From Magnetospirillum aberrantis SpK (lineage in GTDB: Bacteria; Pseudomonadota; Alphaproteobacteria; Rhodospirillales; Magnetospirillaceae), in NCBI RefSeq assembly GCF_011022235.1, contig NZ_JAAIYP010000037.1, forward strand, positions 186,001 through 250,000: a stretch of 64,000 bases of DNA, in the 5' to 3' direction. The notes under the pieces are model-generated. The model had not been told where the DNA came from and did not search any database. It saw nothing but the letters and a program-made list of their open reading frames with translations. This document shows, in pieces, positions 1-64,000 of this stretch (within the stretch, counting starts at the first letter, position 1; each line of letters opens with the position of its first letter). Both the position numbers and the translations under genes were made by a program.

Positions 1-124
1 GAAGAACCTAAAATATTGGCATCCATTATTTTGTATTACCAAGAACTTGCGCTGTATCCTCGGTTGGCAGAGATGCAACCAGGGTGTACAGTATTTCATC
101 CCTTACTGAAACAAGGGGGGTGCG

Positions 125-1258
125 ATGCCTGGGGTTGACGCCTCCAATGGCGCGCCCGCCATTCTGGACAAGGATGGTTTGGGCCAATTGATCGCCGCGC
201 TGCGGACCAAGGGCTATCGGGTCGTCGGCCCCCGTTCCGCCGATGGCGCCATCGTTTACGACGACATCGACGACATCGAGGACTTGCCGGCCGGTCTTGG
301 CGACGAGACCGAAGGCGGGCGTTACCGTCTGCGCAAACGGACGGATGACGTGCTGTTCGGCTATACCCTTGGGGCGCAGGGGTGGAAACGCTTTTTGTAT
401 CCGCCGCGCCAACGCCTGTTCGCCGCACGGCGCCAGGGGGCTGGTTTTCAGGTCGAAGCCGAGGAGGGCGAAGAGGCGCCCATGGCGTTTCTCGGGCCGC
501 GGGCCTGCGAACTGGCGGCCGTCGCCCTTCAGGCTCGGGTGTTCGGCGACAAGACCTTTCCCGATCCCGGCTACCAGGCCCGTCTGGCCGCCGCCTTCGT
601 GGTGGCGGTGGAATGTGGCGCAGCCGCTTCCACCTGTTTTTGCGCTTCCATGGGAACCGGGCCCGAGGTGACGTCGGGCCACGACATTCGACTGTTGGAG
701 ATCAAGGGGCAGCGCTTCCTGGCCGAGGCCGGAAGCGACCGGGGGCGTGAGATTCTGACCGGACTTTCGCTGTCCGCTCCCACCGCCGCCGACCTGAAGA
801 TGGTGGCCGCGGCGCGCAAGGCGGCGCGGGCCGGACAGGGGCGGGTGCTGGACCGTGACACGGCGGCGGCCCTTCAATCCATGCCGGACCACCCGCGCTG
901 GGACGACGTGGCGGCGCGGTGCCTGAGTTGCGGCAACTGCACCATGGTCTGCCCCACCTGTTTTTGCACCACGGTCGAGGACGTCACCGACCTGTCGGGC
1001 GACCATGCCGAACGTTGGCGCAAGTGGGATTCCTGCTTCTCGGTCGAGTTTTCCTACATCCATGGCGGCGCCGTCCGCACCGAGGCCAAGTCGCGCTATC
1101 GCCAGTGGATCACCCACAAGCTGTCCACCTGGGCCGACCAGTTCGGCAGTTCCGGCTGTGTCGGTTGCGGGCGCTGCATCACCTGGTGTCCGGTGGGCAT
1201 CGACATCACCGCCGAGGTGGCGGCCATCGCCGCCACGCGCAAGGGCACCCAAGGCTAG
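125..1258 (+). CDS. hydB: Sulfhydrogenase beta subunit-like 4Fe-4S protein (group 3b hydrogenase)
   Basis: This 377-residue protein is the iron-sulfur electron-transfer subunit of a cytoplasmic group 3b [NiFe] hydrogenase, passing electrons between the hydrogenase dimer and the flavin subunit. Two ferredoxin-type clusters are visible near the C-terminus: [12 protein letters not shown] (Cys 266, 269, 272, 276) and [12 protein letters not shown] (Cys 345, 348, 351, 355). Additional cysteines follow the first motif (CFC). The ATG is preceded by a G-rich stretch (aagggggg). It opens the operon, followed 12 bp later by the cyclic-nucleotide-binding protein gene. Family assignment rests on the motifs together with the gamma, delta and alpha genes downstream. 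Confidence 0.88.
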
Positions 1259-1270
1259 GGGAGGACGACC

Positions 1271-1924
1271 ATGGTCAAGCCGCGAGATCTCGGCCGCGTC
1301 ATCGACGAACATCCCTTTTTCCGCGACATGGCGCCCGATTTGCGTGCCGCCCTGGTGTGTCTGGCGGTCAACGAACGTTTCGCCGCCGGCGAGCACCTGT
1401 TCCGTGAAGGCGCGGAGGCCAGGAAGTTCTATGTGATCCGCGAGGGGCAGGTGGCGGTCGAGGTCGAGCCGCCGGTACGCAAGCCCATCGTGCTGGAAAC
1501 CCTGGGGGCCGGCGACGTGCTGGGCTGGTCTTGGCTGGTGCCGCCGCATCGCGCTGCCTTTGCCGCCCGTGCCCAGACGGATTTGCGGGTCCTGGCCTTC
1601 GACGCCGATTGCCTGCGCCGGGCCATGCTGGAAAATCCGCAGTTGGGTTATGCCGTCCTGGCCCGCTTCGTGCCGGTGATGGCCCATCGTCTGGCGGCGG
1701 CGCGCATGCAGATGCTTGACCTTTACGGACCGGCCGTGGCGCCCAAGGACAAGCCGGCCAAGCCCAAGGTGGAAAAGGCGGTCAGGGATTCCAAGGGGCG
1801 CAACCGCTCGGCCGTCGCCGCCCTTGAAGGCGTCAAGGCCGAAGCCGCCGCCACCAAGGCCGAGCTCAAGCTGGCGAAAAAGGGCAAGAAAGCCGACAAG
1901 GCGCCGAAGAAGAAGGGGAAATGA
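1271..1924 (+). CDS. Cyclic nucleotide-binding domain protein inside the hydrogenase operon
   Basis: This 217-residue protein has a Crp/Fnr-type cNMP-binding beta roll over roughly residues 15-135 ([20 protein letters not shown] is characteristic). No helix-turn-helix follows; instead residues 155-217 form a Lys/Ala/Glu-rich, probably disordered and strongly basic tail. It is therefore unlikely to be an ordinary transcription factor. It sits between the beta and gamma subunit genes, and its stop overlaps the gamma start (ATGA), so it is probably made together with the enzyme. A role as a regulatory or assembly partner of the hydrogenase is inference. Confidence 0.85.
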
Positions 1925-2775
1925 CCATGACGGCCCATTCCCTTGCCGAAGACCGCGACCCCATGCTGCCCCGCCTGTTCCGGGTCGAGAAGGTGCGGCG
2001 CGACCTGTCCGACACCTTCACCATGGAATTGCTGGCCGAGGACGGTTGGGAATTCGTCTTTCGCCCCGGCCAGTTCAACATGCTGTACGTGTTTGGCGTC
2101 GGCGAAATTCCCATCTCCATTTCCGGCGATCCCGCCGACCGTTCGTGCCTGGTGCATACCACCCGCGCCGTCGGACAGGTCAGCCAGGCCTTGAACGCCT
2201 TGAAGGCAGGGGACAGCATTGGCGTGCGCGGTCCGTTCGGCACCGCCTGGCCGGTCGAATCCGCCTATGGCCGCGATCTGGTATTCGTGGCCGGCGGCGT
2301 CGGACTGGCCCCGCTCAGGCCGGCCATCTACCACGCCATGAGCAATCGCGACCGTTACGGCCGGGTCATGGTGCTGTATGGCGCCCGCACGCCCGAGGAT
2401 ATTCTTTACAAGAAAGAGGTCGAGCGCTGGCGCGGCCGTTTCGACATGGACGTCCTGGTCACCGTGGACCGCGCCACCGGCAAGTGGAGCGGCAATGTCG
2501 GTGTGGTCACCAATCTGGTGATGAAGGGCGGTTTCGACCCGCAACAGGCCACCGCCTTCATCTGCGGCCCAGAGGTCATGATGCGTTATGGCGCCCAGGC
2601 CATGGAAAAGCGTGGTGTCGGGCGCGACCACATCTGGCTGTCCATGGAACGCAACATGAAGTGCGGTTGCGGCCTGTGCGGGCATTGCCAATGGGGGCCG
2701 CATTTCGTGTGCAAGGACGGGCCGGTGTTCCGCTATGACCGCGTTGCCGACCTGTTCAGCGTGTCCGAGTTGTGA
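1921..2775 (+). CDS. hydG: Sulfhydrogenase gamma subunit, FAD/NAD(P)-binding with [2Fe-2S] cluster
   Basis: This 284-residue flavoprotein belongs to the ferredoxin-NADP reductase/dihydroorotate dehydrogenase electron-transfer family and should link the hydrogenase to NAD(P)H. The N-terminal half carries the FAD-binding barrel ([12 protein letters not shown]), the middle the nucleotide-binding segment ([15 protein letters not shown]), and the C-terminus a cysteine cluster [11 protein letters not shown] (Cys 248, 250, 253, 256) with Cys 264, typical of the [2Fe-2S] site. The start overlaps the previous stop by 4 bp. The small-subunit gene begins 10 bp after its stop. Confidence 0.9.
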
Positions 2776-2785
2776 GGAGGCTGAC

Positions 2786-3562
2786 ATGCCCGAGCGCAAG
2801 AAGCCGAAACTCGCCGTCTTCAAGTTCTCATCCTGCGACGGCTGTCAGTTGACCTTGCTCGATTGCGAGGACGAGTTGCTGGCCCTGGTGGGCGAAGTGC
2901 GCATCAGCTATTTCCTGGAAGCCACCCGCAAGGTGGAAAAGGGGCCTTACGACGTCTCGCTGGTGGAAGGGTCCATCACCACACCGCATGACATCAAGGC
3001 CATCCGCGAAGTGCGGCGCATGTCCAAGACCCTGGTTTCCATCGGCGCCTGCGCCACCGCCGGCGGCATCCAGGCGCTTCGGAACTTCGGTTCCGTCAAG
3101 GAGTTCATCCGCAAGGTCTACGCCCATCCCGAATACATCGACACGCTGACCACCTCGACGGCGGTGTCGGACCATGTGTCGGTGGATTTCGAACTGCGCG
3201 GCTGTCCCATCAACAAATACCAGTTGCTGGAAGTGCTGAATGCCACCTTGAATGGCCGGCGGCCCAACATCCCACGCCATTCGCAATGCATGGAATGCAA
3301 GGCCAACGGCGTGGTGTGCCGTATGGTGGCGGCCGGCGAACCGTGCCTGGGACCTGTTACCCAAGCCGGCTGCGGCACCCTGTGCCCCGGCGTCAACCGT
3401 GCCTGTTACGGCTGTTTCGGGCCGATGGAGACGCCGAACACCGCCTCGTTGGCCGCCGCCCTGGCCGCCCAGGGGCGGTCGCGCGACGAAATCCAGCGTC
3501 TGTTCCGCAGTTTCAACGCCAATTCCGACGCATTCCGCAAGGAGGGCGACAGCCATGGCTGA
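2786..3562 (+). CDS. hydD: Sulfhydrogenase delta (small) subunit
   Basis: This 258-residue protein is the small [NiFe] hydrogenase subunit that carries the iron-sulfur relay. The proximal-cluster motif [12 protein letters not shown] is at the N-terminus, followed by GACATAGG and [10 protein letters not shown] Cys-rich C-terminal part ([35 protein letters not shown]) fits further 4Fe-4S clusters. I chose the ATG at 2786 over an upstream in-frame ATG at 2735 because a strong gaggagg ribosome site sits 5 bp before it and the longer form would run into the gamma gene. There is no Tat signal, which fits a cytoplasmic enzyme. Its stop overlaps the large-subunit start by 8 bp. Confidence 0.92.
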
Positions 3563-4850
3563 CACCCGCACCATCAAGGTCGAGGCCCTGGCCCGTGTGG
3601 AAGGCGAGGGCTCTTTGTCGGTGAAGATCCGTGACGGCCAAGTCAAGGAACTGCGCTTCGGCATTTTCGAGCCGCCGCGCTTTTTCGAGGCTTTCCTCAA
3701 GGGCCGCGACTTCCGCGAGGTGCCCGACATCACCGCGCGCATCTGCGGCATCTGTCCCATCGCCTACATGATGGGGGCGGCCCAGGCCATGGAGGACATC
3801 CTGGGCCTGCGGGTGACTAGGCCGATCCGCGACCTGCGCCGGCTGGTCTATTGCGGCGAATGGATCGAAAGCCACGCGCTGCATGTCTACATGCTGCACG
3901 CCCCCGATTTCCTGGGGCTTGCCGACGCGCTGGAACTGGCGGCGGTCGATCGGTCGCTGGTGGAAAAGGCGCTGCGGCTCAAGAAGATCGGCAACGACAT
4001 TCTTGAGGTGGTGGGCGGCGGCCGGGCCATCCATCCCGTCAACCTGCGGGTCGGCGGTTTCTACAAGCTGCCGTCGCGCAAGGCATTGCGCGCGTTGGAA
4101 GACGATCTGGAATGGGCGGTGGAAACATCCGTCGCCACGGTGGCGCTGGTCGGCGGGTTCGAGTTTCCCGACATCCAGCAGGATTACAACTTCATGGCCT
4201 TGCGCCACCCGGACGAATACGCCATCCACGAAGGCCGGCTGGTGACGTCGCAAGGGTTGGACATTCCGGTTTCCGCCTTCCTCGACCATGTCGAGGAGGA
4301 ACATGTGCCGTGGTCCAACGCCCTGCACGGCTATGCCAAGAACGGCAGCGCCCACCATGTCGGACCGCTGGCCCGCTACAACCTCAATTACGACAAGCTG
4401 TCGGACACCGCGCGCGCCGCCGCCGCCGCCGCCGGCCTGGGGCCGGTGGTGCGCAACCCGTTCCAAAGCATCGTGGTGCGCGCCGTCGAACTGGTTCAGG
4501 CCTGCGAGGACGCGCTGGCCCTGGTGCGCGGCTACGAGGAACCGGACGTCGCCTTCATCGAGACGGCGATCCGCGCCGGCGAAGGACATGGCTGCACCGA
4601 GGCGCCACGCGGCATCTGTTATCACCGCTATCGCATCGACAAGGGGGGGGCGGTGCTGGACGCTCGCATCGTGCCGCCCACCGCCCAGAACCAGAAAGTC
4701 ATGGAACTGGATCTGGCCAAGGTGGTTCAGGCCAATCTGGAAGAAGCGGACGAAACCATCAAATGGCGGGCGGAACAGGCCATTCGCAATTACGACCCGT
4801 GCATTTCCTGCGCGACCCATTTCCTGAAGCTGGAGATGGAGCGCGGGTAA
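3555..4850 (+). CDS. hydA: Sulfhydrogenase alpha (large, catalytic) subunit of [NiFe] hydrogenase
   Basis: This 431-residue subunit holds the Ni-Fe active site. The N-terminal nickel motif RICGICP spans residues 62-68 and the C-terminal motif DPCISCATH spans 414-422. Nine residues follow the His and would be removed by the dedicated endopeptidase encoded at 6154-6606. [10 protein letters not shown] near the N-terminus is also typical. The position four after the second L1 Cys is Tyr rather than the His/Thr seen in many uptake hydrogenases. The ATG at 3555 overlaps the small-subunit stop; longer readings of the frame are artefacts. With the gamma subunit, the enzyme should couple H2 to NAD(P) reversibly. 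Confidence 0.93.
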
Positions 4851-4862
4851 AGGAACCGGCGG

Positions 4863-5396
4863 TCACGGCATCTTGGATTTCAGCGCGATGGTCTCGCCGT
4901 CCACGGTGAACTTGCCGAAACCGCGATGGTGGATGGTGCGCGGGTCGGGATGGTCGGGGTCGATCCACGCCTTGACCACCTCAAGGACGAACAAATTGTA
5001 TTTGTCCACCAGCGTCGTGTCGGCGACCCGGCATTCCAGGTTGACGAAGCATTCCGCCACCAATGGTGCCGCCACCGCCTGGGCCGGTTGGGCCGTCAGG
5101 CCGAAAGTTGCGAACTTGTCGGTGTCGCGGCCTGACGAATTCCCCACCGCCACCACCGTTTCCGCCAGTTCGACGCTGGGAATGGCGATGACGCATTGCC
5201 CCGTTCCGGTCAGCGCGGCGAAGCTGAAATCGGCGCCGCTGACTACACAGGCGACCAAGGGCGGGGTGAACTCGACCATCATGTGCCACGACATGGCCAT
5301 GACGTTGGCCCGCCCCCCTTCGGCGGTGCTCAACAGCACCACCGGGCCGGGTTCGAGCAGGCGGTAGACCTCGGACAGGGGAAAGTCGCGGAACAT
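4863..5396 (-). CDS. Flavin reductase-like FMN-binding split-barrel protein
   Basis: The 177-residue product resembles the flavin reductase/FMN-binding split-barrel family: VVLLSTAEGGRANVMAMSWHM followed by PPLVACVVSGADFSF and a C-terminal WIDPDHPDPRTIHHRGFGKF. I place the start at the ATG at 5396 because GGAGG lies 8 bp upstream; an ATG at 5402 is only 2 bp from that site, and 5435 has none. It is convergent with the hydrogenase operon and divergent from the HExxH gene. The substrate cannot be told from the sequence. Confidence 0.78.
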   Translation of the reverse strand: MFRDFPLSEVYRLLEPGPVVLLSTAEGGRANVMAMSWHMMVEFTPPLVACVVSGADFSFAALTGTGQCVIAIPSVELAETVVAVGNSSGRDTDKFATFGLTAQPAQAVAAPLVAECFVNLECRVADTTLVDKYNLFVLEVVKAWIDPDHPDPRTIHHRGFGKFTVDGETIALKSKMP

Positions 5397-5488
5397 GGGC
5401 ATGCCCTCCGACGAGAGGTCCTCACTATAGCACATTGGATGCTTTCTCGTTGGCTTGGCGGGGGTGTTGGCGGTAAAAACCGGCCATC

Positions 5489-6157
5489 ATGATGCTGACA
5501 CCCGTCGACCACGAAACCCTTCGTCCCCTGCTGCCGCAATTCCGGGGGGCGCTGTCCGATTATCCGCTGGCGCTGAAGGTGTTCGACCGCGTTACCGCCG
5601 TCATTCCAGACGGCGACCTGATGACGCTGTCGACAGACGAACGCCATCGCGCCGATGGTGTCGAACTGTGCCGCCAATTCGGCTTCGGCATCCTGGACGT
5701 GGACCCGAAAAGCCATTTCACCTGGGACGGCCAGAACGTCGCCACCCGCATGGAACCCAGCGTGCTGATCCACGAGGTCGGGCATTATCAATTGGCGGCG
5801 CCGGAACGGCGTGCGGTGCTGGATTTCGGTCTGGGGTGTGGCCCGGAAAGCGGCAAGCGCGAGGAAGCGGACGCGGTCCAGACCCTGTTCTGTCCCGAGC
5901 GCGATGTCGAGGAGGCGCTGTGTTCGCTGCTCGGCATCCTGTGGGAGGCCGAACTGGGCCACCCCGCCATCCTGGCCTTCCTGGAACAGAACTGGATGGA
6001 AGGCGGGGCCAACCTGCAAAACGTCGGCCATTTCAAGAAGATCGTGCGCTGGCTGCGCGACATGGAACTGATCGACGACGGCGGTCGGCCCACCCGCAAC
6101 TTGCGCAGCGAAGGCGACGACACCTTCTTTGCCCGCTGGTTCGCCGACAATTCATGA
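5489..6157 (+). CDS. Hypothetical protein with HExxH-type motif, coupled to hydrogenase protease
   Basis: I do not recognise a family for this 222-residue soluble protein. It contains HEVGHY near residue 95, the zinc-ligand pattern of metalloproteases and some metal hydroxylases, but no clear third ligand. The rest is acidic and helical, with no signal peptide or membrane segment. The stop overlaps the hydrogenase maturation protease start (ATGA), so the two are translationally coupled. That suggests, without proving, a part in hydrogenase maturation or metal handling. Confidence 0.7.
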   Translation: MMLTPVDHETLRPLLPQFRGALSDYPLALKVFDRVTAVIPDGDLMTLSTDERHRADGVELCRQFGFGILDVDPKSHFTWDGQNVATRMEPSVLIHEVGHYQLAAPERRAVLDFGLGCGPESGKREEADAVQTLFCPERDVEEALCSLLGILWEAELGHPAILAFLEQNWMEGGANLQNVGHFKKIVRWLRDMELIDDGGRPTRNLRSEGDDTFFARWFADNS

Positions 6158-6606
6158 CCGTTCTGGTGCTGGGCGTCGGCCATCCGTTCCGGGGCGACGA
6201 CGGGCTGGGGCCCGTGGTCGCCGAACGGGTCGCCGCCCTGGCCCGGCCCGACGTGACCGCCCTTGCCCATCATGGCGAGGGCACCAGCCTGATGGAATGC
6301 TGGCAAGGCATCGACGCGGTGGTCGTGGTGGACGCCACCCGTTCGGGCGCACCCCCCGGCACGGTGCGGTGCTGGGACGCGGGGGCGGAAAAGTTGCCGG
6401 CCGGCCTGTTTCCCAAAAGCAGCCATGTCTTCGGTTTGGCCGAGGCGGTGGAAATGGCCCGATTGTTGGGACGCTTGCCGCCGCGTCTGACCGTCATCGG
6501 CGTCGAGGGCAAGGATTTCGCCGCCGGCACCGGGCTGTCGCCCGAAGTGTCGGCGGCGGTGGACCGGGTGGTTGAGATGGCGTGCCTTATTCCAACCGGC
6601 CAATGA
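6154..6606 (+). CDS. Hydrogenase maturation protease (HyaD/HybD/HycI family)
   Basis: This 150-residue protein is the nickel-dependent endopeptidase that clips the C-terminal extension of the large subunit after nickel insertion. The N-terminal VLGVGHPFRGDDGLGP, the central VVVVDATRSG and the SSHVFGL segment supply the acidic, Asp and His positions that bind nickel in this family. Length is normal. The start codon overlaps the stop of the HExxH gene. The only large subunit in the window is at 3555-4850, which still carries the extension beyond DPCxxCxxH that this protease would remove. Confidence 0.9.
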   Translation: MTVLVLGVGHPFRGDDGLGPVVAERVAALARPDVTALAHHGEGTSLMECWQGIDAVVVVDATRSGAPPGTVRCWDAGAEKLPAGLFPKSSHVFGLAEAVEMARLLGRLPPRLTVIGVEGKDFAAGTGLSPEVSAAVDRVVEMACLIPTGQ

Positions 6607-6624
6607 ATTGACCGGTTGTATTGT

Positions 6625-6674
6625 CCCTCGCCGGGCGCAGCCATCCGGCCGCTTGGCCGCCGCCGCAATGGCGG
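6625..6674. repeat. Intergenic two-hairpin repeat element, copy A
   Basis: The first 36 nt (6625-6660) match 9256-9291 at 33 of 36 positions. Within the block CGGCC-GCTT-GGCCG can fold. It is followed by a second hairpin CCGCC-GCAAT-GGCGG (6660-6674). In copy B that second hairpin is CGCCC-TCAAT-GGGCG, so two base pairs differ by compensatory change. Both copies lie just downstream of genes. Confidence 0.7.
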
Positions 6675-6678
6675 CATG

Positions 6679-6716
6679 ATACCGGCCAGCACGTCAAATG
6701 AAAGGCTGGCCGGTAT
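6679..6716. terminator. Hairpin terminator between convergent genes
   Basis: A 12-bp perfect stem, ATACCGGCCAGC (6679-6690) and GCTGGCCGGTAT (6705-6716), lies between the hydrogenase protease gene and the convergent old yellow enzyme gene, whose stop codon touches the stem. The plus side is followed by tatt only, so intrinsic termination strength is uncertain; it probably serves both directions. Confidence 0.6.
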
Positions 6717-7816
6717 TATTCCGCCGCTATCGGACGGGCCATGGCCGCTCCCGGCCAATAACGGCCCGAGGCGAAACGGTACTGGTTGACGTAAGGGATT
6801 TCGACCCCCAACCGTTGGGCGGCGTGCCACACCCAGCGTGGGTTGTCGAGGAAACCGCGGCCGATGGCGACCATGTCGGCCTTGCCCTCGGCCACCACCC
6901 CTTCCGCCTGTTCCGGCGTGGCGATCAATCCGACGGCCCGCACCGGCAGGCCAGACGCCTCGCCGATGGCCTGGGCCAGCGGCACCTGATAGAGCGGGCC
7001 GACCGGAATGGCCGCCTTGGGCACCACGCCGCCCGACGACACGCAGACATAGTCGATGCCGGCCTTGGCGAATTCCTGGGCGTAGATTTGGGATTCCTCG
7101 AGCGTCAGGCCGCCCTCGGTCCAGTCGGTGGCGCTGACGCGGATGCCCAGCGGCTTGCCCAGCGGCCAGACGGCCCGCATGGCCCGGATGACCTCGAGCG
7201 GGAAACGCATGCGGTTTTCCAGGCTGCCGCCATAGGCGTCGGTACGGGTGTTGGAAAGCGGCGACAGGAACTGGTGCAGCAGATAGCCGTGCGCCGAATG
7301 AACCTCGATGGCGTCGAACCCGGCGCGCAAGGCCCGCAAGGCGGCATCGGTGAAGGCGTCGCGCAGGCGGGCCAGACCGGCTTCGTCCAGCGCCTTGGGG
7401 GCCGGCCAGTCCTCGTCGAACGGCAGGGCCGACGGCGCCACGTTTTCCCAGGCACCGGTGGGGGCACCGCCCAGCCACGGCGCGTCGGAGGCGCCCTTGC
7501 GTCCGGCATGGCCCAACTGAATGGCGATGGCGCTGGGGCCGAAGCTCTTGAGCTGGGTCACCAGTTTGGTCAGCGCCGCCTCGGTGGCGTCGTCGTAAAG
7601 TCCCAGGCAAAGGTGGCTGATGCGGCCTTCGGGGGCGATTCCGGTGGCCTCCAGAACGATCATGCCGGGGCCTGACGCGGCCAGGGCGCCGTAATGCTGG
7701 GTGTGCCAGTCCTGTGCCACGCCGTCCTTGGCGCTGTATTGGCACATGGGCGCCACCACCACGCGATTGGGCAGGGTCAGGCCGGCCAGGCTGATGGGGG
7801 TGAACAATTGGGACAT
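6716..7816 (-). CDS. NADH:flavin oxidoreductase, old yellow enzyme family (YqjM-type)
   Basis: This 366-residue FMN-dependent TIM-barrel oxidoreductase reduces activated alkenes with NAD(P)H. Family marks are NRVVVAPMCQYSAKDG near the N-terminus, with the Cys of APMCQYS typical of the YqjM class, IQLGHAGRKG, the HSAHGYLLHQFLSPLSN active-site stretch, and VAIGRGFLDNP with WPGAAMARP at the end. Length matches YqjM-type enzymes. It is divergent from the LysR gene, which is the likely regulator. The physiological substrate is unknown. Confidence 0.92.
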   Translation of the reverse strand: MSQLFTPISLAGLTLPNRVVVAPMCQYSAKDGVAQDWHTQHYGALAASGPGMIVLEATGIAPEGRISHLCLGLYDDATEAALTKLVTQLKSFGPSAIAIQLGHAGRKGASDAPWLGGAPTGAWENVAPSALPFDEDWPAPKALDEAGLARLRDAFTDAALRALRAGFDAIEVHSAHGYLLHQFLSPLSNTRTDAYGGSLENRMRFPLEVIRAMRAVWPLGKPLGIRVSATDWTEGGLTLEESQIYAQEFAKAGIDYVCVSSGGVVPKAAIPVGPLYQVPLAQAIGEASGLPVRAVGLIATPEQAEGVVAEGKADMVAIGRGFLDNPRWVWHAAQRLGVEIPYVNQYRFASGRYWPGAAMARPIAAE

Positions 7817-7918
7817 GGGATGGGCTCCTTGTGTCCGTGTTGGGGGCCTTGCGGGAATTGCCGCGATTGTTCACACTTTCCAAAGCGCCGGTAAAGATGG
7901 CGATATGGCAAATCAGTT

Positions 7919-7933
7919 TTTCCAAATGGGAAA
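7919..7933. promoter_or_regulatory. Inverted repeat, candidate LysR operator
   Basis: TTTCC-AAATG-GGAAA lies 5 bp before the LysR start codon, in the intergenic region shared with the old yellow enzyme gene. Position and symmetry fit an autoregulatory site of a divergently transcribed LysR pair. This is inference from position. Confidence 0.4.
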
Positions 7934-7938
7934 CAGTC

Positions 7939-8832
7939 ATGGACCGTGTGCGTGAGATGGAGGTGTTCGCCCAGGTGGCGGCCAGCGGCGGCCTGTCGGC
8001 GGCGGCGCGGGTTCTGGGGCTGTCGGTGGGGGCGGTGAGCAAGCATTTGGCGGCGCTTGAGGACCGGTTGGGGGCGCGGCTGGTGCTGCGCACCACCCGT
8101 TCGCTGTCGCTGACCGACGAAGGCGCGGCTTTCCTGCCGCGCGTGCGCGCTTTGTTGGCCGATCTGGCCGAGGCCGAGGCCGTGGTCGCCACCGATGAAG
8201 GCGACCTTTCGGGGTTCTTGCGGGTAACGGTGGCCGTGGCGTTCGGGCGGCGGCACATCGCGCCACTGGCCGCAGAGTTCCTGCGCCGGCATCCTCGCCT
8301 CAGGTTGCATCTGTTGCTGACCGATCAGGTGGTGGATCTGGTCGAAGGAAACGTCGATGTGGGGTTGCGGTTCGGGGCCTTGGCCGATTCGGCGTTGGTG
8401 GCGCGACGGATCGCCGGCAACTGGCGGGTGCTGTGTGCCGCGCCCAGTTATCTGGAACGGGCCGGGCGGCCGGAAACGCCGGACGATCTGGCGGCGCACC
8501 AATGTCTGGTGATCGGCGACGGCAACGAAAAGGTTTGGACCTTCGTCGGTCCCGGCGGCGAGGTGGCGGTGCGGGTTGGTGGTTCCCTGGCCAGCAACAA
8601 CGGCGAGGTGGTGCACGCCTGGGCGCTGGAGGGGCTGGGGCTGGTGCAGAAATCCATCTGGGACGTGGAAGGGGATCTGGCCTCGGGGCGGCTGGTGCCG
8701 GTGCTCGATCAATGGCGTTCGCCCGACATGGCCTTGCACGCCGTCAGTCCGAAAGCCCGCGCCAGTGCCCCACGGGTGCGCCGTTTCGTCGAGTTCGTCG
8801 CCGCGGAATTGGCCCGGCGCGGGTGTCGCTGA
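7939..8832 (+). CDS. LysR-family transcriptional regulator
   Basis: This 297-residue regulator has an N-terminal winged helix-turn-helix (residues about 1-60: MEVFAQVAASGGLSAAARVL, then SVGAVSKHLAALEDRLGARL) and a C-terminal effector-binding domain (VVDLVEGNVDVGLRFG, LVARRIAGNWRVLCAAPSYL). I start at ATG 7939, since LysR proteins usually begin a few residues before the helix-turn-helix; an in-frame ATG at 7831 would add 36 atypical residues. It is divergent from the old yellow enzyme gene, the obvious candidate target. Confidence 0.9.
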   Translation: MDRVREMEVFAQVAASGGLSAAARVLGLSVGAVSKHLAALEDRLGARLVLRTTRSLSLTDEGAAFLPRVRALLADLAEAEAVVATDEGDLSGFLRVTVAVAFGRRHIAPLAAEFLRRHPRLRLHLLLTDQVVDLVEGNVDVGLRFGALADSALVARRIAGNWRVLCAAPSYLERAGRPETPDDLAAHQCLVIGDGNEKVWTFVGPGGEVAVRVGGSLASNNGEVVHAWALEGLGLVQKSIWDVEGDLASGRLVPVLDQWRSPDMALHAVSPKARASAPRVRRFVEFVAAELARRGCR

Positions 8833-8893
8833 CCCCTTTTCGTCGGTCTTCCGGCCCCCCATCTATGGGAAAGACCCACACCCTCGACGTTTC

Positions 8894-9235
8894 ATGATTC
8901 CCATGGCTGCAATTCACGACATCCGCTTTGAACGTCTGTCCCGCGAGGCCCCCGACCGCCCCTTGGCACTGTGTCCCGAGGATTGGGCCTATGTGGCGCG
9001 CCATTTCGACGCGGTGGGGGAAGCGTTCGACGTGACGGCGTCGCCGGCCGTGCCGTTGTCCATGCTGACCGGCCGCACCCTGGCCCGTCATCTGGCTCGG
9101 GTGCGGGCGTCGGTGGTGGCGGAAACCCTGGAACAGCACCTGGCTTTGGGCCGGCTGGAAAGCGTCTACCGGCTGTTGGCCTCGGCGGTGCGGCTGGCGG
9201 GCCGGGGGCAAGGCCCCGAACGCCGCCAGTCCTGA
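8894..9235 (+). CDS. Hypothetical protein, 113 residues
   Basis: I do not recognise the family. The product is a small, probably helical soluble protein (WAYVARHFDAVGEAFDVTAS, TLARHLARVRASVVAETLEQ) without signal peptide or membrane segment. The start could be ATG 8894 or ATG 8903; neither has a strong ribosome site. It follows the LysR gene by about 60 bp on the same strand, and the intergenic repeat copy B follows its stop. Confidence 0.6.
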   Translation: MIPMAAIHDIRFERLSREAPDRPLALCPEDWAYVARHFDAVGEAFDVTASPAVPLSMLTGRTLARHLARVRASVVAETLEQHLALGRLESVYRLLASAVRLAGRGQGPERRQS

Positions 9236-9255
9236 TTCCTGATACTCGTTTCAGC

Positions 9256-9305
9256 CCCTCGCCGGGCGCGGCTCTCCGGCCGCTTGGCCGCGCCCTCAAT
9301 GGGCG
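9256..9305. repeat. Intergenic two-hairpin repeat element, copy B
   Basis: Positions 9256-9291 match 6625-6660 at 33 of 36 bases and contain the same CGGCC-GCTT-GGCCG hairpin. The next hairpin is CGCCC-TCAAT-GGGCG (9291-9305), with two compensatory base-pair changes relative to copy A. It lies between the end of the 113-residue gene and the convergent M48 gene. Confidence 0.7.
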
Positions 9306-9333
9306 CTGACCGGCACCGCAAGCGGAGCCGGTG

Positions 9334-10200
9334 TTACGCCTTCGGCGTGGGATACTTGGCCTTCAGCACATCCCAGCCGGTGGTCGAACCGCCGCTGCCG
9401 CCAGACGTCTTGGCCGCCGTCTGTTCGATGCGGGCGATGCGTTCGCGCGTGCCGGGGTGGGTGGAAAACAGGGACGTGGTTTCGCTTCCCGATTCGGGAT
9501 AAAGCCGCATCAAGGTACGAAAGAAGTCGTCGGCCCGGCTGGGATCGTTTCCGGTCTGCTGGAAGATGCGCAGGATGTGGGCGTCGGCTTCGAACTCGTG
9601 GGTTCGCGAATAGCCGGTCAGGATCATGGTGTAAAGCGGACCTTCCAGCGCGCTCAGCACGTCGCTGCCCAGGGTCCCGCCGCCCAACCAGCCCGACAGC
9701 GCTTCCTTGCCCAGGTTGCCGACCGAGGAAACCAAGGCTTGGTTACGGATCTGGGTCAGTGAATGGCCGTGGTCGGCATGGCCGACCTCGTGGGCGATGA
9801 CGCTGGCCAGTTCGTCCGGGTGGGCGCATTGGCGCACCAGTTCGGAATTGACGGCGATCTTGCCGCCCGGCAGCGCCCAGGCGTTGACCTGCTGGTTCTC
9901 GACCAGGGTGATTTCCCACGGCAGGGACTTGCGGTCGGCGACGGCGAACAGCGGCTTGGCGAAACCGCGCAAGGCTTCCTGGACATTGCGGTCGTCCACC
10001 GCGCCACCCGATTTCGTGAGGTAGTCGGGATAGAAGCTTTCGCCCATCTTGATCTCGTCGCCTTCGCCGGCGGCATAGGCGCCCACCACCTGGCTGGCGG
10101 AATTGATCAGGTTGCCCAGGCTGAATTGGGCGTGGGCGGGAAGGGCGGCCGAGGCGGCGGTGCCGGCCAGGCCGGCAAGCAGGGTGCGGCGGGAGGTCAT
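9334..10200 (-). CDS. Exported M48-family zinc metalloprotease
   Basis: This 288-residue protein starts with a twin-arginine-type signal (TSRRTLLAGLAGTAASAALP...AHA), so it should act in the periplasm. The zinc site VIAHEVGHADHGHS gives HExxH, and EFEADAHIL supplies the third ligand downstream. AWALPGGKIAVNSELV is characteristic of M48 peptidases of the LoiP/BepA type. I start at ATG 10200; a TTG at 10215 overlapping the upstream stop (TTGA) is the alternative. It is the last of four minus-strand genes for exported proteins. Confidence 0.87.
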   Translation of the reverse strand: MTSRRTLLAGLAGTAASAALPAHAQFSLGNLINSASQVVGAYAAGEGDEIKMGESFYPDYLTKSGGAVDDRNVQEALRGFAKPLFAVADRKSLPWEITLVENQQVNAWALPGGKIAVNSELVRQCAHPDELASVIAHEVGHADHGHSLTQIRNQALVSSVGNLGKEALSGWLGGGTLGSDVLSALEGPLYTMILTGYSRTHEFEADAHILRIFQQTGNDPSRADDFFRTLMRLYPESGSETTSLFSTHPGTRERIARIEQTAAKTSGGSGGSTTGWDVLKAKYPTPKA

Positions 10201-10211
10201 GGTGTCGGGCG

Positions 10212-10829
10212 TCAACTCTTCTTGTCGAACCGGAACGCGGCGATCACTTGTTCGGCGTCGTCGCGGTGTTTCTGGAAATGGTACATTTCCGTCCCGTAGT
10301 AATGCACCAAGGTGAGTTTGGAATCCACCACCGCGCCGACGGCGATGCCGATGCGGCGCACTTCGTCCTTGCCGGTGAACGCGTACTCGAAGCGGAATCC
10401 CGGCTCCCCGCCCAAGGTGGCCGGGCGCAGGTTGGTGGCGGTGACCGGGGAACCGAAGATCCTGGCGTAGCTGGCGGTGAACAGGTCCATGATCTCGGGT
10501 TCGGTCATGGCTTTGTTGAAGCGGTAGGACACTTCGTCGGGTACCGTTCCGAACAGCACGGCCAACGGATCGAAAGTCCGTTCCACATCCAGTCCCTTGG
10601 TCAGGGTCTTGCCGTCCTTGACGTTGATGTGGAACAGCATGTTCTCCAGCAACGGTCCATCTTGGGTCCAGGTATAAAGCGATTCGGTGTTGTGGCCGTT
10701 CCAGGCGACGGGCGTCGAGGTGGTGGCGCCGTCATCGACGAACTTCACGTTGCCGGCCGGCACCAGTTGGTATTGCGAGCACGCCGCCACGGTCAGCAGC
10801 AGCCCCAGGACGAACAGGCGCTTCATCAT
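10212..10829 (-). CDS. Putative lipoprotein
   Basis: This 205-residue protein begins with a lipoprotein signal (MMKRLFVLGLLLTVAAC, lipobox LTVAAC), so it should be anchored to a periplasmic face of the envelope. The mature part shows no family I recognise. The start overlaps the stop of the upstream M48 protease gene (ATGA), and the downstream M48 gene follows by about 12 bp, so it belongs to the same transcription unit. Confidence 0.8.
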   Translation of the reverse strand: MMKRLFVLGLLLTVAACSQYQLVPAGNVKFVDDGATTSTPVAWNGHNTESLYTWTQDGPLLENMLFHINVKDGKTLTKGLDVERTFDPLAVLFGTVPDEVSYRFNKAMTEPEIMDLFTASYARIFGSPVTATNLRPATLGGEPGFRFEYAFTGKDEVRRIGIAVGAVVDSKLTLVHYYGTEMYHFQKHRDDAEQVIAAFRFDKKS

Positions 10830-12001
10830 GCCCCCACCAGATAGGATTGAATCATTGCACGATCATCGGCGTCGGGTTTGACCGCCAGATAGCGTTGGAA
10901 ATATTCCCGCGCCTGTTCCTTCTCGCCGCGCCGCCAGCGCATCAACCCCACCGAACGCAACGCCTCGGGTGGCGCTCCCGGGGCCTCGCAGGCTTCGTGG
11001 TAGAACCCCAGTGCCATGGCTTCGTCGCCGTCCTTGCCTCGGCGGCGGTACAGCTCGCCCTTGTAGTAAAGCACCTCGCCGACGTCGCGGCCGGCATGGA
11101 TCAGACGGTTGAAAACGGTTTCGGTCTGCTTGAAATGTCCCAGATTGATCTCGTCGGCCATCATCATGCCGCGAATGGGGGCAATGGCGTCGGCCAGACG
11201 GTCGGAGGCGCCGCGTCCCTGGTCTTTCGCCTGCTTGGCCAATTCGGTCAGCGTCTCGATGCGTTCGTCGGTGGGAGGATGGGTGGCGGTGAAGGCGTCG
11301 AAATCATCGTCGATGTCGCCGGCGTCGCGTTCCTCGGCCACGTTCTTCCAGATGGTGGCGGCGGCTTTAGGATCGTAGCCGGCCTTGACCATCAGGCGGA
11401 AACCGACCTCGTCGGATTCGCGTTCGTTGTCGCGGGAATAGCTCATGCGGCGCAGTTGCAGGATGTTGTGGCGCAATACCTGGACGTTGGGCGAATTGCC
11501 GAGCACGATCATGGCGTTGGTCCACGCCTGCCATTCACGGTCGTCGCGGATGCGCTGCATGGTGTGGCGGTGCAGGTAATGACCGAATTCGTGGCCCAGC
11601 ACGGCGGCCAACTGTGATTCCGAATTACAGCGCAGCAACAGCCCCGTGCACACCTGGACCATGCCGTTGGGGCTGCAAAAGGCGTTGAAGATGGGCTGGC
11701 GCACCACGTATGTGCGCAGATCCGGGCAATATTCGCCCACCAGCCGGCACATCATGTCGGCTACCAGGGCGTTGACTTCCGGGTTACGGATTCTGGTTGC
11801 CGAGGTCCGCAGAAGCTTCTCGTTCTTTTCGGCGGTCAGCCAGACACCCGCTTCGTCGGTGTTCAGGTCTGGTCGGTATCCTCGTTGCACCAGATCGGTG
11901 GTGGGGCCGGCGGTCTGGTAGCCGCCGGTGACGCAGCCTCCGAGTGAGCTGATGGCGCAACCGGCAAGGCCGAAGGCGAAAGTGCGGCGCGACAGGGTCA
12001 T
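10826..12001 (-). CDS. M48 metalloprotease with TPR-like C-terminal region
   Basis: This 391-residue protein has an RR-containing export signal and a lipobox-like SLGGC (MTLSRRTFAFGLAGCAISSL...GGC). The catalytic motif VLGHEFGHYLHRHTM (HExxH) and the DNERESDEVGF third-ligand motif are intact. After about residue 270 a tetratricopeptide-like helical region follows (LYYKGELYRRRGKDGDEAMA, RRGEKEQAREYFQRYLAVKP), giving the BepA-like order of protease then TPR. The start at 12001 overlaps the stop of the upstream lipoprotein gene. Proteolytic quality control of the outer membrane is the role known for BepA; it is inferred here. Confidence 0.88.
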   Translation of the reverse strand: MTLSRRTFAFGLAGCAISSLGGCVTGGYQTAGPTTDLVQRGYRPDLNTDEAGVWLTAEKNEKLLRTSATRIRNPEVNALVADMMCRLVGEYCPDLRTYVVRQPIFNAFCSPNGMVQVCTGLLLRCNSESQLAAVLGHEFGHYLHRHTMQRIRDDREWQAWTNAMIVLGNSPNVQVLRHNILQLRRMSYSRDNERESDEVGFRLMVKAGYDPKAAATIWKNVAEERDAGDIDDDFDAFTATHPPTDERIETLTELAKQAKDQGRGASDRLADAIAPIRGMMMADEINLGHFKQTETVFNRLIHAGRDVGEVLYYKGELYRRRGKDGDEAMALGFYHEACEAPGAPPEALRSVGLMRWRRGEKEQAREYFQRYLAVKPDADDRAMIQSYLVGA

Positions 12002-12711
12002 TTCGGCAGCTTGTCCAGCAACAGGGCGACGGTTTCGCGTGCCTTGGCGGCATCGCGAAGGTCGCCATCCTGACGGGCGTGCAAGGCGTTGAACCACACC
12101 ACCTGTCCGGTCTTCAGGTCGACCAGGGAGGCATGTCCCAATTGCATGCCGCCGCCAACGCTGACCCCGGCAAGGGCCGCGACCATGCGCAAGGCCACCC
12201 GGCCGGGGGTGGAGTAGCTGTCGCGCACCCAGAGGAACAAGGCGTAGTCGGCCTCGGCGTGCTCGCCCAGGGCCTGTGCCTCGGACCCCAGGCTCCAGTC
12301 GAACTGTCCGTTCTTGGCCGGCAGGCGGTTGTTTTGGTTGAAATGGTAGGTGCGGATGGTGGTGCCCACGGCGCCGTGCAGTTTCTGCACCTGATCAAGA
12401 CGCATCGCTTCGGGGCTGTCCTCGGCCGGTGGCGAGAAGGACGCGAAGCGGATGTGCATGTCTTCCAAATGGGCACGGGTGCCGGAGGCCAGATGAGAGG
12501 CGGCGTCACGTGTCCACAGCGCGTTGACGTCGAGGTTGCCGGTGGCGTCGAACTCGTACAATTCGACGTCGGGGGGCATCATCAGGATACGGGGGGCGTG
12601 ACCGTCCCCGTCACGTCTCAGGGTCTCGGCCGTATAGTAGCTTTGGGTGGCACAGGCGGACAGCGCGAGAGCCAATGCGGCCACCCACGCCAATTGACGC
12701 AACAAACGCAC
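11998..12711 (-). CDS. Putative lipoprotein, first gene of the M48 cluster
   Basis: This 237-residue protein has a clear lipoprotein signal (ALALALSACATQ, lipobox LSAC). The mature domain contains SLVDLKTGQVVWFNALHARQ, a pattern of small envelope proteins that report or bind at the membrane; I cannot name the family. It is the first of four overlapping or closely spaced minus-strand genes encoding two lipoproteins and two M48 proteases, all predicted to be exported. A shared envelope function is inferred from the overlaps. Confidence 0.8.
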   Translation of the reverse strand: MRLLRQLAWVAALALALSACATQSYYTAETLRRDGDGHAPRILMMPPDVELYEFDATGNLDVNALWTRDAASHLASGTRAHLEDMHIRFASFSPPAEDSPEAMRLDQVQKLHGAVGTTIRTYHFNQNNRLPAKNGQFDWSLGSEAQALGEHAEADYALFLWVRDSYSTPGRVALRMVAALAGVSVGGGMQLGHASLVDLKTGQVVWFNALHARQDGDLRDAAKARETVALLLDKLPK

Positions 12712-12790
12712 GGTTCCCCTCCAACGTCGTCTGCCGCCATTCTACCGATCACTTCGCGTGGCACAACCCCTGATGGCTGTCGTTGGCGGG

Positions 12791-13018
12791 TCAATATTGT
12801 TCGGAAAAGACCATGCCTTCGCCCTGGTGCCAGTTTCCCAAAGGGAACTTGACCTCTTGGCCGGGGTCGAAGCGCGGCCACCGGGAATCCCACCGCCGGC
12901 CGATGCCTTGACCGTCTTCGCCTTTTCGTCGTCCGATAACCGGTGGAGGTGGTAACTCGATCGTATAGGATTCCTCGTGGCACTTGAAATCCGGTATGCG
13001 AAAAGCGCCAAAATACAT
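12791..13018 (-). CDS. Small hypothetical protein, 75 residues
   Basis: The product is a 75-residue polar protein ending FPLGNWHQGEGMVFSEQY, with a Pro-rich middle (ELPPPPVIGRRKG). No signal or membrane segment is seen and the family is unknown. The ribosome site is weak. It is included because the amino-acid composition looks protein-like and no better gene occupies this stretch. Confidence 0.45.
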   Translation of the reverse strand: MYFGAFRIPDFKCHEESYTIELPPPPVIGRRKGEDGQGIGRRWDSRWPRFDPGQEVKFPLGNWHQGEGMVFSEQY

Positions 13019-13071
13019 GCGGGTATTTGATGAGGGTCCTGCCCTGGCATGACCCTCGGGGGAGGTGCCCG

Positions 13072-13371
13072 ATGAGTGCGCAGGCTGTCGTTTTGTCCGC
13101 CGTTTCGATCCTGGTTGCCTATTCCATTCTCCGCGCGCGTCAGGGGCTGTTGATGGTGTCGGTCATGGCCTATGCCGCCGTGGTCGCCTGGATCATCCAT
13201 CATGGCATGGAAATGCTGATGTTTGCCCTGGGGGGAGCTATCGGGCTGGGGGTTCTGGGGCTTGGCGTCATGGTCTGGCGGCTGGTTTCGACACAAAATG
13301 ATTCAGAACGTCACTCTTCGACGGAAGAGAATACAAACAATGACCCGCTCACTGAAAATATAGGGTCATAA
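13072..13371 (+). CDS. Small membrane protein, 99 residues
   Basis: The product has two to three hydrophobic segments (AVVLSAVSILVAYSIL, LLMVSVMAYAAVVAWII, ALGGAIGLGVLGLGVMVW) and a polar, Asn/Ser/Glu-rich C-terminal tail. ATG 13072 has a strong ggggagg site 6 bp upstream, so the in-frame ATG at 13027 is rejected. No family is recognised; an inner-membrane location is likely. Confidence 0.65.
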   Translation: MSAQAVVLSAVSILVAYSILRARQGLLMVSVMAYAAVVAWIIHHGMEMLMFALGGAIGLGVLGLGVMVWRLVSTQNDSERHSSTEENTNNDPLTENIGS

Positions 13372-13440
13372 CCTGATTGCCTTTCGTTCTATGGTAGAGA
13401 TACTTTTAGTCATTCATGGCTATTTCTTTTGGTTTAGACC

Positions 13441-13674
13441 ATGCTTTCTTCCATGCCGCCGGAATGTCTTGCTTCCCGTGTCGCTCGGTTTGCCCGCCAC
13501 CGGGAACGGGGCGAATGGGCCAGTTGTCATGCCATCCTGAATGGGCTGCGGCAATGTGCGGAACGCGAAGGGTGTGCCGAGCGACTGTCCTGCACCGAAG
13601 CGGCGGGCACCTTGCGGGTGCAGTTGCAGGGGTTGCTGGAAACCCCGTCGGCTTCCCGTTTCGGTGCTGTCTGA
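13441..13674 (+). CDS. Small hypothetical protein, 77 residues
   Basis: This short soluble protein is Arg-rich and helical (CLASRVARFARHRERGEWAS) and has four Cys residues (CHAIL, QCAEREGCAERLSC). The family is unknown and the ribosome site weak. It lies between two small membrane-protein genes on the same strand. Confidence 0.45.
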   Translation: MLSSMPPECLASRVARFARHRERGEWASCHAILNGLRQCAEREGCAERLSCTEAAGTLRVQLQGLLETPSASRFGAV

Positions 13675-13701
13675 TTTTAATTTTCCGCCAGGAAGGTCGC
13701 C

Positions 13702-13809
13702 ATGTCCGCTCCCCGCTTCCTTCAGGCCATCGCCCTTGACCTCTGTGTTGCCGCCCTGGGCATGGCTATCGTAGCCATTCCCATGGCTGTCATCGGGATC
13801 ATGTCCTGA
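13702..13809 (+). CDS. Predicted 35-residue single-pass membrane protein
   Basis: A 35-codon frame starts at ATG 13702 with aggaagg 5 bp upstream. It encodes a short polar N-terminus and then one hydrophobic segment of about 24 residues (ALDLCVAALGMAIVAIPMAV and onward), ending at TGA 13807. It is too short for automatic gene callers. The good ribosome site and membrane-like composition support it; expression is unproven. Confidence 0.5.
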   Translation: MSAPRFLQAIALDLCVAALGMAIVAIPMAVIGIMS

Positions 13810-13884
13810 CGCCGTGGTCTTTGCCGTCGCTGCGGTTCGTGCCATAACCCAAGGTGTGGTGCACGAGAGCGGGGGAGAGAGGGC

Positions 13885-15033
13885 ATGCTGTCACGCCGGA
13901 GGTTTTGTGGGGCGTTGACCATGGCCGCGCTGGCGGCACGGGGCGCGGCGGCAGCGGCGGATGAGTTGCGTCTGGGCGCCTTTTTGTCCACCACCGGCAC
14001 CTATACCATCATGGGCGATCCCGAACGCAAGGCGCTCGATATGATGGTGGAACGCACCAATGCCGAAGGCGGCGTGCTGGGGCGCCCCTTGCGTCTGATC
14101 TGGTATGACGACGCCTCCGAGCCGGACCGGGCCATGAGCGCGGTCAAGCGGTTGATCGACAACGACGGAGCCCACCTGCTGATCGGCGGATCGGGAACCC
14201 CCACCAGCATGGCGGTGCTGCCGCTGGTCGAACGGGCGGGAATTCCCTATGTGTCGATGGGCGGCGGTGTCGGCATCGTCGAGCCCTTGCGCAAATGGAC
14301 CTTCAAGGTGCCGCATACCGACCGCATGGGGGCGGAGAAGGTGCTGGCCGACCTTAAGCGCCGTGGGCTGACGCGGTTGGCGTTGCTGTCGGAGAACGTC
14401 GGTTTCGGCAGGTCGGGTCGCGATCAGGTTCTGGCCTTGGCGCCGGCCTGGGGCATCCGGGTGGTGGTGGACGAAACCTACGGCCCCAAGGATGCCGACG
14501 TCACGCCGCAACTGACCAAGGTGCGGATGGCCTCGGATGTGGACGCCCTGTTCGTGTTCGGCACCGGCCAGGGGCCGGCGGTGGTCACCCGCAACATCCG
14601 CCAATTGGGGCTGACCTTGCCGGTTTACCAATCGCACGGAGTGGCGTCCAAGGACTTCCTGCGGCTGGTGGGGGGCGCCGCCGACGGCATGCGCTTGCCG
14701 GCCATGGCCTTGACCGTCGCCCGGCAATTGCCCGCCGATGATCGGCAGAAGCCGGTGGCCCTGGCCTTCAAGGCGGCGTACGAGGCCCGGTGGGGGCAGG
14801 AGGTGACGCATTTCGCCGGCCATGCCTACGACGCCTTCGCCATCGTCATGGACGCGCTGCGCCGAGCCGGCAGCGCCGATCCGGCGGCGGTGCGCGACGC
14901 CATCGAGACGACCAAGGGACTGGTCGGCACCGGTGGCGTCTTCACCATGAGCGCCCAGGATCATCTGGGGCTCGACCTGTCGTCCTTTCATATGGTGGAA
15001 ATTCAGAATGGCGACTGGGTGCTGGTGGATTAG
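13885..15033 (+). CDS. ABC transporter substrate-binding protein, branched-chain amino acid type
   Basis: This 382-residue protein has an Arg-rich export signal (MLSRRRFCGALTMAALAARG) that could be Tat-dependent, then the type I periplasmic binding fold of the LivJ/HAAT family: LRLGAFLSTTGTYTIMG, ERTNAEGGVLGRPLRLI, HLLIGGSGTPTSMAVLPLVE, FAGHAYDAFAIVMDAL. No permease or ATPase gene is nearby, so its transporter must be encoded elsewhere or it has a sensory role. The ligand cannot be predicted. A gggggagagaggg stretch supplies the ribosome site. Confidence 0.88.
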   Translation: MLSRRRFCGALTMAALAARGAAAAADELRLGAFLSTTGTYTIMGDPERKALDMMVERTNAEGGVLGRPLRLIWYDDASEPDRAMSAVKRLIDNDGAHLLIGGSGTPTSMAVLPLVERAGIPYVSMGGGVGIVEPLRKWTFKVPHTDRMGAEKVLADLKRRGLTRLALLSENVGFGRSGRDQVLALAPAWGIRVVVDETYGPKDADVTPQLTKVRMASDVDALFVFGTGQGPAVVTRNIRQLGLTLPVYQSHGVASKDFLRLVGGAADGMRLPAMALTVARQLPADDRQKPVALAFKAAYEARWGQEVTHFAGHAYDAFAIVMDALRRAGSADPAAVRDAIETTKGLVGTGGVFTMSAQDHLGLDLSSFHMVEIQNGDWVLVD

Positions 15034-15045
15034 GCGCGGTTGCGC

Positions 15046-15465
15046 TTACCATCCATGCTCGTCGTTTCTGGTTCCCTCGACCAAGTTCAGGTCGCGTTCC
15101 GACACCAGACAGGTGGTGCCGTCCCCTGACAGCCGTCCGCCCAGCGGTGCCGCCACCGCGTTGACCATGCAGGTCTTGGCACAGGTGTCGGCGCAAATGA
15201 TCAACTGGTTGTCGAAATTTTCAGTGGCGCCGACATCCACGTATCCGTGCATGGTTTTGATCTCGGCCTCGGTATAGCGGCCGGCGACGGCGCGCGGATA
15301 ATCGGCCAGCATGCGGTCGCGGTCGATGTCGGAACAGCCGCAATTGGCCACCAACCCCAGGAAACGGCCCATACGGTTCGGGGTCGCCGGCTGGTCGGGC
15401 GGCGGCAGGGCGCATGAGGCGAGAAGCAGGACGGCAAGAACGCAGGCAAGGGTGCGCAAGGGCAT
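15046..15465 (-). CDS. Small Cys-containing lipoprotein
   Basis: This 139-residue protein starts at ATG 15465, behind a clear aggagg site, with a lipoprotein signal (LACVLAVLLLASCALP, lipobox LLASC). The mature part is Cys-rich (ANCGCSDIDRDRM, IICADTCAKTCMVNAV), fitting disulfides or metal binding in the periplasm. It is the last of three close minus-strand genes (S49 peptidase, zinc-ribbon membrane protein, this one). No named family is recognised. Confidence 0.72.
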   Translation of the reverse strand: MPLRTLACVLAVLLLASCALPPPDQPATPNRMGRFLGLVANCGCSDIDRDRMLADYPRAVAGRYTEAEIKTMHGYVDVGATENFDNQLIICADTCAKTCMVNAVAAPLGGRLSGDGTTCLVSERDLNLVEGTRNDEHGW

Positions 15466-15484
15466 GGTCAGCCTCCTGTGCCGG

Positions 15485-15721
15485 TCAATAGGGGCAATCC
15501 TTGCGGCCGCACGGTCCCTGGTTCGGCGCCCGATAGGTGGCACAGCGGGGGCATAGAGCCAGGTCCTGGGCGGTCTGGCTTTGGGTCGGGGCGGAAGGGG
15601 GATGCGGCGCGTCGGGCGGTGACGGCCGTCCGGCCCGCAATTCGGCGATCCGTTGCAGGTACTTGAACCCGAACCAGATGATGGCGACGACCACGACGGT
15701 CAGCAGGATTTTCGAGAACAT
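15485..15721 (-). CDS. Small membrane-anchored protein with C-terminal Cys motifs
   Basis: This 78-residue protein has an N-terminal membrane helix (LLTVVVVAIIWFGFKYL), a Pro-rich linker and a C-terminal LCPRCATYRAP...GPCGRKDCPY segment with two CxxC-like pairs, a plausible small zinc ribbon. It starts 9 bp after the S49 peptidase stop and ends 19 bp before the lipoprotein gene, so the three form an operon. The function is unknown. Confidence 0.7.
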   Translation of the reverse strand: MFSKILLTVVVVAIIWFGFKYLQRIAELRAGRPSPPDAPHPPSAPTQSQTAQDLALCPRCATYRAPNQGPCGRKDCPY

Positions 15722-15730
15722 GGCCCTATT

Positions 15731-16582
15731 TTACAGCCCCCAGCGGGCCCAGGCCAGCCGTTCTTCGGCCGCCGCCAGAACGTCGGCGGCCATCTGTCCG
15801 CGCGGGAAGAACAGGCGGGCCCACGGTGTTCGCCGTCCGCCCACCGGCCGCAGCCGTACCTTGTCGCCGAACCGTGTCCGCATCACCGTGCGCAAATCGC
15901 CCAATCCGTCCACCAGCCCCAGTTCCACCGCCTGACGGCCGGTCCAGATATCGCCGTTGAACAGGGTTTCCTCGGCGGCTTTCAGCCTGGATTCCCGGCG
16001 GGTGCGGACCCAATCCTTGAAACCGGCGTGGATGTCGGCCTGAAGCGCCTCAAGCCGCGCCACATCCTCGGGACGTTCAGGCAGGAAAGGGTCGAGCATG
16101 CGTTTGCGTTCGCCCTGGGTGTGCACGCGCCGTTCGATACCCAGCCGCCCCAGCGCCTCGGCGAAGCCGAACCCGGCCGAGACCACGCCGATGGAACCGA
16201 CGATCGAGGCCGCGTCGGCGTAGACCTCGTCCGCCGCCAATGCCAGCCAATATCCGCCCGAGGCGGCCACGTCCTCGACGAAGGCGAAGACCGGGACCTT
16301 GCGCTCGGCGGCGTGGTCGCGAATGCGTCGTGCGATCAGTGCGCTTTGCACCGGCGACCCGCCCGGCGAGTTGACCGCGAGCGCCACCGCCGCCAGCCGG
16401 CGTGGAGCGAAGGCGGTCTTGAGCGTGCCGGCCAGGGCGGCAAGGTTCAGCCCGCCGCGCCCCAATCCGCCGCCGGCGCTGATCACCCCGGACAGGCGGA
16501 CCACCGTAACCACGGGGGCGGGACGGATGACGCCACTGACGGCGTCGGCAAGAAATCGAGGAATCGTCATGCCTTTCACCAT
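15731..16582 (-). CDS. S49-family peptidase (SppA/SohB-like)
   Basis: This 283-residue protein belongs to the signal peptide peptidase A family of ClpP-fold Ser/Lys peptidases. LAVNSPGGSPVQS, the catalytic-Ser region DVAASGGYWLALAADE, SIVGSIGVVSAGFG and the Lys-bearing GERKRMLDPF are all present and in order. The frame has two possible starts, 16582 (AAGG 4 bp upstream) and 16570. There is no obvious N-terminal membrane helix, unlike E. coli SppA. It leads an operon with two small membrane-associated proteins. Confidence 0.87.
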   Translation of the reverse strand: MVKGMTIPRFLADAVSGVIRPAPVVTVVRLSGVISAGGGLGRGGLNLAALAGTLKTAFAPRRLAAVALAVNSPGGSPVQSALIARRIRDHAAERKVPVFAFVEDVAASGGYWLALAADEVYADAASIVGSIGVVSAGFGFAEALGRLGIERRVHTQGERKRMLDPFLPERPEDVARLEALQADIHAGFKDWVRTRRESRLKAAEETLFNGDIWTGRQAVELGLVDGLGDLRTVMRTRFGDKVRLRPVGGRRTPWARLFFPRGQMAADVLAAAEERLAWARWGL

Positions 16583-16610
16583 AGGGCCTTGGCCGGCGCT
16601 TCGATAGTGA

Positions 16611-16634
16611 ATTAGGTTAATATCATATGCTAAT
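16611..16634. promoter_or_regulatory. AT-rich inverted repeat upstream of rhodanese gene
   Basis: ATTAG (16611-16615) and CTAAT (16630-16634) flank 13 AT-rich bases in the divergent region between the S49 peptidase and rhodanese genes. It is a candidate operator or promoter, supported only by symmetry and the local AT-richness in GC-rich DNA. Confidence 0.3.
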
Positions 16635-16690
16635 GTATGTAGGGCATGTCACTGATGCCGTCGCCTTCCCCAACCAACAAGGAAAATCCC

Positions 16691-17281
16691 ATGCGGAAAC
16701 TGTCCCACGCCGCCCTTGTCGCCCTTGCTCTGGGCGTTGCCTCCGTCCCGTCGGCCATGGCCGCCGACATGCCGTCCTCGCCCACCGCCCAGGTGAAAAG
16801 CGGGCTTTACGTCACCGCCAAGGAAGCCGCGCAATTGATGGCGGACGACAAGGGCACGGTGCTGGTGGACGTGCGCGATCCGGTCGAGATCATGTTCACG
16901 GGCTATGCCCCGGCCACCGCCGTCCATGTGCCTTACCAGACCGCGGACCGGACCCGCTTCAACGCGGAAAAAGGGGTTTTCCTGATGGAGAAGAACCCGG
17001 CCTTCGCCGATCAGGTCGAGGCCAAGCTGACGGCCCTGGGTGCCGACAAGGAAAAGACCAAGGTGGTCTTCATGTGCCGCTCGGGCAGCACCCGCTCGGC
17101 CCCGGCCGCCGACCAGCTTTTCGCGCGCGGCTGGAAGAACGCCTACACCATGGTTGACGGTTTCGAAGGGGAAACCCGTAAGGACGGGCCGTCCAAGGGC
17201 GTGCGCGACGTGGACGGCTGGCGCAATTCCGGCCTGCCGTGGGGGTACAAGCTCGATCCCAAGGTCATGGCGCCGAACTGA
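16691..17281 (+). CDS. Exported rhodanese-domain protein
   Basis: This 196-residue protein starts at ATG 16691 (aaggaa upstream) with a Sec-type signal (LVALALGVASVPSAMA-AD), so it should be periplasmic. The rhodanese domain follows: VLVDVRDPVEIMFTGYAP and the active-site loop FMCRSGSTRSAPAA, whose Cys would carry the persulfide. DGFEGETRKDGPSKGVRDVD and the RNSGLPW tail match a subgroup found with c-type cytochromes. Sulfur transfer or sulfur oxidation is the family role. Its last 17 bp overlap the convergent methyltransferase gene. Confidence 0.88.
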   Translation: MRKLSHAALVALALGVASVPSAMAADMPSSPTAQVKSGLYVTAKEAAQLMADDKGTVLVDVRDPVEIMFTGYAPATAVHVPYQTADRTRFNAEKGVFLMEKNPAFADQVEAKLTALGADKEKTKVVFMCRSGSTRSAPAADQLFARGWKNAYTMVDGFEGETRKDGPSKGVRDVDGWRNSGLPWGYKLDPKVMAPN

Positions 17282-18032
17282 CCAGCGGCAGGTCGGCGCC
17301 AAGGCGCAAGACTGCGTCGGCCGGCGCGGTGTAGGTGCCGTCGTCGTGGTGCAGCACCAGACCGGGCAACAGGGCAAGCGGCGTCTTTGCATCCTTGCGG
17401 GCCGTCACCACGACGCGGGTGGCGGCCTTGCCGGCCTTGGGCCATAACGGCAACACGCGGATGCCGCCGACCTTGAGCGGAGAAAGCGCCGCCAGGATGT
17501 CGCCCAGCCGGTCGGCGCGGTGGACCACCCACAACCGCCCCTTGGGCCTGAGGAAGCGAATCGCCTGGATCAGCCATTCGCTCAGGCTCACCTCTTCCAT
17601 GTGGCCGATGGCCTTGGTCTCGGCGCTGGGCGGCTGGATGGTGCCGGGCTCGTACCACGGCGGGTTGGTGATCACATGGTCGAAATGGTGCAGGGGAACG
17701 GCGGCCGGTGGCCGGGTGACGCAGCCTTCGACCACGGTCAGGCGGTCTTCCAATCCGTTGGCGCGGGCGTTGACGCGAGCGAGCTCCGCCAAGGGGGGTT
17801 GAAGTTCCAGGCCGGTGACTTCGACATCCGCCAACCGTGCCAACAGGCACAGCGAGGCGGTGCCGACACCACAGCCCAGGTCCAGCACCCGTTGCCCGCG
17901 TTTCGCCGTCACCGCGGCGGCCAGAAACAAGGGGTCCGAACCGGCGCGATACCCGTTCTCCGGTTGCCGCACCACAAGCCGGCCGCCCAGAAAGTGGTCT
18001 TCGGTGGTGGCGAACGGGGCGGGGGTGGTCAT
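17265..18032 (-). CDS. SAM-dependent methyltransferase, TrmN6-like
   Basis: This 255-residue class I methyltransferase resembles tRNA1(Val) adenine-N6 methyltransferases. The SAM-binding motif VLDLGCGVGTASLCLL and the catalytic FDHVITNPPWYEPG (NPPW, typical of N6-adenine enzymes) are both present, and GYRAGSDPLFLAAAV near the N-terminus is characteristic of the TrmN6/YfiC group. I start at MTTPAPF (18032); the upstream ATG at 18095 adds atypical residues. It overlaps the convergent rhodanese gene by 17 bp and is divergent from the polyprenyl synthase gene. Confidence 0.85.
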   Translation of the reverse strand: MTTPAPFATTEDHFLGGRLVVRQPENGYRAGSDPLFLAAAVTAKRGQRVLDLGCGVGTASLCLLARLADVEVTGLELQPPLAELARVNARANGLEDRLTVVEGCVTRPPAAVPLHHFDHVITNPPWYEPGTIQPPSAETKAIGHMEEVSLSEWLIQAIRFLRPKGRLWVVHRADRLGDILAALSPLKVGGIRVLPLWPKAGKAATRVVVTARKDAKTPLALLPGLVLHHDDGTYTAPADAVLRLGADLPLVSSAP

Positions 18033-18146
18033 GTCGAGTCCTGGAAACTGGTTGCAAGCGCCGATGTAAGCTTGACCGACTTTCCATGGCAACACTATGT
18101 TCGTGCGCGCGGATGGGGGACTTCCGCGATCAAGGAGTGGGATATC

Positions 18147-19166
18147 GTGGCGATTGCGGCCAATCTGCGAAAAGAACCGGGCGAAAAGGCGAAAAGCTTC
18201 GACTCACTGGTGGCTTTGGTCCAGGACGACCTGGAGAAGGTCAACCGCCAGATCGTCGAGCGGATGCACAGCCCGGTCGACCTCATTCCTCAACTTGCCG
18301 GTCATATCATCGCCGCCGGCGGCAAGCGTCTGCGCCCGGTGCTGACCCTGGCTTCGGCCCGTCTCGCCGGTCACCAGGGCGAACGCCACGTCAAGCTGGC
18401 GGCTTGTGTCGAGTTCATCCACACCGCCACCTTGCTGCATGACGACGTGGTCGACGAATCCGAATTGCGGCGTGGTCAGGCTTCGGCCAACGCCTTGTTC
18501 GGCAACAAACCCAGCGTCCTGGTGGGCGACTTCCTGTTTTCGCGTTCGTTCGAACTGATGGTCGAGGACGGCTCGTTGCCGGTGCTGGCCATCCTGTCGC
18601 GCGCTTCGTCCATCATTTCCGAGGGCGAGGTGTTGCAACTGATCACCGCCAACGACACAGAAACCACCGAGGAAGCCTATCTCGAAGTCATCCGTTCCAA
18701 GACCGCCGCGCTGTTCGCCGCCGCCTGCCGCATCGGCGCGGTGGTGGCCGACCGTCCCCAGGCGGACGAGGAGGCGCTGGATTCCTATGGTCTCAACCTG
18801 GGCATCGCCTTCCAGTTGATCGACGACGTCCTGGATTATTCCGCCAAGCAGGCGGTGCTGGGCAAGACGGTGGGCGACGATTTCCGTGAAGGCAAGATCA
18901 CCTTGCCGATCATCCTGGCCTTCCGTCGCGGCGACGACGAGGAACGCGAGTTCTGGCGCCGCACGGTGGAACGTCTGGAGCAGCAGGATGGCGACCTGGA
19001 GCATGCTTTCCACCTGATGGAAAAGCATGGCACGCTGAACGACACCATCGCGCGGGCCCGCGAATACGGCGATCTGGCGGTGGCCGCTCTCGACGTGTTC
19101 CCCGACAGCCCGCTGAAGCAGGCGATGGCCGACGTCGTCGATTTCTGTATCGAACGCGCCTACTGA
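18147..19166 (+). CDS. ispB: Trans-polyprenyl diphosphate synthase (octa/decaprenyl, quinone side chain)
   Basis: This 339-residue prenyltransferase extends isoprenoid diphosphates to make the ubiquinone side chain. Both Asp-rich motifs are visible: HDDVVDE starting at Asp 99 and IDDVLDY starting at Asp 226; GGKRLRPVL and FGNKPSVLVGDFLFSR are also conserved. The start is GTG 18147, with AAGGAG 9 bp upstream; the frame is open far upstream, but that is antisense to the methyltransferase gene. Chain length (octa- or decaprenyl) cannot be fixed by eye. Confidence 0.92.
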   Translation: MAIAANLRKEPGEKAKSFDSLVALVQDDLEKVNRQIVERMHSPVDLIPQLAGHIIAAGGKRLRPVLTLASARLAGHQGERHVKLAACVEFIHTATLLHDDVVDESELRRGQASANALFGNKPSVLVGDFLFSRSFELMVEDGSLPVLAILSRASSIISEGEVLQLITANDTETTEEAYLEVIRSKTAALFAAACRIGAVVADRPQADEEALDSYGLNLGIAFQLIDDVLDYSAKQAVLGKTVGDDFREGKITLPIILAFRRGDDEEREFWRRTVERLEQQDGDLEHAFHLMEKHGTLNDTIARAREYGDLAVAALDVFPDSPLKQAMADVVDFCIERAY

Positions 19167-19169
19167 TCG

Positions 19170-20276
19170 TTACGGATCGCTGTCCACGCTTTCCCGGAAC
19201 TTCCGCCAATCGGCCGTGGTGGCCTCGGCCATGCTCAGGGCGGCGTCGTGCAGCCAGCCCATGGGCAGCGCCGCCAGCCAATCCTCGATGTCGTGACGGC
19301 CGGCCTGGCCGCGATGGATGTTGGCGACCTCCCATCCCATCCAACGGATCAGCGCCTCGGCCTGGACGTGGCCGCGCAGTTGCTCGACCACCACCTTGTG
19401 GTTTTCCGGGCTGAGACGGCGGATCACCCAATCCTCGGTCAGGGTCAGCCATGGATCGGGCGAGCGGAAGGCGGCGGCCAGGATCATGCGGTAATCCAGC
19501 GTGGCCGGGCCCAGGGCGTCGTCGCCCTGGTGCCAGCGTCCGGCTGACGGCAGGGCGCGCTTGCCTTCACGCGCCACCGGTCCACCCCGCCATTGCCCCA
19601 AGGCCACCGCGCGCGGCCGGCCCAACGATCCCTTGCCGGCGGTGCCGCGGTTCAGGAACTCCTCGACCGGGACGCCTTCGGGCATGTGCTCGGCCAGCAA
19701 TTCCCGCAGGTCGTCGAGGCCGTGTGCCGCGACAAGGTCGCTGAATTCCTTACGCCAATAAAGGGCGGTTTCGGACCAGTGCGGGGTGGAGGCCGGCAAC
19801 AGCCACGCCGCCTCGCCTTCCAGGATCACCGGCCGTCCGGCCGGTTTGACCAGATTGGCGTTATAGCCTTCCAGCAACGAGGCGCAGGCGACACGGCGGT
19901 CCAGCTTCAGGTGACCCTCGTCGATGGACAACAGAACCGAGGTCGCCAACCGCACCAGATCCATGGTGACGGGAAAGGGATAAGCCTCGTCGAAATCGTT
20001 GATGCCCCACACCATGCGCCCTTCGGCATCGCGCCAGGTGCCGAAATTTTCCAGGTGCAGGTCGCCCACCGACAGGATTTTCGGTGCCTGACGGACCGGC
20101 TGCGGCATCAACTCGTCCCACCGCACCAGCCACCAATAGAAGGTTCCGCGCAAGAAGGCGAAGGGGTCGGCGCTCAGGGCCCGGCGACGATGGACGACGC
20201 CGGCCGGGTCGAGGGGAAAGCGTGTTCCCATCCATTCCAGATAGGACCGGGTGGCGTCGGCGAAGCTGGCGGCCAT
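19170..20276 (-). CDS. DUF2252 family protein
   Basis: This 368-residue protein matches the DUF2252 family, which has a kinase-like fold of unknown function. Seen are PFAFLRGTFYWWLVRWDEL, SVGDLHLENFGTWRD, GINDFDEAYPFPVTMDLVRL and LTEDWVIRRLSPENHKVVVE. GDxHxENFG and NDFDE resemble the catalytic and metal-binding loops of aminoglycoside-kinase-like enzymes. The start is ATG 20276, or GTG 20282 closer to the AGGAGG site. It is convergent with the polyprenyl synthase gene, 3 bp apart. Confidence 0.85.
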   Translation of the reverse strand: MAASFADATRSYLEWMGTRFPLDPAGVVHRRRALSADPFAFLRGTFYWWLVRWDELMPQPVRQAPKILSVGDLHLENFGTWRDAEGRMVWGINDFDEAYPFPVTMDLVRLATSVLLSIDEGHLKLDRRVACASLLEGYNANLVKPAGRPVILEGEAAWLLPASTPHWSETALYWRKEFSDLVAAHGLDDLRELLAEHMPEGVPVEEFLNRGTAGKGSLGRPRAVALGQWRGGPVAREGKRALPSAGRWHQGDDALGPATLDYRMILAAAFRSPDPWLTLTEDWVIRRLSPENHKVVVEQLRGHVQAEALIRWMGWEVANIHRGQAGRHDIEDWLAALPMGWLHDAALSMAEATTADWRKFRESVDSDP

Positions 20277-20465
20277 GGGCACATGTCCTCCTGTTTATAT
20301 TCTTTGGACCGGTTTTATTCTTTGAGGGAAGAGGATGACATGGGTTCGCCTTTTCGTCATCCCTTGCCGGTGGGAATAGGGCGAACGCGTCGTGTTCATC
20401 TTGAATCTGTGCCCACTCACGCTAAATTAGAGCAGTCATAAACCAATTCCTGGATTTCCATTCCC

Positions 20466-20831
20466 ATGTTCAACCGTCTGTTCGGCCGGTCCCCGGAATC
20501 CGAAGACACCCGCGTCAGCATCGTTCCCGCCTACGACGTCAAACGCTGGATGGAAGCGGGGGAGGTGGTTCTGATCGACGTGCGCGAGGCGGTGGAATAT
20601 CGGGCCGAGGCGATCCCCGGCGCCATCAACATGCCGCTGTCGTCGTTCGATCCGGCCGAATTGCCGCCAATTCCCGAGGGAAAGCGTCTGGTGTTGCATT
20701 GCCGTTCCGGCGTGCGCTGCGGCACCGCCGCCGAACGCGCCCTGATGGGCGGTTACAAGGGCGATCTCTATCGTCTCGAAGGCGGGATCTTCGGTTGGAA
20801 GGCGGTGGGCGGGCCGACCGTCCAGCCCTGA
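20466..20831 (+). CDS. Single-domain rhodanese
   Basis: This 121-residue cytoplasmic protein is a single rhodanese domain: VVLIDVREAVEYRAEAIPGA, then the active-site loop LHCRSGVRCGTAAE with its Cys, and GGIFGWKAVGGPT at the end. There is no signal peptide. It ends 1 bp before the convergent TauE/SafE permease gene. Rhodanese and TauE genes often sit together in sulfur metabolism, so sulfur handling is a reasonable inference. Confidence 0.88.
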   Translation: MFNRLFGRSPESEDTRVSIVPAYDVKRWMEAGEVVLIDVREAVEYRAEAIPGAINMPLSSFDPAELPPIPEGKRLVLHCRSGVRCGTAAERALMGGYKGDLYRLEGGIFGWKAVGGPTVQP

Positions 20832-20832
20832 C

Positions 20833-21747
20833 TCAGCCCGGCGTGGCCGCTTCCAGAGTAAACAGGTCGTCCGGGGTCACCACCAGGTCGAAGGTCAGGC
20901 GCAAGCACACCGCCAGCACGATCAAGGCCAAGGCGAGGCGCAGTTGTTCGCCACGCAGCCGGACACCAAAGCGCGCCCCGATCTGTGCGCCGACCACGCC
21001 GCCCACCAGCAACGTGACCATCAACACCGCGTCCACCGTCTGGGTGTGCACCGCCTGAAGGAAGGTGACGTTGGCGGTGACGAACAAAATCTGGAACAGC
21101 GACGTGCCCACCACCACCGCCGTCGGCATTTCCAGGATGTAAATCATCAACGGCACCATGACGAAGCCGCCGCCGACCCCCATGATCGCCGACAATACGC
21201 CGCCGAACATGCCGACCGCCGCCGGCATCAGCACGCTGATGTAAAGCCCGGAACGGGGAAATCGCATCTTGAGCGGCAGTCCCGGCCAGGGATGGCGGTG
21301 GCGCTTGCGGGTGGCCGGGCCGCCGCTGCCTCGCTTCAGCGCCATCAGCGATTCCCAGCCCATGGTGACACCGATGAAGCCCAGGAAGACCACGTAGCAC
21401 AGGGAAATCACCAGATCGATCTGGCCCAGGCTTTTCAGCCAGCCGAACAGGGCCACGCCGATCGTCGAGCCGACCACGCCGCCCACCAGCAGCACCAGCC
21501 CCATGCGGAAATCGACGTTCTTGCGCCGCCAATGGGCGATCAGGCCGGAAACCGACGCGCCCACCACCTGGTTGGCGCCGGTGGCCACCGCCACCGCCGG
21601 CGGAATGCCCATGAACATCAGCAACGGCGTCAGCAGGAAACCGCCGCCCACGCCGAACAGACCCGACAGAAAGCCGACACCGCCGCCCAGGACCAACAGG
21701 GCGTAGACGTCCACCGACAGACCGGCGATGGGAAGATAGATGCTCAA
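20833..21747 (-). CDS. TauE/SafE family sulfite/sulfonate exporter-like permease
   Basis: This protein of about 304 residues has seven to eight membrane segments and the paired glycine-rich motifs of the TauE/SafE family: FLSGLFGVGGGFLLTPLL near the N-terminus and ILSAIMGVGGGFVMVPLM-like in the second half (read here as LSAIMGVGGGFVMVPLMIY). Family members move sulfite, organosulfonates or similar anions. I infer a TTG start at 21747 because relatives begin just before the YLPIAG segment; the frame is open further upstream without a plausible start. No clear ribosome site is seen. Confidence 0.83.
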   Translation of the reverse strand: MSIYLPIAGLSVDVYALLVLGGGVGFLSGLFGVGGGFLLTPLLMFMGIPPAVAVATGANQVVGASVSGLIAHWRRKNVDFRMGLVLLVGGVVGSTIGVALFGWLKSLGQIDLVISLCYVVFLGFIGVTMGWESLMALKRGSGGPATRKRHRHPWPGLPLKMRFPRSGLYISVLMPAAVGMFGGVLSAIMGVGGGFVMVPLMIYILEMPTAVVVGTSLFQILFVTANVTFLQAVHTQTVDAVLMVTLLVGGVVGAQIGARFGVRLRGEQLRLALALIVLAVCLRLTFDLVVTPDDLFTLEAATPG

Positions 21748-21905
21748 GGGGGTGTGGTTCCCGGAAAAGAGCGGGGTGTGCTTCCAAGACGTTAGCAAAC
21801 CCGTTCGCGGACGTCTAATCACAAGGTGGCTTGTCCGCAGATGGGGATGGGGCAGGGGGCACCGGCGTTCTAAAATAACAGTCAAGAACAGGTCGGGAGG
21901 ATGTC

Positions 21906-22289
21906 ATGGAACGCATGGGCGTGCTGTTCGTCGACGACGACGAAAATCTCCTCAACGGCCTTCGCAGGCTGTTGTACGGCGAAACGCGGTGGAACATCAT
22001 GTTCGCCAACAGCGGTGCCGAGGCGCTGGACATGTTGACCACCAACGAAATCGGCGTGGTGGTCACCGACATCGCCATGCCGGGGATGGACGGCGAGCAA
22101 CTGATCCTGCGTCTTTATCAGGACCATCCCGACGTCATGCCCATTGTGTTGTCCGGGCATTGGGACGAACGCGCCTCGAACCAGCATCTGGGGCCTTACA
22201 TCCAGTTCCTGTCCAAGCCGGTGCCGCCGCAGAAACTGCGCGAGGCGTTGGAGACCGCCGCCGGCTACGCCCAGTTGGTGATGCAGTAA
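21906..22289 (+). CDS. Single-domain response regulator
   Basis: This 127-residue protein is a lone receiver domain. The acidic pair is in VLFVDDDENLL, the phosphoacceptor Asp in VVVTDIAMPGMDG, the Thr/Ser position in PIVLSGHW, and the conserved Lys in FLSKPVPP. No output domain follows. A gggagga ribosome site precedes ATG 21906. No histidine kinase gene is adjacent. SGHWDERASNQHL resembles the HD-GYP/RpfG-associated receiver group. Confidence 0.88.
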   Translation: MERMGVLFVDDDENLLNGLRRLLYGETRWNIMFANSGAEALDMLTTNEIGVVVTDIAMPGMDGEQLILRLYQDHPDVMPIVLSGHWDERASNQHLGPYIQFLSKPVPPQKLREALETAAGYAQLVMQ

Positions 22290-22320
22290 TCCCGTTGCCT
22301 TCTGACTGCCCCAAACGGGA

Positions 22321-22352
22321 ACGGCCCCCCCGGGGTTTCCCCAGGAGGGCCG
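22321..22352 (-). terminator. GC-rich hairpin next to the tRNA 3' end
   Basis: GGCCC and GGGG on one side and CCCC and GGGCC on the other can pair around a small loop (22323-22351), immediately 3' of the tRNA-like fragment when read on the minus strand. It could be the former terminator of the tRNA gene. There is no clear T tract. Confidence 0.35.
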
Positions 22353-22353
22353 A

Positions 22354-22403
22354 TGGTGGGCGGTACAAGGATCGAACTTGTGACCCCTTCCATGTCAAGG
22401 TAG
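22354..22403 (-). pseudogene. 3' half of a tRNA-Val(GAC)-like gene, probable att site remnant
   Basis: Read on the minus strand, positions 22403 down to 22354 give the anticodon arm onward of a tRNA. The anticodon loop has GAC at 22396-22394, then a variable region, a T arm ACAAG-TTCGATC-CTTGT, a 3' acceptor strand ACCGCCC, A, and an encoded CCA. The 5' anticodon-stem strand matches at 4 of 5 pairs, and upstream of it there is no D arm or 5' acceptor strand. The gene is therefore a 3' half only. Such halves are left when an integrase recombines into a tRNA 3' end. The intact tRNA is not in this window. Confidence 0.7.
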
Positions 22404-22530
22404 TGAACCCCTGTAAAATCAAGGGGATGGTGTCACGATTGCCTTCCAGGCGTTCACGCTGTCCTGCGGGTTTCGGGGCGTATCGACACAAGTGCGCGGT
22501 CACGTCCCATCGAGTGGTGTAGCAGCGTTT

Positions 22531-22583
22531 GCCTGGGGATGATGGCGCAGGGCGCGGAGCGCCCGGAGACATCATCCCCAGGC
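22531..22583. repeat. Long nested inverted repeat inside the IS left end
   Basis: GCCTGGGGATGATG (22531-22544) is perfectly inverted at 22570-22583, and a second perfect repeat GGCGC-GGA-GCGCC (22551-22563) lies inside it. Read as RNA it is a strong hairpin between the IS end and the transposase gene. It may block read-through from outside the element or be a small element nested in the IS. Confidence 0.6.
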
Positions 22584-22662
22584 GGCCCCGAATTCGGGGT
22601 GGTCATCGTCGATCTTCGGTAGGGTTTGGTTGCGACCTTCAACCGAACCAAGGATCAAGACG

Positions 22663-23556
22663 ATGACCAATGAGATGATGAGCCTTCGTGGCCTGCTGGA
22701 AAAGAGCGCAGACGCCGACCTGCTGCGCGAGATGATCGGCTTTGCCGCCGAGCGCCTGTGCGCCGAGATCGACGGCAAGATCGCCACCTTTCTTGAGCGG
22801 CCGATCGAGGGCGACTGGCCCTATGTCTGGCTGGATGCCACCTACGTGAAAGTTCGCCAGGACGGCCGCATCGTCAGCGTGGCGGTGACCATCGCGGTCG
22901 GCGCCAACACCGCCGGCCGCCGCGAGGTGCTGGGCATGGCCATCGGCCCCAGCGAGGCCGAGACCTTCTGGACTGACTTCCTGCGCAAGCTGGCCCGCCG
23001 TGGCCTGCGCGGCGTCAAGCTGGTGGTGTCCGACGCCCACGAGGGACTGAAGGCCACCATCGACAAGGTGCTCAACGCCACCTGGCAACGCTGCCGCGTC
23101 CATTTCATGCGCAACGTCCTGGCCCATGCCGGGAAGCAGGGGCGCCGCGTCGTCTCCGCCTTCATCGGCACCGCCTTTGCCCAGGAAACCGCCACCGCCG
23201 CCCATGCCCAATGGCGACAGGTCGCCGACCAGCTTCGCCCGAGGGCGCGCAAACTGGCGGACCTGATGGACGAAGCCGAGATGGATGTCCTTGCATACAT
23301 GGACTTCCCGCAACCCCACCGCACCAAGTTGCACTCGACCAATCCCATCGAGCGCCTCAACGGCGAGATCAAACGCCGCACCGAGGTCGTCGGCATCTTC
23401 CCCAACAAAGCAGCCATCACCCGCCTGATCGGCGCCATCCTCTTGGAGCAGAACGACGAATGGGCCGTCCAACGAGCCCGCTACATGACCCTGGAACCCG
23501 TCGCCCCCTTGGGTGATGATCCGCTGACAAGCCTGCCGCCCGTCGCGGCAGCCTGA
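22663..23556 (+). pseudogene. IS256-family transposase with internal in-frame deletion
   Basis: The 297-residue product keeps the catalytic core: the first Asp in YVWLDATYVKVR, the second in KLVVSDAHEGLK, and the Glu in NPIERLNGEIKRR. CRVHFMRN and LLEQNDEWAVQRARYMTLE are typical of the family. The family is usually about 400 residues. Here the first 32 residues (MTNEMMSLRGLLEKSAD...) join directly to CAEIDGKIATFLERPIEGDW near 22760, so about 100 residues, including the YRNGYR and KLRxGSYFP segments, are missing in frame. It is probably inactive. ATG 22663 has aagga 8 bp upstream. Confidence 0.8.
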
Positions 23557-23922
23557 TCAAACCGGCCAAGCCTGCCGGAGATCAAACGGCGACTGCGCTG
23601 TTACACCAATCCCTGGGACACGATCCAACTGATTCATCGGACTCAAGAACCTTCCGGACGGGCTCTAAGAATGCTGGCTTCGACCTCAGGGGCAAGAAAT
23701 ATACGAACTTACGTCATGTAAATTAGTGTTCCGCAAAAGTTCCGCGTGTCTGCGAGCGTTTCGGTTGGCTCGCGCGCCAGCATTCTATATGTTGTTGGCC
23801 CTGCGCAGGAAACGCGCCCGTGATCTGCACGCGCTAGCTTTGAAAGTGCGATCTGCGGTGAAGCGGACTGATACACAAACTGTACACAGCGCGTTTCTGC
23901 GGCTGTAATTGGTTGAAAAACA

Positions 23923-25575
23923 ATGGAAAATAGCTCCAGAGTTTATCTGTACGACACCACCTTGCGCGATGGCGCCCAGACCCAAGGTGTGGACTTTTCC
24001 GCCGCCGACAAGGCGCGAATTGCTCGTGCGCTTGACGCGTTGGGATTGGATTATATCGAGGGCGGCTGGCCGGGGGCCAATCCCACCGATGATTCCTTTT
24101 TCTCCAATCCCCCTGATCTGGGACAGGCCCGGCTGGCCGCCTTCGGCATGACCCGTCGTGCCGGCCGTTCGGCCAACAACGATCCCGGCCTGAACGCGCT
24201 GTTCGCCCATGACGCCGTTTCGGTGGTGACCATGGTCGGCAAGTCATGGGATTTCCAGGTTACGGTGGCCTTGGGCATCGAACTGGACGAAAACCTGCGC
24301 ATGATCGGTGATTCGGTCGCTCATGCCCGCACCCGTGTGTCCGAGGTCATGCTGGACGCCGAACATTTCTTCGACGGTTACAAGGCCAACCCGCAATATG
24401 CCCTGGCCGCCCTGCGGGCCGCGCTGGACAACGGCGCACGCTGGGCGGTGCTGTGCGACACCAACGGCGGCTCGCTGCCGCATGAGGTCGAGCGTATCGT
24501 GTCCGAGGTGGTGGCCGCCGGTATTTCCGGTGACCGGCTGGGGGTGCATTGCCACAACGACACCGATTCGGCGGTGGCCAACTCGCTGGCGGCGGTCAAG
24601 GCCGGCGTGCGTCAGGTTCAAGGCACCATCAATGGCCTGGGCGAACGCTGCGGCAACGCCAATCTGGTGTCGATCATTCCCAATCTGATGCTGAAAATGG
24701 GGTTCGAGACCGGCATCTCGGAAGAGGGGTTGAAGCATCTGGTGGCGGTCAGCCGAACCCTGGACGAAGTTCTGGACCGCAAGCCCAACCGCAGCCAGCC
24801 CTATGTCGGCGCTTCGGCCTTCGCCCACAAGGGCGGTTTGCATGTGTCGGCGGTCGCCAAGGACCCGGCGTGTTACGAGCACGTCGATCCCGCTCGTGTC
24901 GGCAACGCCCGCCAGATCGTGGTGTCGGATCAGGCCGGACGGTCGAACATCGTCGCCCGCATGGCCGATCTGGGGATCGAGATCGAAAGCGTCAAACGCG
25001 ACGCGCTGGTCCGTGTGGTCGAAGCCATGCAGGTGGATTTCGACCCGCACGAGGTGGCCGATCTGGTCGATCTGATCAAGCGTCTCGAGCACGAGGGCTA
25101 CGCCTACGACACCGCCGCCGCCAGTTTCGAGTTGCTGGTGCGACGCGCCCTGGGGCAGGTGCCGGATTATTTCACTTTGGAACGTTATCGCGTCATCGAC
25201 GAGCGCCGCCGCAACGCCAAGGGCGATTGGGTGACGCTGTCGGAAGCCACCGTCAAGGTCGAGGTGGATGGCCGCGAGTTCATGCAGGTGGGCGAGGGCA
25301 ACGGTCCGGTCCACGCTTTCGACGTGGCCTTGCGCGCCGTGCTGATGGGGGCTTATCCCGAATTGGCCGGGCTGGAACTGGCCGATTATCGCGTGCGCAT
25401 CGTCGAAAGCACGGCCGGCACCGGGGCCAAGACCCGCGTCACCATCGAAAGCACCGACGGCCAGGGGCATCGTTGGACCACGGTGGGCGTGCACACCAAC
25501 GTCCTGGAGGCCTCGCTCGAGGCGCTTCAGGACTCCATCGCCTACATGCTGTTCCGCTTTCGCGAAATTCGCTGA
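23923..25575 (+). CDS. cimA: (R)-citramalate synthase
   Basis: This 550-residue enzyme condenses pyruvate with acetyl-CoA to (R)-citramalate, the entry to threonine-independent isoleucine synthesis. The TIM barrel of the homocitrate/isopropylmalate synthase family fills residues 8-280 (YDTTLRDGAQTQGVDFS, LGVHCHNDTDSAVANS, GTINGLGERCGNANL). HKGGLHVSAVAKDP follows, and a C-terminal LeuA-type regulatory domain begins near residue 400 (TVKVEVDGREFMQVGEGNGP). Length and the LDALGLDYIEGGWPGANPTD segment fit CimA better than LeuA. The ribosome site is weak. It stands alone after the IS scar. Confidence 0.9.
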   Translation: MENSSRVYLYDTTLRDGAQTQGVDFSAADKARIARALDALGLDYIEGGWPGANPTDDSFFSNPPDLGQARLAAFGMTRRAGRSANNDPGLNALFAHDAVSVVTMVGKSWDFQVTVALGIELDENLRMIGDSVAHARTRVSEVMLDAEHFFDGYKANPQYALAALRAALDNGARWAVLCDTNGGSLPHEVERIVSEVVAAGISGDRLGVHCHNDTDSAVANSLAAVKAGVRQVQGTINGLGERCGNANLVSIIPNLMLKMGFETGISEEGLKHLVAVSRTLDEVLDRKPNRSQPYVGASAFAHKGGLHVSAVAKDPACYEHVDPARVGNARQIVVSDQAGRSNIVARMADLGIEIESVKRDALVRVVEAMQVDFDPHEVADLVDLIKRLEHEGYAYDTAAASFELLVRRALGQVPDYFTLERYRVIDERRRNAKGDWVTLSEATVKVEVDGREFMQVGEGNGPVHAFDVALRAVLMGAYPELAGLELADYRVRIVESTAGTGAKTRVTIESTDGQGHRWTTVGVHTNVLEASLEALQDSIAYMLFRFREIR

Positions 25576-25585
25576 GACAGGACCT

Positions 25586-26062
25586 TCAGTCGGAATCCCA
25601 ATTGGGGCCGTCCTGGTCCTCCCACCATCCCGGATGGGGGGCGGGGCAGGAATCGCGACGGGTGCGGAACTCGTCACGGCGGGTCTTGCTGGCGCTGGCG
25701 TATTCGTTCGCGCCCGATTGGCCGTCCCAATAAGCCGCCACCCGTTCCTCGGCCCGTTGGGCCAAGTCGAAGACGTGCCACGGCAGCATCATGTAATGTA
25801 CCGAATCGGGATCGGCGATCTCGGGCGAGCGTTCGAACCAGTCCAGGGCGCCGCGCGGCGGCGGCGGCGCGGGAGGCAAGCTCTCGGCCAAATCCTGATA
25901 AAGCGCCGCCAACAAGGCGAAGGTTTCGGCGGTGGCCAGATTGCACGATACGGTGAAGGCTTCGGCCAGTTCCCCATAACGCTCCGCCGACCGTTCCGCC
26001 ACCGCGCGGGCGATGGCGAGAAGGTCGGCGGAGGTTAGGGCTGGCCCGGATGTGTTGGTCAT
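25586..26062 (-). CDS. Hypothetical protein at end of kor operon, possibly ferritin-like
   Basis: The 158-residue product is helical and acidic (RSAERYGELAEAFTVSCNLA, ETFALLAALYQDLAESLPPA, then HYMMLPWHVFDLAQRAEERV). The spacing of helices recalls a rubrerythrin/ferritin-like fold, but I cannot show a full diiron ligand set. It starts 16 bp after the stop of korB on the same strand, so it is probably co-transcribed with the ferredoxin oxidoreductase. The C-terminus is Trp/Asp-rich. Confidence 0.65.
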   Translation of the reverse strand: MTNTSGPALTSADLLAIARAVAERSAERYGELAEAFTVSCNLATAETFALLAALYQDLAESLPPAPPPPRGALDWFERSPEIADPDSVHYMMLPWHVFDLAQRAEERVAAYWDGQSGANEYASASKTRRDEFRTRRDSCPAPHPGWWEDQDGPNWDSD

Positions 26063-26078
26063 GTCCGGGCCGTGATCC

Positions 26079-26915
26079 CTAGAGGGCGAACTGGGCGTCC
26101 AGGTCGGCCACGGTCTTGCCGGTGCCGGTCACCGGCTTGTACGACCGGCGATCACCCTTGTACAGGACGCCGATATTGTAGCCGTCGTCCTGCAACAGCC
26201 GCTTGGCCGCCTCGGAAGCGTCGGTGGCCGGGGCGGTTTCCGTCTTGCGGACCACGTTCTTCCAGTCGCGCTGTTCCTCGCGGAAGGTGACGCAGGGGCT
26301 CATCACCGCGATGAACGAGAAGCCGGGATGGCGGATGCCCTCGGCGATCAGCGCGGCGGTGCCGTTGGGGTCGCCGGCGAAGGCGCGGGCCACGAAGTTC
26401 GCCCCGGCCGACAGCGCGATGGCCAGCGGGTTGAACGGCGTCAGGCCGGTGCCGCCGGGCGGAGCCATGGCGGAAGCGTCCCAGTCAGCCTCGGTGGTGG
26501 GCGAGGGCTGGCCCTTGGTCATGCCGTAGACGCGGTTGTCCATGACCACATAGGTCATGTCCACGTTGCGGCGGCATGAATGCAGGAAGTGGTTGCCGCC
26601 GATCGAGAAGCCGTCGCCATCGCCGCCGGCGACCAGGACGGTCAGGTCGGGACGGGCCAGCTTCAGGCCGGTGGCCACCACCAGCGAACGGCCGTGGATG
26701 GTGTGGAAGCCGTAGCAATTGGTGTAGGCCGGAATGCGCGACGAGCAGCCGATACCCGAAATCACCGCGGTATTGTGCGGCTCAAGGTTCAGGTCGGCGA
26801 ACGCCTTGGTGATGGAGGACAGCACGGCGTAGTCGCCGCAGCCCGGGCACCAGACCGGCTTGACCTCGGACTTGTAGTCCTTGGCGGTGTAGGTGATAGC
26901 GGTGCACTCGGTCAT
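26079..26915 (-). CDS. korB: 2-oxoacid:ferredoxin oxidoreductase beta subunit
   Basis: This 278-residue subunit binds thiamine diphosphate and an Fe-S cluster. PVWCPGCGDYAVLSSI with downstream Cys residues (GIGCSSRIP, NCYGFHT) and the ThDP/Mg motif LVAGGDGDGFSIGGNH...DNRVYGMTKGQ are plain. It pairs with the alpha subunit 3 bp upstream. Two-subunit enzymes of this architecture oxidise 2-oxoglutarate (or pyruvate) with CoA and reduce ferredoxin, or run in reverse. The choice of 2-oxoglutarate is from overall resemblance, not from a diagnostic residue. Confidence 0.9.
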   Translation of the reverse strand: MTECTAITYTAKDYKSEVKPVWCPGCGDYAVLSSITKAFADLNLEPHNTAVISGIGCSSRIPAYTNCYGFHTIHGRSLVVATGLKLARPDLTVLVAGGDGDGFSIGGNHFLHSCRRNVDMTYVVMDNRVYGMTKGQPSPTTEADWDASAMAPPGGTGLTPFNPLAIALSAGANFVARAFAGDPNGTAALIAEGIRHPGFSFIAVMSPCVTFREEQRDWKNVVRKTETAPATDASEAAKRLLQDDGYNIGVLYKGDRRSYKPVTGTGKTVADLDAQFAL

Positions 26916-26918
26916 GGC

Positions 26919-28655
26919 TTACTTCCCTCCCATGGCAAGAAGGCGCGAATGGATTTCGTGCGGGCGGAAGGGCAGCGGGCCGGCACGGTTGAGCAATTGG
27001 GTTTCCGGCAGGTCGTATTCAGCCCGCAGGTACTTGTGGAACTGTCCGGTCTGGGACATTTCCACCACCAGGGCCTTCTTGACGCCGGCCAGAGCCTTGC
27101 CCATGGCCTCGGGGCGGGAAGGTGCCAAAAGACGCAGAGAAATCAGCTTGGCCTTGATGCCGTCGGCACGGGCCCGTTCGACCGCCTCGCGGGCGGCGCC
27201 GGTGCTCGAACCCCAGGTGATGACGGCAAGTTCGCCTTCACCTTCGACGGTGGCCCAATGGTCGCCGTATTCGTGGCCGGTCAGCTTGCGCAGACGCTTG
27301 TCGGTTTGGGCGAAGTGGTCGCCCGCCTGCGACGACGGCAGACCGGTCTCGGTGTGCTCCAGACCGTCGGCGGTATACTGGCACCCCGGGGTGCCGGGCA
27401 CCGGCATGGGCGATACGCCGGTGTTGGTCAGGGCGTAACGCTTGAACGTCTCGCCCTCGGCCGGGCTTTGCGCGATCGAGCGCTTGCCGGTGAAGGCCAC
27501 GTCGGCCGGGGCCGGGATGATGCCGCGGCTTTGGCCCAGGGACTGTTCCGACAGGACGATGCACGGCGCCTGAAGGGTTTCCGCCAAATTCACCGCCCAT
27601 TGGGTGGTGAAGATGCAGTCGCCGATCGAGTTGGGCGCCACCACCAGATGGGGGGCGTCGCCATGCATGCCGTAAAGGGCGATGTTCAGGTCGGACTGTT
27701 CCGACTTGGTGGGGATGCCGGTGCTGGGGCCGCCGCGCTGGACGTCGACCACCACCACCGGGGTTTCGGACGCCAGCGACATGCCCAGCGCCTCGGTCAT
27801 CAGCGCCAGGCCGGGACCGGAGGTGGCGGTGATGGACGGCGCGCCGCCGAACGAGGCGCCGACACACATGTTGATGGAGGCCAATTCGTCCTCGGCCTGG
27901 ACGAAGGTGCCGCCGATCTTCGGCAACGCACCGGTCAGCCATTCCAGGATTTCAGTGGCCGGAGTGATGGGATAGGCGGCGCAGAAGGTGACACCGCCGC
28001 GCACGGCGCCAAGGCCGGCGCCTTCGTTGCCGGTGATGGACCAGCGCAGGGGCTTGTCGGAAACCGGGGGCAAACGCTTGGTGGTTCCCATGGAACCGGC
28101 CGCCTCGGCACCCTTCTTGACCGCGGCGACGGACGCTTCATAGGCGTCGGCGCGCTTCTTCTTGAGCGACTTGCCCAGAACCTCGGTCACGGTGTCGATG
28201 GGCAGGCCGATCAATTGGCAGATGGCGCCCAGGGCGATCATGTTGGGACGGCCGCCGGGAATTTCCTTGGCCAGATCCTTCATGGGCAATTCGACGATGC
28301 GGGCACCGGATTTGGCCATCACCTCGGGAACGTCGCCCTGAGTCGGGTCGGTGATGATGACGCATTTGGCGTCGAGCGGCAGCTCGGCGGCGAAGCGGTG
28401 CACGTTCTGCCAGTCGATGGCCAACAGAATCTCGGTGGTGTCGTCCACCGAGGTGACCGGTTCCGAGCTCAGCCGCACCAGGGCCGCGGCTTCGCCGCCA
28501 CGGATCTGCGGACCGGCGGAACGGCCGAACAACGCGTAATAGCCAGCGTCTGCGGCGGCGTCCAACAACATGTTGGCGGCGGTCATCACGCCGGCACCGC
28601 CACTGCCGCACATGGCAATGGAAACGGAACAGGAAGCACCAGCACTTCTGGTCAT
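26919..28655 (-). CDS. korA: 2-oxoacid:ferredoxin oxidoreductase alpha subunit (gamma-alpha fusion)
   Basis: This 578-residue protein is the fused gamma-alpha chain of a two-subunit 2-oxoacid:ferredoxin oxidoreductase. The N-terminal gamma part shows MCGSGGAGVMTAANMLLDAA and RSAGPQIRGGEAAALVRLSS. The alpha part begins near residue 210 (WSITGNEGAGLGAVRGGVTF, YPITPATEILEWL, ATSGPGLALMTEALGMSLAS, QRGGPSTGIPTKSEQSDLN). I start at ATG 28655 behind a GGGGGTATGAAG stretch, rejecting an ATG 135 bp upstream. It heads the korA-korB-orf158 operon, divergent from the ferredoxin gene. Confidence 0.9.
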   Translation of the reverse strand: MTRSAGASCSVSIAMCGSGGAGVMTAANMLLDAAADAGYYALFGRSAGPQIRGGEAAALVRLSSEPVTSVDDTTEILLAIDWQNVHRFAAELPLDAKCVIITDPTQGDVPEVMAKSGARIVELPMKDLAKEIPGGRPNMIALGAICQLIGLPIDTVTEVLGKSLKKKRADAYEASVAAVKKGAEAAGSMGTTKRLPPVSDKPLRWSITGNEGAGLGAVRGGVTFCAAYPITPATEILEWLTGALPKIGGTFVQAEDELASINMCVGASFGGAPSITATSGPGLALMTEALGMSLASETPVVVVDVQRGGPSTGIPTKSEQSDLNIALYGMHGDAPHLVVAPNSIGDCIFTTQWAVNLAETLQAPCIVLSEQSLGQSRGIIPAPADVAFTGKRSIAQSPAEGETFKRYALTNTGVSPMPVPGTPGCQYTADGLEHTETGLPSSQAGDHFAQTDKRLRKLTGHEYGDHWATVEGEGELAVITWGSSTGAAREAVERARADGIKAKLISLRLLAPSRPEAMGKALAGVKKALVVEMSQTGQFHKYLRAEYDLPETQLLNRAGPLPFRPHEIHSRLLAMGGK

Positions 28656-28982
28656 GTCTTCATACCCCCGAAAGGCCCACGTCGGATGGGCCCAGCCATA
28701 GTTTGACCTCTCAACGATCGGGCGCGCGCCGCGAGTTCCTCGTCTGTCGCAGACCCTAGGGACCGGCGGGCGAAGACAGGCGCCCAACACCGGAGAGCAG
28801 GATCATACCCGTGCCTTCGGGCAGGTGCACGCGCGAAATGTTGATGCCCTGAGTATGGGGTGCCGCGACATTTCATTAAAAGGTGAATTGTCATTGTCAA
28901 GGCGGGGTCGCGGGGGCTATACGCAAAGCAGTTGGGTTGCCATCCGGGCTGCCCGATGGGGGAAATCGAGAGAGGTAGAACC
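28656..28982. promoter_or_regulatory. Divergent promoter region of kor operon and ferredoxin gene
   Basis: This 327-bp gap holds no gene. Toward the ferredoxin, TTGTCA (28894-28899) is 18 bp from TATACG (28918-28923), a fair sigma-70-type promoter. On the opposite strand TTGACA (28900-28895) overlaps the same bases, so a kor promoter may be back to back with it. The assignment is by pattern only. Confidence 0.4.
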
Positions 28983-29222
28983 ATGTCTCTGAAGATCACC
29001 GACGATTGCACCAGCTGCGATGCGTGCGTTTCCGTCTGCCCGAACCAGGCCATTTCGGCCGGTGACGTGATCTATGTGATCGACGCCAACCGTTGCTCCG
29101 AGTGCGTCGGCGCCGAGGATAGCCCCCAGTGCCAGTTGGTCTGCCCGGCTGACTGCATCGTCGCGGGTCTGGCGGAAAGCCAGGACGCGCTGATGGCCAA
29201 GTACAAGGCGCTGCACGCCTGA
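28983..29222 (+). CDS. 2[4Fe-4S] ferredoxin (YfhL/Alvin type)
   Basis: This 79-residue ferredoxin has two [4Fe-4S] motifs: CTSCDACVSVCP and CSECVGAEDSPQCQLVCP. The second has the long insertion between the second and third Cys and the C-terminal helix typical of the Allochromatium/YfhL type, which has very low potential. I start at ATG 28983, behind gagagagg; an upstream in-frame ATG at 28932 is unlikely. Being divergent from korAB, it is the likely electron partner of that enzyme. Confidence 0.93.
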   Translation: MSLKITDDCTSCDACVSVCPNQAISAGDVIYVIDANRCSECVGAEDSPQCQLVCPADCIVAGLAESQDALMAKYKALHA

Positions 29223-29261
29223 TCCCAGGCTACGCCTTCGGCCACGCGGTCGATTGATGTG

Positions 29262-29300
29262 AAAACCCCTGGCGCGGTCGCTGCGCCAGGGGTTTTTCGT
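29262..29300 (+). terminator. Rho-independent terminator of ferredoxin gene
   Basis: A 14-bp perfect stem (29262-29275 with 29283-29296), AAAACCCCTGGCGC paired with GCGCCAGGGGTTTT, encloses a 7-nt loop and runs into a T tract. It lies 40 bp after the ferredoxin stop. The A tract on the other side would also let it act on minus-strand transcripts. Confidence 0.9.
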
Positions 29301-29425
29301 TGTCTGGAAACAAGGGGAAGGGAGGGAGCTCGGCCCCCCGAAACTCCCTCCCTTTTCCCGCCTCACGGGGGTGTCCTGTCGGAGATGGAGGCGGGAACGT
29401 GTTCCGTGGCGGCGTGTCCCTGGGC

Positions 29426-29830
29426 TCAGGCCGCACAGGGGTGCGCGCAGCGGGCGGCATAGGTGTCGGTGTCGCTGCCGCGCAGGTGCGACACCAGAAA
29501 GCACACCAGATTGAGCAGCAGCATGGCTGATATGTCGGAACCGCCAGCCAAGGATTGGGCGAGGTAATCAAGCACCTCGGTCATGCGGCGGTGTTCGCCC
29601 TCGTGCTGGATGCGCAGGTCATCTGGATGGCTGGCCAACAACCGGGACTCGATTTCGAACTGCATGGCGAATTGCTGACGCAACAGCGGCAGCATGAATG
29701 CCGCCACCCGCCGGTTGTCCTCGGGCGTGTCGACTTCGTTCAACTGGTTGATGGCTTCGATGGTCAGGCCGTGGCCGTTGTCGATGGCATCTATGCCAAG
29801 CGTGAAATGTTCGTTCCAGGAGATCAGCAT
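29426..29830 (-). CDS. Hemerythrin-like protein lacking one canonical His
   Basis: This 134-residue single-domain protein has the hemerythrin layout: W at residue 5, DNGHGLTIEAINQL (first His), QFEIESRLL, HEGEHRRM (two His) and SHLRGSDTD (last His and Asp). In canonical hemerythrins the third segment begins with His (HFxxEE); here that position is Gln, so one iron ligand is missing. O2 or NO binding by an ordinary diiron site is therefore uncertain. The C-terminus ends in a short Cys-containing tail (RCAHPCAA). It stands alone. Confidence 0.8.
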   Translation of the reverse strand: MLISWNEHFTLGIDAIDNGHGLTIEAINQLNEVDTPEDNRRVAAFMLPLLRQQFAMQFEIESRLLASHPDDLRIQHEGEHRRMTEVLDYLAQSLAGGSDISAMLLLNLVCFLVSHLRGSDTDTYAARCAHPCAA

Positions 29831-29937
29831 GTTTTCCGTCCAGGCGGTGGCGTTGCCGTGGTGCGGGGAAAATGCTTCCTGAGGGCGCTGTGCGCAATCG
29901 GGTGTAAACCGGAGATAACTTACTTTTAGAGTTTTTA

Positions 29938-30207
29938 CTATGTACTTATATTAACGCATGGGTTCTTTACCTTATGGCTTTCGTCATAAGTACAGTTCGC
30001 CTCACTCTTGAGCGGTTCTAGTGAAAGGGTGTATTGCCGCCCGCTGTCGTCATGAATGACGGGCGGTGGTGGAGGGGAGACGGAAAGGCTTGTCGCCTCT
30101 TGCCCGGTGCGGGCGGCGGTTTGGGCCTCGGCGACCAGTTCGTCCCCCGGCCAGCGGCCGGGGGTGGCACCGATGCGGATCAGATCCAACTGCGCGTCGT
30201 TGGCCAA
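29938..30207 (-). CDS. Possible small ORF directly after homospermidine synthase
   Basis: A frame of 89 codons could start at TTG 30207, one base after the hss stop. Codon third positions are GC-rich over the first 60 codons (DAQLDLIRIGATPGRWPGDE), as in real genes here, with a Pro-run SPPPPPVIHDD after them. The last 20 codons fall into AT-richer sequence. There is no recognisable family, and translation would depend on coupling to hss. It is a weak call. Confidence 0.3.
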   Translation of the reverse strand: MANDAQLDLIRIGATPGRWPGDELVAEAQTAARTGQEATSLSVSPPPPPVIHDDSGRQYTLSLEPLKSEANCTYDESHKVKNPCVNIST

Positions 30208-30208
30208 C

Positions 30209-31621
30209 TCAGCACACGCGCACGTTCTTGAACTGCCACGGGTCGTCGTGGTCCAGATCCTCGGGGAACAACTGGCCGCGGCCGGCAAGTGGCGTCCAAT
30301 CGGTGTAGGCGCCGACCACCGGCCCCAGATAGGGGGTGGCGATCTCCAGGATGCGCTGGAAGTCCACGTCCTCGGGTTCGACCATGCCGCGCTGGGGGTT
30401 TTCCAGCGCCCACACCATGCCGCCCAGCACCGAGGCGGTGACCTGAAGGCTGGTGGCGGTGTTGTGCGGCGCGAGATCGCGGGCCTCGTCGATGGACAAT
30501 TGCGAACCGAACCAATAGGCGCCCTTGTCGTGTCCGGCCAGCAACACGCCCAATTCGTCGATGCCGTCCACGATCTCGCGGCCCATCAGGCGGATTTCGG
30601 GCTGTATTTCCCAATTCTTGCCGGCCAGTTCGTGCAGCGAGGTCACCGCGTCGTCGCACGGGTGATAGGCGTAATGCACGGTCGGGCGATACCGCACGTC
30701 GTCGCCATCGCGCACCGTGTAGAAATCGGCGGTCGAGATGGATTCCGAATGGGTGATGAGGAAGCCGTGGAAGTTCCCTTCACGGGGGGTCCAGGTGCGG
30801 ACGCGGGTGCTGGCGCCGGGACGCATCAGATAGATGGCGGCGTCGCAGCCGAAATCGTGGCGCTGGGCGTCGTCGGGCCAATGGCGTTCGTGGGTGCCCC
30901 AGCCCAATTCGGCCGGCTGGCAACCTTCACCGACGAAGCCGTCGATGGACCAGGTGTTGACGAATTCGCCGACCTTTTTCGGAACGTTGGCCACCTGGGT
31001 GTCGCGTTCGGCCACATGTATGGTCTTGACGCCCAAGCGTTCGGCCAGTTCCGCCCATTCCTCGCGGGTTTCCGGCTCGTCCACGTCCAGGCCGGAATCG
31101 CGGGCGATGTCCAACAAGCCCTGTTTGATGAAATGGCTGACCAATCCGGGATTGGCGCCATGGGTCAGCACCGCCGTCGGCTTGCGGGGGCCACCCTTGG
31201 CCCTGAGCTTGAGCGCCTGTTCGCGCAAGGCGTAATTGGAGCGCAGGGACGGCGACAGCGACGGGTCGGTATAGCCGCCGGCCCACGGTTCGATGCAGGT
31301 GTCGAGGTAAAGCGCCCCGCGTTCCCAGCACAATTCGATCAGCGCCAGCGAGGAAACATCCACCGAGACGTTCAACAGGAAGTCGCCGTCGCCCAGCAGG
31401 TGGGTCAGGTTCTGACGGTAATTGTCGGGCGTCAGCGGGTTGATGATGAAGCGGATGCCGTATTTCTCGGCCACGTCGCGGCCCCGCTCGTCGGCGGTGA
31501 TGATGGTGATCCGCGACGGATCCATGTCGAAATGACGCAGGATCAAAGGCAGGCTGCCCTGACCGATGCTGCCGAAGCCGATGATGACCAGCTGGCCGGC
31601 AAAGGTGGCGTGCTTGCTCAT
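30209..31621 (-). CDS. hss: Homospermidine synthase
   Basis: This 470-residue NAD-dependent enzyme makes sym-homospermidine from two putrescines, or from putrescine and spermidine, and is common in alphaproteobacteria. The Rossmann motif LVIIGFGSIGQGSLPLIL is at the N-terminus; LTHGANPGLVSHFIKQGLLD and DIARDSGLDVDEPETREEWA follow, with HESSIS-type LITHSESISTADFY and VHYAYHPCDD in the second half. Length fits the family. GAGGAG lies just before the ATG. It is downstream of agmatinase, which makes putrescine, but is separated by a 569-bp leader with its own promoter candidate. Confidence 0.93.
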   Translation of the reverse strand: MSKHATFAGQLVIIGFGSIGQGSLPLILRHFDMDPSRITIITADERGRDVAEKYGIRFIINPLTPDNYRQNLTHLLGDGDFLLNVSVDVSSLALIELCWERGALYLDTCIEPWAGGYTDPSLSPSLRSNYALREQALKLRAKGGPRKPTAVLTHGANPGLVSHFIKQGLLDIARDSGLDVDEPETREEWAELAERLGVKTIHVAERDTQVANVPKKVGEFVNTWSIDGFVGEGCQPAELGWGTHERHWPDDAQRHDFGCDAAIYLMRPGASTRVRTWTPREGNFHGFLITHSESISTADFYTVRDGDDVRYRPTVHYAYHPCDDAVTSLHELAGKNWEIQPEIRLMGREIVDGIDELGVLLAGHDKGAYWFGSQLSIDEARDLAPHNTATSLQVTASVLGGMVWALENPQRGMVEPEDVDFQRILEIATPYLGPVVGAYTDWTPLAGRGQLFPEDLDHDDPWQFKNVRVC

Positions 31622-31757
31622 TTCCTGAAACTCCTCTTCAACGATTCTGACCTCTCGGCCTGTTGTTTGCGCGATGGGGATATGGTGGGCCGCGGCCCGT
31701 TGTCTTCAAAAGCATCTTTCCACCGATGCGGATTCGCACCGATGACGGATGAAAGGC

Positions 31758-31784
31758 TTATGGTTTGAAACGCTTGTGGCGCAT
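31758..31784 (-). CDS. Candidate leader mini-ORF 2 (MRHKRFKP)
   Basis: Eight codons encode MRHKRFKP followed by TAA. AGGAGG (31798-31793) is 8 bp before the ATG, a near-ideal ribosome site. The peptide is strongly basic. It lies in the leader about 135 nt upstream of hss. It is supported only by its ribosome site and position. Confidence 0.4.
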   Translation of the reverse strand: MRHKRFKP

Positions 31785-31862
31785 GGCCGGAACCTCCTCG
31801 CGGCGGCGAGACGACGGGGCGCGTCCTCCGGGACATCGGTTCCCAGGAACGCGGCTCGACGG

Positions 31863-31911
31863 GACGACAGCGGGGGCGGGACGCGAAAAGGCGCGTTCCC
31901 CGACTGTCGTC
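31863..31911 (-). promoter_or_regulatory. Strong hairpin at the end of leader mini-ORF 1
   Basis: GACGACAG (31863-31870) pairs with CTGTCGTC (31904-31911), and CGGGG (31871-31875) with CCCCG (31898-31902), giving a 13-bp stem with a one-base bulge. The stop codon of mini-ORF 1 (31912-31910) overlaps the foot of the stem, so a ribosome at the end of that ORF would open or mask it. Confidence 0.6.
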
Positions 31912-31966
31912 AGATACTGGAAATATTGATGAGGATCGGGTTATTCCCGTGGGTCGTAACGACCAT
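31910..31966 (-). CDS. Candidate leader mini-ORF 1 (18 residues)
   Basis: Eighteen codons from ATG 31966 encode MVVTTHGNNPILINISSI, ending at TGA. GGGAGG lies 5 bp before the start, stronger than at many genes in this window. The stop codon coincides with the foot of the long hairpin. The layout is that of a leader peptide; translation and function are unproven. Confidence 0.45.
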   Translation of the reverse strand: MVVTTHGNNPILINISSI

Positions 31967-32130
31967 GTCCACCTCCCTTAAGGGGCTGCCGGCCCACCTG
32001 ACCGACTCTCCACCGAAAAGGACGCGTCCGTCGTTGCTTGACCCCCTGGCCGGAAAATCCTGGCCACCCACTGGCTAAACGGCGAATCGCCGCAAGGGCC
32101 ATAGGCACGTGCGTTATGCGTCTGACAAGG

Positions 32131-32159
32131 TATATACCCGCTGTCCTCGTGGGGATCAA
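32131..32159 (-). promoter_or_regulatory. Sigma-70-type promoter for hss leader
   Basis: On the minus strand TTGATC (32159-32154) is separated by exactly 17 bp from TATATA (32136-32131). It lies just after the agmatinase stop and predicts a transcript start near 32124. This would let hss be transcribed independently of the upstream speB gene. Confidence 0.55.
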
Positions 32160-32190
32160 GCCCGATTAATGGTAGGCGTTCCCCAGCGAC

Positions 32191-33093
32191 CTACCGGGAA
32201 TGGGGGCGGGGCAGGTGCGACAGATAGGCCCAGGCGACCGACGCCGCGGCCAGGGCGGTGGTTTCGGCGTGGTCGAAAGGCGGTGCCACCTCGACCACGT
32301 CCATGCCGCGCCAGTCCATTCCGTCCAGCCGGTTCAAGATGCCCATGGCCTGCCAACTGGCCAGTCCCCCCACCTCGGGCGTGCCGGTGCCGGGGGCGAA
32401 GGCGGGGTCCAGGGCGTCGATGTCGAACGACAGATAGGCAGGGCATCCGCCCACCACGGCGCGAATGCGTTCGGCCACCGCCGCCGGGTTGGACAGGTGC
32501 ACCTGTTCCGCCGTGACGACGGTGACGCCCTTGGCCGGTGCCCATTCGGCCACGGCGTTTTGCACCGGGCTGCGGATGCCGATCTGGATCATGCGGGTGG
32601 GATCGACCAGTCCTTCCTCGATCACATGCCACATCACCGAACCATGGGCCAGCACCTGTCCGAAATTGTCGGGCCAGGTGTCCACATGCGCGTCGAAATG
32701 CACCAGGGCCAGCGGTTCGCCCACCTTTTTCCGCAAGGCCCGCAACAGCGGCAAGGTGACGGTGTGGTCGCCGCCCAGCGTCACCAGATGGGAAAACGCT
32801 GTAGCCTGACGCTCGATCAGCGCCAGCGAGGCGGGGATGTCGCCCAAGGCCACGGCGAAGTCGCCCAGATCGGCGATTCCCATGGCCGAAGGGTCGCGCC
32901 AGTTGGCCGGGTTCTCGCCGTCCACCAGCATGCGGCTGGCGGCGCGGATGGCGTTGGGGGCCAGCCGGGCGCCGGGGCGGTTGGTGGTGCCCAGGTCGAA
33001 CGGAATTCCCGCGACCACCACGGGGGCGTCGGCGTCGCGGTTGGTGGTGCCCAGGAAAGTCGGGGGCAGTGCGAAAGTGGGCGTGGCGGCCAT
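32191..33093 (-). CDS. speB: Agmatinase/ureohydrolase
   Basis: This 300-residue binuclear-manganese ureohydrolase has the family motifs in order: TLGGDHTVTLPLL, ALVHFDAHVDTW (DAHxD) and LSFDIDALDPAFAPGTGTPE (DxDxxDP). GIPFDLGTTNRPGARLAPNA is typical of agmatinase-like enzymes. It would release urea and putrescine from agmatine, supplying the homospermidine synthase encoded downstream. Related guanidino-acid ureohydrolases share these motifs, so the exact substrate is inferred from that neighbour. It follows the SAF-type protein gene by 27 bp. Confidence 0.87.
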   Translation of the reverse strand: MAATPTFALPPTFLGTTNRDADAPVVVAGIPFDLGTTNRPGARLAPNAIRAASRMLVDGENPANWRDPSAMGIADLGDFAVALGDIPASLALIERQATAFSHLVTLGGDHTVTLPLLRALRKKVGEPLALVHFDAHVDTWPDNFGQVLAHGSVMWHVIEEGLVDPTRMIQIGIRSPVQNAVAEWAPAKGVTVVTAEQVHLSNPAAVAERIRAVVGGCPAYLSFDIDALDPAFAPGTGTPEVGGLASWQAMGILNRLDGMDWRGMDVVEVAPPFDHAETTALAAASVAWAYLSHLPRPHSR

Positions 33094-33120
33094 GGAATTG
33101 CTTTCGACGACAAAAGACGT

Positions 33121-34461
33121 TTAACGGGGAAGCCAGCTTTCCAACTCGCGGCGCAGGGCGACCGGCGTGTCGTCCTCGGCCAAGGCGACGTCGCCCCAGG
33201 TCAGCGCCTGACCGGCGGGAACGGCGCGCAGCAAGGTCACGTCCTGGGCCAAGGACAGCGGCAGGAAGCCCTGGCGCACCGAATCCTCGGCCGGCATCAG
33301 CTTGCCGTATGCGGCGAAACCGCCGGCACCGTCCAGTTCGGTGCCGGCGGCCAGATCGTCCTTGGCCACCGCCACCACGTCGGCGACGAAAGAGTTCGGG
33401 CATCCGGTGGGAAGGCCCAACAACGCCACCGAGGCCACCGAGACGCCGGCTTCCATGCCGGCCATGTGATGGGTTCGCCACCGCGCCGCGTAATCGCCGG
33501 GGCCGTCGCACGGCAGACCGTATTCGGCAAAGCATTGCATGGCGTATTCCGACGCGGTGCGGAAGGTGACGAAGGCCCCCCAGCGCAGGTCGCCGACGAC
33601 GGCGCGGCCATCGGGTTCCAGCGACGACACCGCCTCGACCATGCCCATGTCTTCCAGCCGGCCACCGTCCCAATGGGGCTTGAAGATGCGTGCCAGGTCG
33701 TGGGCTCCGCACGGTGGCGCCGCAAGCCCCGCCGAAGGGGGGCGCAGGCCGGTGGCGTTGGCGACCGCCGCCAGTTGTTGGGCGGTGCGGGTGCCGTCGA
33801 TGGCGGCGGTGAACACCCGCGCGCTCATGCCGGCCGCCCTGGCCCGTTCCGGGGTGCTGCCCCAATATTGCCAGACGCTGTCCGGCGTCGCCGTCTGGTA
33901 TCCCGGAAGCCAGCGCACGCCGCGCCCGGCCGCCGCCACTTCAAGGCCGGCGGTCCGTGCCCAGTCGACCATCTGGCAGATCACCGCCGGCTGGTCGCCG
34001 TAAGCCAGGGAATACACCAGCCCTTTTTCCCGTGCCCTGGCGGCCAGGATGGGGCCGGCCAGGCTGTCGGCGGCCAGGTTGACCATCACCACGTGCGCGC
34101 CGCGTTCGATGGCGGCCAAGGCATGACGGATGCCGTGGGTGGCCTGGGTGGTGGCCTCGACCACCACGTCCAGGCCGGGATGTTCGAACAGGGCCATCGG
34201 GTCGGCGGTGACCCAGGTGCCGCCGCCGGCCAGGGCGTCGGCCAGGGACCGCGCCACCGCCTTGGCCGGCGGCCATTGTGCCAGCGCCAGCGCGGTGGGA
34301 CCGCGTTCGGGATCGATGTCGGCCAGCGCCGCCACATGGACGCCTTGCATGCGTCGCGCCTGGGACAGGAACAAGGTGCCGAACTTGCCGGCGCCGATTA
34401 CTCCGACTCGGATCGGCTGGCCGATGGCGTCCCGTTCCTCAAGCAATGCACTCAGGCCCAT
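33121..34461 (-). CDS. NAD(P)-binding SAF-domain oxidoreductase (homoserine dehydrogenase-like)
   Basis: This 446-residue protein has an N-terminal Rossmann domain (RVGVIGAGKFGTLFLSQARR, LDVVVEATTQATHGIRHALA) like homoserine dehydrogenase and a C-terminal SAF-type domain (PLSLAQDVTLLRAVPAGQAL, TWGDVALAEDD). A catalytic assignment is not possible; members occur in several sugar-acid and amine pathways. It is the first gene before speB on the same strand with a 27-bp gap, so a place in polyamine or guanidino metabolism is a fair inference. Confidence 0.78.
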   Translation of the reverse strand: MGLSALLEERDAIGQPIRVGVIGAGKFGTLFLSQARRMQGVHVAALADIDPERGPTALALAQWPPAKAVARSLADALAGGGTWVTADPMALFEHPGLDVVVEATTQATHGIRHALAAIERGAHVVMVNLAADSLAGPILAARAREKGLVYSLAYGDQPAVICQMVDWARTAGLEVAAAGRGVRWLPGYQTATPDSVWQYWGSTPERARAAGMSARVFTAAIDGTRTAQQLAAVANATGLRPPSAGLAAPPCGAHDLARIFKPHWDGGRLEDMGMVEAVSSLEPDGRAVVGDLRWGAFVTFRTASEYAMQCFAEYGLPCDGPGDYAARWRTHHMAGMEAGVSVASVALLGLPTGCPNSFVADVVAVAKDDLAAGTELDGAGGFAAYGKLMPAEDSVRQGFLPLSLAQDVTLLRAVPAGQALTWGDVALAEDDTPVALRRELESWLPR

Positions 34462-34527
34462 GGTTTCCTCGAAATCGGCTGACGGCGCCAGCCTATCGCC
34501 AAGACACCGGCACGCAAAGGGGGGAAC

Positions 34528-35418
34528 TCAACTTTCGGAAGGCGGTGCGGTAGCGCATTCCGCCGCCAGCCACCGGGCGAAGGCTTCGGCCTCGGCGGTG
34601 GGCGGGGTGGCCGGACGCAACAGGGAATAGGTGCCGGTGACCGCTTCCGCCCCGCTCAGCGGACAGCTCAGGCGGCCGGCCTTCAACAGGCGCTTGGCGA
34701 AGATCAGCGGCACCATCGCGACCCCCAGCCCGTCCTCGGCCGCTTGCATGGCGACGAAGGTGTGGTCCACGTCCTGGCGTGGCCCCAGGGCGGCGGGCGC
34801 CATCCCCTTGGCCCGGCACCAGGACGGCCACAGGTCGGCACGGGCGCGGATATGCAGCACCGGCACGCGGCCCAGGTCGGCCAAGGTCTCCAGATGATGA
34901 AGGCGGGCGAATTCGGCGGAACAGACCGGCACGCTCCATTCCGTCATCAGCGGCGTGGCGGTCAGGCCGGCGAAATGGGCCGGATCGCGGCGAACGGCCA
35001 GGTCGAAGGGCTGTCGGGTGTCCACCGGGCCGGTGGCGGTTCGCACGTCCACCAAAATGTCAGGATGGGCGAGGCGGAAAGCCGGCAATCGTTGCATCAG
35101 CCAATGCATGGCCAGGGTCGGCAGGCAATCCACCACCACCTTGCCGCCGTGGTCATGGTCCAGCACGGTGCCGGCACGGGCGATTTCGGCCAAGGGGGCG
35201 GCGACGGCGGCGAAATAGCGGCGGCCTGCCTCGGTCAAGGTGACGCAGCGGTTGGCGCGGACGAACAGGCGGATGCCGAAATATTGTTCGAGCGCGTTGA
35301 TCTGGCGGCTGACGGCACCGGGGGTGACGCACAATTCCGCCGCCGCCAGGGTGAAGTTCTGGTGACGGGCAGCGGCCTCGAAGGTGCGCAGGGCGTTGAG
35401 CGGTGGCAGCTTGTGCAT
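34528..35418 (-). CDS. LysR-family regulator (GcvA-like)
   Basis: This 296-residue regulator starts LPPLNALRTFEAAARHQNFT, then AAELCVTPGAVSRQINALEQ, the helix-turn-helix typical of the GcvA/AmpR-like group. The effector domain follows (PTLAMHWLMQRLPAFRLAHP, AEDGLGVAMVPLIFAKRLL). It is divergent from the MFS transporter gene, with a symmetric site between them (35422-35438), so control of that transporter and of itself is likely. Confidence 0.9.
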   Translation of the reverse strand: MHKLPPLNALRTFEAAARHQNFTLAAAELCVTPGAVSRQINALEQYFGIRLFVRANRCVTLTEAGRRYFAAVAAPLAEIARAGTVLDHDHGGKVVVDCLPTLAMHWLMQRLPAFRLAHPDILVDVRTATGPVDTRQPFDLAVRRDPAHFAGLTATPLMTEWSVPVCSAEFARLHHLETLADLGRVPVLHIRARADLWPSWCRAKGMAPAALGPRQDVDHTFVAMQAAEDGLGVAMVPLIFAKRLLKAGRLSCPLSGAEAVTGTYSLLRPATPPTAEAEAFARWLAAECATAPPSES

Positions 35419-35421
35419 TCG

Positions 35422-35438
35422 GTTGAGTTTATCTCAAC
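35422..35438. promoter_or_regulatory. LysR-box-like inverted repeat
   Basis: GTTGAG-TTTAT-CTCAAC is a perfect 6-bp inverted repeat containing TGAGTTTATCTCA, which fits the T-N11-A rule for LysR boxes. It sits 4 bp before the LysR start codon and about 60 bp before the MFS gene. Confidence 0.6.
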
Positions 35439-35495
35439 GATTTCCGGCGGCAAACTCGTTTGTCCCTTGTCGTTTGTCCTGTCTAGGCTGCGGTC

Positions 35496-36707
35496 ATGGA
35501 AAACGTTGTTCGCCTTCGTCTGCTTTACCTGTCGCGGCTTGCCACCTGCACCGTCGCCATGACCTATGCCGGGGCGTTGCCGTTCCTGCGCCCGGTGTGG
35601 GGAATGGACGCGGCCGCTGCCGGATCGGTGCAATCGGCCTATAACCTGGGGGTCGCCCTGGCGTTGTTGGTGGCGTCGTGGCTGGCGGGGCGGGTCGGGG
35701 CGCGGCGGGTGTTCCTGGCGTCGTCATGGGCGGCGGCGGTGGCGGCGGTGGCGATGGCGCTGTTCGCGCGGTCGCATGCCAGCGCGCTGGTGCTGGTCGC
35801 CCTGGTCGGCGCGACCCAGGGCGGCGCCTACGCGCCAGCCCTGATGCTGGTGGCGGAATTGGCGCCGCCGGCCCGACGCGGCATCGCCATGGGATTTCTG
35901 CTGGCCTCGGGCTCGTTCGGCTATTGGCTGTCGGTCAGCGGCGGGTTGGGGATTTCCGCCTGGGCCGATTATCGTTGGGCCTTCGCGTTGTGCGCGGTGG
36001 GGCCGCTGATCGGGGCGGTGGCCGGATGGCTGGCCCTGCGTGGGCATCCCGACCGGCCGGGCGGCGGCGCCTCGGCCGCCGGGGCCGGGGTGTGGGCGGC
36101 GCTGTTGTCGCCCGCCGCCCTGTTGCTGACCCTTGGCTATGTGGCGCACACCTGGGAATTGCTGGGGCTGTGGACGTGGCTGCCGGCCTTTTTGGCCCAT
36201 GCCCTGGATGGGGCCGGGCTGGGGGCCGTGGCGTTGGGATTGGTGGTGGCGTCGGCGGTGCATCTGGCCGGCATCGTCGCCACCTTGCTCGCCGGCACCG
36301 CCTCGGACCGGCTGGGGCGTCGGGTGGTGCTGATCGGCGCGGCGGCGATGGGCGGGGTGTTGACCGTGGCGACGGGATGGAGCGCGGGGGCGGCGCCGGC
36401 CCTGGTGCTGACGCTGGCCGCCGCCGCCAGTTTCGCGGCCTATGCCGATTCCGGGGTGTTGTCGGCGGCCATGACCGAAACGGTGCATCCCCGTCATCTC
36501 GGCTCCGTGCTGGCGGTGCGTTCGCTATTGGGGTTCGGTGCCGGCGCGGTGGCACCGGTGGTGTTCGGCGCGGTCCTCGACCATACCGGCCATTGGGGAT
36601 GGGCGTTCGCCGTGCTGGCGGCGGGCGGGGTGGTGGCCGCCGTCGCCGCCCTGGCCCTGGGAGCTAATGCATTGAAGCATTCAGATGATTCAATGCACCA
36701 AGCCTGA
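35496..36707 (+). CDS. MFS transporter
   Basis: This 403-residue protein has about twelve hydrophobic segments and a major-facilitator layout: WGMDAAAAGSVQSAYNLGVA, LAGRVGARRVFLASSWAAAV after segment 2, TASDRLGRRVVLIGAAAMGG in the middle loop, and HPRHLGSVLAVRSLLGFGAG in the second half. It resembles drug or sugar efflux members but no substrate can be named. It is divergent from a LysR gene. The last codons contain a small inverted repeat, and a strong hairpin follows. Confidence 0.88.
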   Translation: MENVVRLRLLYLSRLATCTVAMTYAGALPFLRPVWGMDAAAAGSVQSAYNLGVALALLVASWLAGRVGARRVFLASSWAAAVAAVAMALFARSHASALVLVALVGATQGGAYAPALMLVAELAPPARRGIAMGFLLASGSFGYWLSVSGGLGISAWADYRWAFALCAVGPLIGAVAGWLALRGHPDRPGGGASAAGAGVWAALLSPAALLLTLGYVAHTWELLGLWTWLPAFLAHALDGAGLGAVALGLVVASAVHLAGIVATLLAGTASDRLGRRVVLIGAAAMGGVLTVATGWSAGAAPALVLTLAAAASFAAYADSGVLSAAMTETVHPRHLGSVLAVRSLLGFGAGAVAPVVFGAVLDHTGHWGWAFAVLAAGGVVAAVAALALGANALKHSDDSMHQA

Positions 36708-36758
36708 GCGGCGCCTGAGCCTGGCTTGTGCCGGAGGCACAGCCGCCAAAGGCAAACC

Positions 36759-36794
36759 TAGGGCGATGACGCATCTGAATGCGTCATCGCCCTA
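36759..36794. terminator. Bidirectional terminator, 16-bp perfect stem
   Basis: TAGGGCGATGACGCAT (36759-36774) and ATGCGTCATCGCCCTA (36779-36794) pair perfectly around CTGA. The hairpin lies between the convergent MFS and TPR-glycosyltransferase genes, and the TAG stop of the latter is inside the stem. Its loop region shares GCATTCAGATG with the inverted end of the MFS gene near 36677. Confidence 0.75.
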
Positions 36795-39700
36795 GCGCCC
36801 CGCCTTGCCGGCGGCCATGACGCTGGCCGCTTCGGCGACGCGGGCCATGGCGGCGTGCCACGATCCATCCATCGATTGGCGGAACACCCGCATGGTCGGA
36901 TACCAGACGCAGTCGTCGCGGTTGTCCACCCAACGCCAGTCGCAGGTGGTGGGCAACAGTACCCACACCGGCTTGCCCATGGCGCCGGCGATGTGCGCTT
37001 CGGCGGTGTCGGCGGCGATCACCAGATCCAGCCCGGCGACCAAGGCGGCGGTTTCCGCCAGATCGCCGCATTCCTTGCCCAAATCGGGCAGGAAGGGGCC
37101 AGCACCGAAGGTGGCGATGTCGGCGGCCCGCGATCCGCGTTGCAGGCTGACCAGTGAAATGCGGGGATCGGCGGCCAGACGCAGCAGCATCGGCAGCGGC
37201 ACCGCCCGGTCGGTCGGTCGGCCGCTCCAGGCGATGCCGACACGCAGGCGGCGGTCGTCGGGAAAGTTTCGTGGCGCCAGGTCGTCGGGCAGATGCAGAT
37301 AGGGGACGTCGCGCGGTGGAGTGGTGCGCGAGGTGGTGCCGATCAGGCGCGGCACGTCGGGCAACTGCACCACCACGTCCACCGCCGGCAAGCTTTCGCC
37401 GCGTGGCACCACTTGTTCGACGCCGGGCAACCCAGCCAGCAATCGCGCGCAGTCGGGGCGGCATTCCACCACCACCAAGCCGCCGTGGCGGGCCACCTGG
37501 GGAATGAAACGGGCCAGCATCAGGGTGTCTATCGCGTCGTCCTCGTCGCGCACCAGGATGGTGCGGGCGTCCAGTCGGCCACCGTCCCAGGTCGGGGCTT
37601 CGACCGGTGCCGACGAAAAGGCCGGGCGGTGGGCCATTTCGGCCATGCCGCGCGCCAGGTTTCCCGATTTCAGCAACGCACCGGCCAATTCGACCCGTGG
37701 CACCAGACCGGGACGAAGCTGTTCGGCGCGTTCGAACAACGCCACCGCCTCGCGGGCACGGCCGCGCTCGCGTTCCAGCAGCCCCAATCCGTAAAGGAAT
37801 TGCGGGTTGGCCGGCTCGGCCGCCAGGGATTCGGTGAAATATTCCTCGGCGGCGAACAGGTGGCCCAACTCGCGCAGCACGTTGGCGAGGTTGGCGCGGA
37901 TTTGGGGAGAGGCACCGTTGGCCAACGCCCGGCTCCAGCACGCGGCGGCGGCGTCGCCGCGTCCGACCCGGCGCAACAAGGTGCCAAGATTGGCCAATGC
38001 CTCGGCGTTGTCGGGATCATGCGCCAGCGCACGCGCGAACAGCCGTCCGGCGTCGTTCAGCCGTCCGGCCAAGGCGGCGGCGGTGCCTTCGCCCGACAGG
38101 CGGCGGGAATCTGTCGCGGCACGGGCCATGGCGGCGGGCGAGGTGGGGTCGGCGACATCGCCGTACAATTCGGCCTTGGCGGTTCCGGGGGCCAGCGCCA
38201 GCACGGGGCCGGCCTGTCCGTCGAACGGCGTCACCGGGCCGCCGGCGACGGCGTCCGGGAAGCGCCACAGGGCATAGCCGGCCTGGTTCAGGCGTGCGGC
38301 CACGTCCGGCCCCGCGCGATGTTCGAAGGTGACCACCGCCGGCTGGGCGGACAATCCGGCCAGCACGTCGTCTTCGGCCCCTTTGGCGCCCAGATGCAGC
38401 AACAACCGCCGCCCGGCCAGATGCGGGCGTTCCGCCAGCAGGGAATCCAGGGTCACCGTGGTCGCTTGGCCGCGCACCCAGTTGGGCAAGGCGAAGACGG
38501 TGCGGCCGCCGCGCGGGCGTGCCGCCACCACCGCCGGCCGGGCTTCGGCCGCCAGCGGTGTGGCGATCACTTCGACCATTTCCTCGGCGCCGGAAATGGC
38601 GATGGTGTCGGCCAGGATGGCGGCCTCGACCGGGCGGGCCTCGATGGCCAGAACGCGGATGTCGTCGGCCGGGTGGGCGGCGGCGTCCAGCGCGATGGTG
38701 CCGTCGCCGGCCCCGACGTCCAGCAACAGGTCGCCGGCTTGAAGGTGGGTGGCGAGAAAGGCCCGCACTGCCTCGCGGGTGCCGGTATGGGCGGCGGCGC
38801 GGGCGGTGCGTTCGGCCGTGGTGGTCGCCATGCGCTGGCGCAGCGCGGCGCAGATTTCCTGAACCGGACGGTTCCAATTGTCGGCACGGACCTGACGGAA
38901 CAGCCGGGCCGAGGCGTACCAGGGCGAATCGTCGCGCTCCAGCATCCAGCGCCAATCCGGGACCATCGGCACCAGCACCCACACCGGCTTGCCCATGGCA
39001 CCGGCCAGATGGGCCACCGCGCCGTCGGCGGCGACCACCAGATCCATTTCGGCGATGCGGGCGGCCAGATCGGCGAAATCCCCCAGGGACGGCGACAGGT
39101 CGGCCAACAGCGACGGATGGGCCAGGGCGTCGGCGTCGCGGGCGCGCGGCCCGGTCTGAAGGCTGTAGGCGGCGATGCCGGGAAGCGCCAGGATCGGCAT
39201 CAATTGCGTCAACGGCACTGCGTGGTCGGGGCGGCTGCCGGCCCAGGCCAGCCCCACCTTGAGCAGTGCCGTGATGGGGGCGCGCACCGGCTGGTGGCGT
39301 GGTTCGGGGGCGTCCAGATACGGCTCGGGCGGCAATTGCGCGAGGTTCGAACCGAACAGACGGGGCAGATCGGCCAGCGATGCCTGATAATCGAGGACAA
39401 GCCCCTGGGGCAGCGGGCTGCCGGAAACCAGAACCCGCTCGACGCCGCGCAAGCCGGCGGCCAGGGACCCCAGGCTGGCCGGCACCCCCAGTACGATCCG
39501 GGCGCCGCGATCGGCCACCATGGGCACGTAACGCAACAGGTGGATGGTTTCTGCCACCCCGTTCTCGGCCCACAGCAAGATGGTGTGCCCGGCCAGGTCG
39601 GAATTGCCGTCCCACGGCACGCCCGGTGGTTCCGGCCGGCGGAAGCCGGGTCTGGACCAGCGCCATTCCAGGTCTTCCCACGCCGCCGCCAGATTGCCCG

Positions 39701-40370
39701 ACAGCAGATTGAGGCGGGCGCGGGCCAGATGGGCGACAACGTTTCCGGGTTCCATCACCAGGGCGCGTTCCAACTGGTCCTCGGCTTCCTGAAGCCGGCC
39801 CAGTCCGATCAATGCCTGACCCAGGCCGGCATGGGCGGCGGCGGTGCCGGGATGGATGTCCAGGACGCCGTGGAACAGGTCGGCCGCCTCGGCCAGGGCG
39901 CCCCGCCGGGCAAGCTGATCGGCAAGGTCCAGGCGGGCGCCGACGTTGCCCGGAGCCAGGGCGGCGGCGCGGCCCAGGCAGGTCTCGGCCGCGTCGTCGT
40001 GGCCTTCGGATTGGTTGAGCAGCGCCATGCCGTGCCAAGCCTGCGCCGGAGCATCGGGATCGCGCAGCAACAGGCCGTACAGCACGCGGGCTTCGTCGCG
40101 CCGGCCGGTCTCGCGCAGTGCCAGGGCCAGTTCCAGCCGGGCCATGGCGTGGTCGGGGGCACGGCTCAGCGCCTCCAGCAGCGCCAGCAGCGCCTCGCGC
40201 GGGCGGCCCAGGGCACGCAATGCGCCCCCCCGTCCGGCCAGGGCGTCGGCAAGGTCGGGATAGATCGACAAGATGGCGTCATAGCGGGTCAGCGCCAAGG
40301 CGTAGTCACCGGCGGAACGCGCCGCTTCGGCCTCGGCCAGTTCGGGCGCCTGCCCCTCCAACGTCCCCAT
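36792..40370 (-). CDS. 1192-residue TPR / GT9-like / methyltransferase-like / TPR / GT9-like protein
   Basis: The protein has two homologous halves. Residues about 10-220 are tetratricopeptide repeats and 235-505 a glycosyltransferase-like domain ending VVAADGAVAHLAGAMGKPVW...DWRWMLERDDSPWY. About 515-720 resembles an FkbM-type methyltransferase (LLLDVGAGDGTIALDAAA). About 755-905 is a second TPR block and 915-1170 a second GT-like domain ending VIAADTAEAHIAGAMGKPVW...DWRWVDNRDDCVWY. The repeated AHxAGAMGKPVWVL and DWRW motifs mark TPR-linked GT9/heptosyltransferase-like proteins. No signal peptide is seen, so it should act in the cytoplasm. The divergent RTX protein gene makes protein glycosylation before type I secretion a plausible role. 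Confidence 0.82.
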   Translation of the reverse strand: MGTLEGQAPELAEAEAARSAGDYALALTRYDAILSIYPDLADALAGRGGALRALGRPREALLALLEALSRAPDHAMARLELALALRETGRRDEARVLYGLLLRDPDAPAQAWHGMALLNQSEGHDDAAETCLGRAAALAPGNVGARLDLADQLARRGALAEAADLFHGVLDIHPGTAAAHAGLGQALIGLGRLQEAEDQLERALVMEPGNVVAHLARARLNLLSGNLAAAWEDLEWRWSRPGFRRPEPPGVPWDGNSDLAGHTILLWAENGVAETIHLLRYVPMVADRGARIVLGVPASLGSLAAGLRGVERVLVSGSPLPQGLVLDYQASLADLPRLFGSNLAQLPPEPYLDAPEPRHQPVRAPITALLKVGLAWAGSRPDHAVPLTQLMPILALPGIAAYSLQTGPRARDADALAHPSLLADLSPSLGDFADLAARIAEMDLVVAADGAVAHLAGAMGKPVWVLVPMVPDWRWMLERDDSPWYASARLFRQVRADNWNRPVQEICAALRQRMATTTAERTARAAAHTGTREAVRAFLATHLQAGDLLLDVGAGDGTIALDAAAHPADDIRVLAIEARPVEAAILADTIAISGAEEMVEVIATPLAAEARPAVVAARPRGGRTVFALPNWVRGQATTVTLDSLLAERPHLAGRRLLLHLGAKGAEDDVLAGLSAQPAVVTFEHRAGPDVAARLNQAGYALWRFPDAVAGGPVTPFDGQAGPVLALAPGTAKAELYGDVADPTSPAAMARAATDSRRLSGEGTAAALAGRLNDAGRLFARALAHDPDNAEALANLGTLLRRVGRGDAAAACWSRALANGASPQIRANLANVLRELGHLFAAEEYFTESLAAEPANPQFLYGLGLLERERGRAREAVALFERAEQLRPGLVPRVELAGALLKSGNLARGMAEMAHRPAFSSAPVEAPTWDGGRLDARTILVRDEDDAIDTLMLARFIPQVARHGGLVVVECRPDCARLLAGLPGVEQVVPRGESLPAVDVVVQLPDVPRLIGTTSRTTPPRDVPYLHLPDDLAPRNFPDDRRLRVGIAWSGRPTDRAVPLPMLLRLAADPRISLVSLQRGSRAADIATFGAGPFLPDLGKECGDLAETAALVAGLDLVIAADTAEAHIAGAMGKPVWVLLPTTCDWRWVDNRDDCVWYPTMRVFRQSMDGSWHAAMARVAEAASVMAAGKAGR

Positions 40371-40507
40371 TCCGGTCTCCCCAGTTTCGGTTTGTGTGCG
40401 CCCCCGCAGGGCCGAGTCAACCGTGCCCGACGCAAGGGGTCAAGCCCAAAGCGGCAAAGACGAGGGGGAGGCATCGGCTTGCCGCGCATGGCGTGATTAG
40501 TTGTTGC

Positions 40508-40521
40508 GTGTTAAATAACAC
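40508..40521. promoter_or_regulatory. Palindrome between the divergent TPR-GT and RTX genes
   Basis: GTGTTA-AA-TAACAC is a perfect 6-bp inverted repeat in an AT-rich pocket about 30 bp before the RTX start. It may be an operator or part of the promoter; only symmetry supports it. Confidence 0.35.
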
Positions 40522-40551
40522 CAGGGGGGCGTCAGGAGCAGGGGGACGGCT

Positions 40552-42483
40552 TTGGCTACGAAAGTCATCGGTACTGTCGGCAAGATGCAGGGCGGGGCCA
40601 GCGTGCGCCACGCTGACGGCAGCGAAGAACGGTTGGCCGTCGGTGGCGAAATCCGCGAAGGCGACGAAATCCGCACCGACAGCAACGGCAGCCTTGCCGT
40701 CAATCTGGTGGACAAATCTTCCGTCTCGCTTGGTCCCGGAGGACGCCTGTCGCTGGACGACATGGCGTTCGACCCTGCTGACCTGGGGGGCGGCCATGCC
40801 CACTTGACCGTTCATGACGGCACCTTCTCGGTGGTGTCGGGCATGGTGGCGAAGACCTCTCCCGGCGCCATGCAGGTCAAGACGCCGGTCATGACCATCG
40901 GTGTGCGCGGCACCACCGTCGCCGGCCAGGCCGCTGGCGAGGGACAACGGAACACCATCGTCCTGTTGGCCGATCCCGACGGGCACGTGGGCGAAATCGT
41001 GGTCAGCAACGCCGGCGGTTCGCAGGTCGTCAATTCGCCCATGGGCGCCATCTCTCTGTCCAGCGCGTTTCAGCCGCCGCCGCCGCCGGTCATCCTGCCG
41101 CCATCGCAGATCATGGGCATGTTCGGTTCGGCGTTGTCGGTGCTGCCACAGCCGCCGGCGTTGCCGCCGGAGCCACAGCCGCAAGATAATGGCAACCAGG
41201 GCGACCAGGGGGCCCAGTTCATCAATGGCGGCACCGGGGAAGGCGACGCCCTGATCCCTTCGGGCGAAGTGACGGGGATGATCGGCCAGCTTGGGGATTT
41301 GGTCGGTCAGGAAAGCGGCGCGGCGCAACAGGCCATCGCCCAAGCTGTCGTCGCCGCCGCCGCCGGCAAGGAGGCTTTCCAGGATTTCCTGGACGCTCTT
41401 GACGACGACAACGACGAGCAAGTGGACGAAGTTCTGGATCAGTTGACGCAGGTCAACGTAATCACCGGGACGGCCAATTCCGACACCCTGACCGGCACGA
41501 GCGGGGTGGACTGGATCTATCCCGGTCAGGGGGGGGATAAGGTCTACGCCATGGCCGGAGACGACGTGATCTTCGCCGACCTTGACGCAAGCTACGACAC
41601 TTTCTTCGGTGGCGACGGCAACGACACCATTTCCTACGTGTTGTCAGGGATGGGCGTGACCATCGATCTTGGCGACCAGATGGTTTACGGCGACGGCGAC
41701 ACCGACGGGCTTAACAGCATCGAGAACGCCTCGGGCTCCAATCATGACGACGTCATCGTCGCCAGCAACGGGGCGAACACCATTCACGGCAATGCCGGCG
41801 ACGACATCATCAAGGTGACGCTGGACGTGGCCAACGACCTGTTCGACGGTGGCACCGGCACGGATACCTTGTCTTTTGAAGACGAGGTTCAATCGGTCGA
41901 GGTGTCTTTTAACAATGGTTCGTTCAGCTATGTCGGCGACGACATGCAGACCTATACCGACACTATCGCCAATTTCGAGAATCTAACCGGTGGTTCGGGA
42001 GATGACCGGCTGACCGGCGACAGCGGCGTTAATGTTCTGAACGGCAACGGTGGCGACGACACGTTGGAAGGTGGTGCCGGCGACGATACCTTGTATGACG
42101 GGACGGGCAATGACAGCCTGATTGGCGGCGACGGCAACGATTTGATCGAGTTGACCGGCGACAACCAGGCCGACGTCGTCAAGATCACCGGCTCAAGTGC
42201 TTCCGCCGCTGGCAACGACACCATCACCAACTTCGAGGCCGGTTCCGACACCATTCAGATCGACAGCGACGTTTTCGTGGGCCTGAGCTCTTTTGTTGTC
42301 AATTACGCCACGGATCTGGCGACGGCGCTGACCCAAAACACCACTCAGATCATCGGTGTCGAGAATGGCGGTTCGGTGGAGCTCTATTACGTGACAAGCG
42401 ATCACGAATCCTATCAGATCGCCACGATCTCGGACACCACGGCCGGCAATCTGTCCTCGAATGGGTCGGTCATCGTGACGTGA
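40552..42483 (+). CDS. Secreted FecR-domain and RTX calcium-binding protein
   Basis: This 643-residue protein has no N-terminal signal. Residues about 25-130 are a FecR-type domain (VGGEIREGDEIRTDSNGSLA, KTPVMTIGVRGTTVAGQ). A Pro-rich linker follows (FQPPPPPVILPPSQIMGMFG). From about 300 to 570 there are hemolysin-type GGxGxDxxx repeats (GGDGNDTISY, GNAGDDIIKV, GNGGDDTLEGGAGDDTLYDG), which bind calcium and form a beta roll. The C-terminus fits an uncleaved type I secretion signal. The protein is very acidic. It begins with TTG, preceded by aggagcaggggg. No type I exporter gene is in the window. Confidence 0.86.
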   Translation: MATKVIGTVGKMQGGASVRHADGSEERLAVGGEIREGDEIRTDSNGSLAVNLVDKSSVSLGPGGRLSLDDMAFDPADLGGGHAHLTVHDGTFSVVSGMVAKTSPGAMQVKTPVMTIGVRGTTVAGQAAGEGQRNTIVLLADPDGHVGEIVVSNAGGSQVVNSPMGAISLSSAFQPPPPPVILPPSQIMGMFGSALSVLPQPPALPPEPQPQDNGNQGDQGAQFINGGTGEGDALIPSGEVTGMIGQLGDLVGQESGAAQQAIAQAVVAAAAGKEAFQDFLDALDDDNDEQVDEVLDQLTQVNVITGTANSDTLTGTSGVDWIYPGQGGDKVYAMAGDDVIFADLDASYDTFFGGDGNDTISYVLSGMGVTIDLGDQMVYGDGDTDGLNSIENASGSNHDDVIVASNGANTIHGNAGDDIIKVTLDVANDLFDGGTGTDTLSFEDEVQSVEVSFNNGSFSYVGDDMQTYTDTIANFENLTGGSGDDRLTGDSGVNVLNGNGGDDTLEGGAGDDTLYDGTGNDSLIGGDGNDLIELTGDNQADVVKITGSSASAAGNDTITNFEAGSDTIQIDSDVFVGLSSFVVNYATDLATALTQNTTQIIGVENGGSVELYYVTSDHESYQIATISDTTAGNLSSNGSVIVT

Positions 42484-42564
42484 CCCCAACGTTTCCGGGG
42501 ATGATTCCTGGGCCGGTTCAGGCTATATCAGGGCGGCCTTTGGTTTCACTCGCGGGATCGCCTT

Positions 42565-43548
42565 ATGACCATCCTCGTTACCGGCGCCGCCGGCTTCATC
42601 GGTTTCCATACTTCGTTGCGGTTGTTGGCGCGGGGGGAAAAGGTGGTGGGCGTCGACAACATGAACGCCTATTACGATCCGGCGTTGAAGCAGGCGCGTC
42701 TGGCCATTTTGCGCGGCCATCCCGGTTTTTCCTTTCATCAGGCCGACATCGCCGACCGTGTCGCCATGGCCGACATCGCGACAGCCCATCCCGAAATCGA
42801 CAGCTATGTCCATCTGGCGGCCCAGGCCGGTGTGCGCCATTCGCTGAAGGCGCCGCACGACTACACCCACTCGAACGTCGAGGGGCATCTGGTCATGCTG
42901 GAACTGGCGCGGGCCAACGACAAGTGCCGGCATTTCGTCTATGCCAGCTCGTCCTCGGTCTACGGCGCCAACACAAAGCTGCCGTTCTCGGTCGAGGATC
43001 GGGTGGACCAGCCCATCTCGCTTTATGCCGCCACCAAGCGGGCCGGCGAACTGATGAGCCATTGCTATTCCCACCTGTACCGCATTCCCACCACCGGCTT
43101 GCGCTTCTTCACCGTCTACGGCCCGTGGGGGCGCCCGGACATGGCGGCCTATCTGTTCGCCCAGGCCATTCTGGCGGGCAAGCCGATCACCATCTTCAAC
43201 AACGGCGACATGCGCCGCGACTTCACCTTCATCGACGACATCGTTTCGGGGATCGTCGGGGTGCTGGACACCCCCATGGCCGATGACGGGGTGGCGCCGC
43301 CGGCGCGGGTCTACAACATCGGCAACAACCGTTCCGAACGGTTGATGGATTTCGTCGGCCTGGTCGAGCAGAACCTGGGGCGCAAGGCCGAATACAAGTT
43401 CGAGCCGATGCAGCCCGGCGATGTCAAGGAAACCTATGCCGACATCGACGCCATCGCCCGCGATGTCGGCTACGCGCCGACCACGCCGATCAGCGTCGGC
43501 GTGCCCAAGTTCATCGAGTGGTTCAAAGAGTTCCACAACGTGGGTTGA
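42565..43548 (+). CDS. NAD-dependent epimerase, UDP-glucuronate 4-epimerase-like
   Basis: This 327-residue short-chain dehydrogenase-type epimerase has the Rossmann motif ILVTGAAGFIGFHTSLRLL, VVGVDNMNAYYDPALKQARL (typical of UDP-glucuronate 4-epimerases), VYASSSSVYGANTKLPFSVE, and the catalytic SLYAATKRAGELM (YxxxK). FTVYGPWGRPDMA is also characteristic. It supplies UDP-galacturonate for polysaccharide or lipid A-type sugars. It follows the RTX gene on the same strand and may support glycan synthesis near the TPR-GT protein. Confidence 0.9.
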   Translation: MTILVTGAAGFIGFHTSLRLLARGEKVVGVDNMNAYYDPALKQARLAILRGHPGFSFHQADIADRVAMADIATAHPEIDSYVHLAAQAGVRHSLKAPHDYTHSNVEGHLVMLELARANDKCRHFVYASSSSVYGANTKLPFSVEDRVDQPISLYAATKRAGELMSHCYSHLYRIPTTGLRFFTVYGPWGRPDMAAYLFAQAILAGKPITIFNNGDMRRDFTFIDDIVSGIVGVLDTPMADDGVAPPARVYNIGNNRSERLMDFVGLVEQNLGRKAEYKFEPMQPGDVKETYADIDAIARDVGYAPTTPISVGVPKFIEWFKEFHNVG

Positions 43549-43586
43549 GCAGTTGCCATCAGGCAACGGACAGAGCGAGAGGCGTG

Positions 43587-44066
43587 ATGTCTAGCAGACG
43601 GCGTGTGATGGCGGTGCTGGTTGGCGCCGGTTTGATGTTGGCGTCGGCTGTGGCGTCGGCCCAGGCGCTGGTCGCCTTTCCGCGTTCGGACGTCGAGGTG
43701 GTGACGGCCGATGGACGCCACCATCGTTTCACGGTGGAGGTGGCCACCACGCCCGAGCAATTGGCCCAGGGACTGATGTACCGCCGCAAGATGGCCGCCG
43801 ACGCTGGCATGTTGTTTGATTTCAGAATGGAACGCCCGGTTTCCATGTGGATGCGCAACACGCTCATGCCCCTGGACATGCTGTTCATCGCCAAGGACGG
43901 TAAAGTGGTGGGGTTCAAGGAACGCGCGGTGCCCGGTTCGGAAGAGATCATCAGCGCGCCGGGCATGATTCGTGCCGTGCTGGAATTGAACGGCGGCACC
44001 GTGGCCCGGCTGGGGCTGGCGACTGGCGATCGGGTGGTTCACCCTATCTTCGCCGCGGCGCCCTGA
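43587..44066 (+). CDS. Exported DUF192 family protein
   Basis: This 159-residue protein begins with a Sec-type signal (MAVLVGAGLMLASAVASAQA) and continues with the DUF192 fold: TTPEQLAQGLMYRRKMAADA, GMLFDFRMERPVSMWMRNTL, PLDMLFIAKDGKVV, VLELNGGTVARLGLATGD. The function of the family is unknown; it is a small periplasmic domain. The start is ATG 43587 behind gagagg. Its stop is 3 bp from the convergent feo operon. Confidence 0.88.
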   Translation: MSSRRRVMAVLVGAGLMLASAVASAQALVAFPRSDVEVVTADGRHHRFTVEVATTPEQLAQGLMYRRKMAADAGMLFDFRMERPVSMWMRNTLMPLDMLFIAKDGKVVGFKERAVPGSEEIISAPGMIRAVLELNGGTVARLGLATGDRVVHPIFAAAP

Positions 44067-44069
44067 GGC

Positions 44070-44213
44070 TCATCCGCATTTTCCGCAGTTGCCGCACCCG
44101 CCGCCGCTGTCCGCCGGGCGGCAGCGCTTGCGGATGGCGCGATACAGTTTGAACACAAGCCAAGCGGCGGCCAAGCCGACGATGGCGGCGACGGTCAGGT
44201 CCTGGCCGTTCAT
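44070..44213 (-). CDS. FeoB-associated Cys-rich small membrane protein
   Basis: This 47-residue protein has one membrane segment (TVAAIVGLAAAWLVFKLY), a basic stretch (RAIRKRC) and a Cys/Gly tail CGNCGKCG. It matches the small Cys-rich proteins found after feoB. The start overlaps the feoB stop (ATGA). It may help ferrous iron transport or redox control of FeoB; its role is unknown. Confidence 0.8.
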   Translation of the reverse strand: MNGQDLTVAAIVGLAAAWLVFKLYRAIRKRCRPADSGGGCGNCGKCG

Positions 44214-46108
44214 CCGCCGGTCATCCAGCCGGCGATGCGGTAGGTGGCGAAGGCTGCGCCATAGGCCAGCGTGGTCAGGAACACGAACATCGCCGCCGGC
44301 CAGAACCGGGAATTCAGTTCGCGCCGGACCACGCCCAGCGTCGCCAGACATTGCGGCGCGAACACGTACCACGCCAGCAACGACAAGGCGGTGGGCAAGC
44401 TCCAGGAATGGGACAGCACGTTGGCCAGCGACCCGCGTAACGAATCGCCGCTGTCGGACAAGGCGTAGATGGTGCCCAAGACCCCCACCGCCACCTCGCG
44501 CGCCGCCATGCCGGGAACCAGCGCCAGGGCGATCTGCCAGTTGAAGCCGATGGGGGCGAGAAGGGGTTCCAGCGCGTGGCCGATGGCGCCGGCGATGGAA
44601 TAGCGGATAGCCGGATCGGTGGCGCCGTCGGGCGGGGCGGGAAAGCTGGCCAGGAACCACACCACCACCATCAAGGCGAAGATGGTGGTGCCGGCCCGCA
44701 TCAGGAACGCCTTGCCCTTGTCGTACAGGCCCAGCAGCACGTTGCGCGGATGCGGCAGGCGATAGGCCGGCAACTGCATCAACAGCGGTTCCCGCGCGCC
44801 CTTGAGCACCGTGCGCTTCATGACGAAGGCGACCAACAGCCCCGACAGGATGCCGGCGGCGTAAAGAGTGAACATCACCAATCCGCGCAGCCCGACCCAG
44901 CCGCCCAGGACGTCGTGGTCGGGCACGAAGGCGGCGATGATCAGGGTATAGACCGGCAACCGGGCCGAACAGGTCATCAGCGGCGCGATCATGATGGTGG
45001 CGATGCGGTCGGTGCGGTTTTCGATGGTGCGCGCCGCCATGATGCCGGGAACGGCGCAGGCGAAGCTGGACAGCAGGGGAATGAAGGCGCGGCCGTGCAG
45101 CCCGACGCCGCCCATCAGCTTGTCCAGCAGAAAGGCTGCACGGGCCATGTAGCCGGAATCCTCCAGCACCTGGATGAAGAAGAACAGCACCAGGATCTGC
45201 GGCAGGAAGATCACCACCGAGCCGACGCCGGCGATGACGCCGTCGGTGACCAGGCTGCGCAACGCCCCGTCGGGGAAGGACGCGGTGATCCAGTCGGTGC
45301 ATGCCGCCAGACCGGCGTCGATCAGTTCCATGGGGGCCTGGGCCCAACTGAACACGCCCTGGAACATCAGGAACAGCACCGTCAGCAGGATCATGAGCCC
45401 GGCGAAGGGGTGCAACAGAACCTTGTCCAGCCGTCGCGTCGCCATATGCGGCTGGGCCGGGGCGTGGATGGCGCGGGCCAGGATGCGTTCGACCTCGCGC
45501 GTCAGGTCGCGCAACTGGTGCGAGGACGGCTCACTCCAGCCGCATTCGGTGCGCCGTACCGCCCAACCTTCGCTTTCGGCCACCTGGAGGGTGCGGTCGA
45601 TCTGGTCCAACAGCGGCTGGATGCCGCCTTTCTTGATGGCGACGGTGGGCACCACCGGCATGCCCAGTTCCGCCGACAACACCGCCGGGTCGACCCCCAA
45701 CCCCTGTTTCTCGGCGGCGTCCATCATGTTGAGCGCCAGGATCGCCGGCAGGCCCAGTTGTTTGAGTTCCAGCGCCAGCCGCAGCGCCAGCCGCAGGTTG
45801 GTGGCGTCGGCGACGAAAACGATGGCGTCGGGCACGTCCTCGCCGTCCATGCGGCCCAGCACCACGTCGCGGGTCACCGCCTCGTCGGGCGAGCGGGCGC
45901 GCAACGAATAGGTGCCGGGCAGGTCCAGCACCTTGACGCGGGTGCCGGCCGGGCTGTGGAAGTTGCCTTCCTTCTTTTCGACGGTGACGCCGGCATAATT
46001 GGCCACCTTATGGCGGCTGCCGGTCAGGGCGTTGAACAGGGCTGTCTTGCCGCTGTTGGGGTTGCCGACCAGCGCGACGCGCGGCGGCGGGATGTCGTCG
46101 CTCATCAA
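44210..46108 (-). CDS. feoB: Ferrous iron transporter FeoB
   Basis: This 632-residue inner-membrane protein takes up Fe(II). The N-terminal G domain shows VALVGNPNSGKTALFNALTG (G1), DLPGTYSL (G3) and LNMMD (G4, here NMMD). After about residue 250 come the two Gate motifs typical of FeoB membrane domains (ILVLFFFIQVLEDSGYMARA, SSFACAVPGIMAARTIENRT) and the core segments. The length is typical for the shorter alphaproteobacterial type. It starts by overlapping the feoA stop and ends overlapping the Cys-rich gene, so three genes form one operon. Confidence 0.95.
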   Translation of the reverse strand: MMSDDIPPPRVALVGNPNSGKTALFNALTGSRHKVANYAGVTVEKKEGNFHSPAGTRVKVLDLPGTYSLRARSPDEAVTRDVVLGRMDGEDVPDAIVFVADATNLRLALRLALELKQLGLPAILALNMMDAAEKQGLGVDPAVLSAELGMPVVPTVAIKKGGIQPLLDQIDRTLQVAESEGWAVRRTECGWSEPSSHQLRDLTREVERILARAIHAPAQPHMATRRLDKVLLHPFAGLMILLTVLFLMFQGVFSWAQAPMELIDAGLAACTDWITASFPDGALRSLVTDGVIAGVGSVVIFLPQILVLFFFIQVLEDSGYMARAAFLLDKLMGGVGLHGRAFIPLLSSFACAVPGIMAARTIENRTDRIATIMIAPLMTCSARLPVYTLIIAAFVPDHDVLGGWVGLRGLVMFTLYAAGILSGLLVAFVMKRTVLKGAREPLLMQLPAYRLPHPRNVLLGLYDKGKAFLMRAGTTIFALMVVVWFLASFPAPPDGATDPAIRYSIAGAIGHALEPLLAPIGFNWQIALALVPGMAAREVAVGVLGTIYALSDSGDSLRGSLANVLSHSWSLPTALSLLAWYVFAPQCLATLGVVRRELNSRFWPAAMFVFLTTLAYGAAFATYRIAGWMTGG

Positions 46109-46395
46109 CTGGCCTTTTGCACGTCGAGACGGCGCACCAGGATGGCGTCGGCCTCGGCCCGGCGCAGGGCGACCGTGTGATCGGCGACCCTGACGGCGAT
46201 GGGATCGCGCCTTGGGAAGCCCTCGTGCAGGATTTCCACCACGGCCCCTTCGACGAAGCCCATTTCGATCAGCCGGCGCTCAAGCTCTCCCTTGGGCAAC
46301 GGGGTTTTGACGGCGTTTTCGTCCAAGGCGGTGATTTCCGCCCGCGTGCCCTTCGCCAAGGTGCCCAGGGGCAATGTCTTTCCTGTGTCCTGCAT
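46105..46395 (-). CDS. feoA: Ferrous iron transport protein FeoA
   Basis: This 96-residue SH3-like protein shows LPLGTLAKGTRAEITAL, ELERRLIEMGFVEGAVVEIL and DPIAVRVADHTVALRRAEAD, the FeoA hallmarks. It acts with FeoB. I start at ATG 46395, with GAGG 9 bp before it; ATG 46449 has no ribosome site. A perfect inverted repeat upstream (46452-46469) could be the iron-responsive operator. Confidence 0.92.
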   Translation of the reverse strand: MQDTGKTLPLGTLAKGTRAEITALDENAVKTPLPKGELERRLIEMGFVEGAVVEILHEGFPRRDPIAVRVADHTVALRRAEADAILVRRLDVQKAS

Positions 46396-46451
46396 GGGGA
46401 AATGCCTCGATGCCTGATCCTCAGGCTGGGGAAGGGCGGCGGATTTCATAC

Positions 46452-46469
46452 ATTCGTGAAATTACGAAT
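46452..46469. promoter_or_regulatory. Inverted repeat upstream of feo operon
   Basis: ATTCGT-GAAATT-ACGAAT is a perfect 6-bp inverted repeat in an AT-rich stretch about 60 bp before feoA. It is a candidate operator for an iron regulator (Fur, Irr or similar), but it does not match a Fur box closely. Confidence 0.4.
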
Positions 46470-46548
46470 AAGCTGCAATGGGAAAATCAGCAAAAGATAT
46501 ATGACCCAGGGGCCGGGCGGCCATGTGCCGCCCGGCATAGGCTTCTCT

Positions 46549-47631
46549 TCAGCCCTTCACATAACTTTCCATCGAACGGACCAGATAGACGTTGTTGGGA
46601 AGCTTGTCCGTCGAGATGTAGCCTGGGGCGGCGTCGATCAAGGCCGGTATGCGGTTGACCAGGGTGGCGCAGGTCAGTTCCACCGTGGCTGGACGGTCGA
46701 CGGTGATGGTGACGTCGGGTTCGCCCTCGAAACACCATTCGTTGCGGTCGAACTCGTCCGGGGCGTAGACCTTGCCGATGCATTGGGTTTCGAGCGTGAT
46801 GCCTTCGGCGGTTTCGGTGACCACCACCGCCGACATGCCGGTGGCGCAGCCGGCCTTGATGGTCATGCCCAACGTCGAGGAGTGCAGGTCGGTTGCGTGG
46901 GTCATGGGCAGGCATTTTTGCACCTGCGACACTGCCGTCAGGCCCAGCCGCGCGCATAGCCAGCCGTTCTGGTTCCACATGTAGCTGGGGGCGACCTCGC
47001 CGGTGGTGATCTTTTGTGCGATGTCCCGAGAGCCGAGATCGTTGTTGCAACCCAGCTGTTCCGCGAACTCGGCCAGGGTCAGGCCGGCACCATGGGCACG
47101 GGCCAGGGCGATGCCGTAATCCTCGACGTTGTAGCTGCTGGAGCCGACGATGCGGGTCAATTTGTGCAGCGACCCGGCCAAGGTGTCGACCAGGACGCCC
47201 CAATACATGTCGGGATAGCCGCTGCCCGCCAGGGTGCAACCGTGCTGTTTGGCAAGGGCGTCCAGTTCGGCGGTGATGGCGGGGGACGAGTTCCACGGGA
47301 AGATGGCTTCCTCGGCGGTGGCGATGGCGTTGACGCCGTTACGCGCGCAGGCGGTGAAGGCTTCCCCGACGTCCGCCATGGTGCTGAGGGTGGCGATGAC
47401 GCAGACGTCGGGCTTGCGTTCGGCCAGGATACGTTCAGCGTCGCGGGCGTCGGACACGACGACCCCCAGGGTTTTTCCGCCGCCGATGATTTCGCCGATG
47501 TCCTTGCCGATCACCGCCGGGTTGACGTCGAAGGCGGCGACGATGTCCGCCCCCTTTTCCAGTAGATAACGCATCAGATAGACGCTCATCTTGCCGCAGC
47601 CGTACTGGGCGGCCTTGACCTTGCGGAGCAT
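46549..47631 (-). CDS. NAD(P)-dependent dehydrogenase, 2,4-diaminopentanoate dehydrogenase-like
   Basis: This 360-residue protein has a DapB-like Rossmann N-terminus (KAAQYGCGKMSVYLMRYLLE, VCVIATLSTMADVGEAFTAC) and a C-terminal domain like that of 2,4-diaminopentanoate dehydrogenases (TLAGSGYPDMYWGVLVDTLA, PATVELTCATLVNRIPALID). Family members act on diamino acids in ornithine or proline-type degradation. The start at 47631 has GGAGG 5 bp upstream; longer frames are rejected. It is a single gene with a palindromic site upstream and no regulator gene beside it. Confidence 0.75.
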   Translation of the reverse strand: MLRKVKAAQYGCGKMSVYLMRYLLEKGADIVAAFDVNPAVIGKDIGEIIGGGKTLGVVVSDARDAERILAERKPDVCVIATLSTMADVGEAFTACARNGVNAIATAEEAIFPWNSSPAITAELDALAKQHGCTLAGSGYPDMYWGVLVDTLAGSLHKLTRIVGSSSYNVEDYGIALARAHGAGLTLAEFAEQLGCNNDLGSRDIAQKITTGEVAPSYMWNQNGWLCARLGLTAVSQVQKCLPMTHATDLHSSTLGMTIKAGCATGMSAVVVTETAEGITLETQCIGKVYAPDEFDRNEWCFEGEPDVTITVDRPATVELTCATLVNRIPALIDAAPGYISTDKLPNNVYLVRSMESYVKG

Positions 47632-47647
47632 GGTGTCCCTCCGTTTC

Positions 47648-47663
47648 ATGATCGTCCGATCAT
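47648..47663. promoter_or_regulatory. Palindromic operator upstream of dehydrogenase gene
   Basis: ATGATCG-TC-CGATCAT is a perfect 7-bp inverted repeat 17 bp before the dehydrogenase start codon. The size and sequence resemble TetR/AcrR-type operators. The regulator is not encoded next to it. Confidence 0.55.
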
Positions 47664-47783
47664 TTTGCTCCGGGGGAAGGGGCGGACCAACCGGCATTTC
47701 CGGGAGGCTGAGTCGCGAAACAAGCCGGGCGCCGCCGTGGAATACTCCACGGCGCCCCGACAACACGGACAATAAGGAAAATT

Positions 47784-47858
47784 TGGAGCGGGCGAAGGGA
47801 TTCGAACCCTCGACCCCAACCTTGGCAAGGTTGTGCTCTACCCCTGAGCTACGCCCGC
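47784..47858 (-). tRNA. tRNA-Gly(GCC)
   Basis: On the minus strand the acceptor GCGGGCG pairs with CGCCCGC, the D arm reads TAGCTCAGGGGTAGAGC, the anticodon arm AACCT-TGCCAAG-GTT-like with anticodon GCC, and the T arm GAGGGTTCGAATCCC-TT. CCA is encoded (47786-47784). It lies 2 bp from tRNA-Asn on the same strand, so the two are probably co-transcribed. Confidence 0.95.
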
Positions 47859-47860
47859 TC

Positions 47861-47935
47861 TGGCTCTGGAGGAGGGATTCGAACCCCCGACCAGCCGGTT
47901 AACAGCCGGCTGCTCTACCGCTGAGCTACTCCAGA
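47861..47935 (-). tRNA. tRNA-Asn(GTT)
   Basis: On the minus strand the acceptor TCTGGAG pairs with CTCCAGA, the anticodon arm is GCCGG-CTGTTAA-CCGGC with anticodon GTT, and the T arm GGGGGTTCGAATCCC-TC is intact. CCA is encoded. It is upstream of tRNA-Gly in the same orientation. Confidence 0.95.
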
Positions 47936-48059
47936 AGCGGGCGTGCTTTTACGGCCCCTCGGCCGCCAAGTCAACCGCTTTTATACGAGCATGCGTGTCG
48001 GCCTTGGTCCAGGCGCGGACCGCGTGACAAGGTTGCGTGTGCCGCTTATCATCGCCGCC

Positions 48060-48707
48060 ATGCGTGTTTTCATCCTTGCCTTGGCTGCGATCGCGGCTGC
48101 GCCCTCCGCCCATGCCCAGATGACTTGCCGTGACAATGGCGGTTTGCCGGAACCGGCGGCGGTCACGCAAGATCAGCCGGTTGCCGGACATTTCCACCGT
48201 ATCGAGGGGAAGGGACTGGCCTGTGCCGTCAGCCAGGATGCGGGCGACGCCATGAGCCGCCATCAGCAGCCGGTCAGCTTCCTGCCCTGCCTGAAGATTG
48301 GGGCGGTAGCCATTGCCGATGGCCGCACCCAGGTCGAGGAATTGCTGGGCGAGCCCAGTCATGTCAACGACCTGGACTGGCGAACCGAGGTTCGCGTCTA
48401 TCCCATTCACCAGCGTTCCGTCCCCGAGCCCTATTATGTGGTCACCTACCAGGACGAGGTGGCGGTGGCGGTGCAATTGATCGGCCCGCCGACCGAGATG
48501 CCGGTGAGCTTTTCCGGCCTGGCGCTGGGCGATTCCCAGCAGATGGTGTTGGACCGACTGGGGAAGCCCGACAAACGCTGTGTCATTGGCGGCGCCCGGC
48601 CCGACACCTGGATGTGGGCGTCGTTCCCCATCGGCGTTGACGTTCTTGACAGCCGGGTGGTCGGGTTCAAGGTGACCTGGCCGGCGGGCCGGCCGACACC
48701 AAACTGA
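48060..48707 (+). CDS. Exported hypothetical protein
   Basis: This 215-residue protein starts at ATG 48060 with a Sec signal (MRVFILALAAIAAAPSAHAQ). The mature domain has three or four Cys and DGRTQVEELLGEPSHVND, with SGLALGDSQQMVLDRLGKPD near the end, two motifs that recall a SmpA/BamE-like or other small periplasmic fold (GxxxxxVxxxLGxPxxxx). The family is not certain. The last codons and stop lie in a 29-bp tandem repeat, so its C-terminus (AGRPTPN) has been duplicated behind the stop. Confidence 0.72.
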   Translation: MRVFILALAAIAAAPSAHAQMTCRDNGGLPEPAAVTQDQPVAGHFHRIEGKGLACAVSQDAGDAMSRHQQPVSFLPCLKIGAVAIADGRTQVEELLGEPSHVNDLDWRTEVRVYPIHQRSVPEPYYVVTYQDEVAVAVQLIGPPTEMPVSFSGLALGDSQQMVLDRLGKPDKRCVIGGARPDTWMWASFPIGVDVLDSRVVGFKVTWPAGRPTPN

Positions 48708-48752
48708 TTTCGGCGGGCCGGCCGACACCAAACTGATTTCGGCGGGCCGGCC
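48683..48752 (+). repeat. 29-bp tandem repeat, 2.4 copies, across a stop codon
   Basis: Perfect copies occupy 48683-48711 and 48712-48740 (each starting GGCGGGCCGGCCGACACC), with a 12-bp partial third copy at 48741-48752. The first copy contains the TGA of the exported protein gene. It looks like a recent slippage duplication. Confidence 0.95.
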
Positions 48753-48791
48753 GCGGGTGTTTCCACGCCCGCGGCCTTTCCTTGCATGCCG

Positions 48792-50900
48792 TCAGAAGGC
48801 GACGCGGGTGCGTAGATAGAAAGAACGTCCCGCTTCGTTGACTTGGGTGACCGCGTTGTCGAAGGAACTGGAGCGGTTAAGGTGTTCGGCGTAGGTGTGG
48901 TCGAGCAGGTTGGTGATGCCGGCATCCAGCACGAAGCCTTCGGTTACGGCATACGAGCCGTAAAGGTCGAACACGGCGTAGCCCGATGTTTCACCGGTGT
49001 CCTGGCCACTGCCTGTGGTGACGTCGTTGTCCACCCGTGTCTGGGTGGCCGCCCAACGCATCCGCGAGCCAAGAGACCAGCCTTCGGGGGCGTAAGCCAC
49101 TGATAGGCTACCAGAAAGCGGGGGAATCTGGGCGATGGCGCTGTCATCGTCCAAATTCTTCGCGTAGGTGTAGGCGATGTCGGTGGCGATGGTCCAGTTG
49201 GTGGCGACGCGGTATTGCCCGCCGATGTCGAGGCCGGCCATATGGGCGGCGACGTTGCGGTAGATGGTGGCGTTGTCGCTCTTGAGGATGCCCGACTGGC
49301 CACGGGCGGAATCCCTGAGGATGAAGTCCTGAACCCGGTCGTAATAGACCGAGCCGTTCAGGCTCCAGTCCTGGGCCTTGGTCGTGGCTCCCAGGTCGAG
49401 TTGATGATGGGCCTCGGGGTCGATGTTCGGGTTGCCCACCCAGGCCTTGTTGGTTCCCAGGGGTTTGTGGGCGATGCCGCGTTCGGTGGCGTCGGCGGTG
49501 CGAACCGCACGGCTGAGACCGGCGAACAGGGTTGTTCCGCCCACATCCTGTTCGAAGCGAATCAGGCCGCCGAGGTTGTTTTCCGTTTGGTCGCCCGCAC
49601 GTTTGCCGTAATAGGCGCTGTAAAGGTCGTTGGCTGTGTTGTAGGTGCCGGTGTTTTGGCTGGTGGTCTGGTCGGCGGCGCCGTAATCCACCGCGACATG
49701 ATCGTATCGTGCACCCAGCTTGAGACGGCGGGCCGACTGGAATGGAATGGTGCCTTCCCCGAACAGGCCGTATTGGCCGATGGTGACATCGGGCCAGGTC
49801 ACGGACTCGAGATAGGCGTCGCTTTCCAGATCGACTGCACTGCCGACCCGGCTATAGCGGCGGGCGTCGCGGTTGTTGACCTGGACATCCATGCCGGTGG
49901 TCAGTTTGGTGTCGCCCACCAACCAATCCGCGGCGAACTGGCCGCCATAGGTGTCCGAATCGGCGTCCACCACGTTTCGTCTGGTGGCGGCTGAGGCCGG
50001 GACGCGCAGGGAGTAATTGTCCATCACATGGTCGAGCAGCGAGGCGTAGGCGTTGAAACGCACCGTATCCAACGCACCGGTGGCCAGCCTGCGGGTTTCG
50101 AACTTGAGCCGGATGGTGTCTGTTTCGTCCAGGGGGGCGTCCATGCTCGCTCCGGCGAACAGCACGTCCTCGGCTTTGTTGTATTGGTAGCCAAGGGACA
50201 ACAGGGTGTCGCGGGGTGTCCACCCCGCTTCGAGCCCGCCGCCGAATTGACTGAAGGCGGCGCGGACTTTCTGGTCGTTGCCATCCTTGTAATTCTCGCC
50301 ACTTTTCCAGTTGCCGCCGCCACGGACGTAGCCGGCTTCGGTGCCGCCGGTGGCCTGAAGCCAGCCGTCACGGGTGGCGCCGTTGGAATCGTAACCGCCG
50401 CCGGCCTTGACCGCATAGGGTTTGTCCGCCGTCACCTTGGGAGGGTCGCGGTCGAAACGGATCGTGCCGCCGGTGGCGCCGGGACCGTTGGTGACGCTTT
50501 GATAGCCCTTGATCACCGTGACCCTGTCCATGGTTTCGGGGGCGATGGTCGAGGTTGGAGGGTCCATGCGGTTGGGGCAGCCGCCGAAAGTGAAGGCGCC
50601 GTCGTTGATGATGTTGAGTTGGTTGCTTTTCTGTCCCCGGATCACGGGGTCGACGCCGTGTCCGCCCATGCGGCCGGCGCTGATTCCTGGAACCGAACGC
50701 AGCAGTTCGCCAGCATCGACGGCGGGCGGGATCGTGGGATCGTTCAGATCGATGGTGATCTGATTAGGATCGGCGGGTGGTTCGGCGATGACCTCCACCT
50801 CGGGCAGAACGTATTGAGCCCAGGCGTGAGTGGGGGCGACGGCCGACAGTGTCAGGGCCGCCAGTGATACGCCGGACAGCCGGAAAGAATGGCTCTTCAT
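48792..50900 (-). CDS. TonB-dependent copper receptor (OprC/NosA-like)
   Basis: This 702-residue outer-membrane receptor has a signal peptide (SLAALTLSAVAPTHAWAQ), a TonB plug (VDAGELLRSVPGISAGRMGG, IINDGAFTFGGCPNRMDPPT, VIKGYQSVTNGPGATGGTIR) and a barrel ending LRTRVAF, with the terminal Phe for barrel insertion. GGCPNRMDPPTS is the signature of copper receptors of the OprC/NosA type. A copper role is also suggested by the DUF2946-type gene upstream. Ribosome site: aggggag. Confidence 0.9.
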   Translation of the reverse strand: MKSHSFRLSGVSLAALTLSAVAPTHAWAQYVLPEVEVIAEPPADPNQITIDLNDPTIPPAVDAGELLRSVPGISAGRMGGHGVDPVIRGQKSNQLNIINDGAFTFGGCPNRMDPPTSTIAPETMDRVTVIKGYQSVTNGPGATGGTIRFDRDPPKVTADKPYAVKAGGGYDSNGATRDGWLQATGGTEAGYVRGGGNWKSGENYKDGNDQKVRAAFSQFGGGLEAGWTPRDTLLSLGYQYNKAEDVLFAGASMDAPLDETDTIRLKFETRRLATGALDTVRFNAYASLLDHVMDNYSLRVPASAATRRNVVDADSDTYGGQFAADWLVGDTKLTTGMDVQVNNRDARRYSRVGSAVDLESDAYLESVTWPDVTIGQYGLFGEGTIPFQSARRLKLGARYDHVAVDYGAADQTTSQNTGTYNTANDLYSAYYGKRAGDQTENNLGGLIRFEQDVGGTTLFAGLSRAVRTADATERGIAHKPLGTNKAWVGNPNIDPEAHHQLDLGATTKAQDWSLNGSVYYDRVQDFILRDSARGQSGILKSDNATIYRNVAAHMAGLDIGGQYRVATNWTIATDIAYTYAKNLDDDSAIAQIPPLSGSLSVAYAPEGWSLGSRMRWAATQTRVDNDVTTGSGQDTGETSGYAVFDLYGSYAVTEGFVLDAGITNLLDHTYAEHLNRSSSFDNAVTQVNEAGRSFYLRTRVAF

Positions 50901-51236
50901 ATGGAAAACTCCCCTTATTACAGACGGTTCAGGTTGTTCGTGTCATCCGGGGAGGTGGCGAGCGGGCTTGATAGGGCACAGTGCGGGCGCTCGCCCGTTC
51001 GAAAGGAACGGCCGTGCAATGCCCGGTCTGGGCATGCGTTCCCATTGAGCCGGGCTGCTGCCATGGCTGCACCTGGAACGGTGTGGCAAGGGTGTTGGAT
51101 ATGCCACGGCACACGTGTTTCGGCATGCCAATGGCGAAAGCCGGTGACGTGGTGGTCACGGCCTGCTCCAGACGCAGGAATTTCCAAGGTGGCCGGAGCG
51201 GCGAAGCCGCCGGCCAGACGGATCATTCTGTCGGGA
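50901..51236. other. 336-bp gap upstream of copper receptor, no gene seen
   Basis: Frames are open on both strands but read as shadow sequence. The stretch holds several short palindromes, including GGGCGAGCGCCC near 50980 and CCGGCGGCTTCGCCG-like sequence near 51210. It probably carries the promoter of the copper receptor; I see no convincing riboswitch. Confidence 0.4.
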
Positions 51237-51653
51237 TCAGCCCATGGGGGGCGCGCGTGGGCCGACGGCCCCCGGCGGCAAGGTGGGGAACAGATGGTCG
51301 TCGACGAAGGACGCAAGCGCCACGGCTTCGCCGGATGACGGCGGTGGCGGCAACGGCGGTGCCGTTGGCGTTTCCGAGGCCGAGGCGTGCATCAGCGGCA
51401 GGCAGAACACGCACAGAGGATCGGGCGCTGTCTGTTCCTGTCGGCCGTCGGCGTCCACCGAGATCATGCCGTAGGCGGTGCAGACCACGAAGCGGCTGGA
51501 CAGCAGGTCCGATGACGGGGGCGCCATCGGCAGCATCGTTGCCACCAAGTTGAACGCCAGCACCACCAAACCAAGCCAAGCTGCCAAAATTCCCCGTTTC
51601 CGCATCGATAAGGCGGAGCGAAGAATGGGCTTCTTGGCAGTCTTGCGCATCAT
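51237..51653 (-). CDS. DUF2946-type small exported or membrane protein
   Basis: This 138-residue protein has one hydrophobic segment (GILAAWLGLVVLAFNLVATM) and then a Cys/His/Met-containing stretch (RFVVCTAYGMISVDADGRQE, LCVFCLPLMHAS) like DUF2946 proteins, which are often next to copper genes. The tail is Pro-rich. The start is uncertain (51653 or 51605). It is upstream of the copper receptor gene on the same strand and may take part in copper handling. Confidence 0.72.
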   Translation of the reverse strand: MMRKTAKKPILRSALSMRKRGILAAWLGLVVLAFNLVATMLPMAPPSSDLLSSRFVVCTAYGMISVDADGRQEQTAPDPLCVFCLPLMHASASETPTAPPLPPPPSSGEAVALASFVDDHLFPTLPPGAVGPRAPPMG

Positions 51654-51766
51654 GGTGTGTAAGACTGTTGTGATAATTACGCATTGTCAATGCGGATAGT
51701 CACCTATGAATATTGATGTGGTGCCCCTGTACCATCATGAATATTGATAATTGTCAATTTGCGCCT

Positions 51767-52177
51767 CTATTCCTCGTCTGGAACTGGCATTTTCTTGCCA
51801 TTTTCGTCGATGGCTACATAGGTGAAGGTGGCGCTGGTGACCTTGAGCTGGTTGGCGTCCAGACAGCGGCGGCGCACCCAGGCTTCGACCCGGATGGCCA
51901 GCGACGTGCGGCCGATTCGGATGATGTCGGTGTAACAGGTCAACTCGTCGCCGACATGGACCGGCTGGTGGAATTCCATGGCGTCCACCGCCACCGTCAC
52001 CACCCGGCCACGGGTCCGCTGGAAAGCGTGGGTGCCGCCGGCAAGGTCCATCTGGCTCATCAGCCAGCCGCCGAAAATCTGGCCGTTGGGGTTGGTGTCG
52101 GCCGGCATGGCGACGGTGCGGATGGACAGCCGGCCCTTGGGCGCGGTGGTCGTCTCGATGCTTTCGGGGGCGCTCAT
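51767..52177 (-). CDS. Acyl-CoA thioesterase, YciA/hotdog family
   Basis: This 136-residue hotdog-fold protein shows RTVAMPADTNPNGQIFGGWL, MSQMDLAGGTHAFQRTRGR and FHQPVHVGDELTCYTDIIRI, the marks of YciA-type acyl-CoA thioesterases (NPNGxIFGGWLM, with the catalytic Asp in MDLA). It releases CoA from acyl-CoA; chain preference is unknown. It is divergent from parE. Confidence 0.9.
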   Translation of the reverse strand: MSAPESIETTTAPKGRLSIRTVAMPADTNPNGQIFGGWLMSQMDLAGGTHAFQRTRGRVVTVAVDAMEFHQPVHVGDELTCYTDIIRIGRTSLAIRVEAWVRRRCLDANQLKVTSATFTYVAIDENGKKMPVPDEE

Positions 52178-52238
52178 CGGCGGGAAAACTCCACGCTTAC
52201 AAGATGTTGTGTGGAACGCTGGCGGACGCAGCCGCCGC

Positions 52239-52266
52239 TTGCGCGCGGGCGCGCCGCCCCTATAAT
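52239..52266 (+). promoter_or_regulatory. parE promoter with perfect -10 box, leaderless
   Basis: TTGCGC (52239-52244) is 16 bp before TATAAT (52261-52266). The parE ATG begins at 52273, six bases after the -10 box, where transcription would normally start. No ribosome site lies between, so the message is expected to have no leader. Confidence 0.6.
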
Positions 52267-52272
52267 GCGCGC

Positions 52273-54264
<1,992 letters not shown>

Positions 54265-54271
54265 GGCAGTT

Positions 54272-54730
54272 GTGGGGATGGCCAGCACGTCTCCGCATTC
54301 TTCCCGCGTGACCAGGACGCTTTTCCTGCGCTGGCTGTTGGCCTGCGGAATCGATTATCTGCTGCTGGCGGCGGCCGTCGTGATTCTCGTCCTGGGGTGG
54401 CCCGGTGTTCGGGAGCCGCTGAGCACGATCGCCATGATTTTCGCTGTCGGCCTGTTTTCCCAGCCGTTGGGCGAAATCCTGGGTGGGACCGTGGGCCAGC
54501 GCCTTGCTGGCATTCGTCTGGTCTGGACGTCGGGCGATCCGTTGCGAGGCGCCGTGTTGCGGCACGGTTACCGCTTGGGCATGCTGTGGGCGGTCGTGGA
54601 CGCCATCCGCTATTGGTATCTGCACCGGCCGCTGGGGTGGGAATGGCATCCGCGCCGCCCGCTGTCTCTTGCCCAGGCGGCATGCGACCCTATTTCCGCC
54701 GAACAGAATATGGGAGGGCCGAGTTCATGA
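54272..54730 (+). CDS. RDD family membrane protein
   Basis: This 152-residue protein has the RDD fold: FLRWLLACGIDYLLLAAAVV, a second membrane segment (TIAMIFAVGLFSQPLGEILG), then GGTVGQRLAGIRLVWTSGDP and a third segment near WAVVDAIRYWYL. The Arg-Asp-Asp signature is reduced to an R...D pattern in the first helix. I start at GTG 54272, GAGG 5 bp upstream; ATG 54278 is possible. It overlaps the YbjQ gene by 4 bp. Confidence 0.78.
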   Translation: MGMASTSPHSSRVTRTLFLRWLLACGIDYLLLAAAVVILVLGWPGVREPLSTIAMIFAVGLFSQPLGEILGGTVGQRLAGIRLVWTSGDPLRGAVLRHGYRLGMLWAVVDAIRYWYLHRPLGWEWHPRRPLSLAQAACDPISAEQNMGGPSS

Positions 54731-55053
54731 TTCTCACCACCACCGACGGCGTCGACGGCGCCACCGTCAGCCAGTACCTGGGCATCGTCTCGGGTGACAC
54801 CGTTCTGGGCACCAACATCTTTTCCGACTTTTTCGCCTCGATCCGCGACATCGTCGGCGGCCGTTCCGGGTCGTACGAGGGCAAGCTTCAGGACGCCAAG
54901 GACACCGCGCTCAAGGAAATGGCCGAGCGCGCCAAGAACTTGGGCGCCGACGCGGTGATCGGCATCGACCTCGACTATCATTCCATCGGCGGCGACAACA
55001 AGACGCTGTTGATGGTGGTGGCCAACGGCACGGCGGTAAAGCTGGCGCGGTGA
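54727..55053 (+). CDS. YbjQ/DUF74 family protein
   Basis: This 108-residue protein shows YLGIVSGDTVLGTNIFSDFF, LQDAKDTALKEMAERAKNLG and GADAVIGIDLDYHSIGG, the pentameric YbjQ (DUF74, formerly called heavy-metal-binding) family. The function is unknown. The start overlaps the RDD stop (ATGA) behind ggaggg, so the two are coupled. Confidence 0.9.
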   Translation: MILTTTDGVDGATVSQYLGIVSGDTVLGTNIFSDFFASIRDIVGGRSGSYEGKLQDAKDTALKEMAERAKNLGADAVIGIDLDYHSIGGDNKTLLMVVANGTAVKLAR

Positions 55054-55097
55054 CGCGGACGACGCGGGGCTGACCCGCGCAATATGCTCTGGCGGGG

Positions 55098-55117
55098 ATA
55101 TGCGTTCCGGCGCATAT
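55098..55117. promoter_or_regulatory. ArsR operator, inverted repeat
   Basis: ATATGCG-TTCCGG-CGCATAT is a perfect 7-bp inverted repeat 7 bp before the ArsR start. ATATGCG/CGCATAT half-sites are common for ArsR/SmtB repressors, so autoregulation of the arsR-permease-thioredoxin operon is likely. Confidence 0.7.
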
Positions 55118-55124
55118 TCTCTCC

Positions 55125-55475
55125 ATGGAATACGCATCCTCTTTATTCGCGGCCCTGTCCGATCCGTTGCGTTTACGCTGTCTGGCGTTGCTGGCGCGTC
55201 GCGGCGAATTGTGCGTGTGCGAGTTGACGCACGCCCTGGCGGTGGCCCAGCCCAAGGTTTCCAAACATCTGGCGGTGCTGCGCGAAGTCGGGCTGGTCCG
55301 TGACCGGCGCGAGGCGCAGTGGGTGCTGTACGCTCCGGCTGACGACCTTCCCGATTGGGTGGCGGACGCGGTGGACGCGGCGGTGCGTGGCGTTTCCGCC
55401 TCGGCCGTCTGTGCCGAGGACACCGCCCGTCTGGACGGCGTGACCCTTCGTCCCTCGAAGATCGCAGCGGGGTAA
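55125..55475 (+). CDS. ArsR-family metalloregulator
   Basis: This 116-residue winged-helix repressor shows LFAALSDPLRLRCLALLARR, then the thiol metal-binding helix GELCVCELTHAL (CVCE) and VAQPKVSKHLAVLREVGLV, the recognition helix. The CxC pair fits arsenite-type sensing. A further Cys sits near the C-terminus (SAVCAEDTARL). It opens the operon, has a palindromic operator upstream, and the permease begins 2 bp after its stop. Confidence 0.92.
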   Translation: MEYASSLFAALSDPLRLRCLALLARRGELCVCELTHALAVAQPKVSKHLAVLREVGLVRDRREAQWVLYAPADDLPDWVADAVDAAVRGVSASAVCAEDTARLDGVTLRPSKIAAG

Positions 55476-55477
55476 GC

Positions 55478-56444
55478 ATGTTCCATTGGTTCACCTTGCT
55501 GGCCGATTGGGCGGTGTTCGACCTGGTGAAGCTGGAGCGGGGAAGCAAGCTGGCTGACGCGCTGCATTTTTTTTGTCGAGGACACCACCAAGATATTCTT
55601 TCTGTTGTTCGCCGTGATGTTCGTCATGGCGCTGTTCCGCCGCTGGCTGGCGCCGGAAAAGGTGCGCGCCATGATCGACGGGCGGTCGCGCTGGGTCGCC
55701 TATGGACTGGCCGCCCTGTTGGGGGCGGTGACGCCGTTTTGTTCGTGCTCGTCGGTGCCACTGTTCATTGGTTTCCTGGAAGCCGGCATCCCGGTGGGGG
55801 TGACCATGGCCTTCCTCATCACCTCGCCTCTGGTCAACGAGGTGGCGGTGGTCATCCTGGGCTCGGTGGTGGGTTGGCAACTGACGGCGGTTTATGTGGC
55901 GGTCGGCATGGCGGTCGGCGTGGTCGGCGGCGTGCTGATCGACCGGTTCCGCCTGGAACGTTATGTCGAGGACTATGTCTGGCAGATCCGCATGGGGCAG
56001 TTGGCGGTGGGCGAGGTGGATTACAGCCTGCGCGGATTGATGCGTTATGGCTGGGACGAGGCCACGGCGCTGGTGCGGCGGGTCTGGCTGTACGTGGTTG
56101 CCGGCATCGCCATCGGCGCCGCCCTGCATGGCTATGTGCCGGCCGAGTTCTTCGCCGCCCATGCCGGCCCCGACAATCCCTTCGCGGTGCCGTTGGCGGT
56201 GCTGGTGGGCCTGCCGCTTTATTCCAACGTCACCGGCATCATTCCGGTGGCCGAGGCGTTGTTGGGCAAGGGGCTGCCGGCCGGCACGGTCATCGCCTTC
56301 ATGATGAGCGTGGTGGCGCTGTCGCCGCCGGAATTCGTCATCCTGCGCAAGGTGCTGAAGCCGCGGCTTCTTATCTATTTCGCGCTGTATCTGGCGCTGG
56401 CCTTCATGCTGGTCGGCGTCTTGCTGAACGCGGTCATGTCGTGA
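55478..56444 (+). pseudogene. ArsP/SO_0444-type permease, frameshifted in a run of eight T
   Basis: The gene starts at ATG 55478 (FHWFTLLADWAVFDLVKLER) and the reading should run LADALHFFVEDTTKIFFLLF into the membrane core. A run of eight T (55567-55574) has one T too many for this, so the 5' 30 codons and the 280-codon rest are in different frames; 967 bp is 322 codons plus one base. The core has PFCSCSSVPLFIGFLEAGIP (the CSC motif of ArsP-like permeases), LITSPLVNEVAVVILG and GLPLYSNVTGIIPVAEALL. Family members export organoarsenicals or metals. A sequencing error, slippage-corrected expression or a true mutation are all possible. Confidence 0.8.
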
Positions 56445-56458
56445 TGGGAGGAAGGATC

Positions 56459-56695
56459 ATGAAGACGGTCAAGGTGTTGGGCTCGGGTTGCAAGAATTGC
56501 ACGACGACGGCCAAGATGATCGAGGAACGTGCCGCCGCCCTGGGCGTCGAGATCACGCTGGAAAAGGTCACCGACATGGCGGCTATCCTGGGGCATGGCG
56601 TGATGAGCACGCCCGGCGTGGTGGTCGACGGCAAGGTGGTTCATGCCGGGGGCGTTCCCTCCGCCGACAAGATCGAGGGCTGGCTGAAGGGGTGA
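56459..56695 (+). CDS. Small thioredoxin-like protein
   Basis: This 78-residue mini-thioredoxin has the redox motif GSGCKNC near the N-terminus (CxxC, with CKNC) and MSTPGVVVDGKVVHAGGVPS with the cis-Pro. Such proteins often follow ArsP/SO_0444-type permease genes. It starts 14 bp after the permease stop behind ggagga and may reduce the metalloid or the permease. Confidence 0.9.
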   Translation: MKTVKVLGSGCKNCTTTAKMIEERAAALGVEITLEKVTDMAAILGHGVMSTPGVVVDGKVVHAGGVPSADKIEGWLKG

Positions 56696-56699
56696 GCGG

Positions 56700-57842
56700 T
56701 CAAGGGATACGTTTACCCTTCAGCATCACCGAAGCACGCCAGAACCCCAACCCCTGGCCATCGACGAAGTGTACATGCCGGTCGGCGGCGAAGTCGCCGA
56801 CCATGCAGGTAAGCGTGGTGGCCTTGGCGCGTGCCGTGCCGAAGCGGATGTCGCCGCGCGCTTCGGCTTCGGCCAGGAGGGTTTCGATACGTGCGGCCTC
56901 GCTCTCGGTGACGTCGAGCACGAAGCGCGGCCCGCCAGATTGCTTGCGGTAGTCGGTGCGTTCGGCCAGACGGCGGCGGTAGAAATCGGAATCCACCCCC
57001 AACAGCCGTCCGCCCGCCACATGGGTCAGGCGCAGGATGACGCCGCCGGCCAGGGCGCGCAGCTTGCGCGCCAGCCGCCGGGCCTTGGGCTCGGTTCGGG
57101 CCTCGATCTCAAGCGCGTGGGCATCGGGAATGCCACCGGGCACCAGGCTTTCACCGTCGCCCAAGGGGGCGGCCGCGCCGGTGGGTATCACGCCTTCGAT
57201 CTCGGTTTGCAGCCGACGCAGATTCGCCAGTCCCTCGGCGCCGGGGCGCAGGGGGTCGATGATGACGCACAGCACCCCGCCGCGCCGGGGGGGAACCGGT
57301 CGCCACCGGCACGACAATCCCTCAAGGCCGGGCAACTCGCCCGCACGGGGGGATAGACGCCAACGCGGGTCGGTCTTCAGCCAGTGTTCGGCCATGGCGG
57401 CACCGTCCCCCAGGAACTGGCCGAAGACGTTGCCGTTGCCGAAATCCTGAAGCGCGGCCAGTACGGTGTGGCCGGCGCGCCGCAACTCGGCCACCGGCAC
57501 AACGCCGACCCGCAAGGTGATATCCAATTCGCTGGCCGCCCAATGGGCCAGCGCCGCCAGCGCGTCACGCGCGGAATCGGCGTATCCGGGGGGAACGGCG
57601 GCCATGGCGCCGTCGCCGCCGAACTGACAGGCGGCGGGATTGTCCGGGGTGCCGCAAACAGCGGACAAGGCGGCGACCACCGCCCCGGCGACATAGTTGA
57701 CGTCGCGGTCGCGACCCTGGTCGGCCAGCCGGGTGCTGCCCTCGACATCCGACACCGCCATGGCCCAGTCGTCGGGCAGAACCGCATAGCGGGCGGGGTC
57801 GAAGGCCTCGGCGGCGAAATCGCGAAGCGTCGGCAGGATCAT
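56700..57842 (-). CDS. DUF3095 family protein (nucleotide cyclase-related)
   Basis: This 380-residue protein matches DUF3095. AMAVSDVEGSTRLADQGRDR and QFGGDGAMAAVPPGYADSA resemble the metal-binding segments of class III cyclases, and RVGVVPVAELRRAGHTVLAA follows. The C-terminal half (VILRLTHVAGGRLLGVDSDF, MVGDFAADRHVHFVDGQGLG) is specific to the family. Catalytic activity is not established. It is convergent with the thioredoxin gene. Confidence 0.85.
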   Translation of the reverse strand: MILPTLRDFAAEAFDPARYAVLPDDWAMAVSDVEGSTRLADQGRDRDVNYVAGAVVAALSAVCGTPDNPAACQFGGDGAMAAVPPGYADSARDALAALAHWAASELDITLRVGVVPVAELRRAGHTVLAALQDFGNGNVFGQFLGDGAAMAEHWLKTDPRWRLSPRAGELPGLEGLSCRWRPVPPRRGGVLCVIIDPLRPGAEGLANLRRLQTEIEGVIPTGAAAPLGDGESLVPGGIPDAHALEIEARTEPKARRLARKLRALAGGVILRLTHVAGGRLLGVDSDFYRRRLAERTDYRKQSGGPRFVLDVTESEAARIETLLAEAEARGDIRFGTARAKATTLTCMVGDFAADRHVHFVDGQGLGFWRASVMLKGKRIP

Positions 57843-57887
57843 GGGGACAAGGGGACGGGAACCGGAGACGGTTCCGCCCCCGACTCC

Positions 57888-58391
57888 TCAGGCCTTGGCC
57901 GCGGCCAGGGCGGCGTCGTAATCGGGTTCCTCGGCCACTTCCGACACCAACTGGGTGTACTTGACCTTGCCGTCGGCGCCGATCACCACCACCGCGCGGG
58001 CCAACAGGCCGGCCAGCGGGCCATCGACGATGGTCACGCCATAGCGCGTACCGAAATCCTTGTCCCGTAGGTCGGACACGCTGGCGACGCGCTCAAGGCC
58101 CTCGGCGCCGCAAAAGCGCTTATGGGCGAAGGGCAGGTCGGCCGAGGCGCACAGCACGGTCACGGTGCCGGCCTTATCCAATTCGGCATTGAACCGGCGC
58201 ACGGAGGCGGCGCAGGTGGGGGTGTCGACGCTGGGGAAGATGGAAAGCACCACGGTCTGGCCGGTCAGATCCTTGAGCGACACCGCCGACAGGTCGGTCT
58301 TGACCAGGGTGAAGTCGGGGGCGGCGGTGCCCACTGCCGGCAGCTCGCCGGCGGTGTGGATGGGGTTTCCCTTCAACGTGACGGTAGCCAT
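57888..58391 (-). CDS. tpx: Thiol peroxidase
   Basis: This 167-residue peroxiredoxin of the Tpx type reduces hydroperoxides with thioredoxin. The peroxidatic Cys is in SVDTPTCAASVRRF and the resolving Cys in ADLPFAHKRFCGAEG; the MATVTLKGNPIHTAGELPAV start is typical. I start at 58391 behind AGGAG, rejecting a longer frame. It is upstream of the DUF3095 gene on the same strand, 45 bp apart. Confidence 0.94.
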   Translation of the reverse strand: MATVTLKGNPIHTAGELPAVGTAAPDFTLVKTDLSAVSLKDLTGQTVVLSIFPSVDTPTCAASVRRFNAELDKAGTVTVLCASADLPFAHKRFCGAEGLERVASVSDLRDKDFGTRYGVTIVDGPLAGLLARAVVVIGADGKVKYTQLVSEVAEEPDYDAALAAAKA

Positions 58392-58505
58392 GGGGTGCTC
58401 CTGTTCGAGATGAATGACAGGAGTGTGGGACCTTCCCCTGTTCGTGGCAACCCCTGCCGCGGAGCTGTTCCGCCGCCATGGCGCAATCGCCCGAGGCTTG
58501 TATTT

Positions 58506-58548
58506 AAAAAAAAGACGCACCCGCCCAAGTCATGGGCAGGTGCGCGTT
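58506..58548 (-). terminator. Rho-independent terminator of ccoG
   Basis: On the minus strand a GC-rich stem (58548-58534 with 58526-58514; GCACCTGCCC pairing with GGGCGGGTGC) is followed by eight T (58513-58506). It lies just after the ccoG stop. Confidence 0.85.
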
Positions 58549-58575
58549 TAATAGCCCTTTGTTTCTATGCTGTGA

Positions 58576-60039
58576 TCAGCGATCCGGGGCGGCGAACATG
58601 CTCTCGTTGCGGATCACCTGACCGGTGCTCTTTTCCGTCAGCACGAACACAACCGGCTGTCGGGCGCTTTTCAGCGAGCTGTCGGGCGCCGAGACGAAGA
58701 TGCGGAAGGTGCCGACGGTGTCGCCCTCGACCTCAAGCTCGGTCTGGGTGGCGTTGCTGTCACCGCCGACCACGTCGATGGTCGCCCCGTCGATCCCCTG
58801 GGTGGTGAGGATATAGGTGCGGTCCTCGCGGATCATGTTGAGGATCTTGTAGGAATAGCCGTTGCGGACACCACCATCGGACAATTGCACGAACAGCGGG
58901 CTGCGTTCATGCAGCACGTTGACTTCGATGGTCGAACGGTTCAGCAGCGCGGTCAGCATCACCGTCCCGACGATGGTCAGGATCGCCATATAAAGGATGG
59001 TGCGCGGACGGACGATGCGCTTGCCGGGCGGGGTGGCGCCGGCGTTGCGGGCTTCCTGGTTGGCCGAGGAATCCAGGCTGATCAGACCGCGCGGCAGGCC
59101 GAACTTGTCCATCACCGCGTCGCAGGCGTCGATGCACAGGCCGCAGCCGATGCAGGCCAACTGGTTGCCGAAGCGGATGTCGACGCCAGTGGGGCAGCTT
59201 TGGACACACAGCTTGCAGTCGATGCAATGGCCGCGCCCTTCGAAGTTGCGGTCCTTGGGGGCCGGGGCCCGCGGCTCGCCGCGCCACGCTTCGTAGGACA
59301 CGATCAGCGAATGTTCGTCCAGCATGGCCGACTGGAAACGGGAATAGGGGCACATGTAGACGCAGACGCGCTCGCGGGCGAAACCGGCCAACAGGAAGCA
59401 GAAGCCGCCGATGACACCGATGAACAGATAGGTCGCCGGCGCCGCCTGAAGGGTGAAGATTTCACGCACGATGACGAAGGCGTCGCCGAACCATAGGACC
59501 AGCCCCAGGCCGCACAGGAACGACACCACCGCCCAAAGCAGATAGACCAGACCCTGGCGCGCGGCCTTGCCGGCGGTCATGGGCTGGCGGCCAAAGGCGA
59601 TGCGGGCGTTGCGGTCGCCCAGCACCCAATGCTCGATCTTCTGGAACAGGTCGGTATAGACCGTCTGCCAGCACAGGAAGCCGCACCATACGCGCCCCGC
59701 CAGGGCGCTCATCAGGAACAGCGAGATGGCGGCGATCAGCAACAGGCCGGTGACGTAATAGACTTCCTGCGGCCAGATTTCGATGTTGAAGAAATAGGCG
59801 CGACGGCCAGCCATGTCGATCAGGATGGCCTGATCCGGGGCGCCCGGACCACGGTCCCAGCGCATGAACGGGGCCAAATGCCACCAGCCCAAAAGGATGA
59901 TCATCAACCACCACTTGATGGAGCGGAAGATGCCCTTGACCGACCGCGGCTGGGCCTGGCCCTTTTCGCGGTAGAACGGCACTTCGCCCTTGTGGATGGT
60001 GCTGGTGGGAACCGTTTCTGGTTCTGAGACCGTACTCAT
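58576..60039 (-). CDS. ccoG: Cytochrome c oxidase accessory protein CcoG (RdxA/FixG)
   Basis: This 487-residue membrane protein is the copper-reducing assembly factor for cbb3 oxidase. Membrane segments occupy the N-terminal half (IKWWLMIILLGWWHLAPFMR, GLLLIAAISLFLMSALAG); WCGFLCWQTVYTD carries the CxxxC-type motif and RVCVYMCPYSRFQ another. The ferredoxin part has CIDCKLCVQSCPTGVDIR and CIGCGLCIDACDAVM. The C-terminal IG-like domain follows the last helix. No ccoNOPQ gene is in the window. Confidence 0.94.
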   Translation of the reverse strand: MSTVSEPETVPTSTIHKGEVPFYREKGQAQPRSVKGIFRSIKWWLMIILLGWWHLAPFMRWDRGPGAPDQAILIDMAGRRAYFFNIEIWPQEVYYVTGLLLIAAISLFLMSALAGRVWCGFLCWQTVYTDLFQKIEHWVLGDRNARIAFGRQPMTAGKAARQGLVYLLWAVVSFLCGLGLVLWFGDAFVIVREIFTLQAAPATYLFIGVIGGFCFLLAGFARERVCVYMCPYSRFQSAMLDEHSLIVSYEAWRGEPRAPAPKDRNFEGRGHCIDCKLCVQSCPTGVDIRFGNQLACIGCGLCIDACDAVMDKFGLPRGLISLDSSANQEARNAGATPPGKRIVRPRTILYMAILTIVGTVMLTALLNRSTIEVNVLHERSPLFVQLSDGGVRNGYSYKILNMIREDRTYILTTQGIDGATIDVVGGDSNATQTELEVEGDTVGTFRIFVSAPDSSLKSARQPVVFVLTEKSTGQVIRNESMFAAPDR

Positions 60040-60168
60040 GCCTGGAGTCCTCCTGTCCTGTCGGAACCCTTTCTAATATACTGAAGGGGTAGTGCGCTAT
60101 GCTTGTCTGAGCGAAGCGCCCATGTCCTGGCCGCAAGTACTTTGTGTGCGAATTGTCACTGACTTCGC

Positions 60169-60351
60169 TCACGGATCCACATAGCCGGCATCGACAAGAC
60201 AATCAGGACGATCCATGTAGTAATGCAAACGCTGTTGCAGAAGCGGGCTGCGGTGTTGTTGTTCCAGGCGATGCGCCACTTCGCCGAAACGCAGAAGGTC
60301 GCCGGGGACACGACAACTGATCCGATGGGGACAGGTGGCGCAACATTTCAT
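60169..60351 (-). CDS. Small Cys-containing protein, 60 residues
   Basis: This 60-residue protein begins MKCCATCPHRISCRVPGDLL, four Cys in a CC...C...C pattern that could bind a metal, and continues with a helix (RFGEVAHRLEQQHRSPLLQQ). The ATG at 60351 has AGAGG 6 bp upstream. It is upstream of ccoG on the same strand, 129 bp away. No family is recognised. Confidence 0.6.
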   Translation of the reverse strand: MKCCATCPHRISCRVPGDLLRFGEVAHRLEQQHRSPLLQQRLHYYMDRPDCLVDAGYVDP

Positions 60352-60437
60352 GGGATGCCTCTGCGAATTGTTGTTTTCTCGACCTTAGCGGCGGACGGTG
60401 ACGCGGCGGTGTCGTGCCGGTGATGGAATGATGACAA

Positions 60438-60968
60438 ATGGTTGTGCTTGATGGGGAGAGGGTGCGGCTGCGTCCCTGGCGGGCCGGGGATCGTCCGGGA
60501 TTTCGCGCGATGGGGGCCGATCCCAAGGTGATGGAGTTCATGCCGTCCTTGCTGTCGGCGGAGGCGGCGGACGACTTGGCCGGACGGATCGCCGCCGACC
60601 TGGATCGGCGCGGTTGGGGGCTGTGGGCGTTGGAGGTGCCGGGAAAGACCGAATTCGGTGGTTTCGTCGGTCTCAAACCGGTGCCGGAGGACCTGCCGTT
60701 CGTCCCGGCGGTCGAGGTGGCGTGGCGACTGGATCCGATGTTGTGGGGACAAGGCTATACCACCGAGGCGGCGCGTCTTGCCCTGGATCATGGCTTCGCC
60801 GTGCTGAAGCTGCGCGAAATCGTGTCCTTCACCGCCTTGCCGAACCTGCGCTCCCAGGCGGTCATGCGGCGGCTGGGGATGACGGCGGCGGGAGAGTTCG
60901 AACATTCCGCGCTGCCACCGGGGCATTGGTTGCGTCGCCACGTGCTGTACCGTAAAAACGCGCCATGA
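60438..60968 (+). CDS. GNAT-family N-acetyltransferase (RimJ/RimL type)
   Basis: This 176-residue protein is of the RimJ/RimL class: VVLDGERVRLRPWRAGDRPG, EVAWRLDPMLWGQGYTTEAA (the acetyl-CoA loop QGYTTEAA) and FTALPNLRSQAVMRRLGMTA. It transfers an acetyl group from acetyl-CoA to an amine, possibly a protein N-terminus. Its stop overlaps the start of the YaiI-family gene (ATGA). Confidence 0.9.
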   Translation: MVVLDGERVRLRPWRAGDRPGFRAMGADPKVMEFMPSLLSAEAADDLAGRIAADLDRRGWGLWALEVPGKTEFGGFVGLKPVPEDLPFVPAVEVAWRLDPMLWGQGYTTEAARLALDHGFAVLKLREIVSFTALPNLRSQAVMRRLGMTAAGEFEHSALPPGHWLRRHVLYRKNAP

Positions 60969-61420
60969 CCGTTCCCACGCTTTACATCGACGGTGACGCC
61001 TGTCCGGTGAAGGACGAGGCCATCCGTGTCGCCGAACGCCATCAGGCGCCGGTGGTGATCGTTTCCAACCGCTGGCACCGCATCGACCATTATCTGGTGA
61101 CCCAGGTCGTGGCGACCGAAGGCGCCGACGCCGCCGACGATATCATCGTCGACCGGATCGGTCCGGGTGACGTGGTGGTCACCGCCGACATCCCGCTGGC
61201 CAATCGCTGCCTGGAAAAAGGGGCGCATCCCATCGACCCGCGCGGCCGTCCGTTCGAGGAAGCCAATATCGGCATGCAGATGGCCATGCGTGAATTGATG
61301 CGGGGCCTGCGCGAGACCGGTGAAGTGACCGGCGGCCCGTCGGGTTTCACCAAACAGGACCGCTCGCGGTTTCTCGACGGTCTGGAAAAGGTGATGCAGG
61401 CGGCCAGACGCGGGCGCTGA
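60965..61420 (+). CDS. YaiI/YqxD (DUF188) family protein
   Basis: This 151-residue protein begins LYIDGDACPVKDEAIRVAER and has VVTADIPLANRCLEKGAHPI and DPRGRPFEEANIGMQMAMRE, the DUF188 motifs, a PIN-like fold with a cluster of acidic residues. A nuclease role is possible but unproven. It is coupled to the acetyltransferase gene by overlap. Confidence 0.92.
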   Translation: MTVPTLYIDGDACPVKDEAIRVAERHQAPVVIVSNRWHRIDHYLVTQVVATEGADAADDIIVDRIGPGDVVVTADIPLANRCLEKGAHPIDPRGRPFEEANIGMQMAMRELMRGLRETGEVTGGPSGFTKQDRSRFLDGLEKVMQAARRGR

Positions 61421-61674
61421 TCAGCGCCCGTTACGGCAGCGATGGCGGCCAGGGGACATGAACGGCGCACATCTAATGCGGTTATTTTTCTTGGTGTATT
61501 GGTAATCAGAGGTTTCTGGCGTGCTGCGGTGAGTACTGTTCATCGGGAATAGTTTTTCGGATAAAGCGGAATAAAACGTCTCTGCGTTCTGTAATAAATT
61601 GTTCTGACGATATGAAATATAGGCTATTTTCGTGAAGCCGGATGGGTGAGACGGTTCGTATGGGGAGCGGGCAC

Positions 61675-63729
61675 ATGAAGTTGCGGGGCAAAGTCCTTCT
61701 GGGAAACTTGACCATCGCCGCCTTTGCCGCGGTGGTCTCGTGCACGATGGCATGGGAAGCGGCCAGCGACCTCTCGGCGCAATCGAAAGCGGGAAAGATC
61801 CTGGCGGCCTTCGAAAGGGGACTGGCGGTCAACGGTTTCATCGGCGCCGAGCGCGGCGCCTGGGGGCGGGCGCTACAGGCGCCGGACCCGGCGACCCAGG
61901 ACCAACTTGCCGATATCTCCAAGTTCACGAAAACCACCGACGACCTGTTGGAGAGCGCGATCGATTCGACGCAGGCGGCCGGTCTGCCGCTGACCCAACT
62001 GGAAAACGCCCGATCGACCTTGAAGAACCTGCGGGCGACAAGCCTTGCCGCGCTGGCCAAGGCGAAGTCCGAACGCCCCGAGAATGCTCTGCTCGCCAAT
62101 GTCGACGGTCTGGGAAAGGTGGTCGTGGCACTGAACTCGGGCATCAACCAAAGCTACAGCGCGTTGTTGTCGGCGGCCCCCAACCTGGGTGACGCCGCCA
62201 GTCTGGCGTTGATGGCCCAGGATATGCGTACAATCGGAGGTTTGCGGTCGTCGTCCTTGGGCATTTATGCCCGCAATCAGCCGTTCACGCCCGAGCGCTT
62301 GCGTGGCGTGATCGAGGAAACCGGCCAGATCGCCCTGTTGTGGCAGATGGTGCAACAGCAGGTCGTCAACATGGGCGAACCCCAGGTGTTGAAGGACGCC
62401 ATCGACTCTGTGCGCGGCAGCTTCATGGGGACGGGCGAGAAGCGTTTCCAATCCGTCCTGGAGGCGGCGCGCCAGGGTTTGCCGTCGCCGGAAAAATGGG
62501 GCACATGGACCACCGAGAATCTGGACACCGTTTTCGTGCTGCGCGACGCCGCCGTGAAGGATGCCTATGAGTCGAATGCCCAGGCCGTCAACGAAGCCCG
62601 CTTCCGGTTGGGATTGTCGCTCGCGGTCCTGGCTGCCGTGGTGGTCGCCAGCGTCATCGTGCTGTTGGTGATGTCGCGCCAGGTCATCCAGCCGTTGGGC
62701 ACCCTGACCCTTGTTCTGGACCGGTTGGCACGCCATGACCTGACGGTTGATATTCCCGGCTGTGACCGAGGGGACGAGGTCGGGTCGATGGCGACCGCCG
62801 TGCGGGTGCTTCGCGACAACGCGGTGAAGGCCGACAAGGTCGCCGAGGAGCAGGAGCGCGACCGTCTCGCCCGTGAGGAACGGGGACGCAGGCTGGAGGC
62901 GTTGGCGCACGGCTTCGATACCCAGGTTTCCGGGGTGTTGACCGAGGTGGGCGAGGCGCTGTCCGTGCTGGAGAACACCGCCGCCGCCATGCACCGGATT
63001 TCCCGCCAGACCAGCGAGCAGGCGACGAACGTGGCGACGGCGTCGGAAGAAGCGTCGTCCGGCGTGCAGACGGTGGCCAGTTCGGCCGAGGAACTGTCGG
63101 CCTCCATCGCCGAGATCGCGCGTCAGGTCACCCAGTCCAGCCAGGCGTCTCAGGCCGCGTCCGAGGAAGCGCGACAGACCAACATCCTGGTCCAGGGCTT
63201 GGCCTCCACGTCGACCAGGATCGGCGACGTGGTCAAGCTGATCAACGACATCGCGTCGCAGACCAACCTTCTGGCGCTGAACGCGACCATCGAGGCGGCC
63301 CGTGCCGGCGAGGCCGGCAAGGGTTTCGCCGTGGTCGCCGGTGAGGTCAAGAACCTGGCCAACCAGACGTCAAAGGCCACCGAGGAAATCACCTCGCAGA
63401 TCCAGGCCGTGCAATCGGCTACGCGCGAGACGGTCAACGCCATCGCCAGCATCGTGTCGCGCATCGAAGAGATCAACCAGATCGGTACCGCCATCGCCTC
63501 GGCGGTCGAGGAACAGTCGGCCGCGACCCGCGAGATCGCCCGCAACGTTCAGCAGACGTCGGCGGGAATGCAGCAGGTTTCCGCCAACATCGCGGGAGTG
63601 ACCGGTTCGGCCAGGGACACCGGTGAAGCCGCCGGACAGGTGTTGAACAGCTCGAGCACGGTGTCGCACGGCACCGACAACCTGCGCGGGACGGTCAACG
63701 CCTTCCTGGATAACGTCCGTCAGCTATAG
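61675..63729 (+). CDS. Methyl-accepting chemotaxis protein
   Basis: This 684-residue receptor has an N-terminal membrane segment ([18 protein letters not shown]), a periplasmic helical sensor of about 290 residues, a second segment ([20 protein letters not shown]), a HAMP domain ([20 protein letters not shown]) and the signalling coiled coil with the conserved hairpin tip [21 protein letters not shown] start at ATG 61675 behind ggggag. No C-terminal CheR/CheB pentapeptide is visible. The long leader before it (61421-61674) is AT-rich and holds no gene. The ligand is unknown. Confidence 0.93.
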
Positions 63730-63766
63730 GCATTCCCGCCGATCCGGGACCCCTTCCCCAAAGTAA

Positions 63767-63799
63767 AATCCCCCTCCCGCCAATGGCGGGAGGGGGATT
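63767..63799. terminator. Bidirectional terminator, 15-bp perfect stem
   Basis: AATCCCCCTCCCGCC (63767-63781) and GGCGGGAGGGGGATT (63785-63799) pair perfectly around AAT. The plus side is followed by gattttt and the minus side by TTTTA, so it can end both the chemotaxis gene and the convergent oxidoreductase gene. Confidence 0.9.
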
Positions 63800-63816
63800 G
63801 ATTTTTGTCGAGGTTA

Positions 63817-64000
63817 TTAGCCCGCGTTTTCCGCCGCACCGCCCTCGGGCAGGCCGGCGAAGCGGCGCAGCTTGGCGAAACGGGCGTGGATGGCGTTTTC
63901 GGCCTGGGACACCAGGGCGCGGAAACGCTCGGGATCGTGGCGTTCGACCATGGTGAAGCGGGCTTCGTTCTTCAGGAAGTCGTACAGATGGCCGACGGGT
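63817..64000 (-). CDS. nifJ: Pyruvate:ferredoxin (flavodoxin) oxidoreductase, C-terminal end only
   Basis: Only the last 60 codons lie in the window; the gene continues past the right edge. The translated end includes HLYDFLKNEARFTMVERHDP, then ERFRALVSQAENAIHARF, and a short Gly/Ala-rich tail before TAA 63819-63817. The DFLKNExRF and following helix match the C-terminus of NifJ-type single-chain pyruvate oxidoreductases. It would add a second ferredoxin-linked oxidoreductase beside kor. Confidence 0.7.
   Translation of the reverse strand, partial: PVGHLYDFLKNEARFTMVERHDPERFRALVSQAENAIHARFAKLRRFAGLPEGGAAENAG

Follow-up and report, generated by a model that had tools for sequence, protein, structure and literature searches.

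A conserved leader with a small ORF and a stop-codon hairpin upstream of a putative homospermidine synthase gene in Magnetospirillum aberrantis

The window, which is the whole 64,000-nucleotide stretch of Magnetospirillum aberrantis SpK analyzed here, carries on its minus strand a LysR regulator, an oxidoreductase, an agmatinase, a leader, and hss, in that order (Table 1). The leader occupies the 569 nt between the agmatinase and hss. The name hss was given in an earlier, sequence-only reading of this DNA and rests on context, because an NCBIfam search of the encoded protein returned no family that names a homospermidine synthase. An hss match is found in 30 of 61 genomes, this one included. 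No SpeA-type arginine decarboxylase, the only type sought, was found over cut-off in the genome. At gathering score, the sole Rfam families in the window are those of two adjacent tRNA genes on the minus strand (47787-47858 and 47864-47935).

Table 1. Features of the leader and its flanking genes, in window coordinates
Feature	Position	Strand	Basis
Agmatinase, upstream neighbor of the leader	32191..33093	-	NCBIfam PRK02190.1 and TIGR01230 over cut-off
Promoter-like TTGATC-N17-TATATA	32131..32159	-	Sequence; recurrence in 20 aligned leaders
5' domain, ar45-like: GACGCA..CGCACGTGCC..GCAACGACG..GCGTCCTTTT	32017..32122	-	Sub-threshold RF02347; kept in relatives
Second hairpin (GTCGGTC..GGGCCGGC) and SD region of ORF1	31967..32016	-	RNAalifold on 32 relatives; covariance-model match 31958-32122
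ORF1, 18-codon upstream ORF: MVVTTHGNNPILINISSI, then stop	31910..31966	-	Sequence; counterparts in relatives
Hairpin opening inside the ORF1 stop	31863..31911	-	Stem search over unique leaders
Vestige of a deleted ODC2: SD hairpin, SD, first codons (ORF2, MRHKRFKP, then stop)	31758..31812	-	Match to the ODC2 start of G010
hss, saccharopine dehydrogenase-like domains	30209..31621	-	Pfam PF03435 and PF16653

In the promoter-like site, TTGATC (32159-32154) and TATATA (32136-32131) are separated by a spacer of 17 nt. A consensus promoter scan reported no sigma-70 site here; the scan requires the sixth base of the -10 element to be T, and TATATA does not have it. A TTG and an AT-rich -10-like box directly before GACGCA recur in 20 aligned leaders, with GACGCA serving as the anchor of the alignment. 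Downstream, ORF1 is preceded by the SD AAGGGAGG and ends with TGA at 31912-31910. The arms of the hairpin at this stop, GACGACAGT (31911-31903) and GCTGTCGTC (31871-31863), form 9 pairs, one of them G-U, and the minimum free energy fold contains 8 + 5 pairs, followed by 5 more. The hss start at 31621 has its own SD and lies 288 nt past the ORF1 stop. The promoter-like site, ORF1, the stop-codon hairpin, and an 8-codon ORF had all been described in the sequence-only reading, and each can be read in the sequence where that reading placed it.

An exact-pattern scan of named genomes, made after the 20 leaders had been aligned, yielded 42 stretches from Magnetospirillum, Paramagnetospirillum, Phaeospirillum, Telmatospirillum, Defluviicoccus, Terasakiella, one Stygiobacter MAG, and MAGs named at higher ranks. 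Because the scan pattern included the start and SD of the upstream ORF, all 42 stretches have them by construction. The next gene is a COG0019-type decarboxylase (ODC2) in 23 stretches and hss itself in 10; the other 9 have neither, and six of these 9 contain less than 800 nt of downstream sequence (L116, L122, and L130 are longer). The solved structures closest to this decarboxylase by sequence are lysine/ornithine decarboxylases, and the ODC2 label implies no particular substrate. A covariance model (A2) was built from 32 of the 42 loci, with the window left out on purpose. This model omits L102 (too little sequence), L119 (locus begins too close), L114 (close to L113), L099, L110, L112, L130, and L132 (duplicate upstream ORF), and L129 and L138 (duplicate 5' domain). 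It matches the window leader at 31958-32122 on the minus strand with 99.6 bits (E = 6.8e-21). Folded as a whole, the leader gains little over its shuffles (z = -1.71). Because the motifs recur in 20 leaders and an independent model scores 99.6 bits, the leader is more than a chance arrangement. The interpretation given in the sequence-only reading is borne out in part: close to the promoter-like site lies a leader, conserved before polyamine genes, that carries a conserved small ORF and a hairpin at its stop codon.

Codon and hairpin counts were made on 37 unique sequences among 42 upstream ORFs, which come from all scan loci except L102, where sequence was insufficient (41 of 42), and from the window copy, L001. 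These ORFs span 8-31 codons and end in TGA (25), TAG (8), or TAA (4). Measured from the first base of the stop codon, a stem of 6 bp or longer begins no more than three bases away in 28 of the 37 leaders, as compared to 413 of 1096 background positions; put the other way, such a stem is missing from 9 of the leaders and present at 38% of background positions. The median stem score observed at the stops is reached by 35 of the 1096 background positions and, among the first stops of the two remaining frames, by 0 of 28 and 1 of 32. Both arms of the hairpin vary between species. An AGT codon falls within the last four codons in 29 of the 37 leaders, accounting for 33 of 148 such codons, whereas five genes of the window use it for 5 of their 2140 codons. 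Selection on the peptide appears weak: pN/pS is 0.61-1.12 for the ORF of the hss-type leader and 0.59-0.92 for parts of the ORF of the ODC1-type leader described below, and none of six shuffle tests for codon selection reached the 5% level. The stop hairpin and the terminal AGT, set against this weak peptide selection, suggest that where ORF1 ends matters more than what it encodes. We infer from these sequence patterns that ORF1 is a translated regulatory ORF; that it is translated at all is quite probable.

The covariance model has a second match in the same genome (E = 6.3e-6), at the leader of the canonical ODC gene (ODC1), which the genome retains. This leader combines the shared 5' core with a 41-codon ORF, MNVVARHMLSMDSHPLFSKGFRPRQAYTLLWRDVRSTFRRI followed by a stop. 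Fourteen core ORFs of this type, hand-chosen from 25 in relatives (11 diverged or uncertain ones were set aside), have 40-42 codons, stop at TGA (9), TAA (4), or TAG (1), and all carry CGA-AGT and end in W.D[VT]RS[TP]..R. before the stop codon. A stop-codon stem of at least 6 bp is present in 19 of 23 ORFs of 30-50 codons, some of which are doubtful members. The 41-residue peptide gave no Pfam match at E ≤ 10, and a search for leader-peptide families in Pfam, in which queries two and three were offset by several residues, found none.

The sequence-only reading had pointed to the alphaproteobacterial speF element as a parallel and had proposed an Rfam covariance search of the leader. In a relaxed search of 801 bases (E up to 5), ar45 (RF02347) matches the 5' domain with 26.3 bits (E = 0.0016), alongside two weaker matches, and speF (RF00518) has no match. 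Membership of the leader in either family was rejected, since the ar45 score falls short of the gathering score of 40 and speF is unmatched. No speF was found at gathering score among 20 related loci, and neither ar45 (at E ≤ 0.5) nor speF was recognized in any of 16 other core-pattern loci tested. Matches to ar45 occur in 4 of 142 genomes of the class; speF matches occur in the same four, three of them over its cut-off, and begin 7-8 nt past ar45, with a decarboxylase next, as read from translation. The window leader and these four loci share the core CGCACGTGCC..GCAACGACG, and their alignment shows that both the conserved core of ar45 and the closing strands before its U-run are present in the window leader, where the outer strands GACGC and GCGTC are able to close the domain. 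What resembles ar45 is the core together with an outer closing helix and the U-run behind it; in the four genomes, ar45 lies beside speF and upstream of a decarboxylase. The outer strands differ, being GACGC/GCGUC in the window leader and GCCC/GGGC in the four Rfam-recognized loci, and the ar45-like domain of the window leads into an ORF. The speF element, an orphan riboswitch candidate, sits between ar45 and ODC; a decarboxylase comes next in 23 of the 42 scan stretches, and hss in the window.

Genomes with the core pattern CGCACGTGCC..AACGACG number 63 of 385 in the class and 70 of 199 in the order, as compared to 6 class and 6 order genomes for a reversed-pattern control, counted by eye from tables. 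Sixty pattern loci, the best 30 of each of two lists and including ODC1 of this genome, were inspected for downstream genes; 54 of the 60 among the matches listed have ODC1, ODC2, or hss downstream, the exceptions being L167, L168, L169, L170, L174, and L187. For a leader type whose core pattern is present in 63 of 385 class genomes, mostly before polyamine genes, Rfam recognized 0 of 16 tested loci. The leader almost certainly belongs to the broad lineage of ODC leaders related to ar45 and speF. Judged by sequence, the resemblance to the alphaproteobacterial speF element seems to reflect shared descent of the 5' domain, through ar45, and not analogy alone, although the Rfam thresholds are not reached. 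As far as their accessible text goes, the mostly open-access papers searched report neither an ORF in the alphaproteobacterial speF/ar45 leader nor a leader for hss, and PMC7717549 calls the function unclear.

The segment between the 5' domain and ORF1 contains a candidate switch. An upstream strand, GCGTCCTTT, is able to pair with the SD of ORF1, and in the RNAalifold structure of 32 relatives, GCGUCCUUU is paired to AAGGGAGGU, which is that SD. The alternative partner of GCGUC is GACGC, a pairing that would close the 5' domain as does the outer helix of the ar45 model. The anti-SD and closing helices are mutually exclusive, and RNAalifold on the closest 32 relatives favors the former. Covariation is uninformative on the anti-SD helix because its pairs hardly vary in this closest set. 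In a duplex-energy test, the anti-SD strand was modestly more complementary to the SD than its shuffles were, with a mean z of -1.37 and 13 loci at p ≤ 0.05 among 49, several of them near-identical; the other 11 of 60 loci lack an SD-ATG and went unscored, and L187 and L194 were scored on the wrong upstream ATG. These predicted structures would allow a switch between anti-SD and closing helices in the leader.

The Salmonella ORF orf34, called SpeFL in E. coli, offers a close comparison. Both systems place a short ORF before a gene of polyamine metabolism, a decarboxylase in Salmonella, with a hairpin at or just after the stop. The SpeFL/orf34 type is defined by a DUF2618 (PF10940) peptide with consecutive Arg codons, whereas ORF1 contains no arginine codon; ORF1 is too short for a Pfam scan, and its hairpin does lie at the stop. 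We know of no 5' domain that the Salmonella speF leader has in common with the window leader. In the accessible text on Salmonella orf34-speF, a "downstream of stop" hairpin opens when ribosomes pause on the stop codon, and translation of orf34 interferes with Rho-dependent termination (PMC6386406). This system is the nearest working counterpart of the window leader, by analogy and with no shared membership implied.

Our favored reading, held with moderate confidence, is that the window contains a polyamine leader from the ar45/speF lineage, which works through ribosome coupling and has come to drive hss. The GCGUC-CUUUU strand would pair with GACGC to close the 5' domain or else cover the SD of ORF1; the 5' domain would gate translation of ORF1, and transcription may stop at the U-run, as has been reported for SmrC45 of S. 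meliloti. A ribosome reaching or lingering at the end of ORF1, with its rare AGU and stop, would melt the stop-codon hairpin, and this melting would decide whether transcription or translation proceeds into hss. Ribosome-coupled control of hss is, on the sequence evidence, a reasonably likely outcome, and the signal read would, with about the same likelihood, be a polyamine or a polyamine precursor; the sequence-only reading had suggested putrescine or homospermidine.

The 5' domain might instead act alone as a metabolite riboswitch or a protein-binding element, with ORF1 as an expression platform whose SD is masked and whose peptide is irrelevant. This alternative, which we consider unlikely, draws on the breadth of the core pattern relative to its reversed control, on the weak peptide selection, and on 5' domains that precede decarboxylases without an upstream ORF (L059-L061, L153, L156, L157, L160, L162, and L163). 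Against our favored reading, six of seven distinct Rfam-like leaders (L058-L061, L153, L156, and L157) have no ATG at the place of ORF1, and L058 has an ATG there but no SD. The alternative of a 5' domain acting alone leaves the AGT codon and the stop-codon hairpin unexplained, however, and in the accessible part of PMC1273637 the A. tumefaciens leader bound none of the pathway metabolites assayed, a list on which homospermidine does not appear. Also against the favored reading, in L160, L162, L163, L197, and L198, the SD that elsewhere serves the upstream ORF seems to serve the decarboxylase, which would then carry an extra N-terminal stretch.

The second mini-ORF, ORF2 (31784-31758, minus strand, with AGGAGG at 31798-31793), had been proposed as a further part of the sensor. 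It was rejected as a leader peptide because it aligns with the start of ODC2 (MSHMRFRT) in G010, the genome with the closest Hss among those searched (84%): 39 of 47 nt at 31812-31766 are identical, as compared to at most 28 in 200 shuffles. ORF2 is instead what remains of the beginning of an ODC2 gene that has been deleted. Gene order in G010 is oxidoreductase, agmatinase, leader, ODC2, and hss, and the window aligns with it through the SD and first codons of ODC2 before diverging. A search with the G010 ODC2 protein found no close homologue in the M. aberrantis genome; its two matches are 37% (ODC1) and 31% identical. Across ten relatives tested for the ORF2 match, L035 and L040 also clearly exceed their shuffles (32 versus at most 28 and at most 26), L038 barely does (27 versus 26), and L032, L033, L034, L036, L041, and L056 do not, with MSHMRFR- or MTHIR-like starts readable in L032, L034, and L056. 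A second ODC2 stub, MNVIRYRTRRAA followed by a stop, is present in L105; in L136, whose record title gives the same isolate, the ODC2 gene is intact and starts MNITRYRARIHL. The L105 stub beside that of the window suggests that the leader was probably retained after decarboxylase loss more than once.

The loss of ODC2, together with the separate SD of hss 288 nt past the ORF1 stop, could also mean that the leader is a relic that once regulated ODC2 and that hss is merely transcribed through it here. We regard this as rather improbable, since the core motifs are intact relative to G010, the stem at the stop comprises 9 pairs, one being G-U, in L001 versus 8 pairs, two being G-U, in G010 (L125), and the leader runs straight into hss in other lineages too (10 of the 42 stretches). 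Under ribosome-coupled control, the same distance, SD, and missing ODC2 make transcription (Rho or mRNA stability) more likely than direct SD masking as the level at which hss is controlled. The window also holds a regulatory RNA retained after the loss of its original gene. That the 5' domain is mainly a trans-acting small RNA, its position before ODC or hss being incidental, is very improbable given the polyamine genes behind 54 of the 60 pattern loci among the matches listed and conservation that extends through the SD, ORF1, and the hairpin, even though the accessible parts of the sources describe Bartonella ar45 as expressed independently of speF and S. meliloti ar45 as co-immunoprecipitating with Hfq (PMC7717549), and S. 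meliloti SmrC45 as a 181-nt transcript with an assigned Rho-independent end (PMC2780559).

A broader, tentative proposal follows the same lines. The speF/ar45 leader in much of Alphaproteobacteria may be, instead of an ordinary riboswitch, a ribosome-sensing leader in which the 5' domain gates a short ORF and the polyamine state is read at an AGU or CGA-AGU and a hairpin-bearing stop, the module moving between ODC1, ODC2, and hss and outliving a lost gene. If true, this would explain why no assayed pathway metabolite bound the RNA alone. The small ORF and its stop hairpin offer a concrete candidate mechanism for a leader that has been an orphan for twenty years.

The leader also precedes genes of another kind. 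In L116, L122, and L130, and in the short L105 and L108, it lies before a small ORF with an M[EDT][ND]W..L...R.L.QAF..LDRA-like sequence (Paramagnetospirillum, to which the first three copies belong, and relatives), and neither ODC2 nor hss comes next, which counts against the favored reading. Behind this small ORF, L116 and L122 have a second ORF that by eye resembles a low-molecular-weight phosphatase, and contig NZ_LWQT01000098.1 of P. marisnigri carries two near-identical copies of the leader and small ORF (L122 and L130).
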